This document shows positions 1 through 64,000 of a stretch of 64,000 bases of DNA, one piece after another. Below the pieces are notes generated by a model. That model saw only the letters and a program-made list of their open reading frames with translations. It had not been told where the DNA came from and did no database searches. Location of the stretch: positions 2,976,001 to 3,040,000 of the forward strand of contig NZ_JAPDFT010000001.1 of the NCBI RefSeq assembly GCF_025949665.1. Reading direction: 5' to 3'. Every line of letters starts with the position of its first letter. Within the stretch, counting starts at the first letter, position 1. The DNA is from Chryseobacterium viscerum. Its GTDB lineage: Bacteria > Bacteroidota > Bacteroidia > Flavobacteriales > Weeksellaceae. The translations under genes were made by a program, and so were the position numbers.

Positions 1-2675
1 TTCACATTTCCTGCTACTGCTGCAATTTTTTCTTCCGGATCTGAGTTTAAAAATCTTGCAATCAGATATTTTACAGCATCCTGCTGCAGTTTGGTATCAG
101 CATCAATACATACTACATATTCTGCATCAGTTTCTGAGATTCCGAAGTTTAAAGCTGTGGCTTTTCCACCGTTTCTTTTGGTGAAAATTTTCAGTTTCGG
201 GTGATCCGGAAATGCTTCCAATGCTTTTTCATAAGTAGAATCTTTACTTCCGTCATCTACCATAATAATGTTAAAATTAGGATAGGTCTGCTTCAACAGA
301 TTATGCAGAGAAGAAACAATATTCACTTCTTCATTATAAGCAGGTACAATGATGGAAACTTTCGGATAGGATTCCAAAATCGGAAATCCGCCCAGTTTTT
401 TTTCTTTTTTTTTTTCTTTAAAAGCCCAGTACGCCATTAATACCAGTCTGATTAGTCCTAAAACAATGAAAATGGTAAATAATGCAACCAGAAAATGACT
501 TATTCCATAAATAATGGTGGCCAGTACAAGGTTAAGCTGCATGATATAATATGACTTTGTTTTCGGAACCTCAGGCATCAGTTCATTTCTGGTTTTATGC
601 AGAATACTGGTCAGGTTTGTAAAATGATAGCCCTGTTTCTGAAGTGTAGGGATCAGAATTTTTAAAGCTTTTACCGTTTCTTCTCTCGTATCTCCACCGG
701 CATCATGAAGAAGGATAATATTTCCTCTCTGTAGTTTGAGCCCGGCCATTACCCGTTTTACAATTTCATCTGCTTTTATTCCCGGCTGCCAGTCCTCAGG
801 GTCTATGTTTTCCCCAATATCAAGGTAGTTTTGCTGTCTTGCCAGTGCTACCGGAATAATCTCTTCTGAAGTGGTAGGCTCAGAGTCTGCGTTATAGGGA
901 GCTCTGAACAGAATTGTACTGTGCCCCGTTACGCATTCTATCAGTAATCTTGTCAGTTTCAGTTCCAGCAAAGCTCTTTCCGGGCTTACTTTCGCTACAT
1001 TTTCATGGGTGAAGGTGTGGTTTCCGATTTCGTGTCCTTCACGATAAATTCTTTTAACAAGCGGAAGGTTCTTTTCTGCATTTAATCCTACTAGAAAGAA
1101 TGCAGCCGGAACATGGTATTTAGACAGCACATCCAGTATCTGCGGAGTATAGGTCTCATCCGGACCATCGTCAAAAGTAAGCACCAGTTCTTTTTGTGGG
1201 GCACTTCCATATTTTTTCACCTCATAAGAGCTTGGGTAGGTAATATAATTTTCGTCTGTGATTATTTTTTCTTTCGGATCAATTTCCAGTGCTATTTTTC
1301 CATCATGCGGCGTATTCAGAACATCCAGCACTTCTCCATCACCGATATAATCCACCATGGTCTGCCCTTTTACATTTTCCAGGGTTTTCAGATTCAGCTT
1401 GGAAAGACCGCCAAACGTAAGGTCTTTATCATAAAAATTCCAGACTCTGCTGTCTTCACTTCCCAGTCTCCAGAGTGCTGTTCCTGCCAATGGATATTCT
1501 GAGGAGAAACGCATTGTATTGAAAATAGAAGCCGCATCATTGAAAAACACAGTGTGGGTTAAATTTTTAGAATCAGTATAAGAATAATTTAAATTAAACG
1601 TATTGTCATTAAAATCAATGACAGCTTTACTGGCACTGGCTTTTGTAATCGCCTGCATGTAGGTAACAGAGGTGTTATCATCTGTATTGGAACTCCAGTC
1701 GTAGCCATAAGCTCCCAGGCCCAGTATAATTTTTTGCGGAGAGGTTTGTTTTACAATTTTTCCTGTCTGTTCTTCTATCCATTTTTGAGAAGAAACCGGA
1801 CCGGCATCACTTCCTGCAGAATATTCGTCATAAGCCATCAGCACAAAGTAATCTACATAAGGATTCAATCTGGGAATGTTGTAATCATCATTATCCGTCA
1901 TGATATCCATCGTCACCAGCAGCTGGTTCTTTTTGAAAGTTTCTGAAAGCTCTTTCATAAAGGCAATCAGGTTTTCATCAGAATTAAGGTTCATATCCTC
2001 AAAGTCAATATTAATTCCTTTGAAATGATATTTTTTACACTGCTGGGTAATTTTTTGGATAAGATTTGTTCTTTTCTGAGGATCATTAAGCACTTTCACT
2101 AATCCTTCCGAATGAAATTCCTGATCAGAGTTGTTACTCAACATTGGCATTGCAGCAACTCCTGTTCTTTTGATCACTTTATATCCTTCCGGATCCACAT
2201 TGGTTTTCAAATCACCTGTTTTGGGATCAAGGAAAAACCATTCTGGGAAAACCAGATTAACGTGTCTGATATTTCGTTTCAGAGACATCAGAGACTGGGG
2301 ATCCCATGCTACATAAAATGCAGACCGGATTCCTCCTGGAAACTGAGCCCAGTTTCTGTTCTGATTTTTATATCTTTCTGCTCTCGCCTTCTGGATTTTG
2401 TCGAGATTGGTATGGATTGTTTTTTCTGAGATAAAGCTTCTGAAACCTTTATATTCTTTGGAAATTTTATTCTCCTGAAGATAGGGTTTATTGGCCGTAA
2501 TTACAGCTTTGTAATCCTCTTTAAAAGGAATTTTAGGACTTCTGTCCAGAGTCATCATCAGCCCCAAAGCAAGCAAAAGCAGAATTCCTACAAAGATAAA
2601 AATACGGCTTCCCCATTGTACACTTTTCCAACGTTTCTTGCTGTTGGTCTGAAAAATCTGATTGGAATTTTCCAC
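1..2675 (-). CDS. GH18-like / polysaccharide deacetylase / family 2 glycosyltransferase fusion (3' end outside window)
   Basis: Three enzyme modules are joined in one envelope protein. Residues about 25-42 form a membrane anchor. A GH18-like barrel follows, with GINIDFED and probable acid Glu226. A NodB polysaccharide deacetylase follows with TFDDGPD at 500-506 and NHTFTH near 550. Two hydrophobic segments lie at about 709-752. A GT2 domain then starts with VSIIVPAYNE near 773 and has DAD near 856; the coding region runs off the left edge after 891 codons. No ATG exists between the upstream in-frame stop and the anchor, so GTG at 2675 is the best start. The combination recalls PgaB (deacetylase plus glycosidase) and PgaC (GT2) of poly-GlcNAc synthesis fused together. 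The substrate is inferred, not shown. Confidence 0.9.
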   Translation of the reverse strand, partial: MENSNQIFQTNSKKRWKSVQWGSRIFIFVGILLLLALGLMMTLDRSPKIPFKEDYKAVITANKPYLQENKISKEYKGFRSFISEKTIHTNLDKIQKARAERYKNQNRNWAQFPGGIRSAFYVAWDPQSLMSLKRNIRHVNLVFPEWFFLDPKTGDLKTNVDPEGYKVIKRTGVAAMPMLSNNSDQEFHSEGLVKVLNDPQKRTNLIQKITQQCKKYHFKGINIDFEDMNLNSDENLIAFMKELSETFKKNQLLVTMDIMTDNDDYNIPRLNPYVDYFVLMAYDEYSAGSDAGPVSSQKWIEEQTGKIVKQTSPQKIILGLGAYGYDWSSNTDDNTSVTYMQAITKASASKAVIDFNDNTFNLNYSYTDSKNLTHTVFFNDAASIFNTMRFSSEYPLAGTALWRLGSEDSRVWNFYDKDLTFGGLSKLNLKTLENVKGQTMVDYIGDGEVLDVLNTPHDGKIALEIDPKEKIITDENYITYPSSYEVKKYGSAPQKELVLTFDDGPDETYTPQILDVLSKYHVPAAFFLVGLNAEKNLPLVKRIYREGHEIGNHTFTHENVAKVSPERALLELKLTRLLIECVTGHSTILFRAPYNADSEPTTSEEIIPVALARQQNYLDIGENIDPEDWQPGIKADEIVKRVMAGLKLQRGNIILLHDAGGDTREETVKALKILIPTLQKQGYHFTNLTSILHKTRNELMPEVPKTKSYYIMQLNLVLATIIYGISHFLVALFTIFIVLGLIRLVLMAYWAFKEKKKEKKLGGFPILESYPKVSIIVPAYNEEVNIVSSLHNLLKQTYPNFNIIMVDDGSKDSTYEKALEAFPDHPKLKIFTKRNGGKATALNFGISETDAEYVVCIDADTKLQQDAVKYLIARFLNSDPEEKIAAVAGNV

Positions 2676-2762
2676 GATTTTGAAATTTATTGAATGACTC
2701 TCAAAAACTGTGAAAAACCCTACTAAAATTAATTAAAAAAAAATTAAAAAACAGAAATGTAT

Positions 2763-4013
2763 CTAACTGTTTATAAGAAGGCTTACAAGATCCTGAATCA
2801 CCTTTTGAGAAACGAAATCCATGAAGTCTACTCTTTCCAGATGCGGCATATATAATTTGGAGGTTACCGTTTTCTCATGAATTCTTATTGTGTAGTAAAC
2901 CGTCCCAATATCTTTACCGTCTTCTCCTTTTCCCGGGCCGGCTACACCAGTTGTGGAAAGGGAAATATGGGTTTCAAACAATTCCTGGCAGCCTTTTGCC
3001 ATTTCCTGAGCTACCTCTTCACTTACCACAGTAAAATGATCTACGGTTTCTTTAGAAACATTCAAAATTTTAATCTTCTTTTCTGTAGCATAAGCCACCA
3101 TTCCACCAAGGAAATATTTTGAACTGCCGGAAACTGAAGTAATCATTTTTGCCAGTTCCCCTCCGGTACAACTCTCAGCAGTGGAAATTGTCAAGTTTCT
3201 TTCCGTAAGCATTTCTGCCAGAATATTTTCAATTTTATCTTCAGATACTGCTATGACATGGCCTTCTACCAGGGGAAGCAGCTTCTGAATTTCTTCTTCT
3301 GTTCTTTCTTTCAATAATTCTTCATTATCACCGGAAGCCGTCAGGCGGAGTTTTACACGAGTGCCTACCGGAAGATAAGACAGTGCTGTATTTTCCGGAA
3401 GTGCAAGTTCCCAATCTTCAATTTTGTCTGCAAGGATACTCTCAGGAATTCCCACTACGGAAACAATTCTGGTATGAATATAATGAAGGCTGAATCTTTG
3501 CTGCAAATAAGGAATAATCTGATCTTTAATAAGCGGTTTCACCTCGTAAGGAACTCCCGGAAGACTATAGCACAGCTTTCCGTCCTGCTCCATCATCATA
3601 CAGGGTGCCGTTCCGTAATGATTCTGAAAAACAATGGATCTGGTGGGTACAAAAGCCTGTTCTTTGTTTCTTTCGAGAATATCTGCCCGTCCTCTTCTTT
3701 CCATATAGTCTTTAAGATGGTTGAACGTTACCTCATCCAGGGCAATTTCATCATTGAAATATTCAGCCAGTGCCTTTTTGGTTTTGTCATCTCTGGTAGG
3801 CCCCAGCCCTCCTGTTGTAATGACTAAGTCGCCTGCTTCAAAAGCAACACCGAGTGCCTCTTTAATGGTTTCAATTTCGTCTGAGATCGTAAGAATCTGA
3901 GTAACTTTTATTCCTATGTTTTTAAGTTCAGCAGCAATAAAATTAGAATTGGTATCTACCGTATTTCCCGAAAGGATTTCATCACCAATTGTAATCAGAA
4001 CAGCTTTTTCCAT
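2763..4013 (-). CDS. cinA: CinA family nicotinamide-nucleotide amidohydrolase
   Basis: The 416-residue protein has the normal CinA length and order. An N-terminal molybdopterin-binding-like (MoCF) domain opens with ITIGDEILSG and contains TTGGLGPTRDD. A C-terminal amidohydrolase domain has STAESCTGG near residue 278 and TGVAGPGKG. CinA proteins deamidate nicotinamide mononucleotide in pyridine-nucleotide recycling, and some also hydrolyse ADP-ribose. The start is an ATG about 115 bp from the divergent gene at 4129. It is a single gene with its own upstream region, and nothing appears broken. Confidence 0.95.
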   Translation of the reverse strand: MEKAVLITIGDEILSGNTVDTNSNFIAAELKNIGIKVTQILTISDEIETIKEALGVAFEAGDLVITTGGLGPTRDDKTKKALAEYFNDEIALDEVTFNHLKDYMERRGRADILERNKEQAFVPTRSIVFQNHYGTAPCMMMEQDGKLCYSLPGVPYEVKPLIKDQIIPYLQQRFSLHYIHTRIVSVVGIPESILADKIEDWELALPENTALSYLPVGTRVKLRLTASGDNEELLKERTEEEIQKLLPLVEGHVIAVSEDKIENILAEMLTERNLTISTAESCTGGELAKMITSVSGSSKYFLGGMVAYATEKKIKILNVSKETVDHFTVVSEEVAQEMAKGCQELFETHISLSTTGVAGPGKGEDGKDIGTVYYTIRIHEKTVTSKLYMPHLERVDFMDFVSQKVIQDLVSLLINS

Positions 4014-4128
4014 ATGCTTTTTTGTTGAAAAAAATTCTATGCAAATGACGGAAAATTATGTGGCAGCGACAATATAAATTGATTTTTTCTATTTTTGACG
4101 AAATTTATTTAAAACAACAATAAGAATT

Positions 4129-4602
4129 ATGTCTAAATATGATGATGCTTCATGGCATTATGGTGGTGATTTTCCTGAAGGACTTCCTCAGAAAAACGGA
4201 GCAACACATACAGGAATGTTCCTGAACTGGTGCATTCAGAATGATCTGATTTCTGATGAACTGAAAGAAGATGGTAAAGAGGAAATTGAGAAATTAAAAC
4301 GAAGAGAAATTACCGGTGCAGAATTCATTATGGATTCCTGCGACGGGAAATTTTCTGAATATGACCTGAATGAGCTGGGAAATCTTTTTGCAAAGGATTA
4401 TTATGCAGATGATACCGATTTCGGAAACAGACACAGCTCATTTGCTGATGATTATGTAAATATTTTTGATGCTAAAGCAGAGGAAAATGACTATGAATAT
4501 GAAACCTTCTATCACATTGAGGATACCTATGAAAACTATGATCTGATGAAACAGGTTATTGATCACCGTTTTGAGGAATGGAAAGAGTATATTAAAAACT
4601 AA
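4129..4602 (+). CDS. acidic cytoplasmic protein, DUF7832-like, unknown function
   Basis: A 157-residue acidic protein without signal peptide or membrane segments. The N-terminal stretch (KYDDASWHYGGDFPEGLP, then THTGMFLNWC) resembles the DUF7832 family found next to SMI1/KNR4-type and other contact-dependent or immunity-like genes. I recall this family from memory, so the assignment is tentative. No toxin gene lies beside it here. The start is the ATG after an AT-rich leader, and a strong hairpin follows the stop. No function can be claimed. Confidence 0.75.
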   Translation: MSKYDDASWHYGGDFPEGLPQKNGATHTGMFLNWCIQNDLISDELKEDGKEEIEKLKRREITGAEFIMDSCDGKFSEYDLNELGNLFAKDYYADDTDFGNRHSSFADDYVNIFDAKAEENDYEYETFYHIEDTYENYDLMKQVIDHRFEEWKEYIKN

Positions 4603-4610
4603 AGAGCGAG

Positions 4611-4660
4611 AGAGCAAAATCACTGAAATCCATCAATTTTTCTACGATTTTGCTCTTTTA
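4611..4660. terminator. bidirectional terminator between convergent genes
   Basis: AGAGCAAAATC at 4611-4621 pairs with GATTTTGCTCT at 4646-4656, followed by T-rich sequence. It lies between the stops of the genes ending at 4602 (+) and 4665 (-), so it can serve both. Confidence 0.75.
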
Positions 4661-4664
4661 CTTT

Positions 4665-5207
4665 TTATTGATTATGCTTCACCCAGATCAGTTCATCGGT
4701 ATTATAACCTATTTTTTTTGCTTTCTGAATGAAACGCTGACGAATGCTTTCCGGAATATTTGTTGTACGGGAAAGAATCCATAAATATTTTAAACTGCTT
4801 CCTGCTACCAGGGCATATTGATAGTCTTCATCAATATCTATGACATTGTAACCAGCCCAGATTGGTTTAAAAAATGAAACTTTCAGGCGGGCTTCCGTAG
4901 TATCTTTTACAAATTTTGCTTCCCCAATCGATTCATTCCATATTTTTTTTATGTAGTCGAACCCTTTATTTCTGACCTGAACTGTTCCATCCGAATTCTC
5001 CGTATATTCAGCAGTAACATTATCCATATTTTTTTCAAACCTGTAATCAAAACGGGCGATCTCATACCATCTGCCAAGATATTTTTTAAGATCAAAATTC
5101 TTTACCGCAGATGCTCCTCTGGGAATTCTTACAGAATAGGAATTAAAAACGATAAGCCCTAATGCTCCCAACGAAACGGGGAGTATAATTTTATGAATAG
5201 TTTTCAT
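4665..5207 (-). CDS. lipocalin family protein (Blc-like)
   Basis: A 180-residue protein of normal bacterial lipocalin size. The lipocalin signature KYLGRWYEIARFDYRFE is near residues 43-59 and YALVAGSSLKYLWILSR lies in the barrel C-terminal part, as in Blc. Members bind lipids or lysophospholipids at the envelope. The N-terminus has a hydrophobic stretch (about residues 6-24) but no cysteine, so unlike E. coli Blc it is not an obvious lipoprotein and may be anchored or exported. It stands alone, converging on the gene at 4129. Confidence 0.88.
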   Translation of the reverse strand: MKTIHKIILPVSLGALGLIVFNSYSVRIPRGASAVKNFDLKKYLGRWYEIARFDYRFEKNMDNVTAEYTENSDGTVQVRNKGFDYIKKIWNESIGEAKFVKDTTEARLKVSFFKPIWAGYNVIDIDEDYQYALVAGSSLKYLWILSRTTNIPESIRQRFIQKAKKIGYNTDELIWVKHNQ

Positions 5208-5282
5208 GACAGAAATATTTTTGTGTGGTTCTTATAAAAACTTCAAAAATAATGCCTTAAAGCTGTTAAGGAACAATAAATT

Positions 5283-6017
5283 CTATGAAAATACCTTCAG
5301 GAAATTATCTTTAAAACTACCTGAAACTTCAATTTCTGTATCGTCAGACAACATTACAGTTCCGCTTTTATGATAAGATTTTACGAAACCCGTATTGATA
5401 ATATGGGAACGGTGAACTCTCACAAAAGGGCTTTCCAACAGATCATCAAAGTGTTTTAAAAACCGGCACACCATTTTCTTGGAACCGTCGGTAAGATAAA
5501 CCTGTGTAAAGTTTCCATCAGCCTGAAGTCTCACAATATCTTCAGTCTTTACGACATCAAATCCCTGCAGGGTTGGAAGAATCAGCTGCTGCTTTTCTGG
5601 TTTTAATTTCAGGTTTTCAAGCAGGATCTTATTCCGGTTGAGTTCTTCTTTTTTCTCAAGGCTTTCCACCACTTTATTCACCGCAAGAATCAACTCCTGA
5701 ATATCAATAGGTTTTAAAATATAATAACTTGCCGATTTATTTAAAGCCTGCAAAGAGTATTGTGAAAATGCAGTAATGAAAATGGTTTCATAGGAGAAAT
5801 CTTTGGTGGCTTCCAGAACGTCAAAAGCATTTCCAAAAGGCATTTCTACATCGAGAAAAACCAATTGAGGCTGCTTTTCAGCAATCAATGGTACGGCTTC
5901 TTTAATATTTTCAGCTTCACCAAGAATTTCCACCTGCGGGCAGTATTTGGTAAGATAGCTTCGTAAAACTTCTCTTGCTATGAGTTCATCATCTACAATG
6001 ACAGCTTTTATTTTCAT
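5283..6017 (-). CDS. LytTR family response regulator
   Basis: Receiver plus LytTR DNA-binding protein of 244 residues. Counted from MKIKAVIVDDE, the acidic pair is D9-D10, the phosphoacceptor is D56 (LVFLDVEMP) and K107 lies in YYILKP. The LytTR domain covers about 140-243, with FVRVHRSHIIN. An in-frame ATG 14 codons upstream would add a tail not seen in the family, so the start at 6017 is preferred. The partner is probably the TPR histidine kinase at 7342-9135, two genes upstream on the same strand. LytTR proteins bind direct repeats about 21 bp apart, and such repeats precede the three genes just beyond the kinase, making them the likely targets. Confidence 0.93.
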   Translation of the reverse strand: MKIKAVIVDDELIAREVLRSYLTKYCPQVEILGEAENIKEAVPLIAEKQPQLVFLDVEMPFGNAFDVLEATKDFSYETIFITAFSQYSLQALNKSASYYILKPIDIQELILAVNKVVESLEKKEELNRNKILLENLKLKPEKQQLILPTLQGFDVVKTEDIVRLQADGNFTQVYLTDGSKKMVCRFLKHFDDLLESPFVRVHRSHIINTGFVKSYHKSGTVMLSDDTEIEVSGSFKDNFLKVFS

Positions 6018-6114
6018 TACATCAGATTTTAGGTGGCGGATAATAGGTTGCAGGTGCAAATTAGGAATATTTAATCAACCTTACAATCTTACCCAAACCA
6101 TCTGTGGATAAAGG

Positions 6115-6531
6115 CTATACTTTCTTCCAGCACCATGCGTACTTTACGATTAATATTGTAATGATGCATTCTACCATTGCAAGGAAAACATAAAACAAAT
6201 ACCAATCCGAGAAGGAAATAACACCAATAAACAACATAACCAAAGTAAAAAATGTACCAAAAATGATGTTGAGAATTCTGTTGATCACTGGTTTCAGGAT
6301 CAGAGAAAGAAATACCATCACCGCTGGAATTGCCAGAACAACAGAAGCAAGAAATAATTTCGGCGGAGAATCTAATAAATTGGTTCCTTCCACCAGACCG
6401 CGTGCTTTCCCCGGAGTATAAAGCTCGAAATAATCACCGTACAGATAGCACAGAGTAACTGAAGCCCAAAGACCTGCCAATATGATTTTCACATTGATCT
6501 GTACATCTTCAAATTTTGTAGAATTGTTCAT
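6115..6531 (-). CDS. DUF6326 family membrane protein
   Basis: A 138-residue protein with about four hydrophobic segments and the family-like N-terminal stretch IILAGLWASVTLCYLYGDYFELYTPG. No catalytic motif is visible and the function is unknown. It lies between the two-component kinase and its regulator, 12 bp downstream of the DUF4386 gene, so these membrane proteins may be co-transcribed with the signalling genes. A role in sensing is only a guess from position. Confidence 0.85.
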   Translation of the reverse strand: MNNSTKFEDVQINVKIILAGLWASVTLCYLYGDYFELYTPGKARGLVEGTNLLDSPPKLFLASVVLAIPAVMVFLSLILKPVINRILNIIFGTFFTLVMLFIGVISFSDWYLFYVFLAMVECIITILIVKYAWCWKKV

Positions 6532-6543
6532 GGTTATGATTTT

Positions 6544-7236
6544 TTAATTTATTTTTTTATTTCGTATCCCAACCAGCAGCAGCCACAAACAGGTTCCTAT
6601 CTCTCCTATTGTTGCCGGTAATGTAATATAACCTGATATCAGGTAGTCTGAAAAATGAGGAACTGCAATTCTTCCAAAAACGTTGATCAGATATCCAAAA
6701 CACCCCAACATTAAGAAGATGCCTAAAACTTTGGGTAAGAATCCTGACTTATACACCAGATATCCAAAAGGGAAAAGCCATAATCCCCAGAAAACCTGTG
6801 CAATTAAAAGTCCTTTGTTATAATTGCTCAGCAGGAACATTATTTGGCTCTGCAACTGCTTTACATCAAACACTTTTAAATAATCCGTTTCTTCAATAAT
6901 AGTAAGAACAGAAAATTTGTTTTGGAGATTGATAAAGGAAATAGGAATACTGATAAGGGCAAGAATAACCATCAGTTTTGCATAACGATCATCTACAACT
7001 TCCAATAGTTTATACAAAACTAAAGGAAGTAAAGTAAAAGCAATATAACAAATAATGCTGCTTGCTATACTTACTCTGAATAACTGCACTGAAGACGAAA
7101 TATTTTGAAAAGTCAATGCAGAATTTTCCCAGACGATCAGCTTTGACGGAACGTACATTAAACTGAAAAATCCGGTTATTATAACAATGAGATAAAAAAA
7201 TCCCGCGAGTCTGGCTGTTTTGGTAGTTGTAGTCAT
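6544..7236 (-). CDS. DUF4386 family membrane protein
   Basis: A 230-residue, six-segment membrane protein. It begins TTTTKTARLAGFFYLIVIITGFF, which is typical of DUF4386, and also contains LLIAQVFWGLWLFPFGYLV. There are no known active-site residues. It is 105 bp downstream of the kinase gene and 12 bp upstream of the DUF6326 gene. Function is unknown; its place inside a two-component locus is the only clue. Confidence 0.88.
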   Translation of the reverse strand: MTTTTKTARLAGFFYLIVIITGFFSLMYVPSKLIVWENSALTFQNISSSVQLFRVSIASSIICYIAFTLLPLVLYKLLEVVDDRYAKLMVILALISIPISFINLQNKFSVLTIIEETDYLKVFDVKQLQSQIMFLLSNYNKGLLIAQVFWGLWLFPFGYLVYKSGFLPKVLGIFLMLGCFGYLINVFGRIAVPHFSDYLISGYITLPATIGEIGTCLWLLLVGIRNKKIN

Positions 7237-7341
7237 TTTGGGTTACGTTTTTATCTGTTAAGACAATAACTTATTCAAAATGGTTACAGAGTTTTTTAGC
7301 TGGAAGTAAAAGATAATAGGTGAAAGACTATTCTCAAGGGT

Positions 7342-9135
7342 TTATGGCATTTTTATTTTTATAGTAACCAAAACTCCGTTATCATTTGACTTATCTTTTA
7401 CAGAACAGGTAATATCTTTTTTGTACAGATCATTCAGAAGCTGAATTCTTTCCAGCGTATTTTTCATTCCTCTCCCTTCTCTGGTTTTTTGATGCTGGGT
7501 TTTCTGCTTTTTACTTTCTTCAATTCCTATTCCGTTGTCTTCGATAAGAATTTTCAGATGTGATTCATTTTTTTCAAAGTTTAATTTTAAAAATCCTTTT
7601 TCTGTTCTGTAGCGGAGTCCGTGCCATATTGCATTTTCCAGAAACGGCTGTATCAGCATTCCCGGAATCTGCAGGTTCTGCATATTGAGGGCTTCATCTA
7701 CAGCAATCTCGTAATCAAATTTATCAGCAAAACGCGTTTTTTCAAGAGCAAGATAATTTTGGAGAAGATCAAGCTCTTGTTGGAAAGGAATAAAATCTTC
7801 GGTAGAATTTTCCATTACACCACGCATCAGCTTGGAGAATTTTGTGAGGTATTGATTAGCTTCCAGCTCATTATTGGTCGCGATAAAATGGTTGACACTA
7901 TTTAAACTGTTAAAAATAAAATGCGGATTCATCTCTCTACGCAGCGACTGAAGAGCAATTTTCTTATTTTTCGTCTGAACCTTTTTCAGCATTCTGAAAA
8001 TAAAAATAACTAATCCGGTAAGCAATATTAAAACTCCGATCAGACTGTAATTAAAGACATTTTTCTTTCTGATAAGTTCGTCTTTAAGTTCTCTTTCTTT
8101 TTCCAGCTGTGAGATTCTCTGCTCTGTATCTTCCAGAATTTTATTATCAACGAGGCTTCTGTCTTTGGAAACCAGGTTCGGTAGTTTTCCCAAAAAATCT
8201 CTGTACAATTGAACAGAGGCATCAATATTCCCTGAAATGGCATACAAGCTGTCCAGTTTTTTTACGCTTTTCTGTGCTTCTAGTGTATGGCCTTTGTCCA
8301 AAGCAATTCCGTAGGCATTTTTCAACAGATCTACGGCTTCTTCCGGATCATTTTTCTTAATATAAATATCCGCAAGCTCCTGGATCTGGTTAACTTTTTC
8401 CTGAGAGTTTTCTTTTACAAAGTCTTCTTTCAGCACCTTCTTTTTGGCTTCAATAGCTTTCTCAAAATTTTTGTTTTCAACGTAGAGATCTGCGAGTTTT
8501 TGATTGATAGCCAAAGCTTGCTTCGGAGCTTCTTTTTTAGAGATTTTATAAGCTGTATTCAGGTTTTCTTCAGCACTGGAGACATCTTTCTGTTTCAGAT
8601 TGACATCAGCCAGCTGGCTGTAACTTTCTGCAAGGTCTCCCTGTTCGTTTTCCTTTTTAGTCAGATTGATGTTATTCTGAATTGCTTCTGCTTTCAGTTC
8701 GGGTGTAGGAGAAGAAAGTCTTGCCGCATCATTAGAATTCACGGCTTTACTTTTTTCGCTATAACTCACTTGTGCTGCCATGCTGTAATTGCTGATGGCA
8801 GGTGTTATTTTGTTCTGTTTTTCCTGTGACTGTGCTAGTCTTCGGGTTGCTTTTTCAATATTGGGTTTGTCATTGAGTTTTTCATACAGCTTTTTGGCTT
8901 TTACATAATATTCTTCACTTTTCGGAAAGTTTCCGCCATTGAAAAATGTTTCACCGATATTATAATAAGAATCTGCCTGGGCAGGTTCATTTTTTGTGTC
9001 CATTGCTTTTTTCAGCTTCTTCGTTTCTACCTGCACTTCTTCCACAGCAGCACTGCTGTTATTAGTGGTTTGGGAATACATTATATTTCCAAAAAGCACC
9101 AGTAAAAAGATAGTAAAGAGTTTAAGCATTTTCAT
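7342..9135 (-). CDS. TPR-containing LytS-type sensor histidine kinase
   Basis: A 597-residue kinase. A signal peptide (residues 1-21, ending MYSQ) is followed by tetratricopeptide-type helical repeats (about 35-330), a coiled coil, one membrane segment (about 360-380) and a His_kinase/HATPase_c unit. The phosphoacceptor His is near residue 404 in MNPHFIFNSLNS, with the ATP-binding motifs LENAIWHG, EDNGIGI and GRGMKN. The TPR part should lie in the periplasm and act as sensor. A near-perfect promoter ends only 4 nt before ATG 9135; a second ATG at 9129 is possible. The cognate regulator is most likely the LytTR gene at 5283. Confidence 0.92.
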   Translation of the reverse strand: MKMLKLFTIFLLVLFGNIMYSQTTNNSSAAVEEVQVETKKLKKAMDTKNEPAQADSYYNIGETFFNGGNFPKSEEYYVKAKKLYEKLNDKPNIEKATRRLAQSQEKQNKITPAISNYSMAAQVSYSEKSKAVNSNDAARLSSPTPELKAEAIQNNINLTKKENEQGDLAESYSQLADVNLKQKDVSSAEENLNTAYKISKKEAPKQALAINQKLADLYVENKNFEKAIEAKKKVLKEDFVKENSQEKVNQIQELADIYIKKNDPEEAVDLLKNAYGIALDKGHTLEAQKSVKKLDSLYAISGNIDASVQLYRDFLGKLPNLVSKDRSLVDNKILEDTEQRISQLEKERELKDELIRKKNVFNYSLIGVLILLTGLVIFIFRMLKKVQTKNKKIALQSLRREMNPHFIFNSLNSVNHFIATNNELEANQYLTKFSKLMRGVMENSTEDFIPFQQELDLLQNYLALEKTRFADKFDYEIAVDEALNMQNLQIPGMLIQPFLENAIWHGLRYRTEKGFLKLNFEKNESHLKILIEDNGIGIEESKKQKTQHQKTREGRGMKNTLERIQLLNDLYKKDITCSVKDKSNDNGVLVTIKIKMP

Positions 9136-9139
9136 AAAA

Positions 9140-9169
9140 CAAAGATATACATATATATAGTCTGCTCAA
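9140..9169 (-). promoter_or_regulatory. Bacteroidota promoter of the TPR histidine kinase gene
   Basis: On the minus strand, TTG (9167-9169), a 19 bp spacer and TATCTTTG (9140-9147) match the -33/-7 consensus. Only 4 nt separate the -7 box from the ATG at 9135, so the transcript would be leaderless or nearly so. Confidence 0.7.
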
Positions 9170-9175
9170 AAACTA

Positions 9176-9206
9176 TTCACCAAGTGAAGTTTCCCATTCA
9201 CCAAGT
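9176..9206 (+). promoter_or_regulatory. tandem LytTR-type operator 1
   Basis: Two direct copies of TTCACCAAGT (9176-9185 and 9197-9206), start to start 21 bp. The proximal copy ends 28 bp before TAAGTTTG (9235-9242), the -7 box for the SIMPL gene at 9270. No TTG lies at the usual -33 distance, which suits an activator-dependent promoter. The divergent kinase promoter lies on the other side. Confidence 0.8.
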
Positions 9207-9269
9207 TGAGTCTCTGATACTGTGACCGTAAGGCTAAGTTTGAGGCAAAATAATTCAAATTTAAAAATC

Positions 9270-10187
9270 ATGAAAAAACTAACATTTACATTTTGTATCA
9301 TCACTGCATCTTTTTTTAATCTTTCAAAAGCACAGGTTGGAGGAAACCAAATCTACAAAGACAAAAATAACGCCGATTATTCCGCTCCCAGAAATCTCAC
9401 TGAATTTAACAATACCAATAGTTATTTCACCAACGACTCTACACTGATTGTTAATGTAAAAATATTGATGAACAAGCCTGCAGACCGTTACAAAATCACA
9501 CTCGGACTGAATGAGGAAGCTGACACTCCAAAAATTGCACTGGAGAATATCAATAAGAGAATCAATGGTTTTATCAAAAGGATATCTTCAATGGGAATCA
9601 AAACTGATGATATTTTTGTGGATTTTATTTCACAAACGAAAGTCTATGATTACAACATCAATAAAGACTCACAGGTAACCACCCAGAAAATGGATGGATT
9701 TGAAACTAAGAAAAATATCATTATTACAGTAAACAAGCACTCAATGATTGAAAAGCTGATCTCTGAAGCTTCCGATTTCCAGATTTATGACGTTATCAAA
9801 GTAGACTATATCAGCAATGATATTGATAAAATTCAGGAAGATCTACTCAAGGAAGCATATTCTGTTTTTGACAAAAAGAAAGGAAACTATTTTAAAATGT
9901 TTAAAAAGGAAATTATCGGAAACCCTACAGCTACATCCGGTTTTACATATGTTTTCCCTAAAAGTCAATATCAAAATTATACAGCTTTTGAAAGTGCGAA
10001 TGTCACCTATGGATATGACACCAGGTATGTAAAGAAGGAAGAGAGAAAGTCAAAAACCTTTTATTATGACGGTACAGATTATATCGGTTTTGATAAGGTC
10101 ATCAATAATGCTGATCCTGAAGTGGGCATACAATATATCATGAACCTCAACGTAAAATATGATCTGAAAAAGAATAAAGAGAAATAA
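9270..10187 (+). CDS. secreted SIMPL (DUF541) domain protein
   Basis: A 305-residue exported protein. The signal peptide is about residues 1-22 (ending LSKAQ), followed by a SIMPL-type body: STLIVNVKILMNKPADRYKI, the helix ALENINKRINGFIKRISSMGIKTDDI, and the strand FETKKNIIITVNKH. The family is named from the IRAK1-binding partner; bacterial members are envelope proteins of unclear role. A GTG 16 codons upstream was rejected because it destroys the signal peptide and lies inside the probable promoter leader. It is the first of three consecutive genes carrying the same operator, and paralogous to the next gene. Confidence 0.85.
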   Translation: MKKLTFTFCIITASFFNLSKAQVGGNQIYKDKNNADYSAPRNLTEFNNTNSYFTNDSTLIVNVKILMNKPADRYKITLGLNEEADTPKIALENINKRINGFIKRISSMGIKTDDIFVDFISQTKVYDYNINKDSQVTTQKMDGFETKKNIIITVNKHSMIEKLISEASDFQIYDVIKVDYISNDIDKIQEDLLKEAYSVFDKKKGNYFKMFKKEIIGNPTATSGFTYVFPKSQYQNYTAFESANVTYGYDTRYVKKEERKSKTFYYDGTDYIGFDKVINNADPEVGIQYIMNLNVKYDLKKNKEK

Positions 10188-10276
10188 AGTAAAAACATCT
10201 CTTCATCATCTTAATAGCTTAAAAAATCTAACAGTTTAAAAAAGTCTTTTTTACCTCATTCTTCTTTTTACAAAGG

Positions 10277-10307
10277 CTCACCAAGTGAAAGCTCCATTTC
10301 ACCAAGT
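10277..10307 (+). promoter_or_regulatory. tandem LytTR-type operator 2
   Basis: CTCACCAAGT (10277-10286) and TTCACCAAGT (10298-10307) repeat with 21 bp spacing. The proximal copy ends 27 bp before TAATTTTA (10335-10342), the probable -7 box of the SIMPL gene at 10376. A -33 TTG is missing at the right distance. Confidence 0.8.
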
Positions 10308-10375
10308 CTTCCGGAATCCGGTAACTGAACTGTGTAATTTTACATCAGTAATTAAAAATTTAAAAACAGGAAATT

Positions 10376-11050
10376 ATGAAATTGAAACATTTTTTATTAA
10401 TCGGAATTTTAACCCTTGGAAGCTTTGTAAATGCTCAGGAAGTAAAGAAAAATGCAATTGAGGTAACAGGTGTTGCCGAAATGGAAGTAGAACCGGATGA
10501 AATTATCTTCAGCATCGGAATAAAAGCAGATAACAAAAATGATCTGGCAGATAATGAGAAAAAGTTATTTGAAACTTTAAAGAATGCAGGAATAAAGAAT
10601 GAAGACATCAAGTTCAAATCTATGTATCAGAATATCTATTCTAAAACAGCTAAGTTTTCTAAGAACTATCAGTTTAAAGCCAGCACAAAATCAAGTCTTA
10701 GCAAAATTTTTGAAGACCTGAACCAAAAATGGGTAAACAGCCTGAACATTACAGAGGTAAAGAGTACTAAAATTGCAGATTTCAGAAAAGCAGTTAAGAT
10801 CAATGCTTTGAAAGCCGCTAAAGAAAAGGCAGATTATTTATTGGAAAGCATGGGTAAAAAGACAGGAAATGCTCTTGAGATTGTAGAGATAGAAGATTAC
10901 ACCAGTGATATGATTATGCCAGCAGCTTACAAAGGAAGAGCAAGCAATATTCAGTTGGAAATGGCTGATGCTCCGGTAGATTATTCTTTTGATAATATTG
11001 AGAATATCAAGCTGAAATACAGCATCAAAACCAAATACGAAATCCTTTAA
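10376..11050 (+). CDS. secreted SIMPL (DUF541) domain protein
   Basis: A 224-residue protein with a signal peptide (residues 1-20, ending VNAQ) and a complete SIMPL domain. It has IEVTGVAEMEVEPDEIIFSIGI at the N-terminus and the helix KAVKINALKAAKEKADYLLESMG typical of the family in the C-terminal half. Location should be periplasm or outer membrane. A direct relation to the preceding gene is visible in domain order. It ends in a strong terminator, so although next to the VWA gene it is a separate unit controlled through its own copy of the operator. Confidence 0.9.
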   Translation: MKLKHFLLIGILTLGSFVNAQEVKKNAIEVTGVAEMEVEPDEIIFSIGIKADNKNDLADNEKKLFETLKNAGIKNEDIKFKSMYQNIYSKTAKFSKNYQFKASTKSSLSKIFEDLNQKWVNSLNITEVKSTKIADFRKAVKINALKAAKEKADYLLESMGKKTGNALEIVEIEDYTSDMIMPAAYKGRASNIQLEMADAPVDYSFDNIENIKLKYSIKTKYEIL

Positions 11051-11061
11051 AATAACAGATT

Positions 11062-11096
11062 AAAAAAAGACAGCTCCTCTGGAGCTGTCTTTTTTT
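11062..11096 (+). terminator. rho-independent terminator
   Basis: AAAGACAGCTCC and GGAGCTGTCTTT form a perfect stem with a 3-nt loop, followed by T residues, 11 bp after the SIMPL gene. Confidence 0.9.
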
Positions 11097-11109
11097 GCGT
11101 GCTGCCAAG

Positions 11110-11140
11110 TTCACCAAGTCAAACTACTGATTCACCAAGT
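11110..11140 (+). promoter_or_regulatory. tandem LytTR-type operator 3
   Basis: TTCACCAAGT occurs at 11110-11119 and again at 11131-11140, spacing 21 bp. The proximal copy ends 27 bp before TAATTTTA (11168-11175), the likely -7 box for the VWA gene at 11251. No -33 TTG is at the proper distance. Confidence 0.8.
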
Positions 11141-11250
11141 TTCCCAGTTTACAGCCATAAATAGGGATAATTTTACTTTAGGAATTCAAAATAATAAACA
11201 TTGAAATCCTATTACCTAATTACAGCAGACAACTTATAAAAAATAACAAT

Positions 11251-12441
11251 ATGACAACTTTAAAAATCTTAGCACTTGCAGCGGGTACAGCTTTTTTAAG
11301 CTCTGGTAATATTCCGGACAACCGCTCTACACAAAATAATGTTGACAGCCATTTATCTATACAGAAAACAGCATTAGTTCCGGCCAGTTCAACTTTAAAG
11401 GACAATAAAATTCAGGTTGCTCTTTTACTGGATACTTCCAATAGTATGGACGGGCTGATTGATCAGGCAAAATCGAGACTCTGGAATATTGTGAATACTT
11501 TGACAACTCTAAGGTACAACGGAAAAGCTCCCCAGATTGAAATTGCCCTGTATGAATATGGAAACGACGGAATCCGTGATGAAAATTATATCCGTCAGGT
11601 TGCTCCTCTCACTCAGGACCTTGATCTCATTTCCGAAAAATTGTTTGCATTAAGAACCAATGGAGGCAGTGAATATTGCGGTGCTGTCATTCGTGATGCT
11701 TCTGCCAACCTGAACTGGGACAGCAATGATAAAAGTATGAAGCTGATTTATATTGCCGGGAATGAAGCATTCGATCAGGGAAAAATAAATTATAAAGACG
11801 TGGTTTCAAAAGCAAAGGATAAAAATATTTACACCAACACCATTTTCTGTGGAAGCCGGGAAGAAGGAATCCAGACTTTCTGGCAAAACGGAGCATTATT
11901 GGGAGGTGGGAAGTATTTCAATATCGATAGTGACAGAAAAGTAATCTATATTGAAACTCCTTATGACATCAGAATCTCCGAATGTAATGCAAAGCTGAAT
12001 GATACGTATATCTATTACGGAAATCACGGTTCGGAATACAGATTAAAGCAGATCACACAAGATAAAAACGCAGAAATGCAGTCAGCATCCAACTTAGTGG
12101 AAAGAGCCGTAGCCAAATCCAAAAAGAATGCTTACAAAAATGATCACTGGGATCTGGTAGATAAAGCGGAAAAGGATGCCGGATTTATTGCTAATGTAAA
12201 AGAAAGTGAACTTCCTGCCGAGCTGAAAGGAAAAAGCAAGGAAGAAATTCAGAAAACGATTACGGCAAAATCTGCTGCTCGTGATAAAATTCAGAAAGAA
12301 ATTGAAGACCTTTCCAAAAAACGCCAGTCCTATATTGACGGAGAAATGAAGAAACGTGGAACTGATGATTCTGACGATCTTGGAAAAGCCATTGAGAGTT
12401 CTATTCTTGAACTTGCAAAAAAGAATGGGTATAGTTTGTAG
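11251..12441 (+). CDS. exported von Willebrand factor A domain protein
   Basis: A 396-residue protein. An N-terminal hydrophobic export signal is followed by a VWA domain at about 52-235 with the metal-ion site DTSNSM (D61, S63, S65). Further parts are RTNGGSEYCGAVI and the helical, lysine-rich C-terminal half (about 285-380), which is probably coiled coil. VWA proteins usually bind partner proteins through a divalent metal. It is the third gene with the tandem operator, so it is likely co-regulated with the two SIMPL genes and may act with them at the envelope. A 70-nt leader separates its -7 box from the ATG. Confidence 0.88.
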   Translation: MTTLKILALAAGTAFLSSGNIPDNRSTQNNVDSHLSIQKTALVPASSTLKDNKIQVALLLDTSNSMDGLIDQAKSRLWNIVNTLTTLRYNGKAPQIEIALYEYGNDGIRDENYIRQVAPLTQDLDLISEKLFALRTNGGSEYCGAVIRDASANLNWDSNDKSMKLIYIAGNEAFDQGKINYKDVVSKAKDKNIYTNTIFCGSREEGIQTFWQNGALLGGGKYFNIDSDRKVIYIETPYDIRISECNAKLNDTYIYYGNHGSEYRLKQITQDKNAEMQSASNLVERAVAKSKKNAYKNDHWDLVDKAEKDAGFIANVKESELPAELKGKSKEEIQKTITAKSAARDKIQKEIEDLSKKRQSYIDGEMKKRGTDDSDDLGKAIESSILELAKKNGYSL

Positions 12442-12444
12442 TTG

Positions 12445-12478
12445 AACAGGCAGTCTTTTTGTGACTGCCTGTTTTTTT
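12445..12478 (+). terminator. rho-independent terminator
   Basis: AACAGGCAGTC and GACTGCCTGTT form an 11-bp stem, with a T-run after it, directly behind the VWA gene. Confidence 0.88.
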
Positions 12479-12480
12479 CT

Positions 12481-12522
12481 AACCACCCCGGCAAAAATTC
12501 AAAGAATTTTTGCCACCCCTCC
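12481..12522. repeat. 42-nt palindromic interspersed repeat, copy A
   Basis: The core is GGCAAAAATTC-AAA-GAATTTTTGCC flanked by AACCACCCC and ACCCCTCC. The same 42-nt element occurs at 16819-16860 and differs only in the 3-nt loop (AAA versus TTT). Confidence 0.85.
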
Positions 12523-12599
12523 AGAGGAGGAGAATTGAGCCCTTTCTATCGAAGTATTTGTCAAAGTATCTTTTACTACATTTCTTCAAGTAATTCAAG

Positions 12600-12670
12600 T
12601 AGGATTCCTGCGGAATGACACAATTGGAACAGCGTTTTATCCAGGTAGTTTGTCATTCCGTAGGAATCTA
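12600..12670. repeat. imperfect inverted repeat in intergenic space
   Basis: The left arm (12600-12620, containing ATTCCTGCGGAATGACA) and the right arm (12651-12670, TGTCATTCCGTAGGAATCTA) are near-complementary around a 30-bp loop. This resembles short intergenic hairpin elements common in this lineage. It lies between the VWA gene and the FAD oxidoreductase. Confidence 0.65.
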
Positions 12671-12728
12671 AATAAACTTTTGTGTACAAGATATCTGCAG
12701 AATCTGAAGTTTAAAATGAAGCACAAAT

Positions 12729-13934
12729 TTATCTCCCAAATTTAAAATACCTTGATAATGGATGTTTTTTGTTCTTCATAAATAGAGAAGCCATCTCCAT
12801 CCCTGTTACTGAAAAAGTAATTCCGTTTCCTCCGAAGCCCAATACGAAATAAGAGTTTTTAAACTTTTCATGTTTGCTGATATAAGGTAAACCATCTTTC
12901 GTTTCGCCAAAAGTTCCAGCCCATGTGAAATCCGTATAAAAATGATAATCAGGTTTTATTTTTTTTAGATTTTTAAGGATCTCTTTTTCTTTTTTATTGA
13001 GGAGCGCGTCCCGTTTTTCAGCGCCATAAAAATCTTCGTCTCCTCCTCCGATAAGAATTCTTCCATCATCGGTAGTCCGCATGTAGAGATAAGGATCATT
13101 GGTATTCCAGACCAGTGTACTGCTGATATTTTTAAACTTGTCTTTGTCTATTTCAGAAACGACTGCATAGGTACTTTTGAGATTAACAAAGTTTTCTTTC
13201 AGCAGGTTTTTACTTTCATAACCAATACAGTAAATGATCTTTTTTGCCTTGATCTGAAATCCACTGTTTATGGTAACCAGATTAAAACCTTTATGTTCAA
13301 CTACTTTTATCATTTCAGTCTTATCAAATACCTTCAATCCTTTCTTTACATTATGCATAAAAAGTTCATGAGCAAACTGAAAAGCATCAATACTTGCTCC
13401 TTGCTTGGATAAAATACCGCCATATGCATTCTCAAATTCAAATTTTTCCAGAATATGTTCTGCTTCTAGCCATTGTACCTCAAATCCGTTTTGTTTTCTC
13501 GCTTTATATTCTTTCTTCAGCCATTCTGAATCTTTCTTTTTTGAAGCAAAATACAAAGACTTTTTTCGTTTAAAACCTGCTTTGGACTTGATCAATTTTG
13601 TGAGTTTTTCTATCGAATCAATCGCATCACTGCAGGCTTTATAGCTTAAGACAGCTCCTTTCTCACCTATTTTTTCTATTAATTCATAGAGAGGGACATC
13701 TATTTCGTACTGCAGCATTGAAGTCGTCGCAGAAGTGCTTCCATTACAAAGCTCTCTTTTATCAATAAGGATTGTATCATACCCGTCTTCTATCATCTGA
13801 TGGGCTATCAGACTTCCTGTAATACCGCCTCCCACCACAAGAACATCACATTTTTCATTTGATTTTAAAGACGGATAAGATGCCATTAACCCATTTTTTA
13901 AAAGCCAGAAAGGTTCATTTGATTTGAGATCCAT
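12729..13934 (-). CDS. FAD-dependent oxidoreductase (DAO family)
   Basis: A 401-residue flavoprotein. The N-terminal dinucleotide fold has DVLVVGGGITGSLIAHQM near residues 29-46 and the acidic end of the second strand at LIDKRE. The C-terminal FAD contact is YFVLGFGGNGITFSVTGMEMA. It is like the DAO module of Rieske-linked oxidoreductases found in Bacteroidota, but the protein stops without a Rieske iron-sulfur domain. The substrate is unknown. There is no signal peptide, so it is cytoplasmic. It is transcribed alone and divergent from the SpoIIAA-like gene. Confidence 0.88.
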   Translation of the reverse strand: MDLKSNEPFWLLKNGLMASYPSLKSNEKCDVLVVGGGITGSLIAHQMIEDGYDTILIDKRELCNGSTSATTSMLQYEIDVPLYELIEKIGEKGAVLSYKACSDAIDSIEKLTKLIKSKAGFKRKKSLYFASKKKDSEWLKKEYKARKQNGFEVQWLEAEHILEKFEFENAYGGILSKQGASIDAFQFAHELFMHNVKKGLKVFDKTEMIKVVEHKGFNLVTINSGFQIKAKKIIYCIGYESKNLLKENFVNLKSTYAVVSEIDKDKFKNISSTLVWNTNDPYLYMRTTDDGRILIGGGDEDFYGAEKRDALLNKKEKEILKNLKKIKPDYHFYTDFTWAGTFGETKDGLPYISKHEKFKNSYFVLGFGGNGITFSVTGMEMASLFMKNKKHPLSRYFKFGR

Positions 13935-14049
13935 ATTAATATTTTATGTTGAAAGTAACAATATTTATACCTTTTTTAACAATTTTTCATCAAATTCTGG
14001 TTTAATTATTGTAGTTCTTTTAAACTCAAACCACCATAAAATATTTATT

Positions 14050-14430
14050 ATGATAACAATTATTCCAGAAGCCCCGGAAAATGTTGCAGCATTCAATGCA
14101 ACGGGAGAAGTAACGAAAGAGGATTTTGAAAGACTGGTTATTCCGCGTGTAAAAGAGAAGGTAGAGCAATTCGGTGAGCTGAATTATTTATTGTATTTGG
14201 ATACCGATCTGGATAATTTTACCATGGGTGCATGGCTCGAAGATTTGCTGTTAGGATTGAAAAATCTTACCAATTGGAATCGGTCAGCCATTGTTACTGA
14301 CAAAGAAGGTATACGTGATTTTACCAGTATTTTCAGTGTTCTGATGCCGGGAGAGTTTAAATCTTTCCCCAAAGAAAATTTATACAATGCCCTCTACTGG
14401 TGCAAAAACGGAGATGAAGTGGAGGCATAA
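14050..14430 (+). CDS. SpoIIAA-like / STAS-fold protein
   Basis: A 126-residue cytoplasmic protein. The pattern of a strand (AFNATGEVTKEDFERLVIPRV), FGELNYLLYLDTDLDNFTMGAWLEDL, a helix, and AIVTDKEGIRDFTSIFSVLMPGEFKSF matches the SpoIIAA-like (CRAL-TRIO/STAS fold) family. The precise role is unknown. A longer reading frame begins about 42 codons upstream, but that extension is AT-rich and unlike the family; ATG 14050 fits the domain start. A shared terminator follows. Confidence 0.85.
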   Translation: MITIIPEAPENVAAFNATGEVTKEDFERLVIPRVKEKVEQFGELNYLLYLDTDLDNFTMGAWLEDLLLGLKNLTNWNRSAIVTDKEGIRDFTSIFSVLMPGEFKSFPKENLYNALYWCKNGDEVEA

Positions 14431-14443
14431 AACTTATCTTATA

Positions 14444-14478
14444 AAAAATCGCCTGTTTCAGTGAAACAGGCGATTTTA
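14444..14478. terminator. bidirectional terminator
   Basis: AAAATCGCCTGTTTCA and its complement TGAAACAGGCGATTTT form a long stem between the convergent SpoIIAA-like and MFS genes. Confidence 0.9.
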
Positions 14479-14496
14479 TTTTTAACTATGACTCAT

Positions 14497-15699
14497 TTAT
14501 TTATCACATGATACACATTCAGCAGCCACTTCTTCTTCATTTTGAGTTTTTGAACCGTACAGGTATATATATCTTATACTTATCACCACTCCTATAAAAG
14601 TCATCCCTACACCTACCAGCGATGGATAGTTGAATGAATAGCCATATTCCAGAGGAATTCCCCCCAGGAAAGCTCCCATTGCATTGGCAATATTAAAACC
14701 AGCCTGCATAAAAGCAGCGGCCATCATTTCGCTTTTTGGAGCGGCTTTCATCATCATAATATTGATAGGTGATGCAATAGACATGGATAAAGCACCACAC
14801 ATAAAGGTGAGTACCAGAGCAATATTTTTATATTCTGCAAGGAAGAAAACACCTCCAAGAGAAATCATCATCAGGAAAATGAGAAGAGCACAGGTTTTTT
14901 CAGGTCCTAATTTATCTGAAACAATACCTCCCACCAGATTTCCAACTACCATTCCGGCTCCGGCAAGAACCATCACATAGGCCATCTGGCTGCTCTTAAT
15001 TCCGGCAACAACGGTCATCAATGGTGTAATATAGCTTAACCATGTGAAAAGACCTCCAAACCCTATCGCTGTAATGGCAAGAACCAGCCACGACTGTTTA
15101 TTTTTAAGGAATTTCAGTTCTTCCAGGAAGTGTGTATTTTGGTTGGATTCCATTGCAGGAAGCCACAGTTTCAGAAATAATATAGCAAAAAGACCAATCG
15201 CCGCTACGATAGCAAAGTACAGTCTCCAGTGAAATGTATGCCCAATATAAGTGACCAGTGGAACCATAGCCAGATTGGCGACCGTGAGCCCCGTAAACAT
15301 CATCGATATATAAAATGCTTCTTTCCCTTTTCCTGCCATTTTTGAAGCGACTACTGTTCCTACTCCAAAGAATGCTCCATGAGGAAGCCCGGACAGAAAA
15401 CGAATAATCAGCATGCTGTTATAATCGGGAGCAATAGCAGAAAGTCCGTTAAATATTGTAAAAAGGATCATAAAAGCTATCAAAACTTTCTTCGGAGGAA
15501 ATTTTACTGAGTATCCGATCAGAATCGGAGCTCCGATAACGACTCCCATAGCATAAGCAGAAATTAAATGCCCGGCCTGCGGGATTGTGATCTGTAATGT
15601 TTTTGCAATATCCGGCAACAGTCCCATCACGGTAAATTCCGTAGTTCCTATTCCCAAACCACCTATAGCCAGTGGTATTATTCTTTTATCAATCTTCAT
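14497..15699 (-). CDS. MFS transporter (AraJ/arabinose-efflux-like)
   Basis: A 400-residue inner-membrane carrier with 12 predicted membrane segments. It begins IIPLAIGGLGIGTTEFTVMGLLPDIA, which is typical of the DHA1/AraJ branch of the major facilitator superfamily, and has the loop motif RFLSGLPHGAFFGVG. The substrate is unknown; relatives export sugars or drugs. It is divergent from the AraC gene at 15882 across about 180 bp, so that regulator is a candidate controller. Confidence 0.92.
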   Translation of the reverse strand: MKIDKRIIPLAIGGLGIGTTEFTVMGLLPDIAKTLQITIPQAGHLISAYAMGVVIGAPILIGYSVKFPPKKVLIAFMILFTIFNGLSAIAPDYNSMLIIRFLSGLPHGAFFGVGTVVASKMAGKGKEAFYISMMFTGLTVANLAMVPLVTYIGHTFHWRLYFAIVAAIGLFAILFLKLWLPAMESNQNTHFLEELKFLKNKQSWLVLAITAIGFGGLFTWLSYITPLMTVVAGIKSSQMAYVMVLAGAGMVVGNLVGGIVSDKLGPEKTCALLIFLMMISLGGVFFLAEYKNIALVLTFMCGALSMSIASPINIMMMKAAPKSEMMAAAFMQAGFNIANAMGAFLGGIPLEYGYSFNYPSLVGVGMTFIGVVISIRYIYLYGSKTQNEEEVAAECVSCDK

Positions 15700-15881
15700 T
15701 GTATCTAAATCTTTTTTCTGAATTAATTTCTTTCAAATTAAAAATACCTGAGTGTCTTCATTTTGAAAGTGCAAAAGTCGAAAGAAAGTTTGAATTTCAC
15801 TCCTCTTTGAATGATAAAAATTTGCTCCATATTAACCTTTTTATTTAATTTTATATTCAGAAACAATCAAATGAGAACAAG

Positions 15882-16781
15882 ATGAAAATCCAGAAGGAAA
15901 TTATTGAATTTGAAAAAGGGAAATCGTTCAAACTATTTGCCCCTTCCCTGAAAAACTGTTTTTTCTGGCATTATCATCCGGAAATCGAATTGGTCTATGT
16001 AGAAGCGGTGAACGGAATCCGGCATGTAGGAAAAGATATTTCTGCCTTTACAGACAGTGATCTTTTATTGATTGGATCTAATGTTCCCCACCTTAATTTT
16101 GATTATGGTATTCAAACAGAGTGTCAACAGCTTGTGTTGCAGATGCGGGAAAGCTTCCTTCAGGATATTATTCTTCCCGTCCCGGAATTTGAAAATATTA
16201 AAAATCTTTTGGAACGTTCATATCTTGGGCTTTCATTTTCCGGAGAAACCAAAAATACAGTAGTTGAAAAACTACAGGTCATTAAAGATAAAAACTCTTT
16301 TGAATCATTGGTAGGATTAATTGAAATTCTACAGATCCTAGCCGATTCTACTGAGGTAAAAGAACTCAATAAAGAAGATACCAGAATCAAGTGGTTTTTG
16401 AATGATAAAATCAGAATGGGAACCATCTACGACTATATCCATGAAAATTATGACAGGAAGCCCAATGTCAACGAAATTGCAAAAATTGTAAGCCTGAGTA
16501 CTCCTGCTTTCTGCCGTTATTTTAAGAAGCAGACGAATATGACCTTTACAGACTTTGTTAATAATTACAGGATCAATCAGGCTAAAATATTCCTGTTGAA
16601 AGATTATTCTGTGACCGAAGTTTGTTTTCAGGTAGGATTTGAAAGTCTTTCTTATTTTAATAAACTATTCAAACAGCATACGGGAGAAACCCCTTCTGAA
16701 TTTAAGAAGAAACATTTTAAACCGATTGAAATCAATGGCCGGATTGGTGTGATCACAAAGGAATCGGCTTGTAATAAGTAG
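15882..16781 (+). CDS. AraC family transcriptional regulator (cupin plus HTH)
   Basis: A 299-residue regulator. The N-terminal cupin-type ligand domain (residues about 15-110) has FWHYHPEIELVYV and a double-stranded beta-helix pattern. The C-terminal domain (about 180-285) has two helix-turn-helix units: VNEIAKIVSLSTPAFCRYFKK and VTEVCFQVGFESLSYFNKLFK, then GETPSEFKK. The divergent MFS gene is the obvious candidate target. The ligand is unknown. Confidence 0.93.
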   Translation: MKIQKEIIEFEKGKSFKLFAPSLKNCFFWHYHPEIELVYVEAVNGIRHVGKDISAFTDSDLLLIGSNVPHLNFDYGIQTECQQLVLQMRESFLQDIILPVPEFENIKNLLERSYLGLSFSGETKNTVVEKLQVIKDKNSFESLVGLIEILQILADSTEVKELNKEDTRIKWFLNDKIRMGTIYDYIHENYDRKPNVNEIAKIVSLSTPAFCRYFKKQTNMTFTDFVNNYRINQAKIFLLKDYSVTEVCFQVGFESLSYFNKLFKQHTGETPSEFKKKHFKPIEINGRIGVITKESACNK

Positions 16782-16818
16782 TAAATAAAGTTTGTAGCGT
16801 AAGGTGTGGAATGTAGTA

Positions 16819-16860
16819 AACCACCCCGGCAAAAATTCTTTGAATTTTTGCCACCCCTCC
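16819..16860. repeat. 42-nt palindromic interspersed repeat, copy B
   Basis: Identical to the copy at 12481-12522 except that the central loop reads TTT, which is the reverse complement of AAA. It lies downstream of the AraC gene. Confidence 0.85.
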
Positions 16861-16907
16861 TCCAGAAGGGAATTATAGAAATCGTTATTACAAATGGAGT
16901 CCTTCCA

Positions 16908-16960
16908 CTCCCTAATCCCTAATCCCTGCAACCTATCATCTACTACCTGCAACCTACTCT
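16908..16960. repeat. low-complexity direct repeats
   Basis: CCCTAAT is repeated twice, then CCTGCAACCTA occurs at 16925-16935 and 16946-16956, 21 bp apart. It is intergenic, with no coding potential seen. Confidence 0.6.
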
Positions 16961-16961
16961 A

Positions 16962-16990
16962 AACAAAAAACCGCTCATTGCTGAACGGTT
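16962..16990 (-). terminator. terminator of lipA
   Basis: On the minus strand AACCGTTCA and TGAGCGGTT pair (one wobble) around GCAA, followed by a T-run, just after the lipA stop. Confidence 0.8.
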
Positions 16991-16996
16991 TATATT

Positions 16997-17863
16997 TTAA
17001 TGAATATGTTTTTCTGCGTGGTAAGAACTTCTTACAAGAGGAGAACTTTCAACATGTCTGAAACCTAAACTTCTTGCAAAATCTCCGAATTCATCAAATT
17101 CTTCAGGAGTGATGAATTTTTTTACAGGAAGATGTTTTTTAGTTGGCTGCAGATATTGTCCAAGAGTAATAACATCTACATTAGCGTTTCTGATATCTTC
17201 GATAGTCTGGAAAACCTCATCTTTGGTTTCACCTAATCCAAGCATTACACCCGTTTTGGTTCTTCTTTGTCCGGCTTCTTTCAGGTATCTTAATACTTCA
17301 AGGCTTCTTTCATATTTCGCTTGAATTCTCACTTCTCTGGTAAGACGTTTTACAGTTTCCATGTTGTGAGAAATCACTTCCGGAGCTACTTCTACCAGTC
17401 TGTCAAGATGTTTTGTAATACCCTGGAAATCAGGAATCAGGGTTTCCATCGTAGTTCCCGGAGAGATTCTTCTTACAGCATTCACTGTTTCTCCCCAAAG
17501 GATAGATCCCATATCTTTCAGATCGTCGCGGTCTACAGAAGTAAGAACGGCATGTTTGATCTTCATTAATTTGATTGATCTTGCTACTTTTTCAGGTTCA
17601 TCCCAATTTACATCAAGGGGTTTTCCTGTTTTTACGCCACAGAATCCACAGCTTCTTGTACAGATATTTCCTAAAATCATGAAAGTAGCTGTACCTTCAC
17701 CCCAGCATTCTCCCATATTCGGGCAGCTTCCGCTTTGGCAGATTGTATTTAATTTATATTTATCAACCAAAGTTCTCAGCTCTCTGTAATTCTTTCCGGT
17801 AGGAAGTTTTACGCGGATCCATTTTGGTTTTTGAACGGTAGTGTCTTGAACTGAATTTTCCAT
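16997..17863 (-). CDS. lipA: lipoyl synthase
   Basis: Radical SAM enzyme that inserts two sulfurs into protein-bound octanoyl groups of pyruvate and oxoglutarate dehydrogenases. At 288 residues it has the normal length. The auxiliary cluster cysteines lie in [12 protein letters not shown] and the radical SAM cluster in CTRSCGFC. The C-terminal RSSYHAE carries the serine ligand of the auxiliary cluster. The start is ATG 17863 (MENSVQD), with a short unstructured N-terminus. It stands alone, with its own terminator. Confidence 0.97.
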
Positions 17864-17979
17864 TTCTAAAATTGAAGTTCAAAGTTAAGAATTTTTTAAT
17901 GGAAACCATCAACCGGAGATATTGATGAAACTGATAATTCAAAATTTCATTTGTATATTTATCTCTTCAAAATATTTCT

Positions 17980-18612
17980 ATGAGAAAAATAGTCTTTCTT
18001 TTATTCGCAGTATGTGGAACATTTTGCCTTGCTCAAAAACAATTCCAGCCGGCGGGCTCTACCCTTCTCGAAACAGTAGACGGAGATCTTGATGGTGATA
18101 AAATTCCTGAAAAAGTAATCATCTACACGACAAAAGATGAGGGTGAGCTGGGAAAAATCCGTGAAATTCAAATTCTGAAAAAAATCAGTGGAAAATGGAC
18201 AATTTTTGAAAAATCAAGAAACGCGGTTATGGAAAGCAGTGCCGGAGGTATGATGGGTGATCCTTACGGAGAAACTAAAATAGAAAAAGGCATTCTGATC
18301 ATTTCTCAAAATGGCGGAAGCAGCTGGAAGTGGGATGTTACAGACAAATATAGATTTCAGAACGGACACTTTGAACTCATAGGAACCTCCTCAACTTCAG
18401 GAAGACCTGGAGATTACTGGAAGGATATAGATTTCAACCTTTCAACAGGGCAGTTGAACTATACAAAAGAGGTGGAAAATACAGCTGAACATGGTAAATC
18501 TTTGAAGGAAACCTATATTAAAAAAGGACTAAAGATTAATCTGCAAAACAGAAATCAGGAAAAACAGCAAAAAATAGTTCTTCCGAAAACAAAAGAAGAA
18601 GTTTATTTTTAA
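17980..18612 (+). CDS. secreted protein of unknown function with calcium-loop-like motif
   Basis: A 210-residue protein with a signal peptide (about residues 1-18, ending CLAQ). A DGDLDGDKIPEKVII segment near residue 35 looks like an EF-hand or FG-GAP calcium loop. The remainder is beta-rich and ends in a basic tail. It resembles the exported protein at 28618 only in this motif. It is monocistronic. No family can be named with confidence. Confidence 0.75.
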   Translation: MRKIVFLLFAVCGTFCLAQKQFQPAGSTLLETVDGDLDGDKIPEKVIIYTTKDEGELGKIREIQILKKISGKWTIFEKSRNAVMESSAGGMMGDPYGETKIEKGILIISQNGGSSWKWDVTDKYRFQNGHFELIGTSSTSGRPGDYWKDIDFNLSTGQLNYTKEVENTAEHGKSLKETYIKKGLKINLQNRNQEKQQKIVLPKTKEEVYF

Positions 18613-18635
18613 ATAAAGGTTTTAAAATTTAAGTT

Positions 18636-18689
18636 TTGGCTAAAGCCAATTGAATTTTATTTTTTTAGCAAACGGGCTAAAGCCCGTTT
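18636..18689. repeat. pair of GGCTAAAGCC palindromes
   Basis: TTGGCTAAAGCCAA (18636-18649) and AAACGGGCTAAAGCCCGTTT (18670-18689) share the core GGCTAAAGCC. It lies between convergent genes and may act as a terminator; it looks like an interspersed hairpin element. Confidence 0.7.
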
Positions 18690-18719
18690 CTATTGAATAT
18701 CCTGTATTGATTTATAGGC

Positions 18720-19280
18720 TTAATGATCATCAAACTCATTATTCTTCAACAGTTCGGCTAAGACTTTTTTAGCACGCATGACCCTTACTTTGGTATTAGC
18801 TACAGAAATTCCCAGTTCTTCAGCAATTTCTTTGATGCTTTTTTCTTCAAAAAACCTCAACTTGATAATATCCTGATAGTTGGCATCCAGAGATTCTATG
18901 GTTTTGATGATTTTCTTCTGCTCTTCTTCCGAAATCAAAAGTTCTTCCGGAGACTTTGCATATTGATTTTTAACTTCATCAAGATTTTCAACAGCATCTT
19001 CATTCTCCCGGTTCTTTTTTCTCCAGAAATCGATAACAGTATTTTGAGCAATAGTGAGAATCCAGGTTTTAAACTGAAAATGAGGATCAAACATATCGAG
19101 TTTAGACAATACTTTTGAAAAAACATTTACGGTGATTTCATCGGCATCGTTTTCATCTCTTACCTTTTTCATGACAAAGGAGAAAACATCCACCCAAAAA
19201 ACGTTGATGAGTTTAGTCTGGGCCTTCTGATCTTTATCCTTGGCCTTCTGTATGAGCAGGAATAGCTGTTCGTCATTCAT
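18720..19280 (-). CDS. ECF-type sigma-70 family RNA polymerase sigma factor
   Basis: A 186-residue sigma factor. Region 2 is near residues 10-80 (DADEITVNVFSKVLSKL, FKTWILTIAQNTVIDFWRK). Region 4 is near 125-180 (LDANYQDIIKLRFFEEKSIKEIAEELGISVANTKVRVMRAKK). No anti-sigma gene lies beside it. The start at ATG 19280 is chosen because an upstream TTG would overlap the promoter: TATATTTG at 19287-19294 leaves only 6 nt before this ATG, so the message may lack a leader. The regulon is unknown. Confidence 0.9.
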   Translation of the reverse strand: MNDEQLFLLIQKAKDKDQKAQTKLINVFWVDVFSFVMKKVRDENDADEITVNVFSKVLSKLDMFDPHFQFKTWILTIAQNTVIDFWRKKNRENEDAVENLDEVKNQYAKSPEELLISEEEQKKIIKTIESLDANYQDIIKLRFFEEKSIKEIAEELGISVANTKVRVMRAKKVLAELLKNNEFDDH

Positions 19281-19286
19281 TAATAA

Positions 19287-19317
19287 CAAATATAGCGTAT
19301 TTGGGGCATAATTGCAA
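19287..19317 (-). promoter_or_regulatory. promoter of the sigma factor gene
   Basis: Minus-strand TTG (19315-19317), a 20 bp spacer, TATATTTG (19287-19294), then 6 nt to ATG 19280. Confidence 0.65.
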
Positions 19318-19430
19318 AAGGGAAAACAGCGAATCTGCTTCTGCTTGCAAAGTTCTCATCAAAGCATTTTCAGGTTTCCACGAATTTGCTTATTTGCGGT
19401 TTCTGCTTTTTCTCTTCCTTCTGAATTTAC

Positions 19431-19438
19431 TATCTTTG
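19431..19438 (+). promoter_or_regulatory. -7 box of tyrS
   Basis: TATCTTTG matches the TAnnTTTG consensus, 28 bp before the tyrS ATG. A -33 TTG is not evident. Confidence 0.5.
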
Positions 19439-19466
19439 CCTCTTAAAATTTTAAAGTTAACAATCA

Positions 19467-20762
19467 ATGAATTCCTTTATAGAAGAACTGAAATGGCGTG
19501 GTCTGTTTGCCGATATGATGCCAGGAACCGATGAACAACTGAATAAAGAGGTAACTACTGCATATATTGGTTTTGATCCTACTGCCGATTCTTTACATAT
19601 CGGAAGCCTTATCCAGATAAAAATTTTAGCTCACTTCCAGCAGCATGGCCATAAGCCGATTGCTTTGGTAGGAGGTGCTACAGGAATGATTGGAGACCCT
19701 TCCGGGAAATCAGCTGAAAGAAATCTACTGGATGAAGAAACTCTTTTACACTATGTTGACTGTTTAAAGAACCAACTTTCAAAATTCTTGAATTTTGATG
19801 GAAATGAACCCAATAAAGCTGAATTGGTGAACAACTATGACTGGATGAAGAATATTTCTTTCCTTGATTTTGCTAAAAATGTTGGGAAAAATATTACCGT
19901 CAACTATATGATGGCTAAAGATTCAGTAAAGAAAAGACTTTCCGGAGACGCAGGTGTTGATGGAATGAGTTTTACAGAGTTCACCTACCAGTTAATTCAG
20001 GGATATGATTTCCTTCACTTGTACCAAAACAACAATGTAAAATTACAGATGGGAGGTTCTGACCAGTGGGGAAATATCACTACAGGAACAGAATTGATCC
20101 GTAGAAAAGCTCAGGGAGAAGCCTTTGCATTAACGGTTCCTTTGATAACAAAAGCTGACGGTTCTAAATTCGGAAAGTCTGAAAGCGGAGAAAATTATTG
20201 GCTTGACAAAAAGAAAACATCTCCTTACAAATTCTACCAGTTCTGGCTGAATGCTACTGATGATGATGCTGAAAGATTCATCAAGTTTTACACTTTCCTT
20301 GGAAAAGAAGAAATTGAAGCTTTGATTGAAGAGCATAAAACAGCTGCACACGAAAGAAAGCTGCAAAAGAAACTTGCTGAAGAGGTAACAGTTTGGGTAC
20401 ATGGAAGAGAAGAATATGAAAAGGCACTCAAGGCTTCCGAAATTCTTTTCGGACGTTCTACTGCTGAAGATCTGGTAAGCCTTGATGAGGAAATATTCCT
20501 TGAAGTTTTTGACGGGGTTCCTCAGAAAGAAATTGCAAAAGCTGATGTTTTAGGGGTAAATATTGTAGATCTTCTTTCTGAAAAATCAGGTTTCTTAAAA
20601 TCTAAGAGCGAAGCACAAAGAGAGATTAAAGGAAATGCGATCTCTGTCAACAAGCAAAAAGTAAATGATACTTTTACGGCTAATGAAACTGATCTTATTG
20701 ACGGTAAATTCTTATTGCTGCAAAAAGGTAAGAAAAGCTACTTTATTGTTAAGGTAGATTAA
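19467..20762 (+). CDS. tyrS: tyrosyl-tRNA synthetase
   Basis: A class I aminoacyl-tRNA synthetase charging tRNA-Tyr. At 431 residues it has the usual length. The HIGH-type signature is [10 protein letters not shown] near residue 46, tyrosine-binding residues lie in [13 protein letters not shown] and GGSDQWGN, and the KMSKS-type loop reads KFGKS near 233. A C-terminal S4 RNA-binding domain (about 365-430) contains [17 protein letters not shown]. It is a single gene followed by a strong terminator. Confidence 0.97.
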
Positions 20763-20784
20763 TCTTAATACCATAGTAAATATA

Positions 20785-20820
20785 AAAACAGGCGCAGAGA
20801 TGAATCCCAGCGCCTGTTTT
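20785..20820. terminator. bidirectional terminator
   Basis: AAAACAGGCGC and GCGCCTGTTTT form a stem between the convergent tyrS and lipoprotein genes. Confidence 0.85.
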
Positions 20821-20839
20821 ATGTCCTAAAAATTTGATA

Positions 20840-21259
20840 TTAAAATGTATAGCTTGTAGAAGCTGATAAATACTGTCCGCTGGAAGTTCCTTCTTTCTTA
20901 AGTTCTCCGTCTACCCAGATCTGAACCTTCAAAGTAGCAGAAGCATCCGGTCCGATAGCATTTACTGCAACATTGGCACTGTATGCTCCCGATTCTGATG
21001 TCACCTCAGGGCTGCTCCACGTTGATCCGCTAAGACTTGATGCTGTAGTGGGGTTACCGTCAATTCCGTACACCGCTACATCAATATTACTGCCTGATGA
21101 AGCGATTGCCTTAAAAACTACTTTATGACTTTTTCCTGCTCCATTCACATTGTTGTCATCATCATCATTACTGCATGAAGCTGTAAACCCAATAAGCATT
21201 ACTGCTATTACTGCCACAAATGCACCTCTTAACAGCTGGTTCATTCTCATTTTTTTCAT
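20840..21259 (-). CDS. small lipoprotein, MmpS-like beta-sandwich pattern, unknown function
   Basis: A 139-residue lipoprotein: hydrophobic signal (residues about 10-28), lipobox FTASC with Cys29, then an Asp/Asn linker and a domain of about 100 residues. Its pattern (HKVVFKAIASSGSNIDVAVYG, STWSSPEV, TLKVQIWVDGELKKEG) parallels the second lipoprotein at 24110-24541, so the two are paralogs. The arrangement resembles MmpS-type accessory proteins, but that is a fold-level guess. It diverges from the kinase gene at 21461 and may be a target of that system. Confidence 0.85.
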   Translation of the reverse strand: MKKMRMNQLLRGAFVAVIAVMLIGFTASCSNDDDDNNVNGAGKSHKVVFKAIASSGSNIDVAVYGIDGNPTTASSLSGSTWSSPEVTSESGAYSANVAVNAIGPDASATLKVQIWVDGELKKEGTSSGQYLSASTSYTF

Positions 21260-21460
21260 AATCTTTTTGTTTAAATTTTAGTTACTATATTGAATATTCT
21301 ATGATTAATGATTTGATGTCTGCAAAGCTATGAGCATCACTTATGTCTATCAATCCTGAAAAATCAGTAATTTTTTCTACCTAAATTCAGGTATTTTTTA
21401 TGCTAAAATTTTTAATTAAATTGAGCGTTTAAAAAAAATATTTTTCAGATTTGATTTATA

Positions 21461-23434
21461 ATGAAGAGATTACTTGCCCTACTAAGCCTATTCTTATTTT
21501 TTAAATTGCAATCCCAGCAAATCATTCCGCTTAATGAGAAATCTTATATAGACAGCTTACAAAGCATTATAAAGGGAAATCTTCCGGATACTTCAAAAGC
21601 AACGGCTTTTTTTCTTTTATCTAATTATTATAGAAACAGTGATTCTGTTTTGAGTAAAAAATACCTTGAAAATGGGAAGATACAGGCCCGAAACAATCCT
21701 TTCTTTTCAGCAAAATATTATTATTACGAAGGACAATACAACCTGGACAGAAACAAAAGGAAAGCGGGTATTTCTTATCAGCAGGCTATCAAATCTTTAT
21801 CTAAATTTAAAAATGAAGAATCCGATTTTTTTCAGGCACTGGCCTGGTATAGCTATGGAGTTACCCAAAAAGATAAAGAGGGATATATTCCTTTAGTCAA
21901 AATCATGCTTGAAAAAAGTATTCCCCTGGTTGAAAAATATGAAAACAGTAGAAATTTAGGTTTCTTATATACACAGCTTGCAGTGATTCTTACTTATAAT
22001 GCACAGTTTAAAAAGGCAGAAGATTATAATAACAAAGCATTGAAAATCCTTGAAAAACAATATCCGGAGTCCGCTGAATTATTTTTCACATACCTCAATT
22101 CTGCCAACAATTTCTGCTATCAGGCCAATGGTGATGAAGCTGAAAAGTTTTTACATAAAGCAGAAAAACTCATCCGTCCTTATCCGGAATCTTCCTCCAA
22201 TGCATTCTATTATTACAGTAAAACCCTTTTGTATATTACCCGCCAAAAAAATGCAGAAGCACTCTCGGTGATAGAAAAAGGGATTTTTTATGCAAAAAAA
22301 TTCAATCAGAATCTTCTGGCTCAGATGTTTTATTTCAATAAGTATGATATTTTAAAGAAACTTAAAAGGTATAACGAAGCCAAGACTACTTTAGAAGATG
22401 TTTTAGCAGAAAAGTCCTTGGCCATTGATCTTAACAACAGAAAAACTTTTTATAAGCAGCTTTCTTTACTCAATGAAGAAACAGGAAATACCAAAGAGGC
22501 ACTCTTATGGGAGCAGAAATATTCTAAACTCAACGACAGTCTGAACACCGAAAATGTGAAGCTGGAAATCAACAAACTCGAATCCAAATTCAATACGGCT
22601 GAAAAGGAAAGAAAAATAGCGACTTTAAATGCCGAAAAAAATCAAAAGGATCTGGAAGTAAACAAGAAGAACTCTTATTTATGGGGAATGGGTCTTGTTT
22701 TACTGCTAGCATTAAGCCTTCTGGCCTTTCTTTTTATCATTTTCAGAAAAAATAAAAAAATAAACAAACAGAAAATAGAGGATATTAAACAAAAAGAAGA
22801 ATTATCCCTTACCAAAGCTATTCTTGATGGTGAAGAAAGAGAAAGAGAGCGTATTGCAAGAGATCTCCATGATGGTCTGGGTGGAATGCTCGCAGGGGTC
22901 AAAATAAATTTTTCTACATGGTCTTCCAATCACCTGCATCCTGAAAAGGATCAGGAATTTTATAAAATCTTAGGTCAGCTGGACAATTCGGTAAGCGAAC
23001 TCCGCCACGTAGCAAGAAATTTAATGCCTGAATCTTTGCTTAATTTTGGTTTGGAAACGGCCATACATGATTTATGTGAATTTTACAGCAGAAAAAACCT
23101 CGACATTGATTTTCAGGCTATTGATATTAGTAAGACATTACCTGTAAATATTCAGCTTAATATTTACAGGATTGTACAGGAATTATTAGCCAATGCCATA
23201 AAACATGCAGAAGCCAGCAGCATCTTGCTTCAATGCTCACAATCTGGTGAAAATTTTCTAATCACGATTGAAGACAACGGAAAAGGGTTTGATAAAAATA
23301 TAGAGAACTCTACCAAAAGTATGGGACTTCGTAATCTGAAAAATCGGGTCAGCTATCTGAAAGGAAAAATGGAAATACATTCAGATGATCAGGGAACAGC
23401 CATTAATATAGAACTCAACATCCATGGAGAATGA
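21461..23434 (+). CDS. TPR-containing NarX-type sensor histidine kinase
   Basis: A 657-residue kinase: signal peptide (about 1-18), an extracytoplasmic TPR-like helical region (about 40-370), coiled coil, membrane segment (about 405-427), then a HisKA_3 domain with the phosphoacceptor His470 in ERERIARDLHDGLGGM. The HATPase_c motifs are ELLANAIKHA, EDNGKGF and MGLRNL. The next gene, a NarL-type regulator, overlaps it by 11 bp, giving translational coupling. The sensed signal is unknown; TPRs suggest protein contact. Confidence 0.93.
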   Translation: MKRLLALLSLFLFFKLQSQQIIPLNEKSYIDSLQSIIKGNLPDTSKATAFFLLSNYYRNSDSVLSKKYLENGKIQARNNPFFSAKYYYYEGQYNLDRNKRKAGISYQQAIKSLSKFKNEESDFFQALAWYSYGVTQKDKEGYIPLVKIMLEKSIPLVEKYENSRNLGFLYTQLAVILTYNAQFKKAEDYNNKALKILEKQYPESAELFFTYLNSANNFCYQANGDEAEKFLHKAEKLIRPYPESSSNAFYYYSKTLLYITRQKNAEALSVIEKGIFYAKKFNQNLLAQMFYFNKYDILKKLKRYNEAKTTLEDVLAEKSLAIDLNNRKTFYKQLSLLNEETGNTKEALLWEQKYSKLNDSLNTENVKLEINKLESKFNTAEKERKIATLNAEKNQKDLEVNKKNSYLWGMGLVLLLALSLLAFLFIIFRKNKKINKQKIEDIKQKEELSLTKAILDGEERERERIARDLHDGLGGMLAGVKINFSTWSSNHLHPEKDQEFYKILGQLDNSVSELRHVARNLMPESLLNFGLETAIHDLCEFYSRKNLDIDFQAIDISKTLPVNIQLNIYRIVQELLANAIKHAEASSILLQCSQSGENFLITIEDNGKGFDKNIENSTKSMGLRNLKNRVSYLKGKMEIHSDDQGTAINIELNIHGE

Positions 23435-24062
23435 GAAAATAAATATCATCATCGTAGACGATCATCCTATTGTCATCGAAGGTCTAAGAATGATGCTGCA
23501 CAGCCAGCCTATTTTTAACGTAACGGGAAGTTTTACTTCCGGTACAGAAACGATCAGCTTTATTCAATCGCAGATGGTAGATATCATCCTCCTTGATATT
23601 ACCCTGCCCGATGCCAAAGGAACAGAATTATGCAGAGAAATAAAGAAAATTTCTCCGAATACCTCGGTGATTATGTTCAGTAACCGCTCTGAACGGAGCA
23701 TCATCATGCAGTCTATACAAAATGGGGCAAGCGGCTATCTTCTCAAGAATACTTCTATTGATGAACTTGTAATATGCATCAAAGGTGCTCTTTCCGGAGA
23801 TATTGTTTTCTGCAATGAGACAAAACAAATCATCAGCCGTCCTTCCCAACATGATCTGCCAACACCACGGCTTACCAAAAGAGAAAAGCAGATCCTGCAG
23901 ATGGTAGCACAAGGGAAAACAAGTAATGTGATTGCCGAGGAGCTGTTCTTAAGCCCGCTTACTGTAGATACCCACCGGAAGAATCTGCTTCAGAAGTTTC
24001 AGGCAAAGAATTCAACAGAACTTATCAATCTTGCGGTACAGCAACAATTGATTGAAAAATAA
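23424..24062 (+). CDS. NarL/FixJ-type response regulator
   Basis: A 212-residue regulator with a receiver (residues 1-125; D12, D13, phosphoacceptor D58 in IILLDITLPD, K108 in YLLKN) and a C-terminal LuxR-type HTH (about 148-208, LTKREKQILQMVAQGKTSNVIAEEL, then VDTHRKNLLQKF). The start overlaps the 3' end of the kinase gene. It should be phosphorylated by that kinase; the flanking lipoprotein genes are likely but unproven targets. Confidence 0.95.
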   Translation: MENEKINIIIVDDHPIVIEGLRMMLHSQPIFNVTGSFTSGTETISFIQSQMVDIILLDITLPDAKGTELCREIKKISPNTSVIMFSNRSERSIIMQSIQNGASGYLLKNTSIDELVICIKGALSGDIVFCNETKQIISRPSQHDLPTPRLTKREKQILQMVAQGKTSNVIAEELFLSPLTVDTHRKNLLQKFQAKNSTELINLAVQQQLIEK

Positions 24063-24088
24063 AAAACCGCTCTGGGAGCGGTTTTTTT
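24063..24088. terminator. bidirectional terminator
   Basis: ACCGCT and AGCGGT flank CTGGG, bordered by A and T runs, between the convergent regulator and lipoprotein genes. Confidence 0.85.
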
Positions 24089-24109
24089 GTATATAAATAT
24101 GGTGATATT

Positions 24110-24541
24110 TTATGGTTCTAAGAAACTGTAATCGATAGAAGCAACTAATACTCCTTTTCCTTTTTTCTTAACAGTTCTTGCAACTTCTCCATCTATGTAA
24201 AGATTGATCGTTAACTCAGAATTATCATCCGGCATTGACGCGTTAGCATCAAGATTCAGCTGTGCCTGGCTGGAGTTCACAAAGAATTCCCCACTTGTCC
24301 ATGGTGAAGTTACCGGTGACTGCGGAGTATTGTATATTGTGTTCTGAGCCGTGCCCACCTGTGTTACAACACTTATAATGTTTCCTCCTGTAGTGGTCTT
24401 CACTTCAAACTGAACTACATGATCCTTAAATTCTTCATCGTCATCTTTTTTACAAGAACTGACAACGGTAATTACAGAAAATAATAAAACGAATAAAAAA
24501 GAAAGTCTAAGTAAACTTTTTGAATTGTAAAATTGCTTCAT
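24110..24541 (-). CDS. small lipoprotein paralogous to the one at 20840
   Basis: A 143-residue lipoprotein. ATG 24541 (MKQFYNSKS) gives a proper signal peptide, and the longer frame upstream would bury it, so the short start is chosen. The lipobox is TVVSSCKKDDD. The body has HVVQFEVKTTTGGNIISVVTQVG, TSPWTSGEFFV, SELTINLYIDGEVARTV and a Tyr-containing end. The order of these blocks matches the lipoprotein at 20840. Both converge on or diverge from the same two-component pair, one on each side. Function unknown. Confidence 0.85.
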   Translation of the reverse strand: MKQFYNSKSLLRLSFLFVLLFSVITVVSSCKKDDDEEFKDHVVQFEVKTTTGGNIISVVTQVGTAQNTIYNTPQSPVTSPWTSGEFFVNSSQAQLNLDANASMPDDNSELTINLYIDGEVARTVKKKGKGVLVASIDYSFLEP

Positions 24542-24775
24542 TTCTCCAAATAGATTTTTTAATGTTTCAAATATAAGTTTTTTATTAATATAAAAATAAT
24601 TTTTATGAAAATTTTCCAATAAAGATTTCTAAATAATATCAAATCAATAAAAAGAAAAAGTCTCCTCTAAAGTCCAAAAATACACTTCAAAGAACCAATC
24701 CTTACACATAAAGCACCATCTGCCCAAAGTTCATTGTATGAATAATAAAAGTTAAGATTCTGAGTGTAATTTAAT

Positions 24776-24783
24776 TATCTTTG
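24776..24783 (+). promoter_or_regulatory. -7 box of the esterase gene, leaderless arrangement
   Basis: TATCTTTG ends 4 nt before ATG 24788, the same distance as at the kinase gene 9135, which implies little or no 5' leader. Confidence 0.6.
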
Positions 24784-24787
24784 CTGT

Positions 24788-25426
24788 ATGAATTTAGATT
24801 ATCTAGTAAGGGAGCCGGAAAACATTACTTCCAATACCCCTATTCTTTTTATGCTTCATGGCTACGGCAGTAACGAACAGGATCTTTTCAGCTTTAGGGA
24901 AACGCTTCCCAATGACTGGATCATTGTAAGCTTCAGAGCTCCGCGCGATACTCAATTTGAAGGATATTCCTGGTATGATATTAATTTCAACGATCCCGAA
25001 AACTTTATTGACGTTCCACAGGCAAAGGAGTCTTTAAATGCTGTATTGGAAAGTATGCTTAAGATCATCAACCATTATGGACTTACAGAAAGTAAAGCTC
25101 ATCTGTGCGGTTTCAGCCAGGGAGGAATTTTATGCTATGCTTTGGCTTTAAAACATCCTGAACTTTTCAATTATGTTGCTTGTTTAAGCAGTTATCCTGA
25201 AGATAAAATTCTGGACGGTATTGTAAAAGATAAAAAGAAACTGGAAGGGCTTCGTTTCTTTATTTCACATGGTACTGATGATGCTGTGATTCCACTTGAA
25301 TGGGGAAGAAAAGCGGCAGATCTTCTGTATGATCTAAGCTGTTACTTCACGTTCAGAGAATATATGAGCGGACATGGCGTCAATCAGAAAAATTATATGG
25401 ATCTGATGGAATTCTTTTCCAAATAA
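24788..25426 (+). CDS. alpha/beta hydrolase, phospholipase/carboxylesterase type
   Basis: A 212-residue cytoplasmic hydrolase. The oxyanion region is LFMLHGYGSNEQD, the nucleophile elbow is CGFSQGG (Ser near residue 116), the acid is in SHGTDDAVIP and the catalytic His lies in MSGHGVNQ. The length and motifs fit the YpfH/carboxylesterase branch acting on short acyl esters. There is no signal peptide. It is transcribed alone and closed by a terminator at 25485. Confidence 0.92.
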   Translation: MNLDYLVREPENITSNTPILFMLHGYGSNEQDLFSFRETLPNDWIIVSFRAPRDTQFEGYSWYDINFNDPENFIDVPQAKESLNAVLESMLKIINHYGLTESKAHLCGFSQGGILCYALALKHPELFNYVACLSSYPEDKILDGIVKDKKKLEGLRFFISHGTDDAVIPLEWGRKAADLLYDLSCYFTFREYMSGHGVNQKNYMDLMEFFSK

Positions 25427-25484
25427 CCACAACCCGATTTGACATAAATTCAATAAAAAACATCAATTCATTGTAGTTTATATA

Positions 25485-25514
25485 AACATTCCTGCTTTTG
25501 GAATGTTTTTTTTT
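25485..25514 (+). terminator. rho-independent terminator
   Basis: AACATTCC and GGAATGTT form a stem followed by a T-run, between the esterase and the aspartyl protease gene. Confidence 0.85.
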
Positions 25515-25545
25515 ATCATAAAGATAATTTCAGTAAATTCAGTAA

Positions 25546-26865
25546 ATGAAATTTAAATTGTTTTTACTGGGATTATTTCTAAGCATTTTTGTAAATGCCC
25601 AGAATTCTTTTGAGTTGATTAATACAAAAAAAGCGGTAATTCCTTTTCAGTTTATCAACAATCTTATCTTTATTCCTATCAATGTTAATGGTGCGGAGCT
25701 TACCTTTTTGCTGGATACGGGAGTTTCGGAGACTATTCTTTTCAGTCTGGAAAATAAAGAACTGAAACTGAGCAATGTTGAAAAAGTTAAGTTTTCCGGT
25801 CTTGGAGGAAGTTTAAGTATTGATGGTTTAAAATCTGAACGCAATTTAGGTAAAATAGGAAATGAAATTGTCAATACTTCTATGGCTCTTTATATCATTA
25901 TTGATGAAGAATTTAATATTTCACCTCACGTAGGAATTCCTGTAAATGGGGTTATCGGATATCATTTTTTTAAAGATCATCTTATTTACATCGATTATGC
26001 TTCAAAGAAAATAACTGTTTATGAAAATGCGGACCTTCTAAAAAAGAAAACCAAAAGATTTGAAGAGTTTCCCATCACAATTGAAAAAGATAAGCCTTAT
26101 CTGTATGCCGGTGTAGAAATGACAAATGAAAAGAAAGATTCAAAACTGCTGATTGACCTTGGCAACAGTGATGCTATCTGGCTCTTCCCTACCCTGATTA
26201 AAAACTTCGTCTACAACAGACCGAATATTGATGATTTTCTTGGACGCGGATTCAATGGAGATATCTACGGCAAAAGAAGCCGGATTCATAATTTTTATCT
26301 TGGAAGCTTTAAATTTGAAAAGCCTCTTACTGCTATGCCGGATGAATTTTCTATCCAGCATGTCAAATTGGTAGAAAGCAGGAAAGGTTCTGTGGGAAGC
26401 GAAATTATGCGGAGATTTACCGTAATTTTTGATTATCCTAACCAAAAACTGTATCTGAGGAAAAACAAATATTTTGACGATCCTTTTCATTTTAATATGA
26501 GCGGCCTGGATTTCAAACAGGATGGCCTGGAATGGCAGGAAGATAAAGTAAAAATCGAGACCCAAAAATCTATGATGGTAGCAACCGAAGTTTATAAAGA
26601 CGCTTTCCAGTATAAGTTCAGTTTAAAACCAATATTTTCTATTGCAGGAGTAAGAAAAGATTCTCCCGCTTATGCAGCAGGATTGCAAAAGGATGACAGA
26701 ATTCTAAGTATAAACGGAGAGCAAACCTCGGATATGACTCTGGAAAAAATTGTAGAACTTATGAAATCTAATGAAGGAAGAAATATTACCATGGTTATTC
26801 AAAGGAAAAATCAAAAACTGACCTTGAGTTTCGCACTGGAAGATCCCATTCCTTATCAAGAATAA
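25546..26865 (+). CDS. exported retropepsin-like aspartyl protease with PDZ domain
   Basis: A 439-residue protein. The signal peptide is about 1-19 (ending VNAQ). The first aspartyl half has the active motif LLDTGVSET with Asp57. A second half has LLIDLGNSD near residue 203, with the D-L-G variant. A C-terminal PDZ domain (about 350-425) has IFSIAGVRKDSPAYAAGLQKDDRILSINGEQ. The fold is that of pepsin-like/retropepsin proteins common in Bacteroidota; whether both sites work is unknown. It lies 4 bp from the next gene, forming an operon. Confidence 0.9.
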   Translation: MKFKLFLLGLFLSIFVNAQNSFELINTKKAVIPFQFINNLIFIPINVNGAELTFLLDTGVSETILFSLENKELKLSNVEKVKFSGLGGSLSIDGLKSERNLGKIGNEIVNTSMALYIIIDEEFNISPHVGIPVNGVIGYHFFKDHLIYIDYASKKITVYENADLLKKKTKRFEEFPITIEKDKPYLYAGVEMTNEKKDSKLLIDLGNSDAIWLFPTLIKNFVYNRPNIDDFLGRGFNGDIYGKRSRIHNFYLGSFKFEKPLTAMPDEFSIQHVKLVESRKGSVGSEIMRRFTVIFDYPNQKLYLRKNKYFDDPFHFNMSGLDFKQDGLEWQEDKVKIETQKSMMVATEVYKDAFQYKFSLKPIFSIAGVRKDSPAYAAGLQKDDRILSINGEQTSDMTLEKIVELMKSNEGRNITMVIQRKNQKLTLSFALEDPIPYQE

Positions 26866-26869
26866 AAAT

Positions 26870-27397
26870 ATGAATACTGAAGAAAGCACCTTAGACAGAA
26901 TAAGAACCCGGCCTAGATTTAAAATGTTTACTCATCTTACTAAAGAAGAGTACGCTGAAAATCTGAAAAAATATATGGATGAGCATAAAGATGAGTTTTC
27001 TGGCAACATCAATAAAGAAGTTGCTACCATCTGGGTGAAAACAGAATATGACAACTACTGGAAACCCCGCCTTGCACTGCGGGTAGAAATGGAAGATGAA
27101 CATATAGCGATACGTGGAGTATTTGGACCTAGTTCAGCGGTGTGGACATTCTTCATGTTCCTGTATTTTTCCTTTTCTATTCTCTGGATGACTTTCTTCA
27201 CGATGTACTACGTAGAGAAGCAAATAAAAAGCGCTGAATACCCTTGGGCACTGAGCGCTTCTTTTATCATGTTATTTTTTATTCTTCTTACTTATATTGC
27301 TGCAAGATTCGGGCAGCATAAGGGTAAGGAAGAAATGCTTAAATTGAGAAGGTTTGCTGAGGAATCTACTCTGCAGTTTGAAAAGAAAATCAATTAG
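26870..27397 (+). CDS. small membrane protein of unknown function
   Basis: A 175-residue protein. The N-terminal about 85 residues are charged and cytoplasmic, followed by two membrane segments (about 88-112 and 122-148) and a basic tail (RFGQHKGKEEMLKLRRF). No known domain is recognised. It begins 4 bp after the protease stop, so the two are translated from one message. Its last 8 bp overlap, convergently, the transpeptidase gene. Confidence 0.85.
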   Translation: MNTEESTLDRIRTRPRFKMFTHLTKEEYAENLKKYMDEHKDEFSGNINKEVATIWVKTEYDNYWKPRLALRVEMEDEHIAIRGVFGPSSAVWTFFMFLYFSFSILWMTFFTMYYVEKQIKSAEYPWALSASFIMLFFILLTYIAARFGQHKGKEEMLKLRRFAEESTLQFEKKIN

Positions 27398-28448
27398 ACT
27401 GAGGTTCTATAGGCTTTTCATTCTGAATAGGGGTAGCAGCTGCTTTTGCCGCTTTGATAGAATCCACCACTTTTTCCCTGTTGCTTTGTTCTTTAAGCAT
27501 TCTTGGAACATCTGGTTCAAGAAGCTTAGTCAGTTCCTCAACAGATATATTATTGGCATTAGGATCATCCAGAAGCTTTCGCCAGGGTTTTCTACCGCCC
27601 CACTTATAATCTCCGAATACCATTACTGCTGTACCTTTAGCTTTGGTAGTAGCACCGCCGGGATTCAGAATCCAGGTATCTGCATAGGAATACAGCCATT
27701 TCGCATCTTTTCTCAGCAATCGCAGACAGGAATGTGAAGCAGGATATCCCGGAAGTGTATATTCATGCCATCCGATTCCTCCAATATTATGAATATTGAA
27801 GTTATAAGGAAGTTTCCATTCACTGCTCACCGTAGAAATGGCCAGCTCTTTTTTCCAGTTGGCAAAGGTAAGTCCTCTTGTTGTCTGAGCGGCTTTTTTA
27901 CCCATACTTGTAGGTCCCCATTTCACAAGACTTCCATTGGAATATACCGCAAAAGCCTGTATAGGATAGGAGAAGATAACGAACTTTTTCACCCCGCTTA
28001 ATACATCTAACTGCATTGGGAATGGTGAATAAGCCATCAAAGTTGTATCTATTTTTGCTGGAACTACCAATGTGTCAGCATTCCATTTACTTTTAGAGTC
28101 AAGTCTGTTTAATGCTAAAATAGCAGTACGCTCTCCTACGCTGTATTTCTTACTGTATTCGGCATAGATAGAATCACGCATCTTTTTATCCTTTGGAAGA
28201 ACAAAAGCATTATAAAAACCATTTTCCTGCATTACAGGTGGAACAGATTCTTTCTTTACCACAGCAACAGAATCTTTCTTTATAGAATCCTTTTCTACCT
28301 CCTGAACTTCAGAAGAAGAAACAGTATCTTTAAAAGTATCGCTTATTTTTTCTATTTCCTTTTTACAGGAAACAAGGAAAACTGCGCATAAACATGTATA
28401 AAGAAAGGATTTTTTCACAGATATGTTTTTCATAAATAAATCGGCCAT
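27390..28448 (-). CDS. L,D-transpeptidase (YkuD) lipoprotein
   Basis: A 352-residue lipoprotein. The lipobox is FLVSCKKE in the N-terminal signal. A YkuD domain (about 160-265) has HEYTLPGYPASHSCLRL, whose Cys near residue 240 is the acyl-enzyme nucleophile; GGATTKAKGTAVMVFGDY follows. The typical motif is SHGCxR and here it reads SHSCLR. Such enzymes form 3-3 peptidoglycan crosslinks or attach proteins to the wall. The start may be 28448 or the in-frame ATG at 28430, both giving a signal peptide. The basic, Ala-rich C-terminus has no obvious domain. Confidence 0.9.
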   Translation of the reverse strand: MADLFMKNISVKKSFLYTCLCAVFLVSCKKEIEKISDTFKDTVSSSEVQEVEKDSIKKDSVAVVKKESVPPVMQENGFYNAFVLPKDKKMRDSIYAEYSKKYSVGERTAILALNRLDSKSKWNADTLVVPAKIDTTLMAYSPFPMQLDVLSGVKKFVIFSYPIQAFAVYSNGSLVKWGPTSMGKKAAQTTRGLTFANWKKELAISTVSSEWKLPYNFNIHNIGGIGWHEYTLPGYPASHSCLRLLRKDAKWLYSYADTWILNPGGATTKAKGTAVMVFGDYKWGGRKPWRKLLDDPNANNISVEELTKLLEPDVPRMLKEQSNREKVVDSIKAAKAAATPIQNEKPIEPQSN

Positions 28449-28617
28449 TTAGTTTGGCTACCCAGTACAAATATCAGACCTAAAATTGAATCACAAAAGA
28501 CATTATTAAAAATACCGTAAAAAAACGGAGATTTTATCACTGCAAATGAGGAGTTATAGATGATAAACTCCTTAAGTCTATTGACTTCAAAGGAATTTTC
28601 ACATATTTAAAAGAAGA

Positions 28618-29457
28618 TTATTCTTCTGTCTGTTCTTTCGTGGCAACCCATTCTAAGGTTCCTTTTTTACCGAAGCGGTAGACATCCTGATGCCATCTTG
28701 CTCCACCCCTGCATCCTGTTTTTAAAAGTTTCTTATCTTTTTCTAAAGTCACATCACAAAGGCAGGAACAGCTTGAATGGGAATAATCAGGCTCTTTAAG
28801 TTTTTCAAAACGTTTATTTTCCGGATGGTACAGATAAATATCAAACATCCTGTACACACCCATTCCATCATCAGGAACGGAGAATGCAATATCATCATAA
28901 CCGTCAAAGTTATAATCTTCAATAATACTCTGCCTGGCAAAAGATGGTTTATCCGGAGCCGGAAGTTCTACAGCTGTCTTTTCTCCATCAGGGTAAATAA
29001 TGGTGAAGTGGTTATTATAAAAATGATTAAACGAAAGTAAAGCCCCGTGCAGGAGATATTTGCCGTTTCCATCGTATTTTTTTTCATCCTCAACCATTTC
29101 AAGCGAAAACTTTCTGTTGTCTTTTCCTCTTGTATAGCTAATGTTTGAAGCCTGATGATGCATGATTTCAAATTTGTATACTCCATTTATTTTCCCACCG
29201 ATCATTTCATTCCAGATATAATATTCAATATCCGGCTGACCGTCACTTCTCCCGTCTGTATCAACTTTAAAACTTTTTACCTGTAAAGGAATGATTTCTT
29301 TCTTCCCGGAATACTGCACAAAAGCTCCTTTTCCCTGAGCTCCGTAATAAAGAGTCAGCCTGAACTCTTTTGCTTCTCCGGTAGATTTCAGGATAAAAGG
29401 CTGCGCAGAATATACAGCAGAGAGCATCATAATACAGAATAACAACAATTTTTTCAT
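28618..29457 (-). CDS. secreted protein with FG-GAP-like calcium motif
   Basis: A 279-residue exported protein with a signal peptide (about 1-18, ending YSAQ). A DYNFDGYDDIAF segment near residue 192 is typical of FG-GAP/VCBS or XAC2610-like repeats. A cysteine-rich stretch, SCSCLCDV, follows, with another Cys in LLKTGCRGGARWHQDVYRF. Function unknown. It is the last gene of a three-gene minus-strand group with two small membrane proteins. Confidence 0.8.
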   Translation of the reverse strand: MKKLLLFCIMMLSAVYSAQPFILKSTGEAKEFRLTLYYGAQGKGAFVQYSGKKEIIPLQVKSFKVDTDGRSDGQPDIEYYIWNEMIGGKINGVYKFEIMHHQASNISYTRGKDNRKFSLEMVEDEKKYDGNGKYLLHGALLSFNHFYNNHFTIIYPDGEKTAVELPAPDKPSFARQSIIEDYNFDGYDDIAFSVPDDGMGVYRMFDIYLYHPENKRFEKLKEPDYSHSSCSCLCDVTLEKDKKLLKTGCRGGARWHQDVYRFGKKGTLEWVATKEQTEE

Positions 29458-29466
29458 AGAAGTAAT

Positions 29467-29754
29467 TTAAACAATCAGATTAATCACAAATCTTACCATC
29501 CATAAGAGTACAATCAACAGCAATATTGAAAACTCAACTTTATTGACATTTTTATTTCCGAATTTCCTTACAAGAATCCGGTCTATGATAATCACCAGTA
29601 ATACAGGAATTAAACCGAACAAAATATACATTCCAAATAATCCATCAGAAGCAGACACTCCTGTCATTAGAATAATAGAAGCAGCCGCACCAGCAATTAT
29701 GGCAGTAATTCCTACAATAAAAAAGAGTGTCCAGTTTTGAAATTGTTTTTTCAT
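29467..29754 (-). CDS. small membrane protein, three hydrophobic segments
   Basis: A 95-residue hydrophobic protein with predicted membrane segments at about 8-32, 41-58 and 74-94. No family is recognised. It sits 9 bp upstream of the secreted protein gene at 28618 and 12 bp downstream of the next small membrane protein. Confidence 0.75.
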   Translation of the reverse strand: MKKQFQNWTLFFIVGITAIIAGAAASIILMTGVSASDGLFGMYILFGLIPVLLVIIIDRILVRKFGNKNVNKVEFSILLLIVLLWMVRFVINLIV

Positions 29755-29766
29755 GAATAAATAGTA

Positions 29767-30009
29767 TCAGTTGTTGATTATATTAAAATGGACATTGAAT
29801 CTATAATAATAAAACATCCAGAAAGCCAGCCAAGGCAGATTCATAATCAAAAAAACGATGACTTTCCCGCTTCCAATATTTTCATCTGTAATCGTGAAAA
29901 ATGAAAAAAACAGAATCAGAAATCCACAGGAAACCCATATGGAGATTAGCCAGGTTTTAAGTATTGAGAGCAAAACAAATTTCCTTTTTGACATCCGAAT
30001 TATGTTCAC
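29767..30009 (-). CDS. small membrane protein, two hydrophobic segments
   Basis: An 80-residue protein with two hydrophobic segments (about 15-40 and 48-70). ATG at 29994 (MSKRKF) may be the true start, since five residues before it add little. First gene of the group 30009-28618; no function recognised. Confidence 0.65.
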   Translation of the reverse strand: MNIIRMSKRKFVLLSILKTWLISIWVSCGFLILFFSFFTITDENIGSGKVIVFLIMNLPWLAFWMFYYYRFNVHFNIINN

Positions 30010-30168
30010 TAGCTAAAATAACAATATCCGCTCAATATACAAAACAGGAAAAAATACCTGCCAGAATTGATATCTTAATTATTGTCTGTTCTTCTAAATT
30101 GATATTTAATAATTTGTTAAAGATGCCATGCTCATATTATCTATAATTTTGGCAAAATATCAGTTATC

Positions 30169-31218
30169 ATGTTATACATCATTATGGTAGTTGTACTACA
30201 GGCACTTATCACGCTTACTCTGCTTATCTCGCTTATCAAAAACAGAGAATCTGTACTGAATATGCTGCTATTGTATATTGGAGTGGTCACACTGGATATG
30301 GGATATGAGTATTTCATCATTCAAAAGTTCGGTTATGAATCTGTTTTATATGAGATTCCGGGAAGTCTCCGTGTTTTTAAAGGGCTTATTTTTCTTTATA
30401 TCACTACGCATTTAATTCATGCAAAATGGAGAGATAAACTTAAATACCTGATTGTTCCGTTAACATTGGTTGTTATTCATCATGCCATTGCCCTTTCTGC
30501 GAAGATGCTTGACCTTTCCTGGGCAGATCTGGCTATCAGATCTTATAAATCCTACTTCGTTTATTACAGCTGTTATTGGATTGCCTGCCTTGTTCTATGT
30601 ATTTATTTACTGACAAGATACCGCAAAAACATCACTCATCCTGCAGCCGGTAATTTTCGTTATCTGGTTTGTTATGTATTACTGGGAGTATTGATTTTCT
30701 GGACGGTCTATCAATTGGGTTGGGATACTCTGATCTATCAGAAGATTTACAACCTCCTGTTTCTTTTTCAATTCGGATGGATTTTGTACGTTTATATTTT
30801 AACGTACCAGCACAAACTGCAGGAACAGCAGAATACTGCACAATTTTCCGCTCCTAAAGAAACCTATCAGTATAAAGATCTTTCAAAAATAGATTTTGAG
30901 GCTGTACAAAATGCCATTACCTCTTTCTATCAGGAGAGTCATGATTATCTTGATGAGGAATTTACTTTAGACCAGCTCTCAGGTCATCTGAAAATAAACA
31001 AGGCGGATTTAAGCATCACTTTTAATAAACATCTCCATTCCAATTTCCACGAATATACCAACAGAAGCCGTATACAGCATTTTAAACAGATCTTATCAGA
31101 AGATCCTTCAGCAAATGTTACAGATCTTGCGTTTCAATGTGGTTTTAAATCCAAATCTACTTTTTATAAATATTTTAAAAAGGAATTTGATTGTCTTCCT
31201 TCTCAGCTTGTCCATTAG
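30169..31218 (+). CDS. membrane-bound AraC-type transcriptional regulator
   Basis: A 349-residue protein. The first about 220 residues form about seven membrane helices, and the C-terminal part (about 250-348) is an AraC-type double helix-turn-helix (FTLDQLSGHLKINKADLSITFNKHL and VTDLAFQCGFKSKSTFYKYFKKEF). This fuses a membrane sensor directly to DNA binding, without a kinase. It stands 135 bp before the TonB receptor and PLC genes, the likely targets. A -7 box TAATTTTG lies at 30144-30151, 17 nt before the ATG. Confidence 0.92.
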   Translation: MLYIIMVVVLQALITLTLLISLIKNRESVLNMLLLYIGVVTLDMGYEYFIIQKFGYESVLYEIPGSLRVFKGLIFLYITTHLIHAKWRDKLKYLIVPLTLVVIHHAIALSAKMLDLSWADLAIRSYKSYFVYYSCYWIACLVLCIYLLTRYRKNITHPAAGNFRYLVCYVLLGVLIFWTVYQLGWDTLIYQKIYNLLFLFQFGWILYVYILTYQHKLQEQQNTAQFSAPKETYQYKDLSKIDFEAVQNAITSFYQESHDYLDEEFTLDQLSGHLKINKADLSITFNKHLHSNFHEYTNRSRIQHFKQILSEDPSANVTDLAFQCGFKSKSTFYKYFKKEFDCLPSQLVH

Positions 31219-31353
31219 TTACAATTATTTAATATTAGCAACTTGCTGATTTACAGTATATTTTACCTCAAACTCAACAGAAGGAGTTGCATAAAATTTA
31301 AATGAACCAAAACTTTTGAGGGAGCTGACATCTTTGCACCAAACTTTATAAGG

Positions 31354-34200
31354 ATGTCACGAGAAAGACTTTTTTTAACAAAAGCAGCATTTTTTCTTCT
31401 TGGGCCTTTGGCCTTTGCACAAACCACCGTTCACGGAACTGTAGTAGACAGTCAGGGAAACCTTCCCAATGCCCTTGTTTATATTGAAAACAGCGGACAG
31501 AAGGTAACTTCTGACACTGATGGTTCTTTTGTTCTCAATAATGTTTATGACGGCAGTTATAAGCTTGTTGTAGAATATAAAGGATATGATAATGTTTATA
31601 TTCCTTTCACCATTACAGATAAAAAGGAGGTAGATCTTGGTTTAATTAAATTCGGAGCTAAGTTTAAAGAAAACAATCTTCAGGAGGTAGTGGTTACCAG
31701 TGTGTATAAAGCATCACAGGCCAGAGCGATTACCATGAAGAAAAACTCCAATACGATTACAGAAGTACTCTCTGCCGATGCCATCGGGAAACTGCCAGAT
31801 CGGAATGCCGCAGATGCCGTACAGCGCATGCAAGGTGTTTCTATTGAAAGGGATATGGGGGAAGGACGTTTTGTAGCGGTAAGAGGAACACCTATACAAT
31901 GGACTGCTTCTACCCTGAATGGCAACAGAATGCCGAGTGCCAGCGGTGATAATGCCAACCGGGGAATTCAGATGGATATCTTCCCTTCGGAACTTATTCA
32001 GAATGTACGTTTGTCTAAGGCTTTAACTCCCGATCTTGACGGGGATGCCATTGGCGGAAATGTGGATTTTATCACAAAAACCTCACCCAATAAGGAGACT
32101 CTGGCTCTAAGTATGGCTACAGGCTACGTCAATATGTCTAAGTCTCCTACTTACAATACATCTATCGTTTATGGAAATAAAATTACCGATAAGCTGAAAT
32201 TCATTACCTCAGCAGTGATCTGGGAGCGTTCTACCGCTATTGACCAGATGAGAAATATTTACAACTATGGACTGAAAGATAAAACAGCTTCTTATTCCAT
32301 CAATCAGCTTCAGCTTCGGGATTATCTTGCAAACCGCAGAACTTTGGGATTCAATATGGGACTGGATTATGAGATAGACAGTAGGAACAAATTATATGCA
32401 AAAGCATTATACAGCCAGTACAAAGACGGTCAGTCCGTAAGGGAGACCTATTTTAATTTTGACAGTAAAAATGTTCTTCTTCAGGCTCGTCATGCAGATT
32501 ATCTTACGGATCTGTATTCTATGCAGCTGGGTGGTAATCATCAGGTGGGGCAGCGTATGGAGGTAAACTGGTCCTTATCCAAAGCGCGTTCTGAGTTTAA
32601 ATTCAATTCTCCTGACAATCTTGAAAAAGATCAAAGAGGTTACCCTATCATTAATTTCACACAAGCTATGACCTATGGAAATCTATCCGCTGACGGAAGA
32701 AAATATATGGCGATGGATGCTCCGGATGGTATTGGTGATACCGGAAGATATTCTCTTCCTTATAACCAGCAGGCTATCACAGCAGACAAACTTAGATTGA
32801 ATCAGATTATCCTGAGCCAGAACCATAACAGTGAGACAGACCTCAGAGGGCAGATTGATATCAAATATAAAGCAGCAGATAATTTTGAAATTAAATTCGG
32901 GACCAAATACAATAATAAGAATAAAATCGTCGACAGTTCTGTGCTGGTCTGGATGCCAAAATCATCATTGGGGATTCCCGGAACTCCGGTAACTTTTCTG
33001 AATCAGCTTGAGCGTGAAGCTTTTAAGTACAAAGGAGGTTTCATGAACCCATTAGGTAATCCTTACAATGCAGTAATCATTGATCAGATTACCAATGCAC
33101 AGATCGACCAGATGTATAACCCGAGTACACAAAACAGCCTGGGACTGATGCAGGTAAGCAGTAAGGACAGCAATTCAAATGTTACAAGCTCCTACAGAGG
33201 CACTGAAAATGTATGGGCAGCATATCTGATGGGAACCTGGAAAATTTCAGACCAGCTTCAGGTATTGGGAGGTTTCAGAAATGAATATAATGACGTTACT
33301 TTCTGGGGCAAAAAAGTAATCTCTGATAAAGACAGTACAACGGAAGACATTAAAGACAATAAAACCTATAATGTAGTACTTCCTATGGTCAATATGAAAT
33401 GGAATATCAGTAATGACCGGATCCTGAGACTGGCCTACACCCGTTCTTTTGCAAGACCGGATTTTAACGATCTGAACCCCGGAACCATCGTCAATGATAT
33501 TACCAATACCATCACCCAGGGAAATACAAAGCTGGATCCTACATTTTCAAATAATTTTGATCTTATGTTTGAAAATTACTTTGGAAAACTGGACTTGATA
33601 ACAGCCGGAGTATTCTATAAAGATATCACCAATCTTATCTACAAAGATCAGTCTGTAGTAGATCTTGCCGGAAGAACTTATACTTTCACAGCCCCTAAAA
33701 ATCTGGAGGGAGCTAAACTCTTCGGCTTTGAATTCGGAATATCCAAACGTTTTGAAAACCTACCCGGATTTTTGAAAAACATCGGTTTTGAAGGAAACTA
33801 CACCTATATCTCTTCCAAAATGAATATGCCGGTGTACGAAAACGGCAAGCAAACCGGAACAATGTCTACCACAATTCCCAATCAGGCAAAACATATTTTC
33901 AATACCATTCTGTTCTATGAAACCAGTAAGATGATGATCCGTCTGGCAGGAAATTATAAAGGAAATTATGTAAGCGAAATCAGAGCGGCTGCAGGTGCAG
34001 ATCATTATCAGTATTTTGACAAAAACTTCACGGTAGACCTTTCCACTTCTTACAGCCTTACAAAAAAGGTCCGTCTGTTTGTAGAGCTGAATAATATTTT
34101 TAATGAACCCAACCGCTATTATATGGGAACAAAAGACCGTGTGGAAAATATTTCTTACTCAGGAATACGAGGGCAGCTGGGTTTCAATTTCAATTTTTAA
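31354..34200 (+). CDS. TonB-dependent outer-membrane receptor
   Basis: A 948-residue receptor. Signal peptide (about 1-23, ending AFAQ), a carboxypeptidase-regulatory-like domain (about 24-105, VHGTVVDSQGNLPNALVYIENSG), a plug (about 115-250, ADAVQRMQGVSIERDMGEGRFVAVRG), and a 22-strand barrel to residue 948 ending in GQLGFNFNF. The plug type fits the TIGR01782-like family rather than SusC, and no SusD partner is present. The PLC-like gene starts 21 bp downstream, so the ligand may come from its reaction. Confidence 0.95.
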   Translation: MSRERLFLTKAAFFLLGPLAFAQTTVHGTVVDSQGNLPNALVYIENSGQKVTSDTDGSFVLNNVYDGSYKLVVEYKGYDNVYIPFTITDKKEVDLGLIKFGAKFKENNLQEVVVTSVYKASQARAITMKKNSNTITEVLSADAIGKLPDRNAADAVQRMQGVSIERDMGEGRFVAVRGTPIQWTASTLNGNRMPSASGDNANRGIQMDIFPSELIQNVRLSKALTPDLDGDAIGGNVDFITKTSPNKETLALSMATGYVNMSKSPTYNTSIVYGNKITDKLKFITSAVIWERSTAIDQMRNIYNYGLKDKTASYSINQLQLRDYLANRRTLGFNMGLDYEIDSRNKLYAKALYSQYKDGQSVRETYFNFDSKNVLLQARHADYLTDLYSMQLGGNHQVGQRMEVNWSLSKARSEFKFNSPDNLEKDQRGYPIINFTQAMTYGNLSADGRKYMAMDAPDGIGDTGRYSLPYNQQAITADKLRLNQIILSQNHNSETDLRGQIDIKYKAADNFEIKFGTKYNNKNKIVDSSVLVWMPKSSLGIPGTPVTFLNQLEREAFKYKGGFMNPLGNPYNAVIIDQITNAQIDQMYNPSTQNSLGLMQVSSKDSNSNVTSSYRGTENVWAAYLMGTWKISDQLQVLGGFRNEYNDVTFWGKKVISDKDSTTEDIKDNKTYNVVLPMVNMKWNISNDRILRLAYTRSFARPDFNDLNPGTIVNDITNTITQGNTKLDPTFSNNFDLMFENYFGKLDLITAGVFYKDITNLIYKDQSVVDLAGRTYTFTAPKNLEGAKLFGFEFGISKRFENLPGFLKNIGFEGNYTYISSKMNMPVYENGKQTGTMSTTIPNQAKHIFNTILFYETSKMMIRLAGNYKGNYVSEIRAAAGADHYQYFDKNFTVDLSTSYSLTKKVRLFVELNNIFNEPNRYYMGTKDRVENISYSGIRGQLGFNFNF

Positions 34201-34221
34201 TCAAAAGTTTTTTTTATTCAT

Positions 34222-35403
34222 ATGAAAAAGTATATGTATGGAGCTGCATTTTGTATGACAGCACTACTGCAGGCACAGGATAAATGCCAGAATATAAGAA
34301 TCAATCAACTGCAGGTTGTAGGAACTCATAATTCATACGCTCAGCCGGCTGATCCTAAAGTACTGGATCTGGTAACTCCTATCATCAATGGAATGATGCA
34401 GAAATACAGCAGTATGATGTCTGAAGAGCAAAAAGCTAAATTTAAAGAGTATCACCCTTACGGAATGGACCTGAAAGAAGGATTGAACTATAATCACCCT
34501 GACTTCACTGAACAGCTCAACGCTAATCTGAGGGGCCTGGAAATAGATGTCTATTATGATCCGGAAGGCAGCAGATTCAGTCATCCCGCCACGTATGAAG
34601 TATTAAAAACCAAAGGAGTCACTGATTTGGCATCTTTCAGTACAAAAGATATGGATCAGCCGGGTTTCAAAGTACTGCATATGGCAGATATTGATTTCAG
34701 AACTCATTATCCGACTTTGAGAGATGCGCTTACTGCTCTTAAAACATGGTCAGATCAGCATCCCGGACACTCTCCTATTTTTATGATGATCGAAGCAAAG
34801 GATTCAGGATTTCCAATTCTTGAAAACAGCACAAAAGTCCTTCCTTTTGATAAAAAAGCCTATGATGATCTGGATGGAGAAATTGTAAAATACCTTGGTA
34901 AAGACAAGATCATCACTCCAAAAGAGGTTCAGGGTAAATACCATACGCTCAAAGAAGCTGTAACTCACAATAACTGGCCTAAACTGAACGATAGCAAAGG
35001 TAAATTCATTTTTATGCTGCTTCCCGGAAGTGCCGGAACTTTATCTTCAAAAAACAATCCTTATCTCATAGACGGTTCTTTAAAAGAAAGAGTGATGTTC
35101 CTGAACAGTGAACCTGATGATTCTTTCGCAGGATTTATTCTACGGGATAATGCCATTGTAAGACAGAAAGAGATACAGAATCTGGTAAAACAGGGCTTTA
35201 TGGTAAGAACCAGATCAGATATTGAAACCTATGAAGCCAAAACCAATGATTTCACACGCTCTAAAGCAGCTTTCAGCAGTGGTGCCCAGGTTATTTCCAC
35301 TGATTTTTTCCGTCCGGGAAATACATATGGAACCCCTTATTTTGTACAGCCTCCCCAAAGGAAAGATTATCTTAACAACCCTCTAAATTCTTCATGCAAA
35401 TAA
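34222..35403 (+). CDS. secreted Ca2+-dependent phosphoinositide phospholipase C-like enzyme
   Basis: A 393-residue enzyme. The signal peptide (about 1-19, ending LLQAQ) is followed by a PI-PLC-type TIM-barrel domain: VVGTHNSYA near residue 33, RGLEIDVYYD near 106 and HMADIDFRTHYPTLRDAL. The family includes Ca2+-dependent PI-PLC C1-like proteins; the actual substrate may be a phosphoinositide or another phosphodiester. It is in one transcription unit with the TonB receptor, and a strong terminator follows. Confidence 0.88.
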   Translation: MKKYMYGAAFCMTALLQAQDKCQNIRINQLQVVGTHNSYAQPADPKVLDLVTPIINGMMQKYSSMMSEEQKAKFKEYHPYGMDLKEGLNYNHPDFTEQLNANLRGLEIDVYYDPEGSRFSHPATYEVLKTKGVTDLASFSTKDMDQPGFKVLHMADIDFRTHYPTLRDALTALKTWSDQHPGHSPIFMMIEAKDSGFPILENSTKVLPFDKKAYDDLDGEIVKYLGKDKIITPKEVQGKYHTLKEAVTHNNWPKLNDSKGKFIFMLLPGSAGTLSSKNNPYLIDGSLKERVMFLNSEPDDSFAGFILRDNAIVRQKEIQNLVKQGFMVRTRSDIETYEAKTNDFTRSKAAFSSGAQVISTDFFRPGNTYGTPYFVQPPQRKDYLNNPLNSSCK

Positions 35404-35405
35404 AT

Positions 35406-35441
35406 AACAAGCCGGTTCTGCTCAGAACCGGCTTGTTACTT
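35406..35441 (+). terminator. rho-independent terminator
   Basis: AACAAGCCGGTTCT pairs perfectly with AGAACCGGCTTGTT around GCTC, just after the PLC-like gene; it may also serve the convergent HxlR gene. Confidence 0.92.
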
Positions 35442-35460
35442 TAAAAATAACTTTCCACTT

Positions 35461-35787
35461 TTATATTAAACCTTCCAATTGTTGAAAAATGGGAATCAAT
35501 GCTTTTCCTTTTTTAGTAAGATTATATTCTACGTGTAAAGGCTTTTGCCTGATGACCACTCTCTCCAATAAATTCATTTCTTCCAGCTCTCTCAATGCAA
35601 TGGATAATGACTGTTTATTAGATCCTTCTATGTCGCGCAGCAAACTGCTAAAACGCAAAGTTGACTTAATTGCCAAACTCAGTATTTCCGGTTTCAATTT
35701 CCCTGAAATGGATTTTAAAAGCTTTTGAACAGGACATATTTCTTTACCCTCGGCTGAGGTTTTATTAGTCAGTTTTTTTTGACTCAT
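35461..35787 (-). CDS. HxlR family transcriptional regulator
   Basis: A 108-residue winged-helix protein. CPVQKLLKSISGKLKPEIL, RFSSLLRDIEGSNKQSLSIALREL and LHVEYNLTKKGKALIPI match the HxlR pattern of redox- or aldehyde-responsive regulators; the conserved Cys near residue 18 may be a sensor. No divergent target is adjacent: the upstream region is the long gap before the FISUMP protein gene. Confidence 0.9.
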   Translation of the reverse strand: MSQKKLTNKTSAEGKEICPVQKLLKSISGKLKPEILSLAIKSTLRFSSLLRDIEGSNKQSLSIALRELEEMNLLERVVIRQKPLHVEYNLTKKGKALIPIFQQLEGLI

Positions 35788-36393
35788 TGTGTGTTTTTTT
35801 TAATATTGTATATTTGCAAAAATAATAGTTATCAACAGATTAATGCAATTTCACATCAACATTTATTGAAAATATTATAAAAAGTGTAAAAAAATCAATA
35901 TAAAATTCTCATTAATATAATATTTATTTTATGATGATTGTTTCTGATTTGCTCTGGTTATAAATTTGCATAATTGTAATAATTGATTATCCATTATTTT
36001 TTATAAAAACTAAAAACACAAACATGAAAAAAAAATCTTTATCCCCAATCCTGACCGCAATATATTCTATTGTTCCGTCCTACGCTCCACTACAAGGCCA
36101 CACATGGAAGATCTGCAATAATCATTTATATCCTAAAACTGTATTATTCAACGGCTTACCAATATAACCCAGGTTTCCTTATCGTGATTTCGTCATGAAA
36201 AAGAAACGGTCATAATGAATAATCGATCCTACAAGTCCGACCAAGTCAACAACTATCTTATTTTCAGATGATTATTATTTTAAAGTAGATCTGCTTTATT
36301 ATACATCTTCTTTATCTGTGATGGAGGAATTTGCAATTACCATAGAATTTGAATACAAGTTATTCAGAGGGTCAAATATTAATCTAAAAAAAC
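35788..36393. other. 606-bp intergenic region
   Basis: AT-rich, with the promoter side of the HxlR gene on the left. The only reading frame with any coding look is the 47-codon one at 36024. The rest appears non-coding, with no clear repeats or RNA. Confidence 0.6.
36024..36167 (+). pseudogene. possible signal-peptide-encoding gene remnant (47 codons)
   Basis: ATG AAA AAA AAA opens a short frame whose product starts MKKKSLSPILTAIYSIVPSY, a plausible Sec signal, but then stops 27 codons later without a domain. It may be the 5' end of a decayed secreted-protein gene, or a chance frame. It lies 227 bp before the FISUMP protein gene. Confidence 0.3.
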
Positions 36394-39300
36394 ATGCGTA
36401 TGAGAAAAAAAACTTTCTTATCAATCTGGACTGTATTATGCTCAGCAGCATCCGTTTATGCCTCTCCACGAGGTGACACGGATTGGCATTTTCGTAATGC
36501 CCTCATTATTTTGGGAAGCAACATTCCTGTGACGACCTACAGTTTTGATCTGGATCCTTTAATTGTAATTTCACAAAACGCGAATGAAAAAGGAGCAGTT
36601 GTTATTAGCGGCCAGCTCCACAAACCTGTTACCACCAGCGACATTCTGATTTCCGTCAAATATCAGAATGCTCAGGGAGAATGGATCAGTGTGTGGTGTA
36701 AGACATTGTATGCGAGCAACCAGTATGATGAAAATCTTAATGCAACATTTGAATTGCCTGCTTCTGTAAACAGTACATACAATTTAAAAGTTGAGCTAGG
36801 CTCAGACACAAACAACTTTTCAGACATCACATGGAATAAAGCTGTGAGCCATTACAAATTCGGAGACTATACTGCGGCAGCTTGTGAGCTGGATGAAAAT
36901 GAATACACAATCCTTTTCACCCCCAAAAAAAGCGGAACAGTATTGTTTAATCCTAACGGAACTGTTTCCGGTGTAAAAGACAGGGTAAAATCACAGCATC
37001 TGACAAAGAAACTGGATAATATTGTTCTATCAATCAATGCGAACGGTACGTTAGATAACACTAATGCCAATGCACCAGTCATCAACATTGAAAATCCTGA
37101 TAATCTCGGTACGATTGCCAGCTCACAGAAATATATCTACCAGGGCAGTGATACAAGCCCTTTTGAGTTTTCTTATCATGATCCTGTTTATGTATTTGCC
37201 GGTAAGTTTTCAAGTTCGGGTTTCTTTATTAACTTCAGTAACTGGTTTTTACCTCCTGAGGAGGGTGGAGAGCCCTGGGGCAGAGGATATTTGGATTTCA
37301 CAAACCCTAATGCTTTAGTTAACAGGTATTACAACCTTTACAATTACATCAACGAGAAACTGACCGACATTATTTCGGATCAAGAGCCTGTAGTTATTGT
37401 TGTAAGCAAAATAACAGGTTTCAGGGTATACAAATCTACCGGACAGTATATCACGGTCAATGCATTAAGCAATTATAATACAGTGAATGATTTCGGCTAC
37501 CCTCCTTTATATGACAAACAGAGAGGACCCGGATCTGAAAATTTCTTTCTGAGCAATACTCCTCAAGCTTCTTTATATGGTATTGGAGCCATCAGAAACA
37601 GAAAAGTACGTGCTGACTGGAACGGACCAATGAGACCACTTCCGGAAGTAGAAGCCGAAATCAAAAAATTCATAAAATACGTAGGTATTTTTGGAAATTC
37701 AACAGCATATGATTCAGCAGATTGCTCAAATAACTGTTTTGTAATCAACGCCGGAGCACAGCCTGACAATACAGTAGCAGACTGGACCAAAGCCCCCAAC
37801 AGTTATATTTTTACAGGTAAAGATCAGGATGGCAATAATGTAGACGGATTATACATTCCTGTAAAAAAAGCCTATGAAATGTGGCGAAACGGAAATTATA
37901 TGAAAGGTATCGACGTACCTTCCGGAACAGTAACAGCTGATGTTTTATGGGAGGATAATATGGGACTGATAAAATCTAAAGAAAATTATACTTTGGATAT
38001 TATAGACTCAGGTGAAAATGCAAAAATAAAGGTACCTGTCAATAAAGTAAAAAAAGGAAATGCATTGGTTGCTTTTAAGGTAAATGGTGAAGTTTTCTGG
38101 TCATGGCACGTTTGGGTAACAGATGACCCAACAAATGGATCTACCTATAAAAGTTATGATGATGTAAAAAGACAATTAAGCGACGGAACTGTGGAAACTA
38201 TCCCTAATTCCGAATGGGGATGGATGGACAGGAACCTTGGTGCAATCGGAAATTCTTTAACCGGAGCTGGATGGAACAGAAGCGGCGGATTGTTATATCA
38301 GTGGGGAAGAAAAGATCCTTTTCCATCGTTAACAAATAATGATGCCAGTTTCTATCAAATAACCGGCAGCTTAGGAAAAATTGTATATGACGATGCAATA
38401 TCAAGATTAAGATTTACTAACAGTCCTTTTAATGATTATAAGAATTTTAATGAATTAATAAAGTTTGTCAATAAATCAACAGCCAACATAACAGATAATA
38501 TCAGAGTTTCAGTAAAAAATCCTCTGAGTCTGATCTATGTCAATGACAATGGCACCAATACTTCTCCCCTTTCTACATATGGCACTATTAATACGGTTCC
38601 TTATTATTACAACTGGTTTGGGCAGGTGCCGGGGTTACAGACTGATGAACTAAGCAAAGTGAACTTATGGTCTGATAATTCACAGGGAATACAAGCAGTA
38701 GATTATACAGTTTCACAACCTTACAGAAATAAATCTTCTTTCGATCCTTGTCCTAACGGCTGGAGATTACCTTCAGTGCTGGTTGCATCATCAACAAAAA
38801 ATGTAAGAATGGATTTTACACCTTTCGGGCCTAAAGTAAACAGCCCGCTTTCAGCTTTAAATCTCGGCAGATCAAATATTTTCCCGGGGTTATCTAATCT
38901 GAAAACATATCTTGCCGGTATAAAAATATATCCTCAATATGGTTTTGATATGACGAATGTAGGAGGTAACAATATCGGGATATTTCCAGGAACCGGCTGG
39001 ATAGGCAGAGGAATAAGCGGAGATACCAGATATCATACTAAGGCATCATTCACAGATCAGCTTGAAACCTATTTGTGGACTTCAACAATGACTACAGTTT
39101 CTGGTTATTCCTCAGTAGCCAGTGCATTAAGGTTAATTCCATCTTCAGACCAGATAGTGAATGGCTTCAGACCGGATGAAACCAATTACCCGGATGTTTA
39201 TGGTGTCTACAGCTACAAGCCATCTGATGATTATCCAACTAATAATGCACATGCATGCCGATGCATTAAAGATCCGCTATTTGTAAAAAATAACTACGAC

Positions 39301-41100
39301 TTCAAAACCACTTTCTTCAGTGAATCTGAAACATACAAAGCCGGACTAGATAATCCTAATAGTTATATGATTACAAAATCTACAGCAGATCAGATAATTT
39401 CAATTCCGGTGAGTAAAGCTTTTTCTGTACAAAGTAATTATTTAGGCAATACTCAGATTCTGGATACTACAAGTTTTAATGATTTAAAAGCGAATATACT
39501 TTGGACTGATAATCCTGCAATGGTAACACAATTGACCTTGGATAATCCATCTTCCAAAGATGGCAATATCAATGTGAAAGTAAACGCCAATCAGTCTGGA
39601 AATGCAGTAGTTACTCTACATAATGGTTCAATAAATAATCCTGTTTACTGGAGTTGGCACATTTGGGTAACCAATACCTCTGTAAATTCTTTTACTCATG
39701 TAAATGATACTCCAATCGCAACGGATAATTATATGAACTATACTCAGAAAGGAATGATCATGAAAACAACCATCATGGACAGGAATTTAGGAGCTGTTGA
39801 TATCATGCCGAGCCCTTATAATCCGGGCGCAGCAAATGATGTTAATCAACTTAATCGTTCGCAAGGATTACACTATCAATGGGGTAGAAAAGATCCTCTG
39901 CCAATATTTAATAATATAAACGGGACTAAATATAATATATCACTGGGTACTACCAATAATGGCGTTGTAACCTATTCAAATTTTACCGAGGCGAGCTATA
40001 ATTCAAGTAATATAGTAAATTATGACACTTATAAAAGCAGCATTAACACCAATGATAAAATAGATGTAAGAATAGAAAAAATTCTGGGATATTCTACAGC
40101 AAACCCTTTAAAGCTTATGGTACCAACAATTAAGCATCCATCGCGTGGAGCTAATTATGCTAACTATAATCTTGCTTCAGATTGGTTGTTTGATACTAAT
40201 TATCATGGATTATATGCTGAACGATGGGGATTAGGTGATAAAAAATCTGTTTTTGATCCTTGCCCGAATGGATGGAGAATACCGGAGACTGGTACAGGCC
40301 CTATTTATAAACATCCGATTAGTGGTTCTTCTACCATAAAAACCTCCCCCTGGAGTTTTAAAGAAAATTTTGAAACGCCAGCGTATAAAGATACGAACGG
40401 TGTAATAAAATCCGGCCAGATTGTAGGGAATTCAGAGGCTGGTTATTATGGGGCAACTATTTATAGTAATCTCGCCAGTCCTTATGGTAAAACGGTAGGA
40501 TTTGTATTTAATAACAGTCTGTATAATCTGGGAAATTATCCGAAAAGTCTTACAAAAGGAGGCAGAAGTGTAATGTATCCTGATGCAGCCATTACATTCC
40601 CTTATTCTGGTATTGGTACTTTATCAGGAGGAATCTGGTATGCTAATTTAAATGGAGAATTAACAGGCAGAGCTACTTATATGTCTTTTGATAATTTCTC
40701 CAGAATCATGGTAAAAAATGCTGATATTGATCCTTTTGCAGCAATGAGCTGCAGATGTGTGAAACAGGAAGATGATGATACTCCAAGAGGACCGCTGCCA
40801 GGTATTCCTGTAACACCAAACACAGGTCTTCAGGCCAGAACGGCTTTCAGTAAAGCGGTTATCGAGGAAAAAGTAAAAGATGATAAGCTTGTTTTATATC
40901 CTAATCCTGTAAAAGATATCCTGTACATTGAAGCAAAAGACAATAAGGATTATTATTATCAGATTTATAATATGTCCGGACAGCTGATGAAAGAAGGTAA
41001 ATTTATCAATAAACAAACAGATATTACTTCATTATTAACCGGAGCTTATCTGGTGAGAATTAACAATTCTGAAACTATTGTAAAAATTATTAAAAAGTAA
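36394..41100 (+). CDS. large type IX-secreted protein with two FISUMP-type domains
   Basis: A 1568-residue exported protein. Signal peptide about 1-24 (VYAS). A long N-terminal region (about 25-490) has no domain I recognise. It then carries two parallel modules, each with an Ig-like strand region and a FISUMP (major paralogous) domain. Module 1 has MDRNLGAIG near 609, LYQWGRKDPF near 632, FDPCPNGWRLP near 783 and CRCIKD near 955. Module 2 has MDRNLGAVD near 1127, YQWGRKDPL near 1160, FDPCPNGWRIP near 1287 and CRCVKQ near 1452. The last about 70 residues (KLVLYPNPVKDILYI to VKIIKK) are a type A T9SS sorting tail. The function is probably surface adhesion or binding; no enzyme motif is seen. 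Confidence 0.93.
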   Translation: MRMRKKTFLSIWTVLCSAASVYASPRGDTDWHFRNALIILGSNIPVTTYSFDLDPLIVISQNANEKGAVVISGQLHKPVTTSDILISVKYQNAQGEWISVWCKTLYASNQYDENLNATFELPASVNSTYNLKVELGSDTNNFSDITWNKAVSHYKFGDYTAAACELDENEYTILFTPKKSGTVLFNPNGTVSGVKDRVKSQHLTKKLDNIVLSINANGTLDNTNANAPVINIENPDNLGTIASSQKYIYQGSDTSPFEFSYHDPVYVFAGKFSSSGFFINFSNWFLPPEEGGEPWGRGYLDFTNPNALVNRYYNLYNYINEKLTDIISDQEPVVIVVSKITGFRVYKSTGQYITVNALSNYNTVNDFGYPPLYDKQRGPGSENFFLSNTPQASLYGIGAIRNRKVRADWNGPMRPLPEVEAEIKKFIKYVGIFGNSTAYDSADCSNNCFVINAGAQPDNTVADWTKAPNSYIFTGKDQDGNNVDGLYIPVKKAYEMWRNGNYMKGIDVPSGTVTADVLWEDNMGLIKSKENYTLDIIDSGENAKIKVPVNKVKKGNALVAFKVNGEVFWSWHVWVTDDPTNGSTYKSYDDVKRQLSDGTVETIPNSEWGWMDRNLGAIGNSLTGAGWNRSGGLLYQWGRKDPFPSLTNNDASFYQITGSLGKIVYDDAISRLRFTNSPFNDYKNFNELIKFVNKSTANITDNIRVSVKNPLSLIYVNDNGTNTSPLSTYGTINTVPYYYNWFGQVPGLQTDELSKVNLWSDNSQGIQAVDYTVSQPYRNKSSFDPCPNGWRLPSVLVASSTKNVRMDFTPFGPKVNSPLSALNLGRSNIFPGLSNLKTYLAGIKIYPQYGFDMTNVGGNNIGIFPGTGWIGRGISGDTRYHTKASFTDQLETYLWTSTMTTVSGYSSVASALRLIPSSDQIVNGFRPDETNYPDVYGVYSYKPSDDYPTNNAHACRCIKDPLFVKNNYDFKTTFFSESETYKAGLDNPNSYMITKSTADQIISIPVSKAFSVQSNYLGNTQILDTTSFNDLKANILWTDNPAMVTQLTLDNPSSKDGNINVKVNANQSGNAVVTLHNGSINNPVYWSWHIWVTNTSVNSFTHVNDTPIATDNYMNYTQKGMIMKTTIMDRNLGAVDIMPSPYNPGAANDVNQLNRSQGLHYQWGRKDPLPIFNNINGTKYNISLGTTNNGVVTYSNFTEASYNSSNIVNYDTYKSSINTNDKIDVRIEKILGYSTANPLKLMVPTIKHPSRGANYANYNLASDWLFDTNYHGLYAERWGLGDKKSVFDPCPNGWRIPETGTGPIYKHPISGSSTIKTSPWSFKENFETPAYKDTNGVIKSGQIVGNSEAGYYGATIYSNLASPYGKTVGFVFNNSLYNLGNYPKSLTKGGRSVMYPDAAITFPYSGIGTLSGGIWYANLNGELTGRATYMSFDNFSRIMVKNADIDPFAAMSCRCVKQEDDDTPRGPLPGIPVTPNTGLQARTAFSKAVIEEKVKDDKLVLYPNPVKDILYIEAKDNKDYYYQIYNMSGQLMKEGKFINKQTDITSLLTGAYLVRINNSETIVKIIKK

Positions 41101-41127
41101 ATTATAACACATTACTTTAAAGCAATG

Positions 41128-41156
41128 ATGGCTGGAAGAAATTCCGGCCATTTTTA
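41128..41156 (+). terminator. rho-independent terminator
   Basis: ATGGCTGGAA and TTCCGGCCAT pair around GAAA (one wobble), followed by TTTTTA, after the FISUMP protein gene. Confidence 0.85.
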
Positions 41157-41226
41157 TTTATGTTTAGATATGTAGAAAAGTTCTTTCCTTTTTGATGATC
41201 CTAACTTTTATCAAAAGGAATAAATA

Positions 41227-41256
41227 AAAAAGTCTTCTATTTCTAGAAGACTTTTT
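41227..41256 (-). terminator. terminator of the single tRNA-Asp gene
   Basis: AAGTCTTCT and AGAAGACTT form a stem directly at the 3' end of the tRNA, with a T-run on the minus strand. Confidence 0.85.
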
Positions 41257-41257
41257 G

Positions 41258-41331
41258 CGATCCGGACGGGACTCGAACCCGCGACCTCCGCCGTGACAGG
41301 GCGGCATTCTAACCAGCTGAACTACCGGATC
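41258..41331 (-). tRNA. tRNA-Asp (GTC), single copy on the left of the capsule locus
   Basis: The minus strand folds as a cloverleaf: acceptor GATCCGG/CCGGATC with discriminator G, anticodon loop CTGTCAC reading GTC, and a T loop GGTTCGAGTCC. No CCA is encoded. It is identical in sequence to the four copies at 58362-58756 and in the same orientation, about 17 kb away. Confidence 0.95.
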
Positions 41332-41373
41332 AATTTTTTTTAAAAGTAAATTGACAAAACTTCTGCAATCCGG
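41332..41373 (-). other. array spacer and 3' acceptor fragment of a second tRNA-Asp
   Basis: The 5' flank of the tRNA at 41258 matches the spacers of the tandem array (AATTTTTTTTAAAAG, AAATTGACAAAACTTCTGC). It ends with ATCCGG (41368-41373), the 3' acceptor strand of a further tRNA copy, after which the similarity stops. Confidence 0.7.
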
Positions 41374-41708
41374 AAGTATTTCTAATTTTAAGAAAAGTCC
41401 TATCCATCTGCTTTAAGCTGCTCTCTTATTTACTAAGTCACTTTCGTAAACAATCTAAGAGCGTTTGTTTTTAACTGGTGCAAATATATAGCTTTTTTTA
41501 GTTTTTCCAAAGAAACCTATTCCTTTTCTTTTAAAGCTATTGGTAAAATACACATTTTCAAATATAAAAATTTCAGATACAACTGCTGTAAATACTTTTT
41601 TAACAGGTTGTGCTGAGAACATTTAAGAAAGTAGACTATAAAAACACACACAAAATCAACATTCTTATTATTTTAAAATACTCTAAAGCACACGCACTTT
41701 ATTAAATC
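41374..41708. other. non-coding stretch between the tRNA fragment and the last capsule gene
   Basis: No open reading frame with coding look. It contains the minus-strand promoter for the tRNA-Asp gene and AT-rich DNA. This is the left junction of the capsule locus. Confidence 0.55.
41481..41510 (-). promoter_or_regulatory. promoter reading toward the single tRNA-Asp
   Basis: Minus-strand TTG (41508-41510), a 19 bp spacer and TATATTTG (41481-41488). The same spacing is seen upstream of the four-copy array. The gap to the tRNA is about 150 bp and includes the tRNA fragment. Confidence 0.65.
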
Positions 41709-42884
41709 TTAAGCACGGAATTCTCTTTCTTTAATCAGTTTTTTATACTCGCTTAATATGGCATTCCAGATTACAGACTGCTCGAATCTATCTTCAATCA
41801 TAGGTCGTGCATTCGTTTTTAATGCCTTGTAATACTCTTTGTCCGAGATCATTTTCTCCATTTCTACCCTAAGGCTCTCACTGTCTTTTACAGGAACAAT
41901 TACTCCATTCTGATTTTCTACAATGATTTCGTTACATCCATTGATATCAGAAACTATACTTGGCAATTCCATTGCTCCGGCCTGCATCACCACATTCGGG
42001 AAGCCTTCACGATAACTAGGGAAAACCAGTGCATCGGAAATCGCAAAATAAGGACGAACATCCTTCTGAAAACCTACAGAGATGATATCCGGATTGTTTT
42101 CAATTTCATTTAAAGTATCCGGATTTAAAGGATCCAGCTCTTGTTCCAGGGTACCAACCAACAATAATTTTGAACGCTGCTGATTTTCTTGTTTATTGAA
42201 AGCAGAAAACGCTTTTATCAGTTCATTAATTCCTTTGTCTCCCACCAAACGTCCTACAAAAACAAAAACGAAATCTGTGTCTTCTATTTTTAATTCTTTT
42301 TTTAGAAGTGTTTTTTTATCTTCTGAAACTTGTTCGGGTGAAAAGAATGAGGTATCAATTCCGTTTGATGAGCCATTTCCGATTACCTTAAGCTTGTATT
42401 TGTCTGCATATTTGTGCTTGATGATATAATCAGACAGCCCTTTTGAATTCGGATATACCTGGGTTGCAGAAGCATAGGTTAATTTTTCAACAAGATCTAA
42501 AACCTGACGTTTCATACCCGTTACCTCCATCAATGGTAGCCCTGCCACAGTATGCAGCCTGTGAGGAACCCCAGCCATTCTTGCTGCCAGCATCCCTACA
42601 ATACCTGCTTTAGGAGTGTGGGTATGAACAATTTGCGGTTTCTCTTTTCTTAAAAATCGGTAAGTACTCCACAAAGATTTGATATCCTTAATGGGAGTAA
42701 TCTTACGAGACATATCAATCGCTATTACATCTATTTCTTCATCTTTTTTCACTTCATCCAACTCCTTCCCTGGTGATGAAACGCCTATTACATCAAAATG
42801 TTCTGACATAAACCGATGCTGCCCTTTCAATAAAATCTTCAAAGAAAGCGGCACTGTTGTAATTCGTACTAATTTAGTTTTCAA
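41709..42884 (-). CDS. family 4 glycosyltransferase
   Basis: A 391-residue GT-B enzyme, cytoplasmic. Acceptor-side IVHTHTPKAGIVGMLAARMAGV and donor-side VFVGRLVGDKGINEL and PSYREGFPNVVMQAGAMELPS are typical of GT4 capsular transferases. The reading frame can only start at TTG 42884: the nearby ATG at 42894 is out of frame and meets a stop after six codons. Separated by 661 bp from the rest of the operon, it is the last gene on the left. The donor sugar is unknown. Confidence 0.9.
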   Translation of the reverse strand: MKTKLVRITTVPLSLKILLKGQHRFMSEHFDVIGVSSPGKELDEVKKDEEIDVIAIDMSRKITPIKDIKSLWSTYRFLRKEKPQIVHTHTPKAGIVGMLAARMAGVPHRLHTVAGLPLMEVTGMKRQVLDLVEKLTYASATQVYPNSKGLSDYIIKHKYADKYKLKVIGNGSSNGIDTSFFSPEQVSEDKKTLLKKELKIEDTDFVFVFVGRLVGDKGINELIKAFSAFNKQENQQRSKLLLVGTLEQELDPLNPDTLNEIENNPDIISVGFQKDVRPYFAISDALVFPSYREGFPNVVMQAGAMELPSIVSDINGCNEIIVENQNGVIVPVKDSESLRVEMEKMISDKEYYKALKTNARPMIEDRFEQSVIWNAILSEYKKLIKEREFRA

Positions 42885-43545
42885 CTTCTTTCATTTTTTT
42901 ATTATTATTTCTATTAATCCTAGAACTAATTAATAAATTTTTCATAAATCTTTTGTGTGTTGTTGTTTTTACTCATTTATTTACATTTCACTTATTTGTG
43001 ATTTTTTTTAAGACAATATCATTTATTATGAATCCCTGTTCATCCAAAAAATTGTTCAAACCGAACCAAGTTTTGGATTGACATTGCATCATTTCCAGGA
43101 AAATCATTAATTCTCCTGTTTGTATACGTGTTTTTTGAGATTTGATAGCTTTTTGTGGCAGAGATCAATGTGCATCATCCTCACATCTTCGCCAGCTATT
43201 TATTGGTAATTGTATACCTTGATATCATCTACATGATATAAAATTTGATTAGATGATTGATTTCATTACTATTTTAATTTACTAATCTCTTTTAAGATCA
43301 TTAAGGAATATAAATTCCGTATTTATTATACAGAATATTTCAGTGTCAAGTTTCATAAGCAATTTCATTATATTTTAATACTTCCAGGAATATTAAAAAA
43401 TTTCCATTTCAATTTTTAAGTTTTTTTTAAGCAATAGTATGATAGCAAAAATCTTTCCATTATCACTTTTTTGGGAAAAATTAATATTATTTATAAAATA
43501 AATATATTTTACACATTCCCTTTATTTTTTCCAAAGCAAAAGTAA
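42885..43545. other. 661-bp AT-rich gap inside the capsule locus
   Basis: There is no convincing gene. Short minus-strand frames near 43000-43220 (for example one reading MIFLEMMQCQSKTWFGL) hint at a decayed coding region but are interrupted. An ATATCAT/ATGATAT hairpin lies near 43230. Every other gap inside this operon is much shorter. Confidence 0.55.
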
Positions 43546-44652
43546 TTATTGATTGTATTTTATCTTTTGCTGTGAAAATTTTTGCAGATCAGTTACAATT
43601 CCTTTATTATCTTTATTATCTGATTTAAAGTCGTTTACCTTCAAATTAATATTATCCAGGGATGAGTTCTTGTATAAGAAATTAAAAGGTATTTTATTGT
43701 ATTTCAAGTCAATACCTGAAAAAACAATATTCCCCATTAATTTCTTTTTAGAGTCATTTTTCTGATTAGAATAGGAAATTCCACTTTTGGAATAAAAATC
43801 CTTATAATTTTCAATAACTACATTAACGTTGTTGGCATCACTATCCCCTCTTAATCTGGCTAAATAAAAGGCAAGTCCGCTTACCTCATTATTATAAGTT
43901 ATAATTGATTTTAATGAAATATTTACTTTTTTGTTATCCGGAGTATTAGGTTCTATATCTATACCTGTTTTAGGATTAGCTCCATTCGTATTGGAAACCA
44001 CTAAATTCTGCAGCAAAATATTGTCACCGCTTATCACAGAAATTCCATTTCTTCGGTTGTTATCAATAAGGCCTCCTATTACAGAAATATTATTGGAGAA
44101 ACCATTTCCTCCTATGTAAATACCATCTCCCCAACAGTCTTTGATGACAGGATTATAGATTTTAATATTTACAGCATCTTTAATATTTATTCCCATCCCC
44201 CATTCTCCTGTTTTTCCCATGTGAACAGATCTGTCTCCTATAAGATTAGGATTATATATACTGACATTTTTCTTTCCTGTAATATCAATCATAGCATAAC
44301 CCTGACTGCTTGATGCCTTCAATTTTAACTGAGATTTATCATCAAACAACAAAGTAGAATTATCCTTTAGCTGAAGTCCCTTATCATTAATTAAAACAGG
44401 AAAATTGGGCAGCAATACCGTTGCATTTTCATTGATTGCTTTTTGAACGTATGCTGTATAATCTTCTGATCCGTCTTTTTTGTAATTATTGGGAAGAAGT
44501 TTTACAACTTCAAAAGATTGTGCTTTTAAACTATTGAAAGACGAAGTGACTTCAGTTTTTTTAATATAAGCATCAGGAACATCTTTATAATTAAATTTCC
44601 CCTGCGCACATGATAGATTAACTATAAGTAAAAAAATTAGTAGGCTTCTCAT
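43546..44652 (-). CDS. exported right-handed beta-helix protein in the capsule operon
   Basis: A 368-residue protein with an N-terminal signal (about 1-17; the LSC at 13-15 is an imperfect lipobox). Parallel beta-helix repeats follow, seen as repeated NI/GI-rich coils: GKKNVSIYNPNLIGD, AVNIKIYNPVIKDCWGDGIYI, NNISVIGGLIDNNRRNGISV and DNILLQNLVVSNTNG. Such folds occur in polysaccharide lyases, epimerases and hydrolases. Its start overlaps the preceding GT4 stop by 4 bp, so it belongs to the operon and may trim or modify the polymer. No catalytic residues were identified. Confidence 0.87.
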   Translation of the reverse strand: MRSLLIFLLIVNLSCAQGKFNYKDVPDAYIKKTEVTSSFNSLKAQSFEVVKLLPNNYKKDGSEDYTAYVQKAINENATVLLPNFPVLINDKGLQLKDNSTLLFDDKSQLKLKASSSQGYAMIDITGKKNVSIYNPNLIGDRSVHMGKTGEWGMGINIKDAVNIKIYNPVIKDCWGDGIYIGGNGFSNNISVIGGLIDNNRRNGISVISGDNILLQNLVVSNTNGANPKTGIDIEPNTPDNKKVNISLKSIITYNNEVSGLAFYLARLRGDSDANNVNVVIENYKDFYSKSGISYSNQKNDSKKKLMGNIVFSGIDLKYNKIPFNFLYKNSSLDNINLKVNDFKSDNKDNKGIVTDLQKFSQQKIKYNQ

Positions 44653-45734
44653 AATGTATTATATATTTCACGATAATATTTGGCAATTTCTTCAATAGAG
44701 AAATTTGTTGATCTGGAAAGACATTTTTCAGCAGTTGTGTTATAAAAAGATGAATTTGAGTGTAACTTTTTAATTATATCAGCTAAATCCTTTTCTTTTC
44801 CTCTATCAAATAATATTCCATACTCTGAAACCACTTCTGAAAGCCCCGGCACATTTGAAGCAACCACAGGCTTATTACAGGCCATACCTTCTACTGCTAC
44901 GATACCAAACCCTTCATAATGTGATGATACCACTACTACATCGCTCATTTTGATGAGTTCTGCGATATTAGCCTGATTACCTAAAAAAAAGGCTCTATTC
45001 TCCAATCCATTATTTTTAACGAGCTCTTTACAGTTTTCTAATTCCGGCCCATCTCCTACGAAAATCGCTTTTACATGAGAAGGTAACAATGAAAGTGCCC
45101 TGATCAGGGTAGGCTGGTCTTTTGCAGCTCGGAAACTTGCTACCTGAATTAATAAGAAATCTTCATCAGATACATTATATGCAGCCCGGGAACTGGCGTT
45201 TGAATTATAAAATTTATTCAGATTCACTCCATTATTGATAACCTTCATTTTAGATTTAAATTCAGATCCTAAATGTTGAATAAGGTTTTTTTCTGTGGAT
45301 TCTGAAATACAGATAATAGAATTTAATCTTGAGTAAATAAATTTTTCTATTCTTTTTAAATACCATTTAGATCTCCTGTTGTTTTCGGTACTATGTTCTG
45401 TAAATACTACTTTTTGTTTTCGAGAAAAGAAAAGCTTGTACAATACTCCCCAGTATAGTGTAGGAAATAAATGCAAATGAATAATATCTGCATCTGCCAC
45501 TACTCTATTTATAAAAAAAGGTATCCGGATGTCATACAGGCTTTTTGAAGGAATTACTTCAATCTTTATTTTTCCATTACTTTCTACTTCTTTTTTTAGA
45601 GAAGTATCAATATCGTCTAATAATAGCAAATGTATTTCGTCTGAACCTTTCTCAGATAATTCTGCACAAAGGTCAACTACTAATCTTTCAGCCCCGCCAA
45701 ACCTTAAACTATTTATGATGTGATATACTTTCAT
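44649..45734 (-). CDS. family 4 glycosyltransferase
   Basis: A 361-residue GT-B enzyme. Its N-terminal fold has HIINSLRFGGAERLVVDLCAELS, and its nucleotide-sugar domain has SHYEGFGIVAVEGMACNKPVVAS with the E-x7-E pair. It overlaps the wzy-like gene by 26 bp and the beta-helix gene by 4 bp. Probably adds one residue of the repeat unit on the lipid carrier. Confidence 0.92.
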   Translation of the reverse strand: MKVYHIINSLRFGGAERLVVDLCAELSEKGSDEIHLLLLDDIDTSLKKEVESNGKIKIEVIPSKSLYDIRIPFFINRVVADADIIHLHLFPTLYWGVLYKLFFSRKQKVVFTEHSTENNRRSKWYLKRIEKFIYSRLNSIICISESTEKNLIQHLGSEFKSKMKVINNGVNLNKFYNSNASSRAAYNVSDEDFLLIQVASFRAAKDQPTLIRALSLLPSHVKAIFVGDGPELENCKELVKNNGLENRAFFLGNQANIAELIKMSDVVVVSSHYEGFGIVAVEGMACNKPVVASNVPGLSEVVSEYGILFDRGKEKDLADIIKKLHSNSSFYNTTAEKCLSRSTNFSIEEIAKYYREIYNTL

Positions 45735-47022
45735 TATTATTGAGTGTTCCTATAATTAGAATAAGCGGGATAATGATATAATGTGTATTGATAAATGATG
45801 CATGAAAATTTCCTCCTACTAGCATCAGTAAGAAAAGGAAAAATAAAATAGGCTGCTTTTTTAAGCCTTTAAACCATACAACAATTACAAATAATAATAG
45901 CAGTAAAGTAAAAACGACACCATACTGCACCAGAAAATCTAAAATAAAATTATGGGGCAACATAGATTTTGAAGTCTCACTAAATCCTAAAAATCTGGCG
46001 CCAAACCAGAAGTTTTTATAAAAATAGTTCAGGGCGTTCAAATAATTGTCCAGACGCCCGGAGTCATTGGATAAATTGGTTGTTCTGTTTAAAGAATATA
46101 TATATAATATGGTCTTAACCAGGGGAAAGCCTGCAATTAATGATATCACAATTATTTTGATATTCCTCAGGTAAATAAGCAGAAAGAAAATGGCAATAAA
46201 AAGTGCTGCTATACCCGATCTTCCAGAGGTTAATACACTGGTTCCAATAGTAAAAAACAACAAAATAATACTCCATTTATAATTAATGATATACTGCTTA
46301 GTTAATAATCCATAACATAAAATTAAAGAGACACTTGATAAGTAGATAGATGAAATACTATAATCATAAAACAGACCGGCAAATCCGGTTCTGGACTTAC
46401 CAAATTGATTCTGAACACCCAGATAATTTATTCCCAGAAGTTTAAAAGACAGGTATTGAATTAATACCATTAAACCAGCTACTGATCCTGCAAAAACATA
46501 GAACTTCATCATCGAGGAAACAGTTAATGTGGACATCTTCAACTTGATCAACGCTACTATAATTATTAATAAGAATAACAGCGTTTTTATCAGTGTTTCT
46601 ACCAAAACTTTCGGATAGTTGGACTGATTAAAGAAATAGACTCCCAAACAAAACAACAATAACCCAAGCCCAAGGACTTGAATAAGCTGATTTTTTTTTG
46701 AAGAAAAGCTACTTGTAAGTAATATACAGATAAATAAAAACTGAATAATAATAAAAAGGCTGAAGAAGCTGCTTCCCACCAAAGGGCTGAAACTGAAAGG
46801 TAAAGTTAAGATTAGACAAACAGTAAATGCTTCATTAAGGGTAGACTTTTTACGTATACGATTAAAATAAAAAAGAAATAACAGAATAGACAAACCTCCT
46901 ACTACAATCTGGTTTAAATTAAACATATATAATATGGAAATCACAAAACACATGGATGTACCCATAAGGTAATCTGATTTTGTGAATTTATCTATAGTAT
47001 TATTTATTTCCAATCTTTTCAT
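45709..47022 (-). CDS. O-antigen ligase/polymerase-like membrane protein (Wzy)
   Basis: A 437-residue polytopic membrane protein with about 11-12 hydrophobic segments and a large periplasmic loop (about residues 310-345, NRTTNLSNDSGRLDNYLNAL) as in Wzy/WaaL-type proteins. The loop contains the typical polar pattern SGR near the start. In this locus it should polymerise the repeat unit made by the nearby transferases. Codon usage and base composition look more AT-rich than the surrounding genes. It overlaps both neighbours. Confidence 0.82.
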   Translation of the reverse strand: MKRLEINNTIDKFTKSDYLMGTSMCFVISILYMFNLNQIVVGGLSILLFLFYFNRIRKKSTLNEAFTVCLILTLPFSFSPLVGSSFFSLFIIIQFLFICILLTSSFSSKKNQLIQVLGLGLLLFCLGVYFFNQSNYPKVLVETLIKTLLFLLIIIVALIKLKMSTLTVSSMMKFYVFAGSVAGLMVLIQYLSFKLLGINYLGVQNQFGKSRTGFAGLFYDYSISSIYLSSVSLILCYGLLTKQYIINYKWSIILLFFTIGTSVLTSGRSGIAALFIAIFFLLIYLRNIKIIVISLIAGFPLVKTILYIYSLNRTTNLSNDSGRLDNYLNALNYFYKNFWFGARFLGFSETSKSMLPHNFILDFLVQYGVVFTLLLLLFVIVVWFKGLKKQPILFFLFLLMLVGGNFHASFINTHYIIIPLILIIGTLNNNESISHHK

Positions 47023-48019
47023 TTATCAATTCATATATTCCAAAAAAAGTTGATGAACTCAATGCTAACTTCATTAACTGAGTAAATGGCAACCTTTTTA
47101 AATTAAATAATAAAATTTTAAGATATCTTTTACCTAAAACACGATTAACATTGAATTTATTATTCGGGTAATTTGATTTTAGTTCTAAAGATAGTTTCTT
47201 AAAAAAGGAAAGAATAAAATCCACTGAAAAGTCTTCAAAACTGATATTTCTAATCTTATCCGATAAAGACAGAATATAAATAAAATCTAATTCTTTTTGA
47301 TCTAAAACAATATTCTGCTGCTGTAAAGCCAGCTGCTGAATATTGGATATTGTTCTCTTTCTCTGTTCTAACTGGCCGGCACCAATATTGGTTTGGCTAT
47401 TGGGGGTATCTCTATAATACAACAAAGGCATTCTAAAATTGTACCCTTTACCATATTGCAGAATTTTGATCCACAATTGATAATCTTCAGCATACTTATA
47501 ATCCTTTTCAAAAAAAAGCTTATTCTCTTTAATAATACCAGCCCTGAACATCACTGCCGGATGGGTAAAAGGTGTACTGAAAATTGAATGTATTCTAATT
47601 GAAGTATCATCAACAGGAAGTACACTAAGGTGAAAATGAGAAATAGAATGAGAAAATTCCTTTCTGGATGAACTGCAGATAATATATTCCGGATTCTTCT
47701 CCATGAAATCTATCTGCATTTGAAAACGGGATGAATGGCATATATCATCGGCATCCATTCTGGCAATATATTCACCTTTTGATAATAAAATCCCTTTATT
47801 CAGTGTTTCTATTAATCCTAAATTCTTTTCATTTTCAATGTATCTTATCCTTTCATCATTGTAGCTTACTATGATTTCTTTTGTAAAATCTGTAGAACCG
47901 TCATTAATAACCAACAATTCAAAGTCTTTAAAACTTTGTGCAAGTATACTGTCTACTGCTGCTCTAAGATACTTTTCAGCATTGTATGCGGGTAAAATTA
48001 CCGAAATTTTAGGACTCAT
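47000..48019 (-). CDS. family 2 glycosyltransferase
   Basis: A 339-residue GT-A enzyme with VILPAYNAEKYLRAAVDSIL and ELLVINDGSTD, and the metal-binding ARMDADD. It overlaps the pyruvyltransferase gene by 11 bp and the wzy-like gene by 23 bp. Donor and acceptor are unknown. Confidence 0.92.
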   Translation of the reverse strand: MSPKISVILPAYNAEKYLRAAVDSILAQSFKDFELLVINDGSTDFTKEIIVSYNDERIRYIENEKNLGLIETLNKGILLSKGEYIARMDADDICHSSRFQMQIDFMEKNPEYIICSSSRKEFSHSISHFHLSVLPVDDTSIRIHSIFSTPFTHPAVMFRAGIIKENKLFFEKDYKYAEDYQLWIKILQYGKGYNFRMPLLYYRDTPNSQTNIGAGQLEQRKRTISNIQQLALQQQNIVLDQKELDFIYILSLSDKIRNISFEDFSVDFILSFFKKLSLELKSNYPNNKFNVNRVLGKRYLKILLFNLKRLPFTQLMKLALSSSTFFGIYELINEKIGNK

Positions 48020-49004
48020 TCTTTACATAAAGTTTAACATTATTAAAATTCTTCAGCCAGGCATCGTAAAAATTTTTACTTTTCCCATAAACATTATCCA
48101 GAATAACAACCTCTTTATCCAATAAGATGCTAAGGATTAACCCATGCAAACGGGTGGTATATACTTTATGATATTGATTGATAAACTCTTTTCCGCGGTT
48201 GATATGCAGATCCATTCCATTTTTCTTTTTGAATCCATAAGCATTATCAATGATTAAAGAAGAGGCAGGCAGATACTTGATGACTTTTGAAAGCTTACCG
48301 TCCAGAGCTTCTACATAATTGGTAATGGTATTCATTCTCTTTGAGGAAGAATTATAAGTTGGCCAATCTTTTATATCATATTCACCTTCAATAATATTCT
48401 GAAAAGAATCTTTAATTGCTTCTGCATCAGTTCTGTTCAGATATAAGTTCTTTCTCGTTTCAGGGGAGCTGGTTTTAATATCAGCATCAAAATCTAAAAA
48501 GAAAGCCATGTCCGGTGCTAATTTTAATTTTTCTTCATTAAAACTGGCCTTTAAAGTATCATATGAAGGCAGATCTCTTACCAATACATAAAGATCACGA
48601 TGAGCGTTGAAAACAGCAAAATCTCTTTTTAAATTTTCTTCGCTATTGTAATGCACCGTTTGAGGTAGAACAATAATCCTGTTGTTAGGAAAATTTTCAA
48701 TAATAAATCTTTTAAAACTTTGGCTTGATTCATATATATCACCAAAGTTTCCTCCTCCATGCAGCAGAATAATTGTCTTTTCAGATTTTATATCACTTTT
48801 TTTGAAAGTATATCTGTTATACTGCCCAACACACTTATGTGCTAATGTTTTAAAAAATTCTAATTCTCCTTTCCAAATTAAAGAATCTCCAATATTTCTA
48901 TGATTAGGTATATCCAGCAGGATAAAATCATTATTAATGAGTGGAGTAAGCTGAGTAGATATTATATTCTTTAATTGTCTTATATTTTCTTTATTGGAAT
49001 TCAT
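48009..49004 (-). CDS. polysaccharide pyruvyl transferase family protein
   Basis: A 331-residue protein. DIPNHRNIGDSLIWKGELEF, ILLHGGGNFGDIYESSQSF and the C-terminal YKVYTTRLHGLILSILLDKEVVILDN match the pyruvyltransferase (CsaB/PssK-like) family, which adds 4,6-ketal pyruvate to sugars from phosphoenolpyruvate. It would make the polymer acidic. It lies 2 bp downstream of the wzx-like gene. Confidence 0.9.
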   Translation of the reverse strand: MNSNKENIRQLKNIISTQLTPLINNDFILLDIPNHRNIGDSLIWKGELEFFKTLAHKCVGQYNRYTFKKSDIKSEKTIILLHGGGNFGDIYESSQSFKRFIIENFPNNRIIVLPQTVHYNSEENLKRDFAVFNAHRDLYVLVRDLPSYDTLKASFNEEKLKLAPDMAFFLDFDADIKTSSPETRKNLYLNRTDAEAIKDSFQNIIEGEYDIKDWPTYNSSSKRMNTITNYVEALDGKLSKVIKYLPASSLIIDNAYGFKKKNGMDLHINRGKEFINQYHKVYTTRLHGLILSILLDKEVVILDNVYGKSKNFYDAWLKNFNNVKLYVKNES

Positions 49005-49006
49005 AT

Positions 49007-50416
49007 TTATTTTTTTAGAGAATTTAATTTATTAAAGACTTTTTTAAAAATATCTTTATTAAAATAACCGAACAGTAATAAGGACAATACCGTTAATGAT
49101 ATTGAAATTAAATGACTGCTGTTTATGTATAACAGAATAATTATACTTAAAACCACCAGCATCTGTATGATGAAAGACTTAATATCTATGTCTAATTTCA
49201 AAATCTCAGCAGTCTGTCTGTATCTTATAACAAACATAACAAAGAAACTGACGAATGTCCCTAAAGCAGGTGCGTAAAGACCAATATACTTAATAAAAGC
49301 CATTGAAATAAATACATTTATCAATGCTCCTATCATACTTGTAATAAAAATCCCCTTCGTTGATTTGGTTTTCAGGTAAATAGCACCTAAAAAACCTGAG
49401 ATGGACGAGAAGCAGGAGCCAATATACAGGAGGGTGGCATATTTCCAGGATTCATAAAATTTTGAATCAAACAGAACTTCTGTAATTAATGGAGTAGCTG
49501 CTATTAAAATGGTTGATAAACCAATATTTACAGCGATATATTTATTAAAAAGCTTTGAAAAAAAAGGGTTATTAGGGTCATTTCCAGCAATTGCCATATC
49601 CTGCCAGGCCAGCATAAATACAGTATTAAAAATTGTCAGAATAGCGGGTAATCTTGCAGAAACAGCATAAATACCATTATCTTCTATTGTTAAAAATTTT
49701 AAAATAATATATCTGTCTGATGCATTAATAACCCACCAGCTTATAGAATTCAATATTAATGGAAGTGAATAAAATAAGATCTGTTTTTGTAATGAATAGT
49801 TGATTTTTATACTGACATATTTCTTAAACAGAAAGCTTACTTTAAACAACATCAATAAAATTGCAATAAAATTACTGATAAAAAGTGCATAAAAGATACC
49901 TTGTACCTTATCATGAAATATATCCGTCAGTAAGAAAAGTAAACTAAAAGAAAATATAAAAAAACTATTTATAATTCCTATAAATGAATAGTATCTCGTT
50001 AATCCTAACCCTCTTAATATCTGCTGAAAAAAGGGTAATAAACATGAGCTTATAATCAGCAGTGACAATTCTTTCTGGTAAGGAATATGGTAGAAAAGCC
50101 CACCCAGATAAAGCAATAATTCAAAGCTTATAAAGGAAATCAATAATAGAATACTACATTGCTTAAATATATTATCTATATAATTTTCTTTTTCGTTTTC
50201 TTTATCCAGAAACCAGCGATAAATTGCCTCATTCATCTGTAAAGAGACAAAAGGAACCAATAAATTGACACTTGTCAGCACTAAGTCATATTCTCCTAAT
50301 TCTTTTCTGGAAAGATAGTAGGAGTAAATAGGAATTAATAGAAAAGATAAAATCTTAGATCCAAAATTACCAATTGTATATATTAATGTACTTTTTATTA
50401 AAGTATTGCTATTCAT
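49007..50416 (-). CDS. Wzx-type polysaccharide flippase
   Basis: A 469-residue polytopic membrane protein with about 12-14 helices. It starts IKSTLIYTIGNFGSKILSFLLIPIYSYYLS, characteristic of the MATE/PST flippase family that moves undecaprenyl-linked repeat units across the inner membrane. It works with the Wzy-like and Wza/Wzc proteins of the same operon. It lies 36 bp after the dehydrogenase gene. Confidence 0.93.
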   Translation of the reverse strand: MNSNTLIKSTLIYTIGNFGSKILSFLLIPIYSYYLSRKELGEYDLVLTSVNLLVPFVSLQMNEAIYRWFLDKENEKENYIDNIFKQCSILLLISFISFELLLYLGGLFYHIPYQKELSLLIISSCLLPFFQQILRGLGLTRYYSFIGIINSFFIFSFSLLFLLTDIFHDKVQGIFYALFISNFIAILLMLFKVSFLFKKYVSIKINYSLQKQILFYSLPLILNSISWWVINASDRYIILKFLTIEDNGIYAVSARLPAILTIFNTVFMLAWQDMAIAGNDPNNPFFSKLFNKYIAVNIGLSTILIAATPLITEVLFDSKFYESWKYATLLYIGSCFSSISGFLGAIYLKTKSTKGIFITSMIGALINVFISMAFIKYIGLYAPALGTFVSFFVMFVIRYRQTAEILKLDIDIKSFIIQMLVVLSIIILLYINSSHLISISLTVLSLLLFGYFNKDIFKKVFNKLNSLKK

Positions 50417-50452
50417 TATTATAGTAATAAATATTATTTAGTTCATATTTAT

Positions 50453-51745
50453 TTATAATCTTGAATGGCTTTCTTCTAAGATTCCTTTTACGTCATAAAT
50501 GATTCCATTTTCTTTTAAATGATTTTTTAAATCCAGATCATTGAATTGTTTATGTGCAACTGTAAGGATAATAGCATCATATTTTTCCTGTGGAATTTCA
50601 TTCACGACCTCTAATCCATATTCGTGTTTTACTTCATCAGGATTAGCCCATGGATCAAAAGTTGTAACCTGCAAAGCATAGTCTTCAAGCCCATGAATCA
50701 CATCTACCGCTTTTGTATTACGTACATCCGGACAATTTTCTTTAAAAGTTATTCCTAAATTCAAAACTGTGGCACCATTGATGGTCACCTTATTTTTAAT
50801 CATGGTTTTCAATAACTGAGAAGCTACATACTGTCCCATGGAATCATTAAGACGGCGTCCTGCTAATATAATTTCCGGATGATATCCTTTTTCCTGAGCT
50901 TTCTGAGCCAGATAATATGGGTCAACACCAATGCAGTGCCCCCCTACAAGCCCTGGTTTGAACGGTAAAAAGTTCCATTTGGTTCCTGCAGCTTCCAATA
51001 CTGCATGAGTATCAATATCTAAAAGATTGAATATTTTTGCCAATTCATTTACAAAGGCAATATTAATATCCCTTTGCGAATTTTCAATTACTTTGGCAGC
51101 CTCTGCAACCTTAATTGTTGGAGCTAAATGAGTCCCCGCAATGATTACAGACTGATATAAATTATTTACTATTTCCCCGATTTCTGGTGTTGAGCCCGAG
51201 GTAACTTTTAAGATCTTTTCAACAGTATGCTCTTTATCACCGGGATTAATACGCTCAGGAGAATATCCTGCAAAGAAGTCCTGGTTAAATACCATTTCTG
51301 AAACTTTTTCCAGAACAGGAATACATTCTTCTTCAGTAGCTCCTGGATATACAGTAGATTCGTAAATCACTATATCACCTTTGGACAATACTTTTCCTAC
51401 AGTTTCTGAGGCTTTATACAGCGGAGTAAGGTCAGGACGGTTATGTTGATCCACCGGAGTCGGAACAGTAATAACGTAAATGTCTGCATCCTGAATATCC
51501 TTGATATCAGCTGAACAATATAATCCTTTTGCAGCATCCTGATTAAAAGGATTATCCTGAATTAATACAGATTCCAATACTTCATTTTCCACTTCCAGAG
51601 TACTGTCAACCCCTGTGTTTAATTCCGCAATTCTTTTCTGATTAATATCAAAACCTACAACCGGATATTTTGTGGCAAACAACCTGGCTAAAGGCAAACC
51701 TACATATCCTAATCCTATAATGGCAATTTTATGTTCTTTCTTCAT
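50453..51745 (-). CDS. UDP-N-acetyl-hexosamine 6-dehydrogenase (TviB/WbpO type)
   Basis: A 430-residue nucleotide-sugar dehydrogenase. The NAD-binding fold begins [16 protein letters not shown]-like near residue 8, the catalytic Cys lies in [15 protein letters not shown], and EACK-like and [13 protein letters not shown] elements follow. It oxidises the 6-position of a UDP-HexNAc to the uronic acid. With the adjacent 4-epimerase it would make UDP-GalNAcA (WbpP/WbpO or TviB/TviC logic), but the exact sugar cannot be read from sequence. Confidence 0.92.
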
Positions 51746-51766
51746 AAAGATTCAATTAAAAAATGT

Positions 51767-52735
51767 TTACTTTAAATTTGTCCAATACCAGTTAATAGCT
51801 TCCTGTAAACCTTTATCTATATTATGGCTAGGTTTATATCCTAATAATTTTTCTGCTTTTTCAACTGATGCCAGTGAATGTGGAATATCTCCTACACGGT
51901 TCGGACCATGGACAACTTCCACTTTACCAATCTTTTCGTCAAATTCACTTAAATATTTTTTAAGATATCCTACCAGATCATTCAATGTAGTACGGTCTCC
52001 TACTGCTGTATTATAAACTGTGTTCACAGCTTCAGGGTTTTCAGTAAGCATGGCCAGTTCATTCATCTGAATAACATTGTCGATATATGTAAAATCACGT
52101 GAGTAATCTCCTGTTCCATTTATTGTAGGAGATTCGTGGTTGATCAGCTGTTTTACAAATAAAGGAATAACAGCAGCATAAGCTCCATTAGGGTCCTGTC
52201 TGCGTCCAAATACATTAAAGTATCTCAAGCCGATGCACTCCATTCCGTAAGTTTTCCCGAATACATCTGCATACAATTCATTGACATATTTGGTAATGGC
52301 ATATGGAGATAATGGTCTTCCGATAACATCTTCTACTTTAGGTAATGATGCAGAATCTCCATATGTGGATGAAGAAGCAGCATATACGAAACGTTTTACT
52401 TTGGCATCGCGTGCGGCAACCAGCATATTTAAAAATCCTGAAACATTCACATCGTTACTTGTAATAGGATCTTTAATTGATCTTGGAACTGAGCCTAGTG
52501 CAGCCTGATGCAGAATATAATCTACATTTTCCACTGCCTTCTGACAAACTTCCAAATCACGGATATCCCCTTCAATGAGTTTATAGTTTGGATTTTCAAG
52601 GAAAGGTGCAATATTATGGCGGTGTCCTGTTGCAAAATTGTCTAAGCACACTACATAATAGCCTTTTTTTAAAAAATACTCCGTTAAGTTAGAGCCAATA
52701 AAACCCGCTCCACCTGTAATTAAAATTTTATTCAT
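51767..52735 (-). CDS. UDP-N-acetylglucosamine 4-epimerase-like (TviC/WbpP type)
   Basis: A 322-residue extended SDR. The Rossmann motif is ITGGAGFIGSNLTEYFLKKG, the catalytic YxxxK is in LSPYAITKYVNELYADVFG, and the family-like GLRYFNVFGRRQDPNGAYAAVIP follows. It interconverts UDP-GlcNAc and UDP-GalNAc (or their uronates), feeding the dehydrogenase 21 bp downstream. It lies 2 bp from the Wzc gene. Confidence 0.93.
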   Translation of the reverse strand: MNKILITGGAGFIGSNLTEYFLKKGYYVVCLDNFATGHRHNIAPFLENPNYKLIEGDIRDLEVCQKAVENVDYILHQAALGSVPRSIKDPITSNDVNVSGFLNMLVAARDAKVKRFVYAASSSTYGDSASLPKVEDVIGRPLSPYAITKYVNELYADVFGKTYGMECIGLRYFNVFGRRQDPNGAYAAVIPLFVKQLINHESPTINGTGDYSRDFTYIDNVIQMNELAMLTENPEAVNTVYNTAVGDRTTLNDLVGYLKKYLSEFDEKIGKVEVVHGPNRVGDIPHSLASVEKAEKLLGYKPSHNIDKGLQEAINWYWTNLK

Positions 52736-52737
52736 TT

Positions 52738-55077
52738 TTATGATTTGAAAATTTTACTCCACCAACTTTTTTTATCATTTGTTTGGCTGTAGCCATATCC
52801 ATAGCTATAGTTATATCCGTAACCTCCTGCACGTTTTGAAACATCATTAATGACAAAAGATACATTCTTCAACTTAGAGTCATTCACCAGATCATTAGCA
52901 AAATCTATCAAAATATTTCTTGATACTCCGGATCTTACTACATATAATGTTGCATCTGCTGTATCTACAATGCTAAGCGTGTCTGAAACAAGCATAAGCG
53001 GTGCAGAGTCTATAATGATATAAGCATATTGAGAAGACATCTCCGCAATAAGTTTCTGATACCTTCCATTAGAAAGCAGTTCCTGAGGGTTAGGAGGAAT
53101 TGCTCCGGCATAAATAACATCACATGAAGGATTGGTAGTGGATGTATGGATAAGTTCTTCCACGTTTACAGAATTATCATACAAATATTCTGTAAGCCCC
53201 TTTCTTTTGGTTGGCTCACTATCATATCGCTGAATCTGAGGATTACGAATATCTGAACCTATAAGAAGAGCTCTGGAATTTTTATTGGCAATGGTAAGTG
53301 CAAGATTCACAGAAACCAGGGTTTTCCCTTCTCCTTTTACCGAAGAAGTTACCATAATTACCTTAGCAGAATCTTTTACAGGTAAAACAAATTTAAGGTT
53401 TGAAACAAGCACTCTGAAAGCTTCCGCCAGTTCAGAAAAATCATTTTTCTGGATCAAGTGGTTTTCATTATCCTTAAGTGAAGGTATATCTACCAATACC
53501 CCCAATTCTGAACGTTCTTTAATATCATCTCTGGTATAAATCTTATCATCCAGCATGAAAGCGAAGTATAAAACAGCAAAAGGAAATAATAAACCAAGCA
53601 ATATCGCTCCTAAAAAGATAATATCTTTTTTAGGGGATACAGGTATATCTTCTGTAAATGCAGGATTTACAATTTTAGCTTTCGGTACATTTACCGATAG
53701 ATTGATTGCATTTTCTTCTCTTTTTTGAAGAAGAAATAAAAACAACTGTTCTTTAAGAGTTTGCTGACGTTCAATTCCTCTGTAGACTTTAGACTGTCCG
53801 GGAACTTTTTCAATCATACTATTGTTAGAATTGATCTGGTTCTGCAGCTGAGAAATACCAGTCTGCACCGATTGCTTCTGCTCCTGGATATTATCACGGA
53901 TAACTTCCTTTAAAGAAGCAATTTCTCTGTTCATTTCTATAACAGCCGGGTTTTCATTGGTTGCCTGCTTAAGGGTTTTATTCCTATTGATAATCAATGA
54001 ATTATACTGAGATATTGATTGTTCCAGAGAAGGATTCAAACCAAGATTGGATGGCATAAGCTGGTTATTGCCTTTTGAAGCCTCTCCTGAAAGTGAATTT
54101 AAAAGATCAAGCTGAGCTTGCTGCTGAAGGAGAACTTTAGTATTATCACTTGTATTCTGTAATGCCAGCTGCGCCTGTGCCTGAATATCTACAATACGAT
54201 TACGGTTCTCGAAATCTTCTTTTTGATTTTCTACCCCTGAAAGGTCTTTGGTAATTACTTCCAGTCTTTTATCGATGAATTCCTGAGTATTCTGAGCTTG
54301 TAAATTTTTATCTTTCTGTCCATCCAGATTATACTGCCTGGTCACCTCATTAAGAATAGCTTCCGATTTTTCAGGAAGAGTTCCTATCAGGTTAATCTCC
54401 ATTAGCATGGCTTTTTCATCTGGTAAATTTACCTCTATCTTTTTTTCTAATTTTTTTACTTTCTCAATCGGATTCCAAAAAACTATTTTATATTTTGATT
54501 TAAAAGCAAAAACAGGATTTCTCTGAAATACCACGCTCCCAAAATCCAAATTTAGAGGAATATTAAATTTACCTTTAAAGGTCTCTTTTTTTTTATCCTG
54601 AAGCGTAAACTGATCTCCCTTTAAGTCTATCATCGTATATTCAGAAAATATAAAATTCTCATTATTATTATATGATAATATTTTTGCAATCACAGGGACT
54701 TTACTAAACAGCTGCGAATCTTTAATTTCTCCTGTATTGAAATATTCTACACTGAGATTAAGATTTTTTACAACCTCCATGAGGATAGGCCGTGAGGTGA
54801 CAACTGCTCCTTCACTTTTCAGTTCATCAGCATTGCCTAAACCCATACCTAGATTCTCCAGATCGGATAATGCCGAAGAAAGATTACTTTGTTTTTTATC
54901 AAATTTAAGGACTGTTGTTGATTGATACTGAGGTACACTGTATCTAAGATAAATGTAAGCTCCTATTACAAAAAACAAAATAGAAGCAATAAACCATGGC
55001 CATTTATATAGGTACTGAGAGATAACTTTTTTTAGGTTCAAACCGTCTTCCTTTTCCTGAAATTCTATCTTCTGCAT
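52738..55077 (-). CDS. Wzc-type polysaccharide co-polymerase / bacterial tyrosine kinase
   Basis: A 779-residue inner-membrane protein with two membrane segments (about 31-50 and 493-515) and a long periplasmic coiled-coil region between them. A C-terminal BY-kinase has Walker A SSVKGEGKTLVSVNLA, Walker A' LIGSDIRNP and Walker B IIIDSAPL. The very end carries a tyrosine cluster (GGYGYNYSYGYGYS) as autophosphorylation tail. It controls chain length and export with the Wza lipoprotein 3 bp upstream. Confidence 0.95.
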   Translation of the reverse strand: MQKIEFQEKEDGLNLKKVISQYLYKWPWFIASILFFVIGAYIYLRYSVPQYQSTTVLKFDKKQSNLSSALSDLENLGMGLGNADELKSEGAVVTSRPILMEVVKNLNLSVEYFNTGEIKDSQLFSKVPVIAKILSYNNNENFIFSEYTMIDLKGDQFTLQDKKKETFKGKFNIPLNLDFGSVVFQRNPVFAFKSKYKIVFWNPIEKVKKLEKKIEVNLPDEKAMLMEINLIGTLPEKSEAILNEVTRQYNLDGQKDKNLQAQNTQEFIDKRLEVITKDLSGVENQKEDFENRNRIVDIQAQAQLALQNTSDNTKVLLQQQAQLDLLNSLSGEASKGNNQLMPSNLGLNPSLEQSISQYNSLIINRNKTLKQATNENPAVIEMNREIASLKEVIRDNIQEQKQSVQTGISQLQNQINSNNSMIEKVPGQSKVYRGIERQQTLKEQLFLFLLQKREENAINLSVNVPKAKIVNPAFTEDIPVSPKKDIIFLGAILLGLLFPFAVLYFAFMLDDKIYTRDDIKERSELGVLVDIPSLKDNENHLIQKNDFSELAEAFRVLVSNLKFVLPVKDSAKVIMVTSSVKGEGKTLVSVNLALTIANKNSRALLIGSDIRNPQIQRYDSEPTKRKGLTEYLYDNSVNVEELIHTSTTNPSCDVIYAGAIPPNPQELLSNGRYQKLIAEMSSQYAYIIIDSAPLMLVSDTLSIVDTADATLYVVRSGVSRNILIDFANDLVNDSKLKNVSFVINDVSKRAGGYGYNYSYGYGYSQTNDKKSWWSKIFKS

Positions 55078-55080
55078 ATT

Positions 55081-55872
55081 TTATTTTCGTGTTAAAGCAA
55101 TAATAAGCGTACCTGCTGTTAATAATGCACCAATAATCTGGAATGTAAGAGCTCTGTTCGGGTTCGAGTTAGCCTGAACCTGTTTATTTTTGTCCGGCTG
55201 TACATATAATATGTCGTTTTGTTTCATATAATAGTATGGTGAACTTACTATATCGGATCTGGTAAGGTCTACATTAGCAATCTGATCAGTCCCATCATCT
55301 CCTGTACGGATAAGTTTCACATTTGTACGATCTCCGAAATCTGTCATATCCCCAGCTAGACCTAATGCCTGAAAAATGTTAATCTTTTGAGACACACTTT
55401 CTTTCTGTCCAGGGTTTTTTACTTCACCTAAGACGCTTACATTGAAATTTTTTAGAGTAATGCTCACCATAGGGTCTGTAAGATATCTCTTAAGTCGAGC
55501 CTCCAGATCTTGTTTCAACTGTATCTGAGTCATCCCTTTAGCATATATATTCCCAATTACAGGAAAATATATATTTCCTTCTTCATTTACCAAATATTCA
55601 CTTGGCTGCGAGTATTGATTTATTCCAGTATTAGAATTGCTTCCTACTTTATTTGTCGTATTGAGGTTGAAAGGTTTTACTGCAGCTTCATCAAGTGCAG
55701 ATACAAGAATTAGCAGTACATCACCTTCCTGAATATGTAAGCCCTGGAATTTTGCTTTTGCAACTTCTTCTTCCATATTATGCTTTGATATATATACCAT
55801 ATTCTGTTTCGGTCTGCATGATAATAAAGTAACCGATAACAATATTATATACGCAATAATAGTTTTATTCAT
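55081..55872 (-). CDS. Wza-like polysaccharide export lipoprotein
   Basis: A 263-residue outer-membrane lipoprotein. The lipobox is LLSC with Cys19. A poly_export domain (about 45-140, LHIQEGDVLLILVSALD, YLVNEEGNIYFPVIGNIYAKG) and an SLBB domain (about 145-225, FNVSVLGEVKNPGQK) follow, with a C-terminal hydrophobic helix (about 240-260), as in Wza-like proteins of Bacteroidota. Forms the export channel with the Wzc gene product. Confidence 0.95.
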   Translation of the reverse strand: MNKTIIAYIILLSVTLLSCRPKQNMVYISKHNMEEEVAKAKFQGLHIQEGDVLLILVSALDEAAVKPFNLNTTNKVGSNSNTGINQYSQPSEYLVNEEGNIYFPVIGNIYAKGMTQIQLKQDLEARLKRYLTDPMVSITLKNFNVSVLGEVKNPGQKESVSQKINIFQALGLAGDMTDFGDRTNVKLIRTGDDGTDQIANVDLTRSDIVSSPYYYMKQNDILYVQPDKNKQVQANSNPNRALTFQIIGALLTAGTLIIALTRK

Positions 55873-56126
55873 ATGTTTTTATTCTAAATCTACTTGTGTT
55901 GTTATTCTAAAATCTACTTGAGCTAACTTCAATTTTATTAAGATACTCTTTTTGAAAAAAAGTTAACCTCACATATTTTTCCATATTTATTAGAAGATTT
56001 TTTTATGTGAAATGTATTTTAAATTTATAGATTTTAGATTAATTCTTTCTCTAGCAATTTTCATTCCGTTTAAAAACAAAAACAGCTAAAATTACTACTT
56101 TCTATTAAATTTCGTTTATTTCATTT

Positions 56127-58055
56127 TTAAATTTCATTCATATATACTTCACGTTCAGATATTCTATCCAGAACTTCAAATTCCGAATTATTGCTTATAA
56201 ATTCCGGTACAATGACTTTTAATATTTTCACAATTTGTAAACTATCCTTACTCACTGCTGACATAATAATCTGCTGACACAAAGCTTCTATATCTTCAAA
56301 CTCCATCACTGGATCTCTGGAGATCATAATTTTCTCATGATGTGTAGGAATCGTCGTAGAATGATCTGTTAGAAGTTCTTCATATAACTTTTCACCAGGT
56401 CGTAAGCCTATAAAATCAATCTTAATATCAATACCTGGTGTATATCCTGATAATTTTATCATTCTTTCTGCTAAGTCCAGGATTTTGACAGGTTTCCCCA
56501 TATCAAAAACATAAATCTCACCCCCTTCTCCCATTGTTCCTGCCTGAAGTACCAATTCACAAGCTTCCGGAATCGTCATAAAATAACGGATAATATCAGG
56601 ATGAGTGATAGTAACCGGACCTCCTTTTTCAATTTGTTTTTTGAAATGTGGTATTACAGAGCCATTGGAGCCTAGTACATTTCCAAAACGCGTTGTAATA
56701 AATTTTGTTGTATTCTCCGAAGAATTTTGTAAAGACTGTACAAAAAGTTCAGCTGCTCTTTTAGAAGCTCCCATTACATTGGTAGGATTTACAGCTTTAT
56801 CTGTAGAGACCATCACAAAACGATTTACACTATACTTTTTCGATAAGAGCGCCAGATTTTTAGTTCCTCCGATGTTTACAAAAATAGCTTCATGCGGATT
56901 GTCTTCTATTAAAGGGACATGTTTGTATGCAGCCGCATGGTAGACAATTGAAAACTGATGATCATTAAACAGTTTTTCCATCCTGGAATAGTTTGAAATA
57001 TCCGCCAATACAAATTTGAATCTTTGGTTCGGAAATCTCTCCAATAATTCAAGCTGTAGTTCATATAAAGGAGATTCTGCCTGATCAACTACCACAATAA
57101 GTGATGAGTTCAATTGAGCAACCTGCCTTACTATTTCGCTTCCTATAGACCCGGCTCCTCCGGTTACTAAAATAGTTTTATTTACATGAAAACTCCTCAC
57201 CTCTTCCCCCTCTATTTTAATGGCCGGACGATTAAGTAAATCTTCAATCTTCAGCGGACGGATACCTTTTACAACATCATCTTCTTTTATTATACTAGCT
57301 ATAGGTGCTTTTAATACCTTTAATCCATTATCCAATGCAAGGGTAGTCCATTCTTCCATTTCCCGTTTTGTCATCCTATCCTTGATTAAAACTGCATCAA
57401 ACTGCTCTTTCAGATTATCGCTTTTAAGAAACTGCTTCTTATTATATATTTTATGACCTAGCAGCATTGCTTTCTTAGAATCTGACCTGGCACTAAGAAA
57501 TCCTGCCAGCTGATAAGGATAATCGGGATTATGAATAATAGCATTCGCTAACGAAACAGAAGCATCACCTATCCCTACAACAGCAATCCTTTCTTTGGAT
57601 AAAGTATCTTTAGGATCCATAAGTAAACCGAAAAACTGTTTGGTTATTATTCTGAAAAAGAACATCAGAAAAATAGAAATAAAGAAAAATAAAAACAGAA
57701 CCGGATATAAAAAAAGAGGTTTACCCAACACCAGTCCAGATATAAAATTCAGTCCTAATAATGCAATAAGAGCACTACCCGAAGACCACAAAATTTTACA
57801 GAAATCTAAAAAAGTAGAGTGTCTTATGATTCCTGCATATGTTTTGAACAGGAGTATAAACAGAATGTTAACAATAATTACTGAAAATATTTTTTCATTT
57901 TGGTACTCAATAAAATTCAGCTTTACCTCCAGGCTTTTTAAGAACACATATGAAACTAAAACAGAAAAGAAAATGACTGAAATGTCGATAAAAAAAACCG
58001 ACCACCTGGGTATATACCTTAACTCCCTGATTTTAAAAATGTCCCCCATATACAA
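56127..58055 (-). CDS. CapD/FlaA1-type nucleotide-sugar 4,6-dehydratase/epimerase
   Basis: A 642-residue enzyme. Four N-terminal membrane helices (about 17-130), a CoA-binding-like domain (about 145-270), and an SDR catalytic domain (about 290-560): VTGGAGSIGSEIVRQV, YHAAAYKHVPLIE, MVSTDKAVNPTNVMGASKRAAE and FGNVLGSNGSVIP. These act on UDP-GlcNAc or related sugars, giving 4-keto-6-deoxy intermediates. The frame could start at 58055 or at the ATG two codons later. It heads the operon; a promoter is not obvious (TACCTTCG upstream is only a partial match). Confidence 0.93.
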   Translation of the reverse strand: MYMGDIFKIRELRYIPRWSVFFIDISVIFFSVLVSYVFLKSLEVKLNFIEYQNEKIFSVIIVNILFILLFKTYAGIIRHSTFLDFCKILWSSGSALIALLGLNFISGLVLGKPLFLYPVLFLFFFISIFLMFFFRIITKQFFGLLMDPKDTLSKERIAVVGIGDASVSLANAIIHNPDYPYQLAGFLSARSDSKKAMLLGHKIYNKKQFLKSDNLKEQFDAVLIKDRMTKREMEEWTTLALDNGLKVLKAPIASIIKEDDVVKGIRPLKIEDLLNRPAIKIEGEEVRSFHVNKTILVTGGAGSIGSEIVRQVAQLNSSLIVVVDQAESPLYELQLELLERFPNQRFKFVLADISNYSRMEKLFNDHQFSIVYHAAAYKHVPLIEDNPHEAIFVNIGGTKNLALLSKKYSVNRFVMVSTDKAVNPTNVMGASKRAAELFVQSLQNSSENTTKFITTRFGNVLGSNGSVIPHFKKQIEKGGPVTITHPDIIRYFMTIPEACELVLQAGTMGEGGEIYVFDMGKPVKILDLAERMIKLSGYTPGIDIKIDFIGLRPGEKLYEELLTDHSTTIPTHHEKIMISRDPVMEFEDIEALCQQIIMSAVSKDSLQIVKILKVIVPEFISNNSEFEVLDRISEREVYMNEI

Positions 58056-58361
58056 ATAAACCTAAAATATCATTTTCATTAATTCAACACTCAGTGGCTT
58101 TTATTATTGGGCGAAGGTAATAATTATTATTAATATTTTTAGTACTACATGCCAATTTTTATTTAAAATATAAATTAACATTTGAAACAAAATTCCAAAA
58201 ACAAAACTATTAAAAAAGCCCGTAAACCAAGCGTATATACAGCTATTGTTTTCCAACCCACTTTTGCACCGGATCGATTTCCACTTTTGAAATACACCTA
58301 AAATAAAAAAAACTGTAAAACATATGTTTTACAGTTTTATACCACTTTCATATTGCAGTTG
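58056..58361. other. intergenic region between tRNA-Asp array and capsule operon
   Basis: Contains the tRNA terminator (58309-58340), AT-rich leader of the operon, and an ACCGGATCGATTT segment (58268-58280) resembling the 5' end of a tRNA-Asp. No gene seen. Confidence 0.55.
58309..58340 (-). terminator. terminator of the tRNA-Asp array
   Basis: AAAACTGTAAAAC and GTTTTACAGTTTT form a 13-bp stem around ATAT, with T-rich flank on the minus strand. Confidence 0.85.
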
Positions 58362-58435
58362 CGATCCGGACGGGACTCGAACCCGCGACCTCCGCCGTGA
58401 CAGGGCGGCATTCTAACCAGCTGAACTACCGGATC
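58362..58435 (-). tRNA. tRNA-Asp (GTC), array copy 1 (3'-most)
   Basis: Cloverleaf with acceptor GATCCGG/CCGGATC, anticodon GTC. Identical to the other copies. Spacer to the next copy is 33 bp. Confidence 0.95.
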
Positions 58436-58468
58436 AATTTTTTTAAAAAGAAATTGAGAAAACTTCTG

Positions 58469-58542
58469 CGATCCGGACGGGACTCGAACCCGCGACCTCC
58501 GCCGTGACAGGGCGGCATTCTAACCAGCTGAACTACCGGATC
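58469..58542 (-). tRNA. tRNA-Asp (GTC), array copy 2
   Basis: Same sequence and orientation; spacer to the next copy 34 bp (AAATTGAGAAAACTTCTGC within). Confidence 0.95.
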
Positions 58543-58576
58543 AATTTTTTTTAAAAAGAAATTGAGAAAACTTCTG

Positions 58577-58650
58577 CGATCCGGACGGGACTCGAACCCG
58601 CGACCTCCGCCGTGACAGGGCGGCATTCTAACCAGCTGAACTACCGGATC
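58577..58650 (-). tRNA. tRNA-Asp (GTC), array copy 3
   Basis: Same sequence and orientation; spacer to the next copy 32 bp. Confidence 0.95.
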
Positions 58651-58682
58651 AATTTTTTAAAAAGAAATTGAGAAAACTTCTG

Positions 58683-58756
58683 CGATCCGGACGGGACTCG
58701 AACCCGCGACCTCCGCCGTGACAGGGCGGCATTCTAACCAGCTGAACTACCGGATC
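58683..58756 (-). tRNA. tRNA-Asp (GTC), array copy 4 (promoter-proximal)
   Basis: Same sequence and orientation; first copy after the promoter at 58792-58821. Confidence 0.95.
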
Positions 58757-58791
58757 ATTTTTTAAAGAACGTCGTTTCTTTTTCGTGGTTG

Positions 58792-58821
58792 CAAAATTAC
58801 ACCTTTTTTTGTTATCTGCAA
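58792..58821 (-). promoter_or_regulatory. promoter of the tRNA-Asp array
   Basis: Minus-strand TTG (58819-58821), a 19 bp spacer and TAATTTTG (58792-58799), about 36 nt before the first tRNA. Confidence 0.7.
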
Positions 58822-58828
58822 ATTATTT

Positions 58829-58862
58829 TAAAAAAAATGCCTCCCAATACTGGAAGGCATTC
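58829..58862 (-). terminator. terminator of trxA
   Basis: Minus-strand AATGCCTTCC and GGGAGGCATT pair (with a wobble) and a T-run follows, after the thioredoxin stop. Confidence 0.8.
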
Positions 58863-58880
58863 ATTATCAAACTTATTTTT

Positions 58881-59198
58881 TTATAAGTGAGCGCTTAATT
58901 TTTCAGCGATTACCTCTTTTGGAGCTACACCTACTAATTTATCTACCACTTCTCCGTTCTTAAAAATAAGAACTGTAGGGATATTTCTGATACCATATTG
59001 CATAGAAATCTCCTGGTTGTTGTCTACATCTACTTTCCCAACTACTGCTTTACCTTCAAAATCTGATGCTACTTCTTCGATGATTGGTCCTAAAGTTCTG
59101 CATGGTCCACACCATACTGCCCAAAAGTCTACTAATACCGGTTTGTCAGATTTTAAAACCGTATCCTGAAATGAGCTGTCTGTAATTTCTAAAGCCAT
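58881..59198 (-). CDS. trxA: thioredoxin
   Basis: A 105-residue cytoplasmic disulfide reductase of standard length. The active site is WAVWCGPC (Cys30, Cys33), with the conserved buried Asp in LVDFWAV and the cis-Pro in RNIPTVLIF. A -7 box TAATTTTG lies at 59256-59263. It stands between the tRNA array and the cysteine desulfurase. Confidence 0.97.
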   Translation of the reverse strand: MALEITDSSFQDTVLKSDKPVLVDFWAVWCGPCRTLGPIIEEVASDFEGKAVVGKVDVDNNQEISMQYGIRNIPTVLIFKNGEVVDKLVGVAPKEVIAEKLSAHL

Positions 59199-59282
59199 TT
59201 TTGTTTCTTTTATTTTAATTAATATTATTTTCTTTTAATCCTCTATTTGGATGTTCAAAATTACGATTTTTAAAGCACAAGA

Positions 59283-60458
59283 CTATCTATGCTCAACATT
59301 AGTTTTTTCTATAGTGTAATCACTGGAAATTTCTTTCAAAGCCTTCACTAATGTATCAATATCTGATTGGGTTGTCATATGGCTGAAAGAGATACGCAAT
59401 GGTGTACAATGATCCATTTCGTCTTCAGAAAGCACCATCATCATAACCATTGAAGGTTTTGAAGCTCCTGATGAGCACGCACTTCCCTGAGAGATTGCAA
59501 TTCCTTTCATATCCAGCTGAAGTCCTATCAATGGATTTTTATAAGGTAATAAAGCACTTAAAACTGTATAAAGACTGTTTTCCTTCTCTGCACTTCTTCC
59601 GTTGAACTTAATTCCTTCAATTTCGGCAGAAAGTCTTTCAATTGCATAATTTTTAATATCCTGCATATGGTTGGTATATTCATCCATATGATTCAGAGAA
59701 AGTTCTAACGCTTTCCCCAGTCCTACAATACCGCTGACATTTTCTGTTCCGGCTCTAAGGCTTCTTTCCTGAGGTCCTCCGGTAATAATTCCTTTTAAAC
59801 CTGTTGCTTTTCTGATAAATGCAAATCCAGCTCCTTTGGGTCCATGAAATTTGTGGGCACTACAGGAAGCGAAGTCTACAGGAATATCCGAGAAATCAAG
59901 GTTCATATGGGCCATTGTCTGTACGGTATCTGAATGGAAAAGTGCATTATGCTCTTTGCATAATTGGGCAACCTTTTTAAGATCGATTATATTTCCTATT
60001 TCGTTGTTGGCATGCATTAAGCTTACCAGTGTTTTTTTATCTGAAGCTTTTAAAAGTTCTTCTAATTTTGTAAGGTCAATATCTCCTTTTTCATTCGGAC
60101 GGATGTAGTTTACTTCTACCCCTTTTCTGTTTTTCATGTCCAGAATACTTTCAGAAACACATTTGTGTTCCAAAGGAGAGCTAATGATTCTTTCAACTCC
60201 AAGGTGTTCTACCGAGGATTTGATGATCATATTGTTGGATTCAGTTCCACAGGAAGTGAAAATGATTTCAGCAGGAGTTACATGAAGATAGTCTGCAACC
60301 TGTCTTCTTACATTTTCAATAAGTATTTTTGCTTCCTGGCCAAAGCTGTGCGTTGAAGACGGGTTTCCGAAATTCATCTTCATAGTGCCCACCATTGCAT
60401 CTATAACTTCTTCTGCAAGCGGAGTGGTTGCGGCATTATCTAAATATACTTTATCCAT
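59283..60458 (-). CDS. cysteine desulfurase (NifS/IscS family)
   Basis: A 391-residue PLP enzyme that takes sulfur from cysteine. The PLP lysine is in SCSAHKFHGPKGAGF, the cofactor histidine in FHSDTVQT and the catalytic Cys in GSACSSGASKPS. The start is taken at ATG 60458 (MDKVYLDNAATTPL), because a longer frame would overlap the neighbouring gene by 67 bp. It lies 2 bp after the PrcB-like gene, at the end of the operon. Confidence 0.93.
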   Translation of the reverse strand: MDKVYLDNAATTPLAEEVIDAMVGTMKMNFGNPSSTHSFGQEAKILIENVRRQVADYLHVTPAEIIFTSCGTESNNMIIKSSVEHLGVERIISSPLEHKCVSESILDMKNRKGVEVNYIRPNEKGDIDLTKLEELLKASDKKTLVSLMHANNEIGNIIDLKKVAQLCKEHNALFHSDTVQTMAHMNLDFSDIPVDFASCSAHKFHGPKGAGFAFIRKATGLKGIITGGPQERSLRAGTENVSGIVGLGKALELSLNHMDEYTNHMQDIKNYAIERLSAEIEGIKFNGRSAEKENSLYTVLSALLPYKNPLIGLQLDMKGIAISQGSACSSGASKPSMVMMMVLSEDEMDHCTPLRISFSHMTTQSDIDTLVKALKEISSDYTIEKTNVEHR

Positions 60459-60460
60459 TA

Positions 60461-60928
60461 TTATTTTGAATATTTTAATTCTACGGAGGTAAACTTGTAA
60501 TCTGCGGGAACAGTAAAAATAAACCATGGACTGGAGATCACCTGAATTTCCATTCCACCGGAAGGTTCTCCGGCCGGAACTTCTACATAGAGAATCTGAT
60601 TTTTCACAGATACACTTTTGACTTCTTCAATTTTGTGACTTCCTGATCTGAAGGTTCCTAAATTGTATAAAACAACTTTTTTATTTTTCGGAAACTGAGG
60701 GTATTTGATATAAGATTCTTTTCCAAGATCTTCAATGCCAAAACTTCCTCTGATACTGTTTCGGAAATCTTTTTCGTCATTAATGATTCTAAAGCCGGGC
60801 ATATCAGTTCCTCCCTGAGATTCAGAAACAAGGAGTTCAGTATTTCCCTGCATGGCAGAAGGCTTCTGAGATGAAGTGCTTGCACAGCTCATAAATATTA
60901 CTGCACATGCAATTAACAGGCTTTTCAT
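60461..60928 (-). CDS. PrcB-like lipoprotein
   Basis: A 155-residue lipoprotein. The lipobox is IFMSC (Cys14). The second half (VVLYNLGTFRSGSHKIEEVKSVSVKNQILYVEVPAGEPSG in pieces) resembles the PrcB_C family of protease-complex or copper-associated small domains. The family call is moderate. It lies between the HAD gene (24 bp) and the cysteine desulfurase (2 bp). Confidence 0.8.
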   Translation of the reverse strand: MKSLLIACAVIFMSCASTSSQKPSAMQGNTELLVSESQGGTDMPGFRIINDEKDFRNSIRGSFGIEDLGKESYIKYPQFPKNKKVVLYNLGTFRSGSHKIEEVKSVSVKNQILYVEVPAGEPSGGMEIQVISSPWFIFTVPADYKFTSVELKYSK

Positions 60929-60952
60929 TTTTTACAATTTTATCTCCCAAAA

Positions 60953-61540
60953 TTAGTGAAAAAATTGGTAATGTCCCTCATTTGCCCATTTCAACATTGG
61001 CCGATCTCCTGAAGTATCCCCAAATGCAATAATTTTATCGTATTTAGAATTGTTTATTTCTTCTTTAATTCTTACCAGTTTTTCTTTCCCATTGCAGTTT
61101 TTCCCTACAAAATTCCCTGTGAAAACTCCGTTCTTAAACTCTGCCCGCGTAGAAACAAGCTCCATTTTAAGTTCCTCAGCGAAAGGCTTTACCCAAATAT
61201 CTAAGGATGCAGTCACCAATAAGCTTTGTGTATTATTCCTATCGATATTTTTAATAAAGTCTAATGCATTTTCCCGCACAATTTTAGGATAATGAAGCTC
61301 AAAAAATTGTTTAGACTTCATTTCAATCTTCTCCTGAGTCTGTCCTTTTAAAATAGACCCGATAAAACTTTTTTTCACTTTTTCCGTTTCGGCCAGTTTC
61401 AGCTTTAGTAGAATAAAGAGAGGTACATGTCTTAAAAATTGTATCCGGTATTTTGTAGAATCGTAGAATTTAAGATACATAAACATGGTATCCTTATATG
61501 TCAAAGTTCCGTCAAAATCAAAACAATACAATTTTTTCAT
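60953..61540 (-). CDS. HAD-IB family phosphatase
   Basis: A 195-residue cytoplasmic HAD hydrolase. Motif I FDFDGTLTYKDT (Asp8, Asp10), motif II LLVTASLD, and motif IV AFGDTSGDRPML. The helical cap fits SerB-like/IB members. It starts 6 bp after the DprE2-like gene, so it can provide the phosphatase step of the polyprenyl-phosphoryl ribose pathway (mycobacteria are thought to use a PAP2 enzyme there). That role is inferred from context. Confidence 0.9.
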   Translation of the reverse strand: MKKLYCFDFDGTLTYKDTMFMYLKFYDSTKYRIQFLRHVPLFILLKLKLAETEKVKKSFIGSILKGQTQEKIEMKSKQFFELHYPKIVRENALDFIKNIDRNNTQSLLVTASLDIWVKPFAEELKMELVSTRAEFKNGVFTGNFVGKNCNGKEKLVRIKEEINNSKYDKIIAFGDTSGDRPMLKWANEGHYQFFH

Positions 61541-61546
61541 TTTTCT

Positions 61547-62272
61547 TTAAAGCTTTAATTTTTTGAATATAAACTCAGGGATATTCCTGATAATCATCAT
61601 AATAACACTCCAAACCGGCAAAACATATGCCATGTTTTTTTCCTTTTTGAAGGCTTTATAAATACATGCAGCAGCCTGTTTCGGTGTTGCTGTCAGTTTC
61701 GGATTTAAAGGCAGGCCTTCTGTCATTTTGGTTGCCATAAACCCAGGTTTTATGGTGAGAACGTGTACTTTTTTATCAAAAAGATAGTTTCTCAAACCAC
61801 TCAAATAGGCTGTAAATGCCGCTTTAGCACTTCCATAGATAAAATTACTTTGTCTTCCCCTGTCTCCTGCTACTGATGAAAGCCCGATAATCGTTCCGGA
61901 TCTTCTGTTTTCAAATTTATGAGCAAAATAATTCATTACAGGAACCAGTTTTGAATAATTAATGTCTATGATACGTTCCGTATTCCTGTTGTCATACAGT
62001 CCTTCTTCTGTTCCTTCTCCTAAATATCCTACGGCACAAAATAATACATTTGAATTGATATTATCAAATCTGTTGTAATCAATTTCTTTAGTCAGATCCA
62101 GTTCAATGACTTCTGCCTGCTGCAAAAATTTCACATCAATATGTCTTGCAAACCGTTCTGTTGTTTCTTTATTTGAGGTAAAAAGATAGATTTTTTCAAA
62201 CTTTTCTCCTTCCTGAAGTGCTTTTTCCACAAAAGCCTGTGCCACTTCAGATGTGCTTCCCAGAACTATCAT
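61547..62272 (-). CDS. DprE2-like SDR reductase
   Basis: A 241-residue short-chain dehydrogenase. The N-terminal motif VLGSTSEVAQAFVEKAL replaces the classical GxxxGxG, as in DprE2; the active-site triad is in IGLSSVAGDRGRQSNFIYGSAKAAF (Ser, Tyr, Lys). In mycobacteria DprE2 reduces the 2-keto intermediate produced by DprE1 to decaprenylphosphoryl arabinose. The start overlaps the DprE1-like stop by 1 bp. Confidence 0.88.
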   Translation of the reverse strand: MIVLGSTSEVAQAFVEKALQEGEKFEKIYLFTSNKETTERFARHIDVKFLQQAEVIELDLTKEIDYNRFDNINSNVLFCAVGYLGEGTEEGLYDNRNTERIIDINYSKLVPVMNYFAHKFENRRSGTIIGLSSVAGDRGRQSNFIYGSAKAAFTAYLSGLRNYLFDKKVHVLTIKPGFMATKMTEGLPLNPKLTATPKQAAACIYKAFKKEKNMAYVLPVWSVIMMIIRNIPEFIFKKLKL

Positions 62273-63591
62273 TATGAATTGTTGTTTATGATTCTTTTGT
62301 GCTGTAAAGACACAAATTTAGGATTTTGAATGTTTTTCAGATAATTGGTAAGTGATGATCTGCTCATGCTGTCCTTTGTAAGGTAAATCCTTCCTCCGAA
62401 CTCCTGAACAATTGCATCCAGCTGATCTACCAGTTTTTTCAGTTTTGAATTGACTTTAAAATCCAGTGCCAGCGTATACCCTTCCACGGGAAATGAATTG
62501 TAAGCCTCCGGATTATGTTTCCCAAAAAGTTTTAAAACCGCTAAGAATGATCCGTTTCCGCTTTTCGCAATCGTTTCAAGGATTCTTTTCATCCCTTCTT
62601 TTCCTGCTTCCTTAGGAATCACCATCTGATATTGTATAAAACCTGATTTTCCGTAGATTTTATTCCAATCATTAATAGCATCCAAAGGATAAAAAAATGT
62701 TTCGTAATCAATAAAGTTCTTAACTTCCTTCTTAGACTGTTTTTTATAGTAAAGCCAGTTGAATATTTTTACTGTAAGTGCATTCAGGACAAATCCCGGA
62801 AAATAAAAAGGAACTGTAGGTGATAATTTTTTCTTTAATCTTAAAGGAGTTTTCGAAAACTTCTGGGGAAGCTCATGTTGAAAAGCGTGCTCGCCTCTCA
62901 TCAGGATACTTCTTCCTATATTTTTTCCTTTCTGAAGACAATCGATCCATGCAACGGTATACGTCCAGTTTTCACTTTCATCAAACAGTTTAAAGATTTC
63001 ATCCAGGTTTTCTGCTTTGATGCTTTCCTGGCGAATGTATGCAGATTCAATATTTTTAAGCTTAAATTTTGCTGTAAGAATAATCCCTGTAAGTCCCATA
63101 CCACCGATCGTTGCCCAGAATTTCTCTGAATTTTCTTCTCTGGAACAAGTAATAATCTCCCCGCTCTCAGTCATGAGCTTGAATTCGATTACATATTCTG
63201 AAAAACATCCTTCTGCATGATGGTTTTTTCCATGAACATCGGAAGCAATAGCTCCTCCCACTGATATAAACTTTGTCCCCGGAGTAACATACAGGAAGTA
63301 TCCCTGTGGAACAGCGATTTCCAGAACATCTGAAAGCAGTACTCCGGATTCGCATTCTATCACTCCGTTTAAACGGTCAAAATTGATGAACTTATTTAAT
63401 TTTTTGGTTGAAAATATAGATTCTCCCAACGAAGCATCACCATAGCATCTTCCGTTTCCTCTGGCAATAATCTCGTTGTGATTGAGTACAAATTCTTTTA
63501 TTTTTTTGAAACTGTCCTCCGATCTCATTTCTTTCTCTACTACCGGGAAATTACCCCAGTTTGTAACTTTCTGTGTGAAATTAGGCTTCAT
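62272..63591 (-). CDS. DprE1-like FAD-dependent oxidase
   Basis: A 439-residue flavoprotein of the vanillyl-alcohol-oxidase/DprE1 type. The PP-loop region is IIARGNGRCYGDASLGE, followed by PGTKFISVGGAIASDVHGKNHH. The C-terminal segment VEGYTLALDFK aligns with GWNxCxDF around the mycobacterial inhibitor cysteine (Cys387); the residue here is Ala375. It oxidises the 2'-OH of polyprenylphosphoryl ribose. The start overlaps the UbiA-type gene stop by 4 bp. Confidence 0.9.
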   Translation of the reverse strand: MKPNFTQKVTNWGNFPVVEKEMRSEDSFKKIKEFVLNHNEIIARGNGRCYGDASLGESIFSTKKLNKFINFDRLNGVIECESGVLLSDVLEIAVPQGYFLYVTPGTKFISVGGAIASDVHGKNHHAEGCFSEYVIEFKLMTESGEIITCSREENSEKFWATIGGMGLTGIILTAKFKLKNIESAYIRQESIKAENLDEIFKLFDESENWTYTVAWIDCLQKGKNIGRSILMRGEHAFQHELPQKFSKTPLRLKKKLSPTVPFYFPGFVLNALTVKIFNWLYYKKQSKKEVKNFIDYETFFYPLDAINDWNKIYGKSGFIQYQMVIPKEAGKEGMKRILETIAKSGNGSFLAVLKLFGKHNPEAYNSFPVEGYTLALDFKVNSKLKKLVDQLDAIVQEFGGRIYLTKDSMSRSSLTNYLKNIQNPKFVSLQHKRIINNNS

Positions 63592-64000
63592 TTCTTAAAA
63601 TAAATTTGAATTAAAAATGCAGCTACCCAAAGTACTAGGGTAACCTGTATATAGCGGTCCCTGTACACAATTTTTGTGGGAGATTCTGTTCTGTTATAAA
63701 CCAAGGTCTGCTGAAGGTATCTCAATAAGGCAAAAACCACGAAAATTACCGTATAAAAAACTCTTTCATGGAATCTTTCCTGAACTTCCGGTGACAGGGT
63801 AAACATCAGGTAGCACACAATAGCCAGTGTAATTGAAATGGATAATGCAATATCTGCAAACTGAACGTTATATCCATCTAATGCCCGTCTTGTTTTTCCT
63901 GAAACCTGAGCGTTGATAAGCTCTCCTCTTCTTTTTCCAATTGCCAGTACGAGTGCCAGCACAAACGTTAAGAGAATAGCCCATTGTGAAATACTGATTC
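63588..64000 (-). CDS. UbiA-family polyprenyl-phosphate phosphoribosyltransferase, C-terminal part (5' end outside window)
   Basis: The visible 136 codons form the C-terminal half of a membrane prenyltransferase: LVLAIGKRRGELINAQV, GYNVQFADIALSISITLAIVCYLMF, then two or three more helices ending IQIYFKK. The KRRGEL motif is typical of the decaprenyl-phosphate phosphoribosyltransferase (Rv3806c-like) branch. The frame continues beyond 64000; an internal GTG at 63962 is not the start. With the next three genes it makes the polyprenyl-phosphoryl pentose set. Confidence 0.85.
   Translation of the reverse strand, partial: ISISQWAILLTFVLALVLAIGKRRGELINAQVSGKTRRALDGYNVQFADIALSISITLAIVCYLMFTLSPEVQERFHERVFYTVIFVVFALLRYLQQTLVYNRTESPTKIVYRDRYIQVTLVLWVAAFLIQIYFKK

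Follow-up and report, generated by a model that had tools for sequence, protein, structure and literature searches.

Operators of LytTR regulators have been described as 9-bp direct repeats separated by a spacer of 11 to 13 bp, mostly 12 bp, which read ACC.. toward the promoter and typically lie 10 bp upstream of the −35 element, and the sites of such geometry studied there activate transcription (PMC6193735). This form is found in HdrR/BrsR and other LytTR Regulatory Systems, where the regulator is accompanied by a membrane inhibitor, the operator lies just upstream of a −35/−10 promoter, and the regulatory operon is autoregulated (PMC6193735). BtsS/BtsR and YpdA/YpdB combine a His_kinase-type sensor, multi-pass and of the LytS type, with a LytTR response regulator that has few target genes, for transporters (PMC5552118). 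AgrA is a response regulator with a LytTR domain and a conserved DNA-contact motif of the type FhRhHRS; it belongs to a peptide quorum-sensing system, and its target promoters have poor core elements (PMC4227749).

The 64-kb stretch of Chryseobacterium DNA analysed here (the window) encodes a LytTR response regulator (RR) of 244 aa (5283..6017, minus strand). The initial annotation had recognized this protein from the sequence, and Pfam matches to LytTR (E 2.6e-11) and Response_reg (E 5.2e-16), both above the curated cut-off, showed that it is real. The RR contains FVRVHRS, the conserved FhRhHRS motif, and resembles AgrA in this motif, in its domains and in having predicted target promoters with poor core elements, although no peptide gene was seen here. 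A PDB sequence search with the regulator gave solely receiver-domain relatives among the matches listed. The partner of the regulator is a His_kinase/HATPase protein (7342..9135, minus strand), not the membrane inhibitor that replaces a kinase in the LytTR Regulatory System. It is of the same general type as the BtsS and YpdA sensors; unlike their multi-pass LytS architecture, however, it has a signal peptide followed by TPR repeats, and a single internal membrane segment (365-383). Genes for two membrane proteins, DUF6326 and DUF4386 (6115-7236), separate kinase from regulator in the window. Among 56 same-genus loci with both genes, the gap between them is below 200 nt in 40 and below 1000 nt in 54. 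A lipocalin-like gene (4665-5207), which has no operator, adjoins the regulator in many relatives.

Divergently from the kinase gene lie three plus-strand genes that had been called SIMPL, SIMPL and VWA genes for secreted proteins, and Pfam confirmed each assignment: SIMPL1 (9270..10187, DUF541, E 2.7e-10), SIMPL2 (10376..11050, DUF541, E 1.7e-20) and a VWA-domain protein (11251..12441, E 7.5e-7). With relatives included, the predicted targets are SIMPL, VWA and DUF4139 proteins, in contrast to the transporters controlled by BtsS/BtsR and YpdA/YpdB, though the number of target genes would be similarly small.

Upstream of these genes, the window contains six exact copies of TCACCAAGT, and only these six. 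They form three direct pairs with a start spacing of exactly 21 bp, just as the initial annotation had claimed, so that the layout TCACCAAGT-N12-TCACCAAGT is 9-12-9 in every case. Operator 1 (9177..9206, half-sites 9177-9185 and 9198-9206) is common to SIMPL1 and the divergent kinase gene, and its position is kept across the genus and the phylum. Operator 2 (10278..10307, half-sites 10278-10286 and 10299-10307), which is also conserved, precedes SIMPL2, and operator 3 (11111..11140, half-sites 11111-11119 and 11132-11140) precedes the VWA gene; all three read on the plus strand. The resemblance to the published LytTR form that had been pointed out extends to the orientation, since here too 9-bp direct repeats with a 12-bp spacer run ACC.. 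toward the promoter and lie just upstream of it (PMC6193735). The half-site ACCAAGTSA shares ACC and T with the published ACCxCTTAx, a partial match to sites that vary widely.

It is the pairing that sets these sites apart. Single TCACCAAGT sites with one mismatch allowed occurred 15 times in the window against 13 expected, which is the chance level, whereas the paired pattern at up to 3 mismatches occurred 3 times against 0.05 expected in shuffled sequences, and none of 100 shuffles reached 3. The genome-wide scan for the motif pair that had been proposed earlier, covering 4.89 Mb, returned at up to 2 mismatches only these three pairs, all at the targets named above. The search for a wider regulon in the same genome yielded no additional pair under 3 mismatches; 7 more matches each had 3 mismatches, compared with 2 matches of the reversed control.

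The distance from operator to promoter is equally regular. The −7 boxes on the plus strand are TAAGTTTG for SIMPL1 (9235..9242), 28 nt from operator 1 and with conserved spacing, and TAATTTTA for both SIMPL2 (10335..10342) and VWA (11168..11175), each 27 nt from its operator; the 27 or 28 bp given previously was therefore accurate. In the genus as a whole, 113 distinct target promoters were compared, and in nearly all of them the pair ends 27-28 nt before a TAnnTTT −7 box. The gap is exactly 27 at all 25 DUF4139 and all 5 VWA sites and at 44 of the 54 SIMPL2-labelled sites, most of the others apparently being additional sites farther upstream or −7 boxes called by chance; it is 27-28 for SIMPL1, for a 191-aa protein and for a second VWA type. 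As the −7 box occupies −12 to −5 in Flavobacterium psychrophilum (PMC9723704), the proximal half-site would lie at about −48 to −40. The proximal repeat is thus just upstream of the expected position of a −33 element, and the operators are about 8 bp nearer the promoter than published LytTR sites (PMC6193735). The −33 element itself is missing, as had been noticed for the three genes of the window: only 2 of the 113 distinct target promoters have a TTG in the interval 17-22 nt upstream of the −7 box, compared with 29 of 56 kinase promoters. The target promoters are of the Bacteroidota TAnnTTTG kind without −33, and not −35/−10 promoters as in the LytTR Regulatory System. The VWA gene directly follows operator 3 and its leader is long, 110 nt separating the operator from the ATG (11141-11251). 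In many relatives a DUF4139 gene is found between operator and VWA, which suggests that DUF4139 was lost in the lineage of the window.

The promoter of the kinase gene does have both elements, a −7 box TATCTTTG (9140..9147, minus strand), 29 nt from operator 1, and a −33 TTG (9167..9169, minus strand). To this extent the initial annotation was right; its further statement that this promoter has no need of the operator is probably wrong, since in all 56 of 56 loci where a −7 box of the kinase gene could be recognised (TATCTTTG or TTACTTTG), it lies 28-29 nt from the first operator. In about 14 genomes (loci L084, L080, L064 and others), a secreted amidohydrolase/SnoaL gene holds the divergent position beside the kinase, and the operator there is kept. 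The amidohydrolase gene was considered as a target in these genomes and rejected, having no −7 box at 27-28 nt. Because operator 1 stands at a fixed distance upstream of the kinase −33, the regulator most likely tunes the kinase gene as well, and autoregulation of the kinase would be the simplest reading. The −7 box of the kinase gene stops 4 nt short of the ATG (9133-9147, minus strand), an arrangement kept across much of the genus. This proximity puts the predicted +1 on the A of the ATG, and the kinase mRNA would be leaderless.

We then asked how closely the pair follows the regulator within the genus. A pair with at most 1 mismatch was found in 138/148 genus genomes, where the reversed control pattern gave 0, and an RR orthologue was likewise found in 138/148. 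Both were present in 136 genomes, neither in 8, and 4 were discordant (Fisher p 4e-10, uncorrected for shared ancestry). All four discordant genomes are explained by degenerate sites or by incomplete or fragmented assemblies: G087 and G115, with RR and no strict pair, have sites with 2-3 mismatches, and the pairs without RR come from G055, where the pair is near a contig edge, and G123, a 73% complete assembly. The 8 double-negative genomes also have no SIMPL2 and VWA, which indicates that all parts of the cassette are acquired or lost together. As most losses take the whole cassette, co-occurrence alone cannot separate a link between regulator and site from a shared locus. Some targets have moved away: they lie about 2 Mb from the kinase/regulator genes in G142, about 209 kb in G052 and about 18 kb in G078, and operators are kept at both places. 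Inspection of 60 same-genus loci gave 146 sites at up to 3 mismatches. In a logo of 78 distinct SIMPL2 and DUF4139 promoters, ACC and G were invariant or nearly so in each of the two half-sites; the spacer had [GC]AAA after the distal half-site and TT before the proximal one, its other positions being variable.

The same association is found outside the genus. Four genomes from other genera of the family (G150, G176, G181, G211) have an RR orthologue, and pairs at 0-1 mismatches accompany it. No site accompanies the VWA homologues of three further genomes of the family (G156, G200, G242); the neighbourhood examined held no kinase/RR relative, and no RR orthologue was detected in these genomes at the cut-off used. 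A scan of 84,980 species genomes revealed RR orthologues in Flavobacterium, Myroides, Chitinophaga, Taibaiella, Parabacteroides, Dysgonomonas, Tannerella and others. Most of them have the same neighbours, the kinase gene and the VWA gene, and at many loci SIMPL and DUF4139 genes are present too; the arrangement is kept in Flavobacterium, Chitinophaga, Taibaiella, Parabacteroides and Dysgonomonas. These orthologues group in a single clade (support 0.85) that excludes the 15 other LytTR proteins encoded by the window genome. A close RR orthologue (E <= 1e-80) was present in 17/395 sampled Bacteroidota genomes, from which we take the system to be widespread but patchy.

A scan upstream of the kinase for 9-mer direct repeats of any sequence, with periods from 10 to 44, found period 21 in 27/50 loci against 3.2 ± 1.4 in shuffled sequences; the runner-up, period 17, was found in 12 loci. 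With a half-site defined by two variants, TCACCAAGT or TCACCCATT, a TCACC[A/C]A[G/T]T-type pair at exactly 21 bp was present in 45/54 distant loci, compared with 1 on the reversed-sequence control, and the other 9/54 had no site under this two-variant criterion. The finding is therefore more general than what the initial annotation had claimed, since the site reappears across Bacteroidota with the same spacing and beside the same set of genes.

Half-sites vary between lineages together with the regulator. Regulators of the window type, with R in the motif FVRVHRS, go with two half-sites of the AAGT type, whereas in other lineages K occupies the position of this R and commonly one half-site is a variant (CATT, TTT or CAGT). 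The pair in G224, where the regulator is about 64% identical, consists of two TTACCCATT half-sites; it keeps the 21-bp spacing and ends 28 nt upstream of a TAGCTTTG box. Such variation fits recognition of the half-sites by the LytTR domain, as judged from sequence; the correlation of R or K with half-site type follows phylogeny. The natural variation of the half-site, accompanied by a changed DNA-contact residue, makes these lineages well suited to work on LytTR specificity.

From these observations, the pairs are almost certainly operators of the LytTR regulator at 5283-6017, as predicted from their sequence and distribution. That they belong to some other DNA-binding protein, the LytTR pair being merely a neighbour, is very improbable. 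The genome does encode 15 other LytTR proteins and many other regulators; throughout the phylum, however, the pair sits beside this kinase/regulator while other neighbours change, and targets without the RR have no site. The other LytTR genes were also considered as the true regulator and rejected, because a TCACC-type 21-bp pair was found in 0/15 of their 3-kb loci. We give hardly any weight to a dispersed or recently duplicated repeat with no regulatory role. The identity of the half-sites in three copies within one cluster could suggest such an origin, but the half-sites are fixed while spacers and flanks differ between copies, and the distance to the −7 box does not change. Phylum-wide conservation refutes this reading. 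Nor do the motifs occupy random positions with no link to promoters, the outcome that had been named as evidence against a regulon; the site tracks both promoters and regulator.

The direction of control is a separate matter. Because the target promoters have no −33 element, the bound regulator most likely recruits RNA polymerase, and activation is suggested by the site position together with this missing element. Since the site adjoins the promoter and its sequence does not give the direction of control, the regulator might instead bind the operators and repress, perhaps as a block to polymerase that phosphorylation would lift. This is unlikely: the sites are upstream of the −33 region and not over the −7 box, the near absence of TTG (2/113) is typical of activated promoters, and the LytTR sites of such geometry studied in PMC6193735 activate. 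The reading as a whole, an activator acting through a canonical LytTR site on the SIMPL, VWA, DUF4139 and kinase genes, is in our judgement highly probable. The activator-dependent envelope regulon first suggested for this locus is thus supported, in that the site tracks the RR across the genus, across genera and to relocated targets, with activation as the likely mode of control.

Under the activator reading, the TPR-type sensor kinase (7342-9135) would detect an envelope signal and phosphorylate the regulator. The regulator would then bind each operator by placing a LytTR domain on each 9-bp repeat, both domains on the same face of the DNA at a distance of two helical turns, and would recruit RNA polymerase in place of the −33 element. 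SIMPL1, SIMPL2 and VWA, and in relatives also DUF4139 and others, would thereby be switched on, and through operator 1 the regulator would tune its own kinase gene, in likeness to the autoregulated operons of LytTR Regulatory Systems (PMC6193735).

LytTR sites of the 9-12-9 form were already known; a regulon of this kind for secreted envelope proteins is apparently undescribed. We found no description of it in the open-licence literature, which is weak evidence of novelty. On balance we lean toward regarding it as an undescribed, phylum-wide envelope regulon of Bacteroidota, in which a two-sided LytTR operator 27-29 nt from two divergent −7 boxes would set the kinase and the secreted SIMPL/VWA/DUF4139 proteins, with the regulator replacing the missing −33 contact. 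To our knowledge, few response-regulator sites have been defined in Bacteroidota, and the SIMPL (DUF541) and DUF4139 families are, as far as we know, still catalogued as of unknown function. With a defined operator, a promoter geometry and a candidate cognate regulator that extend from Chryseobacterium to Chitinophaga and Parabacteroides, the regulon is directly testable, and the operator motif can be used to find its members in many genomes. At one locus (L130 in G298), the regulator has an internal stop and the kinase and SIMPL2 are truncated; the operator before DUF4139 persists.
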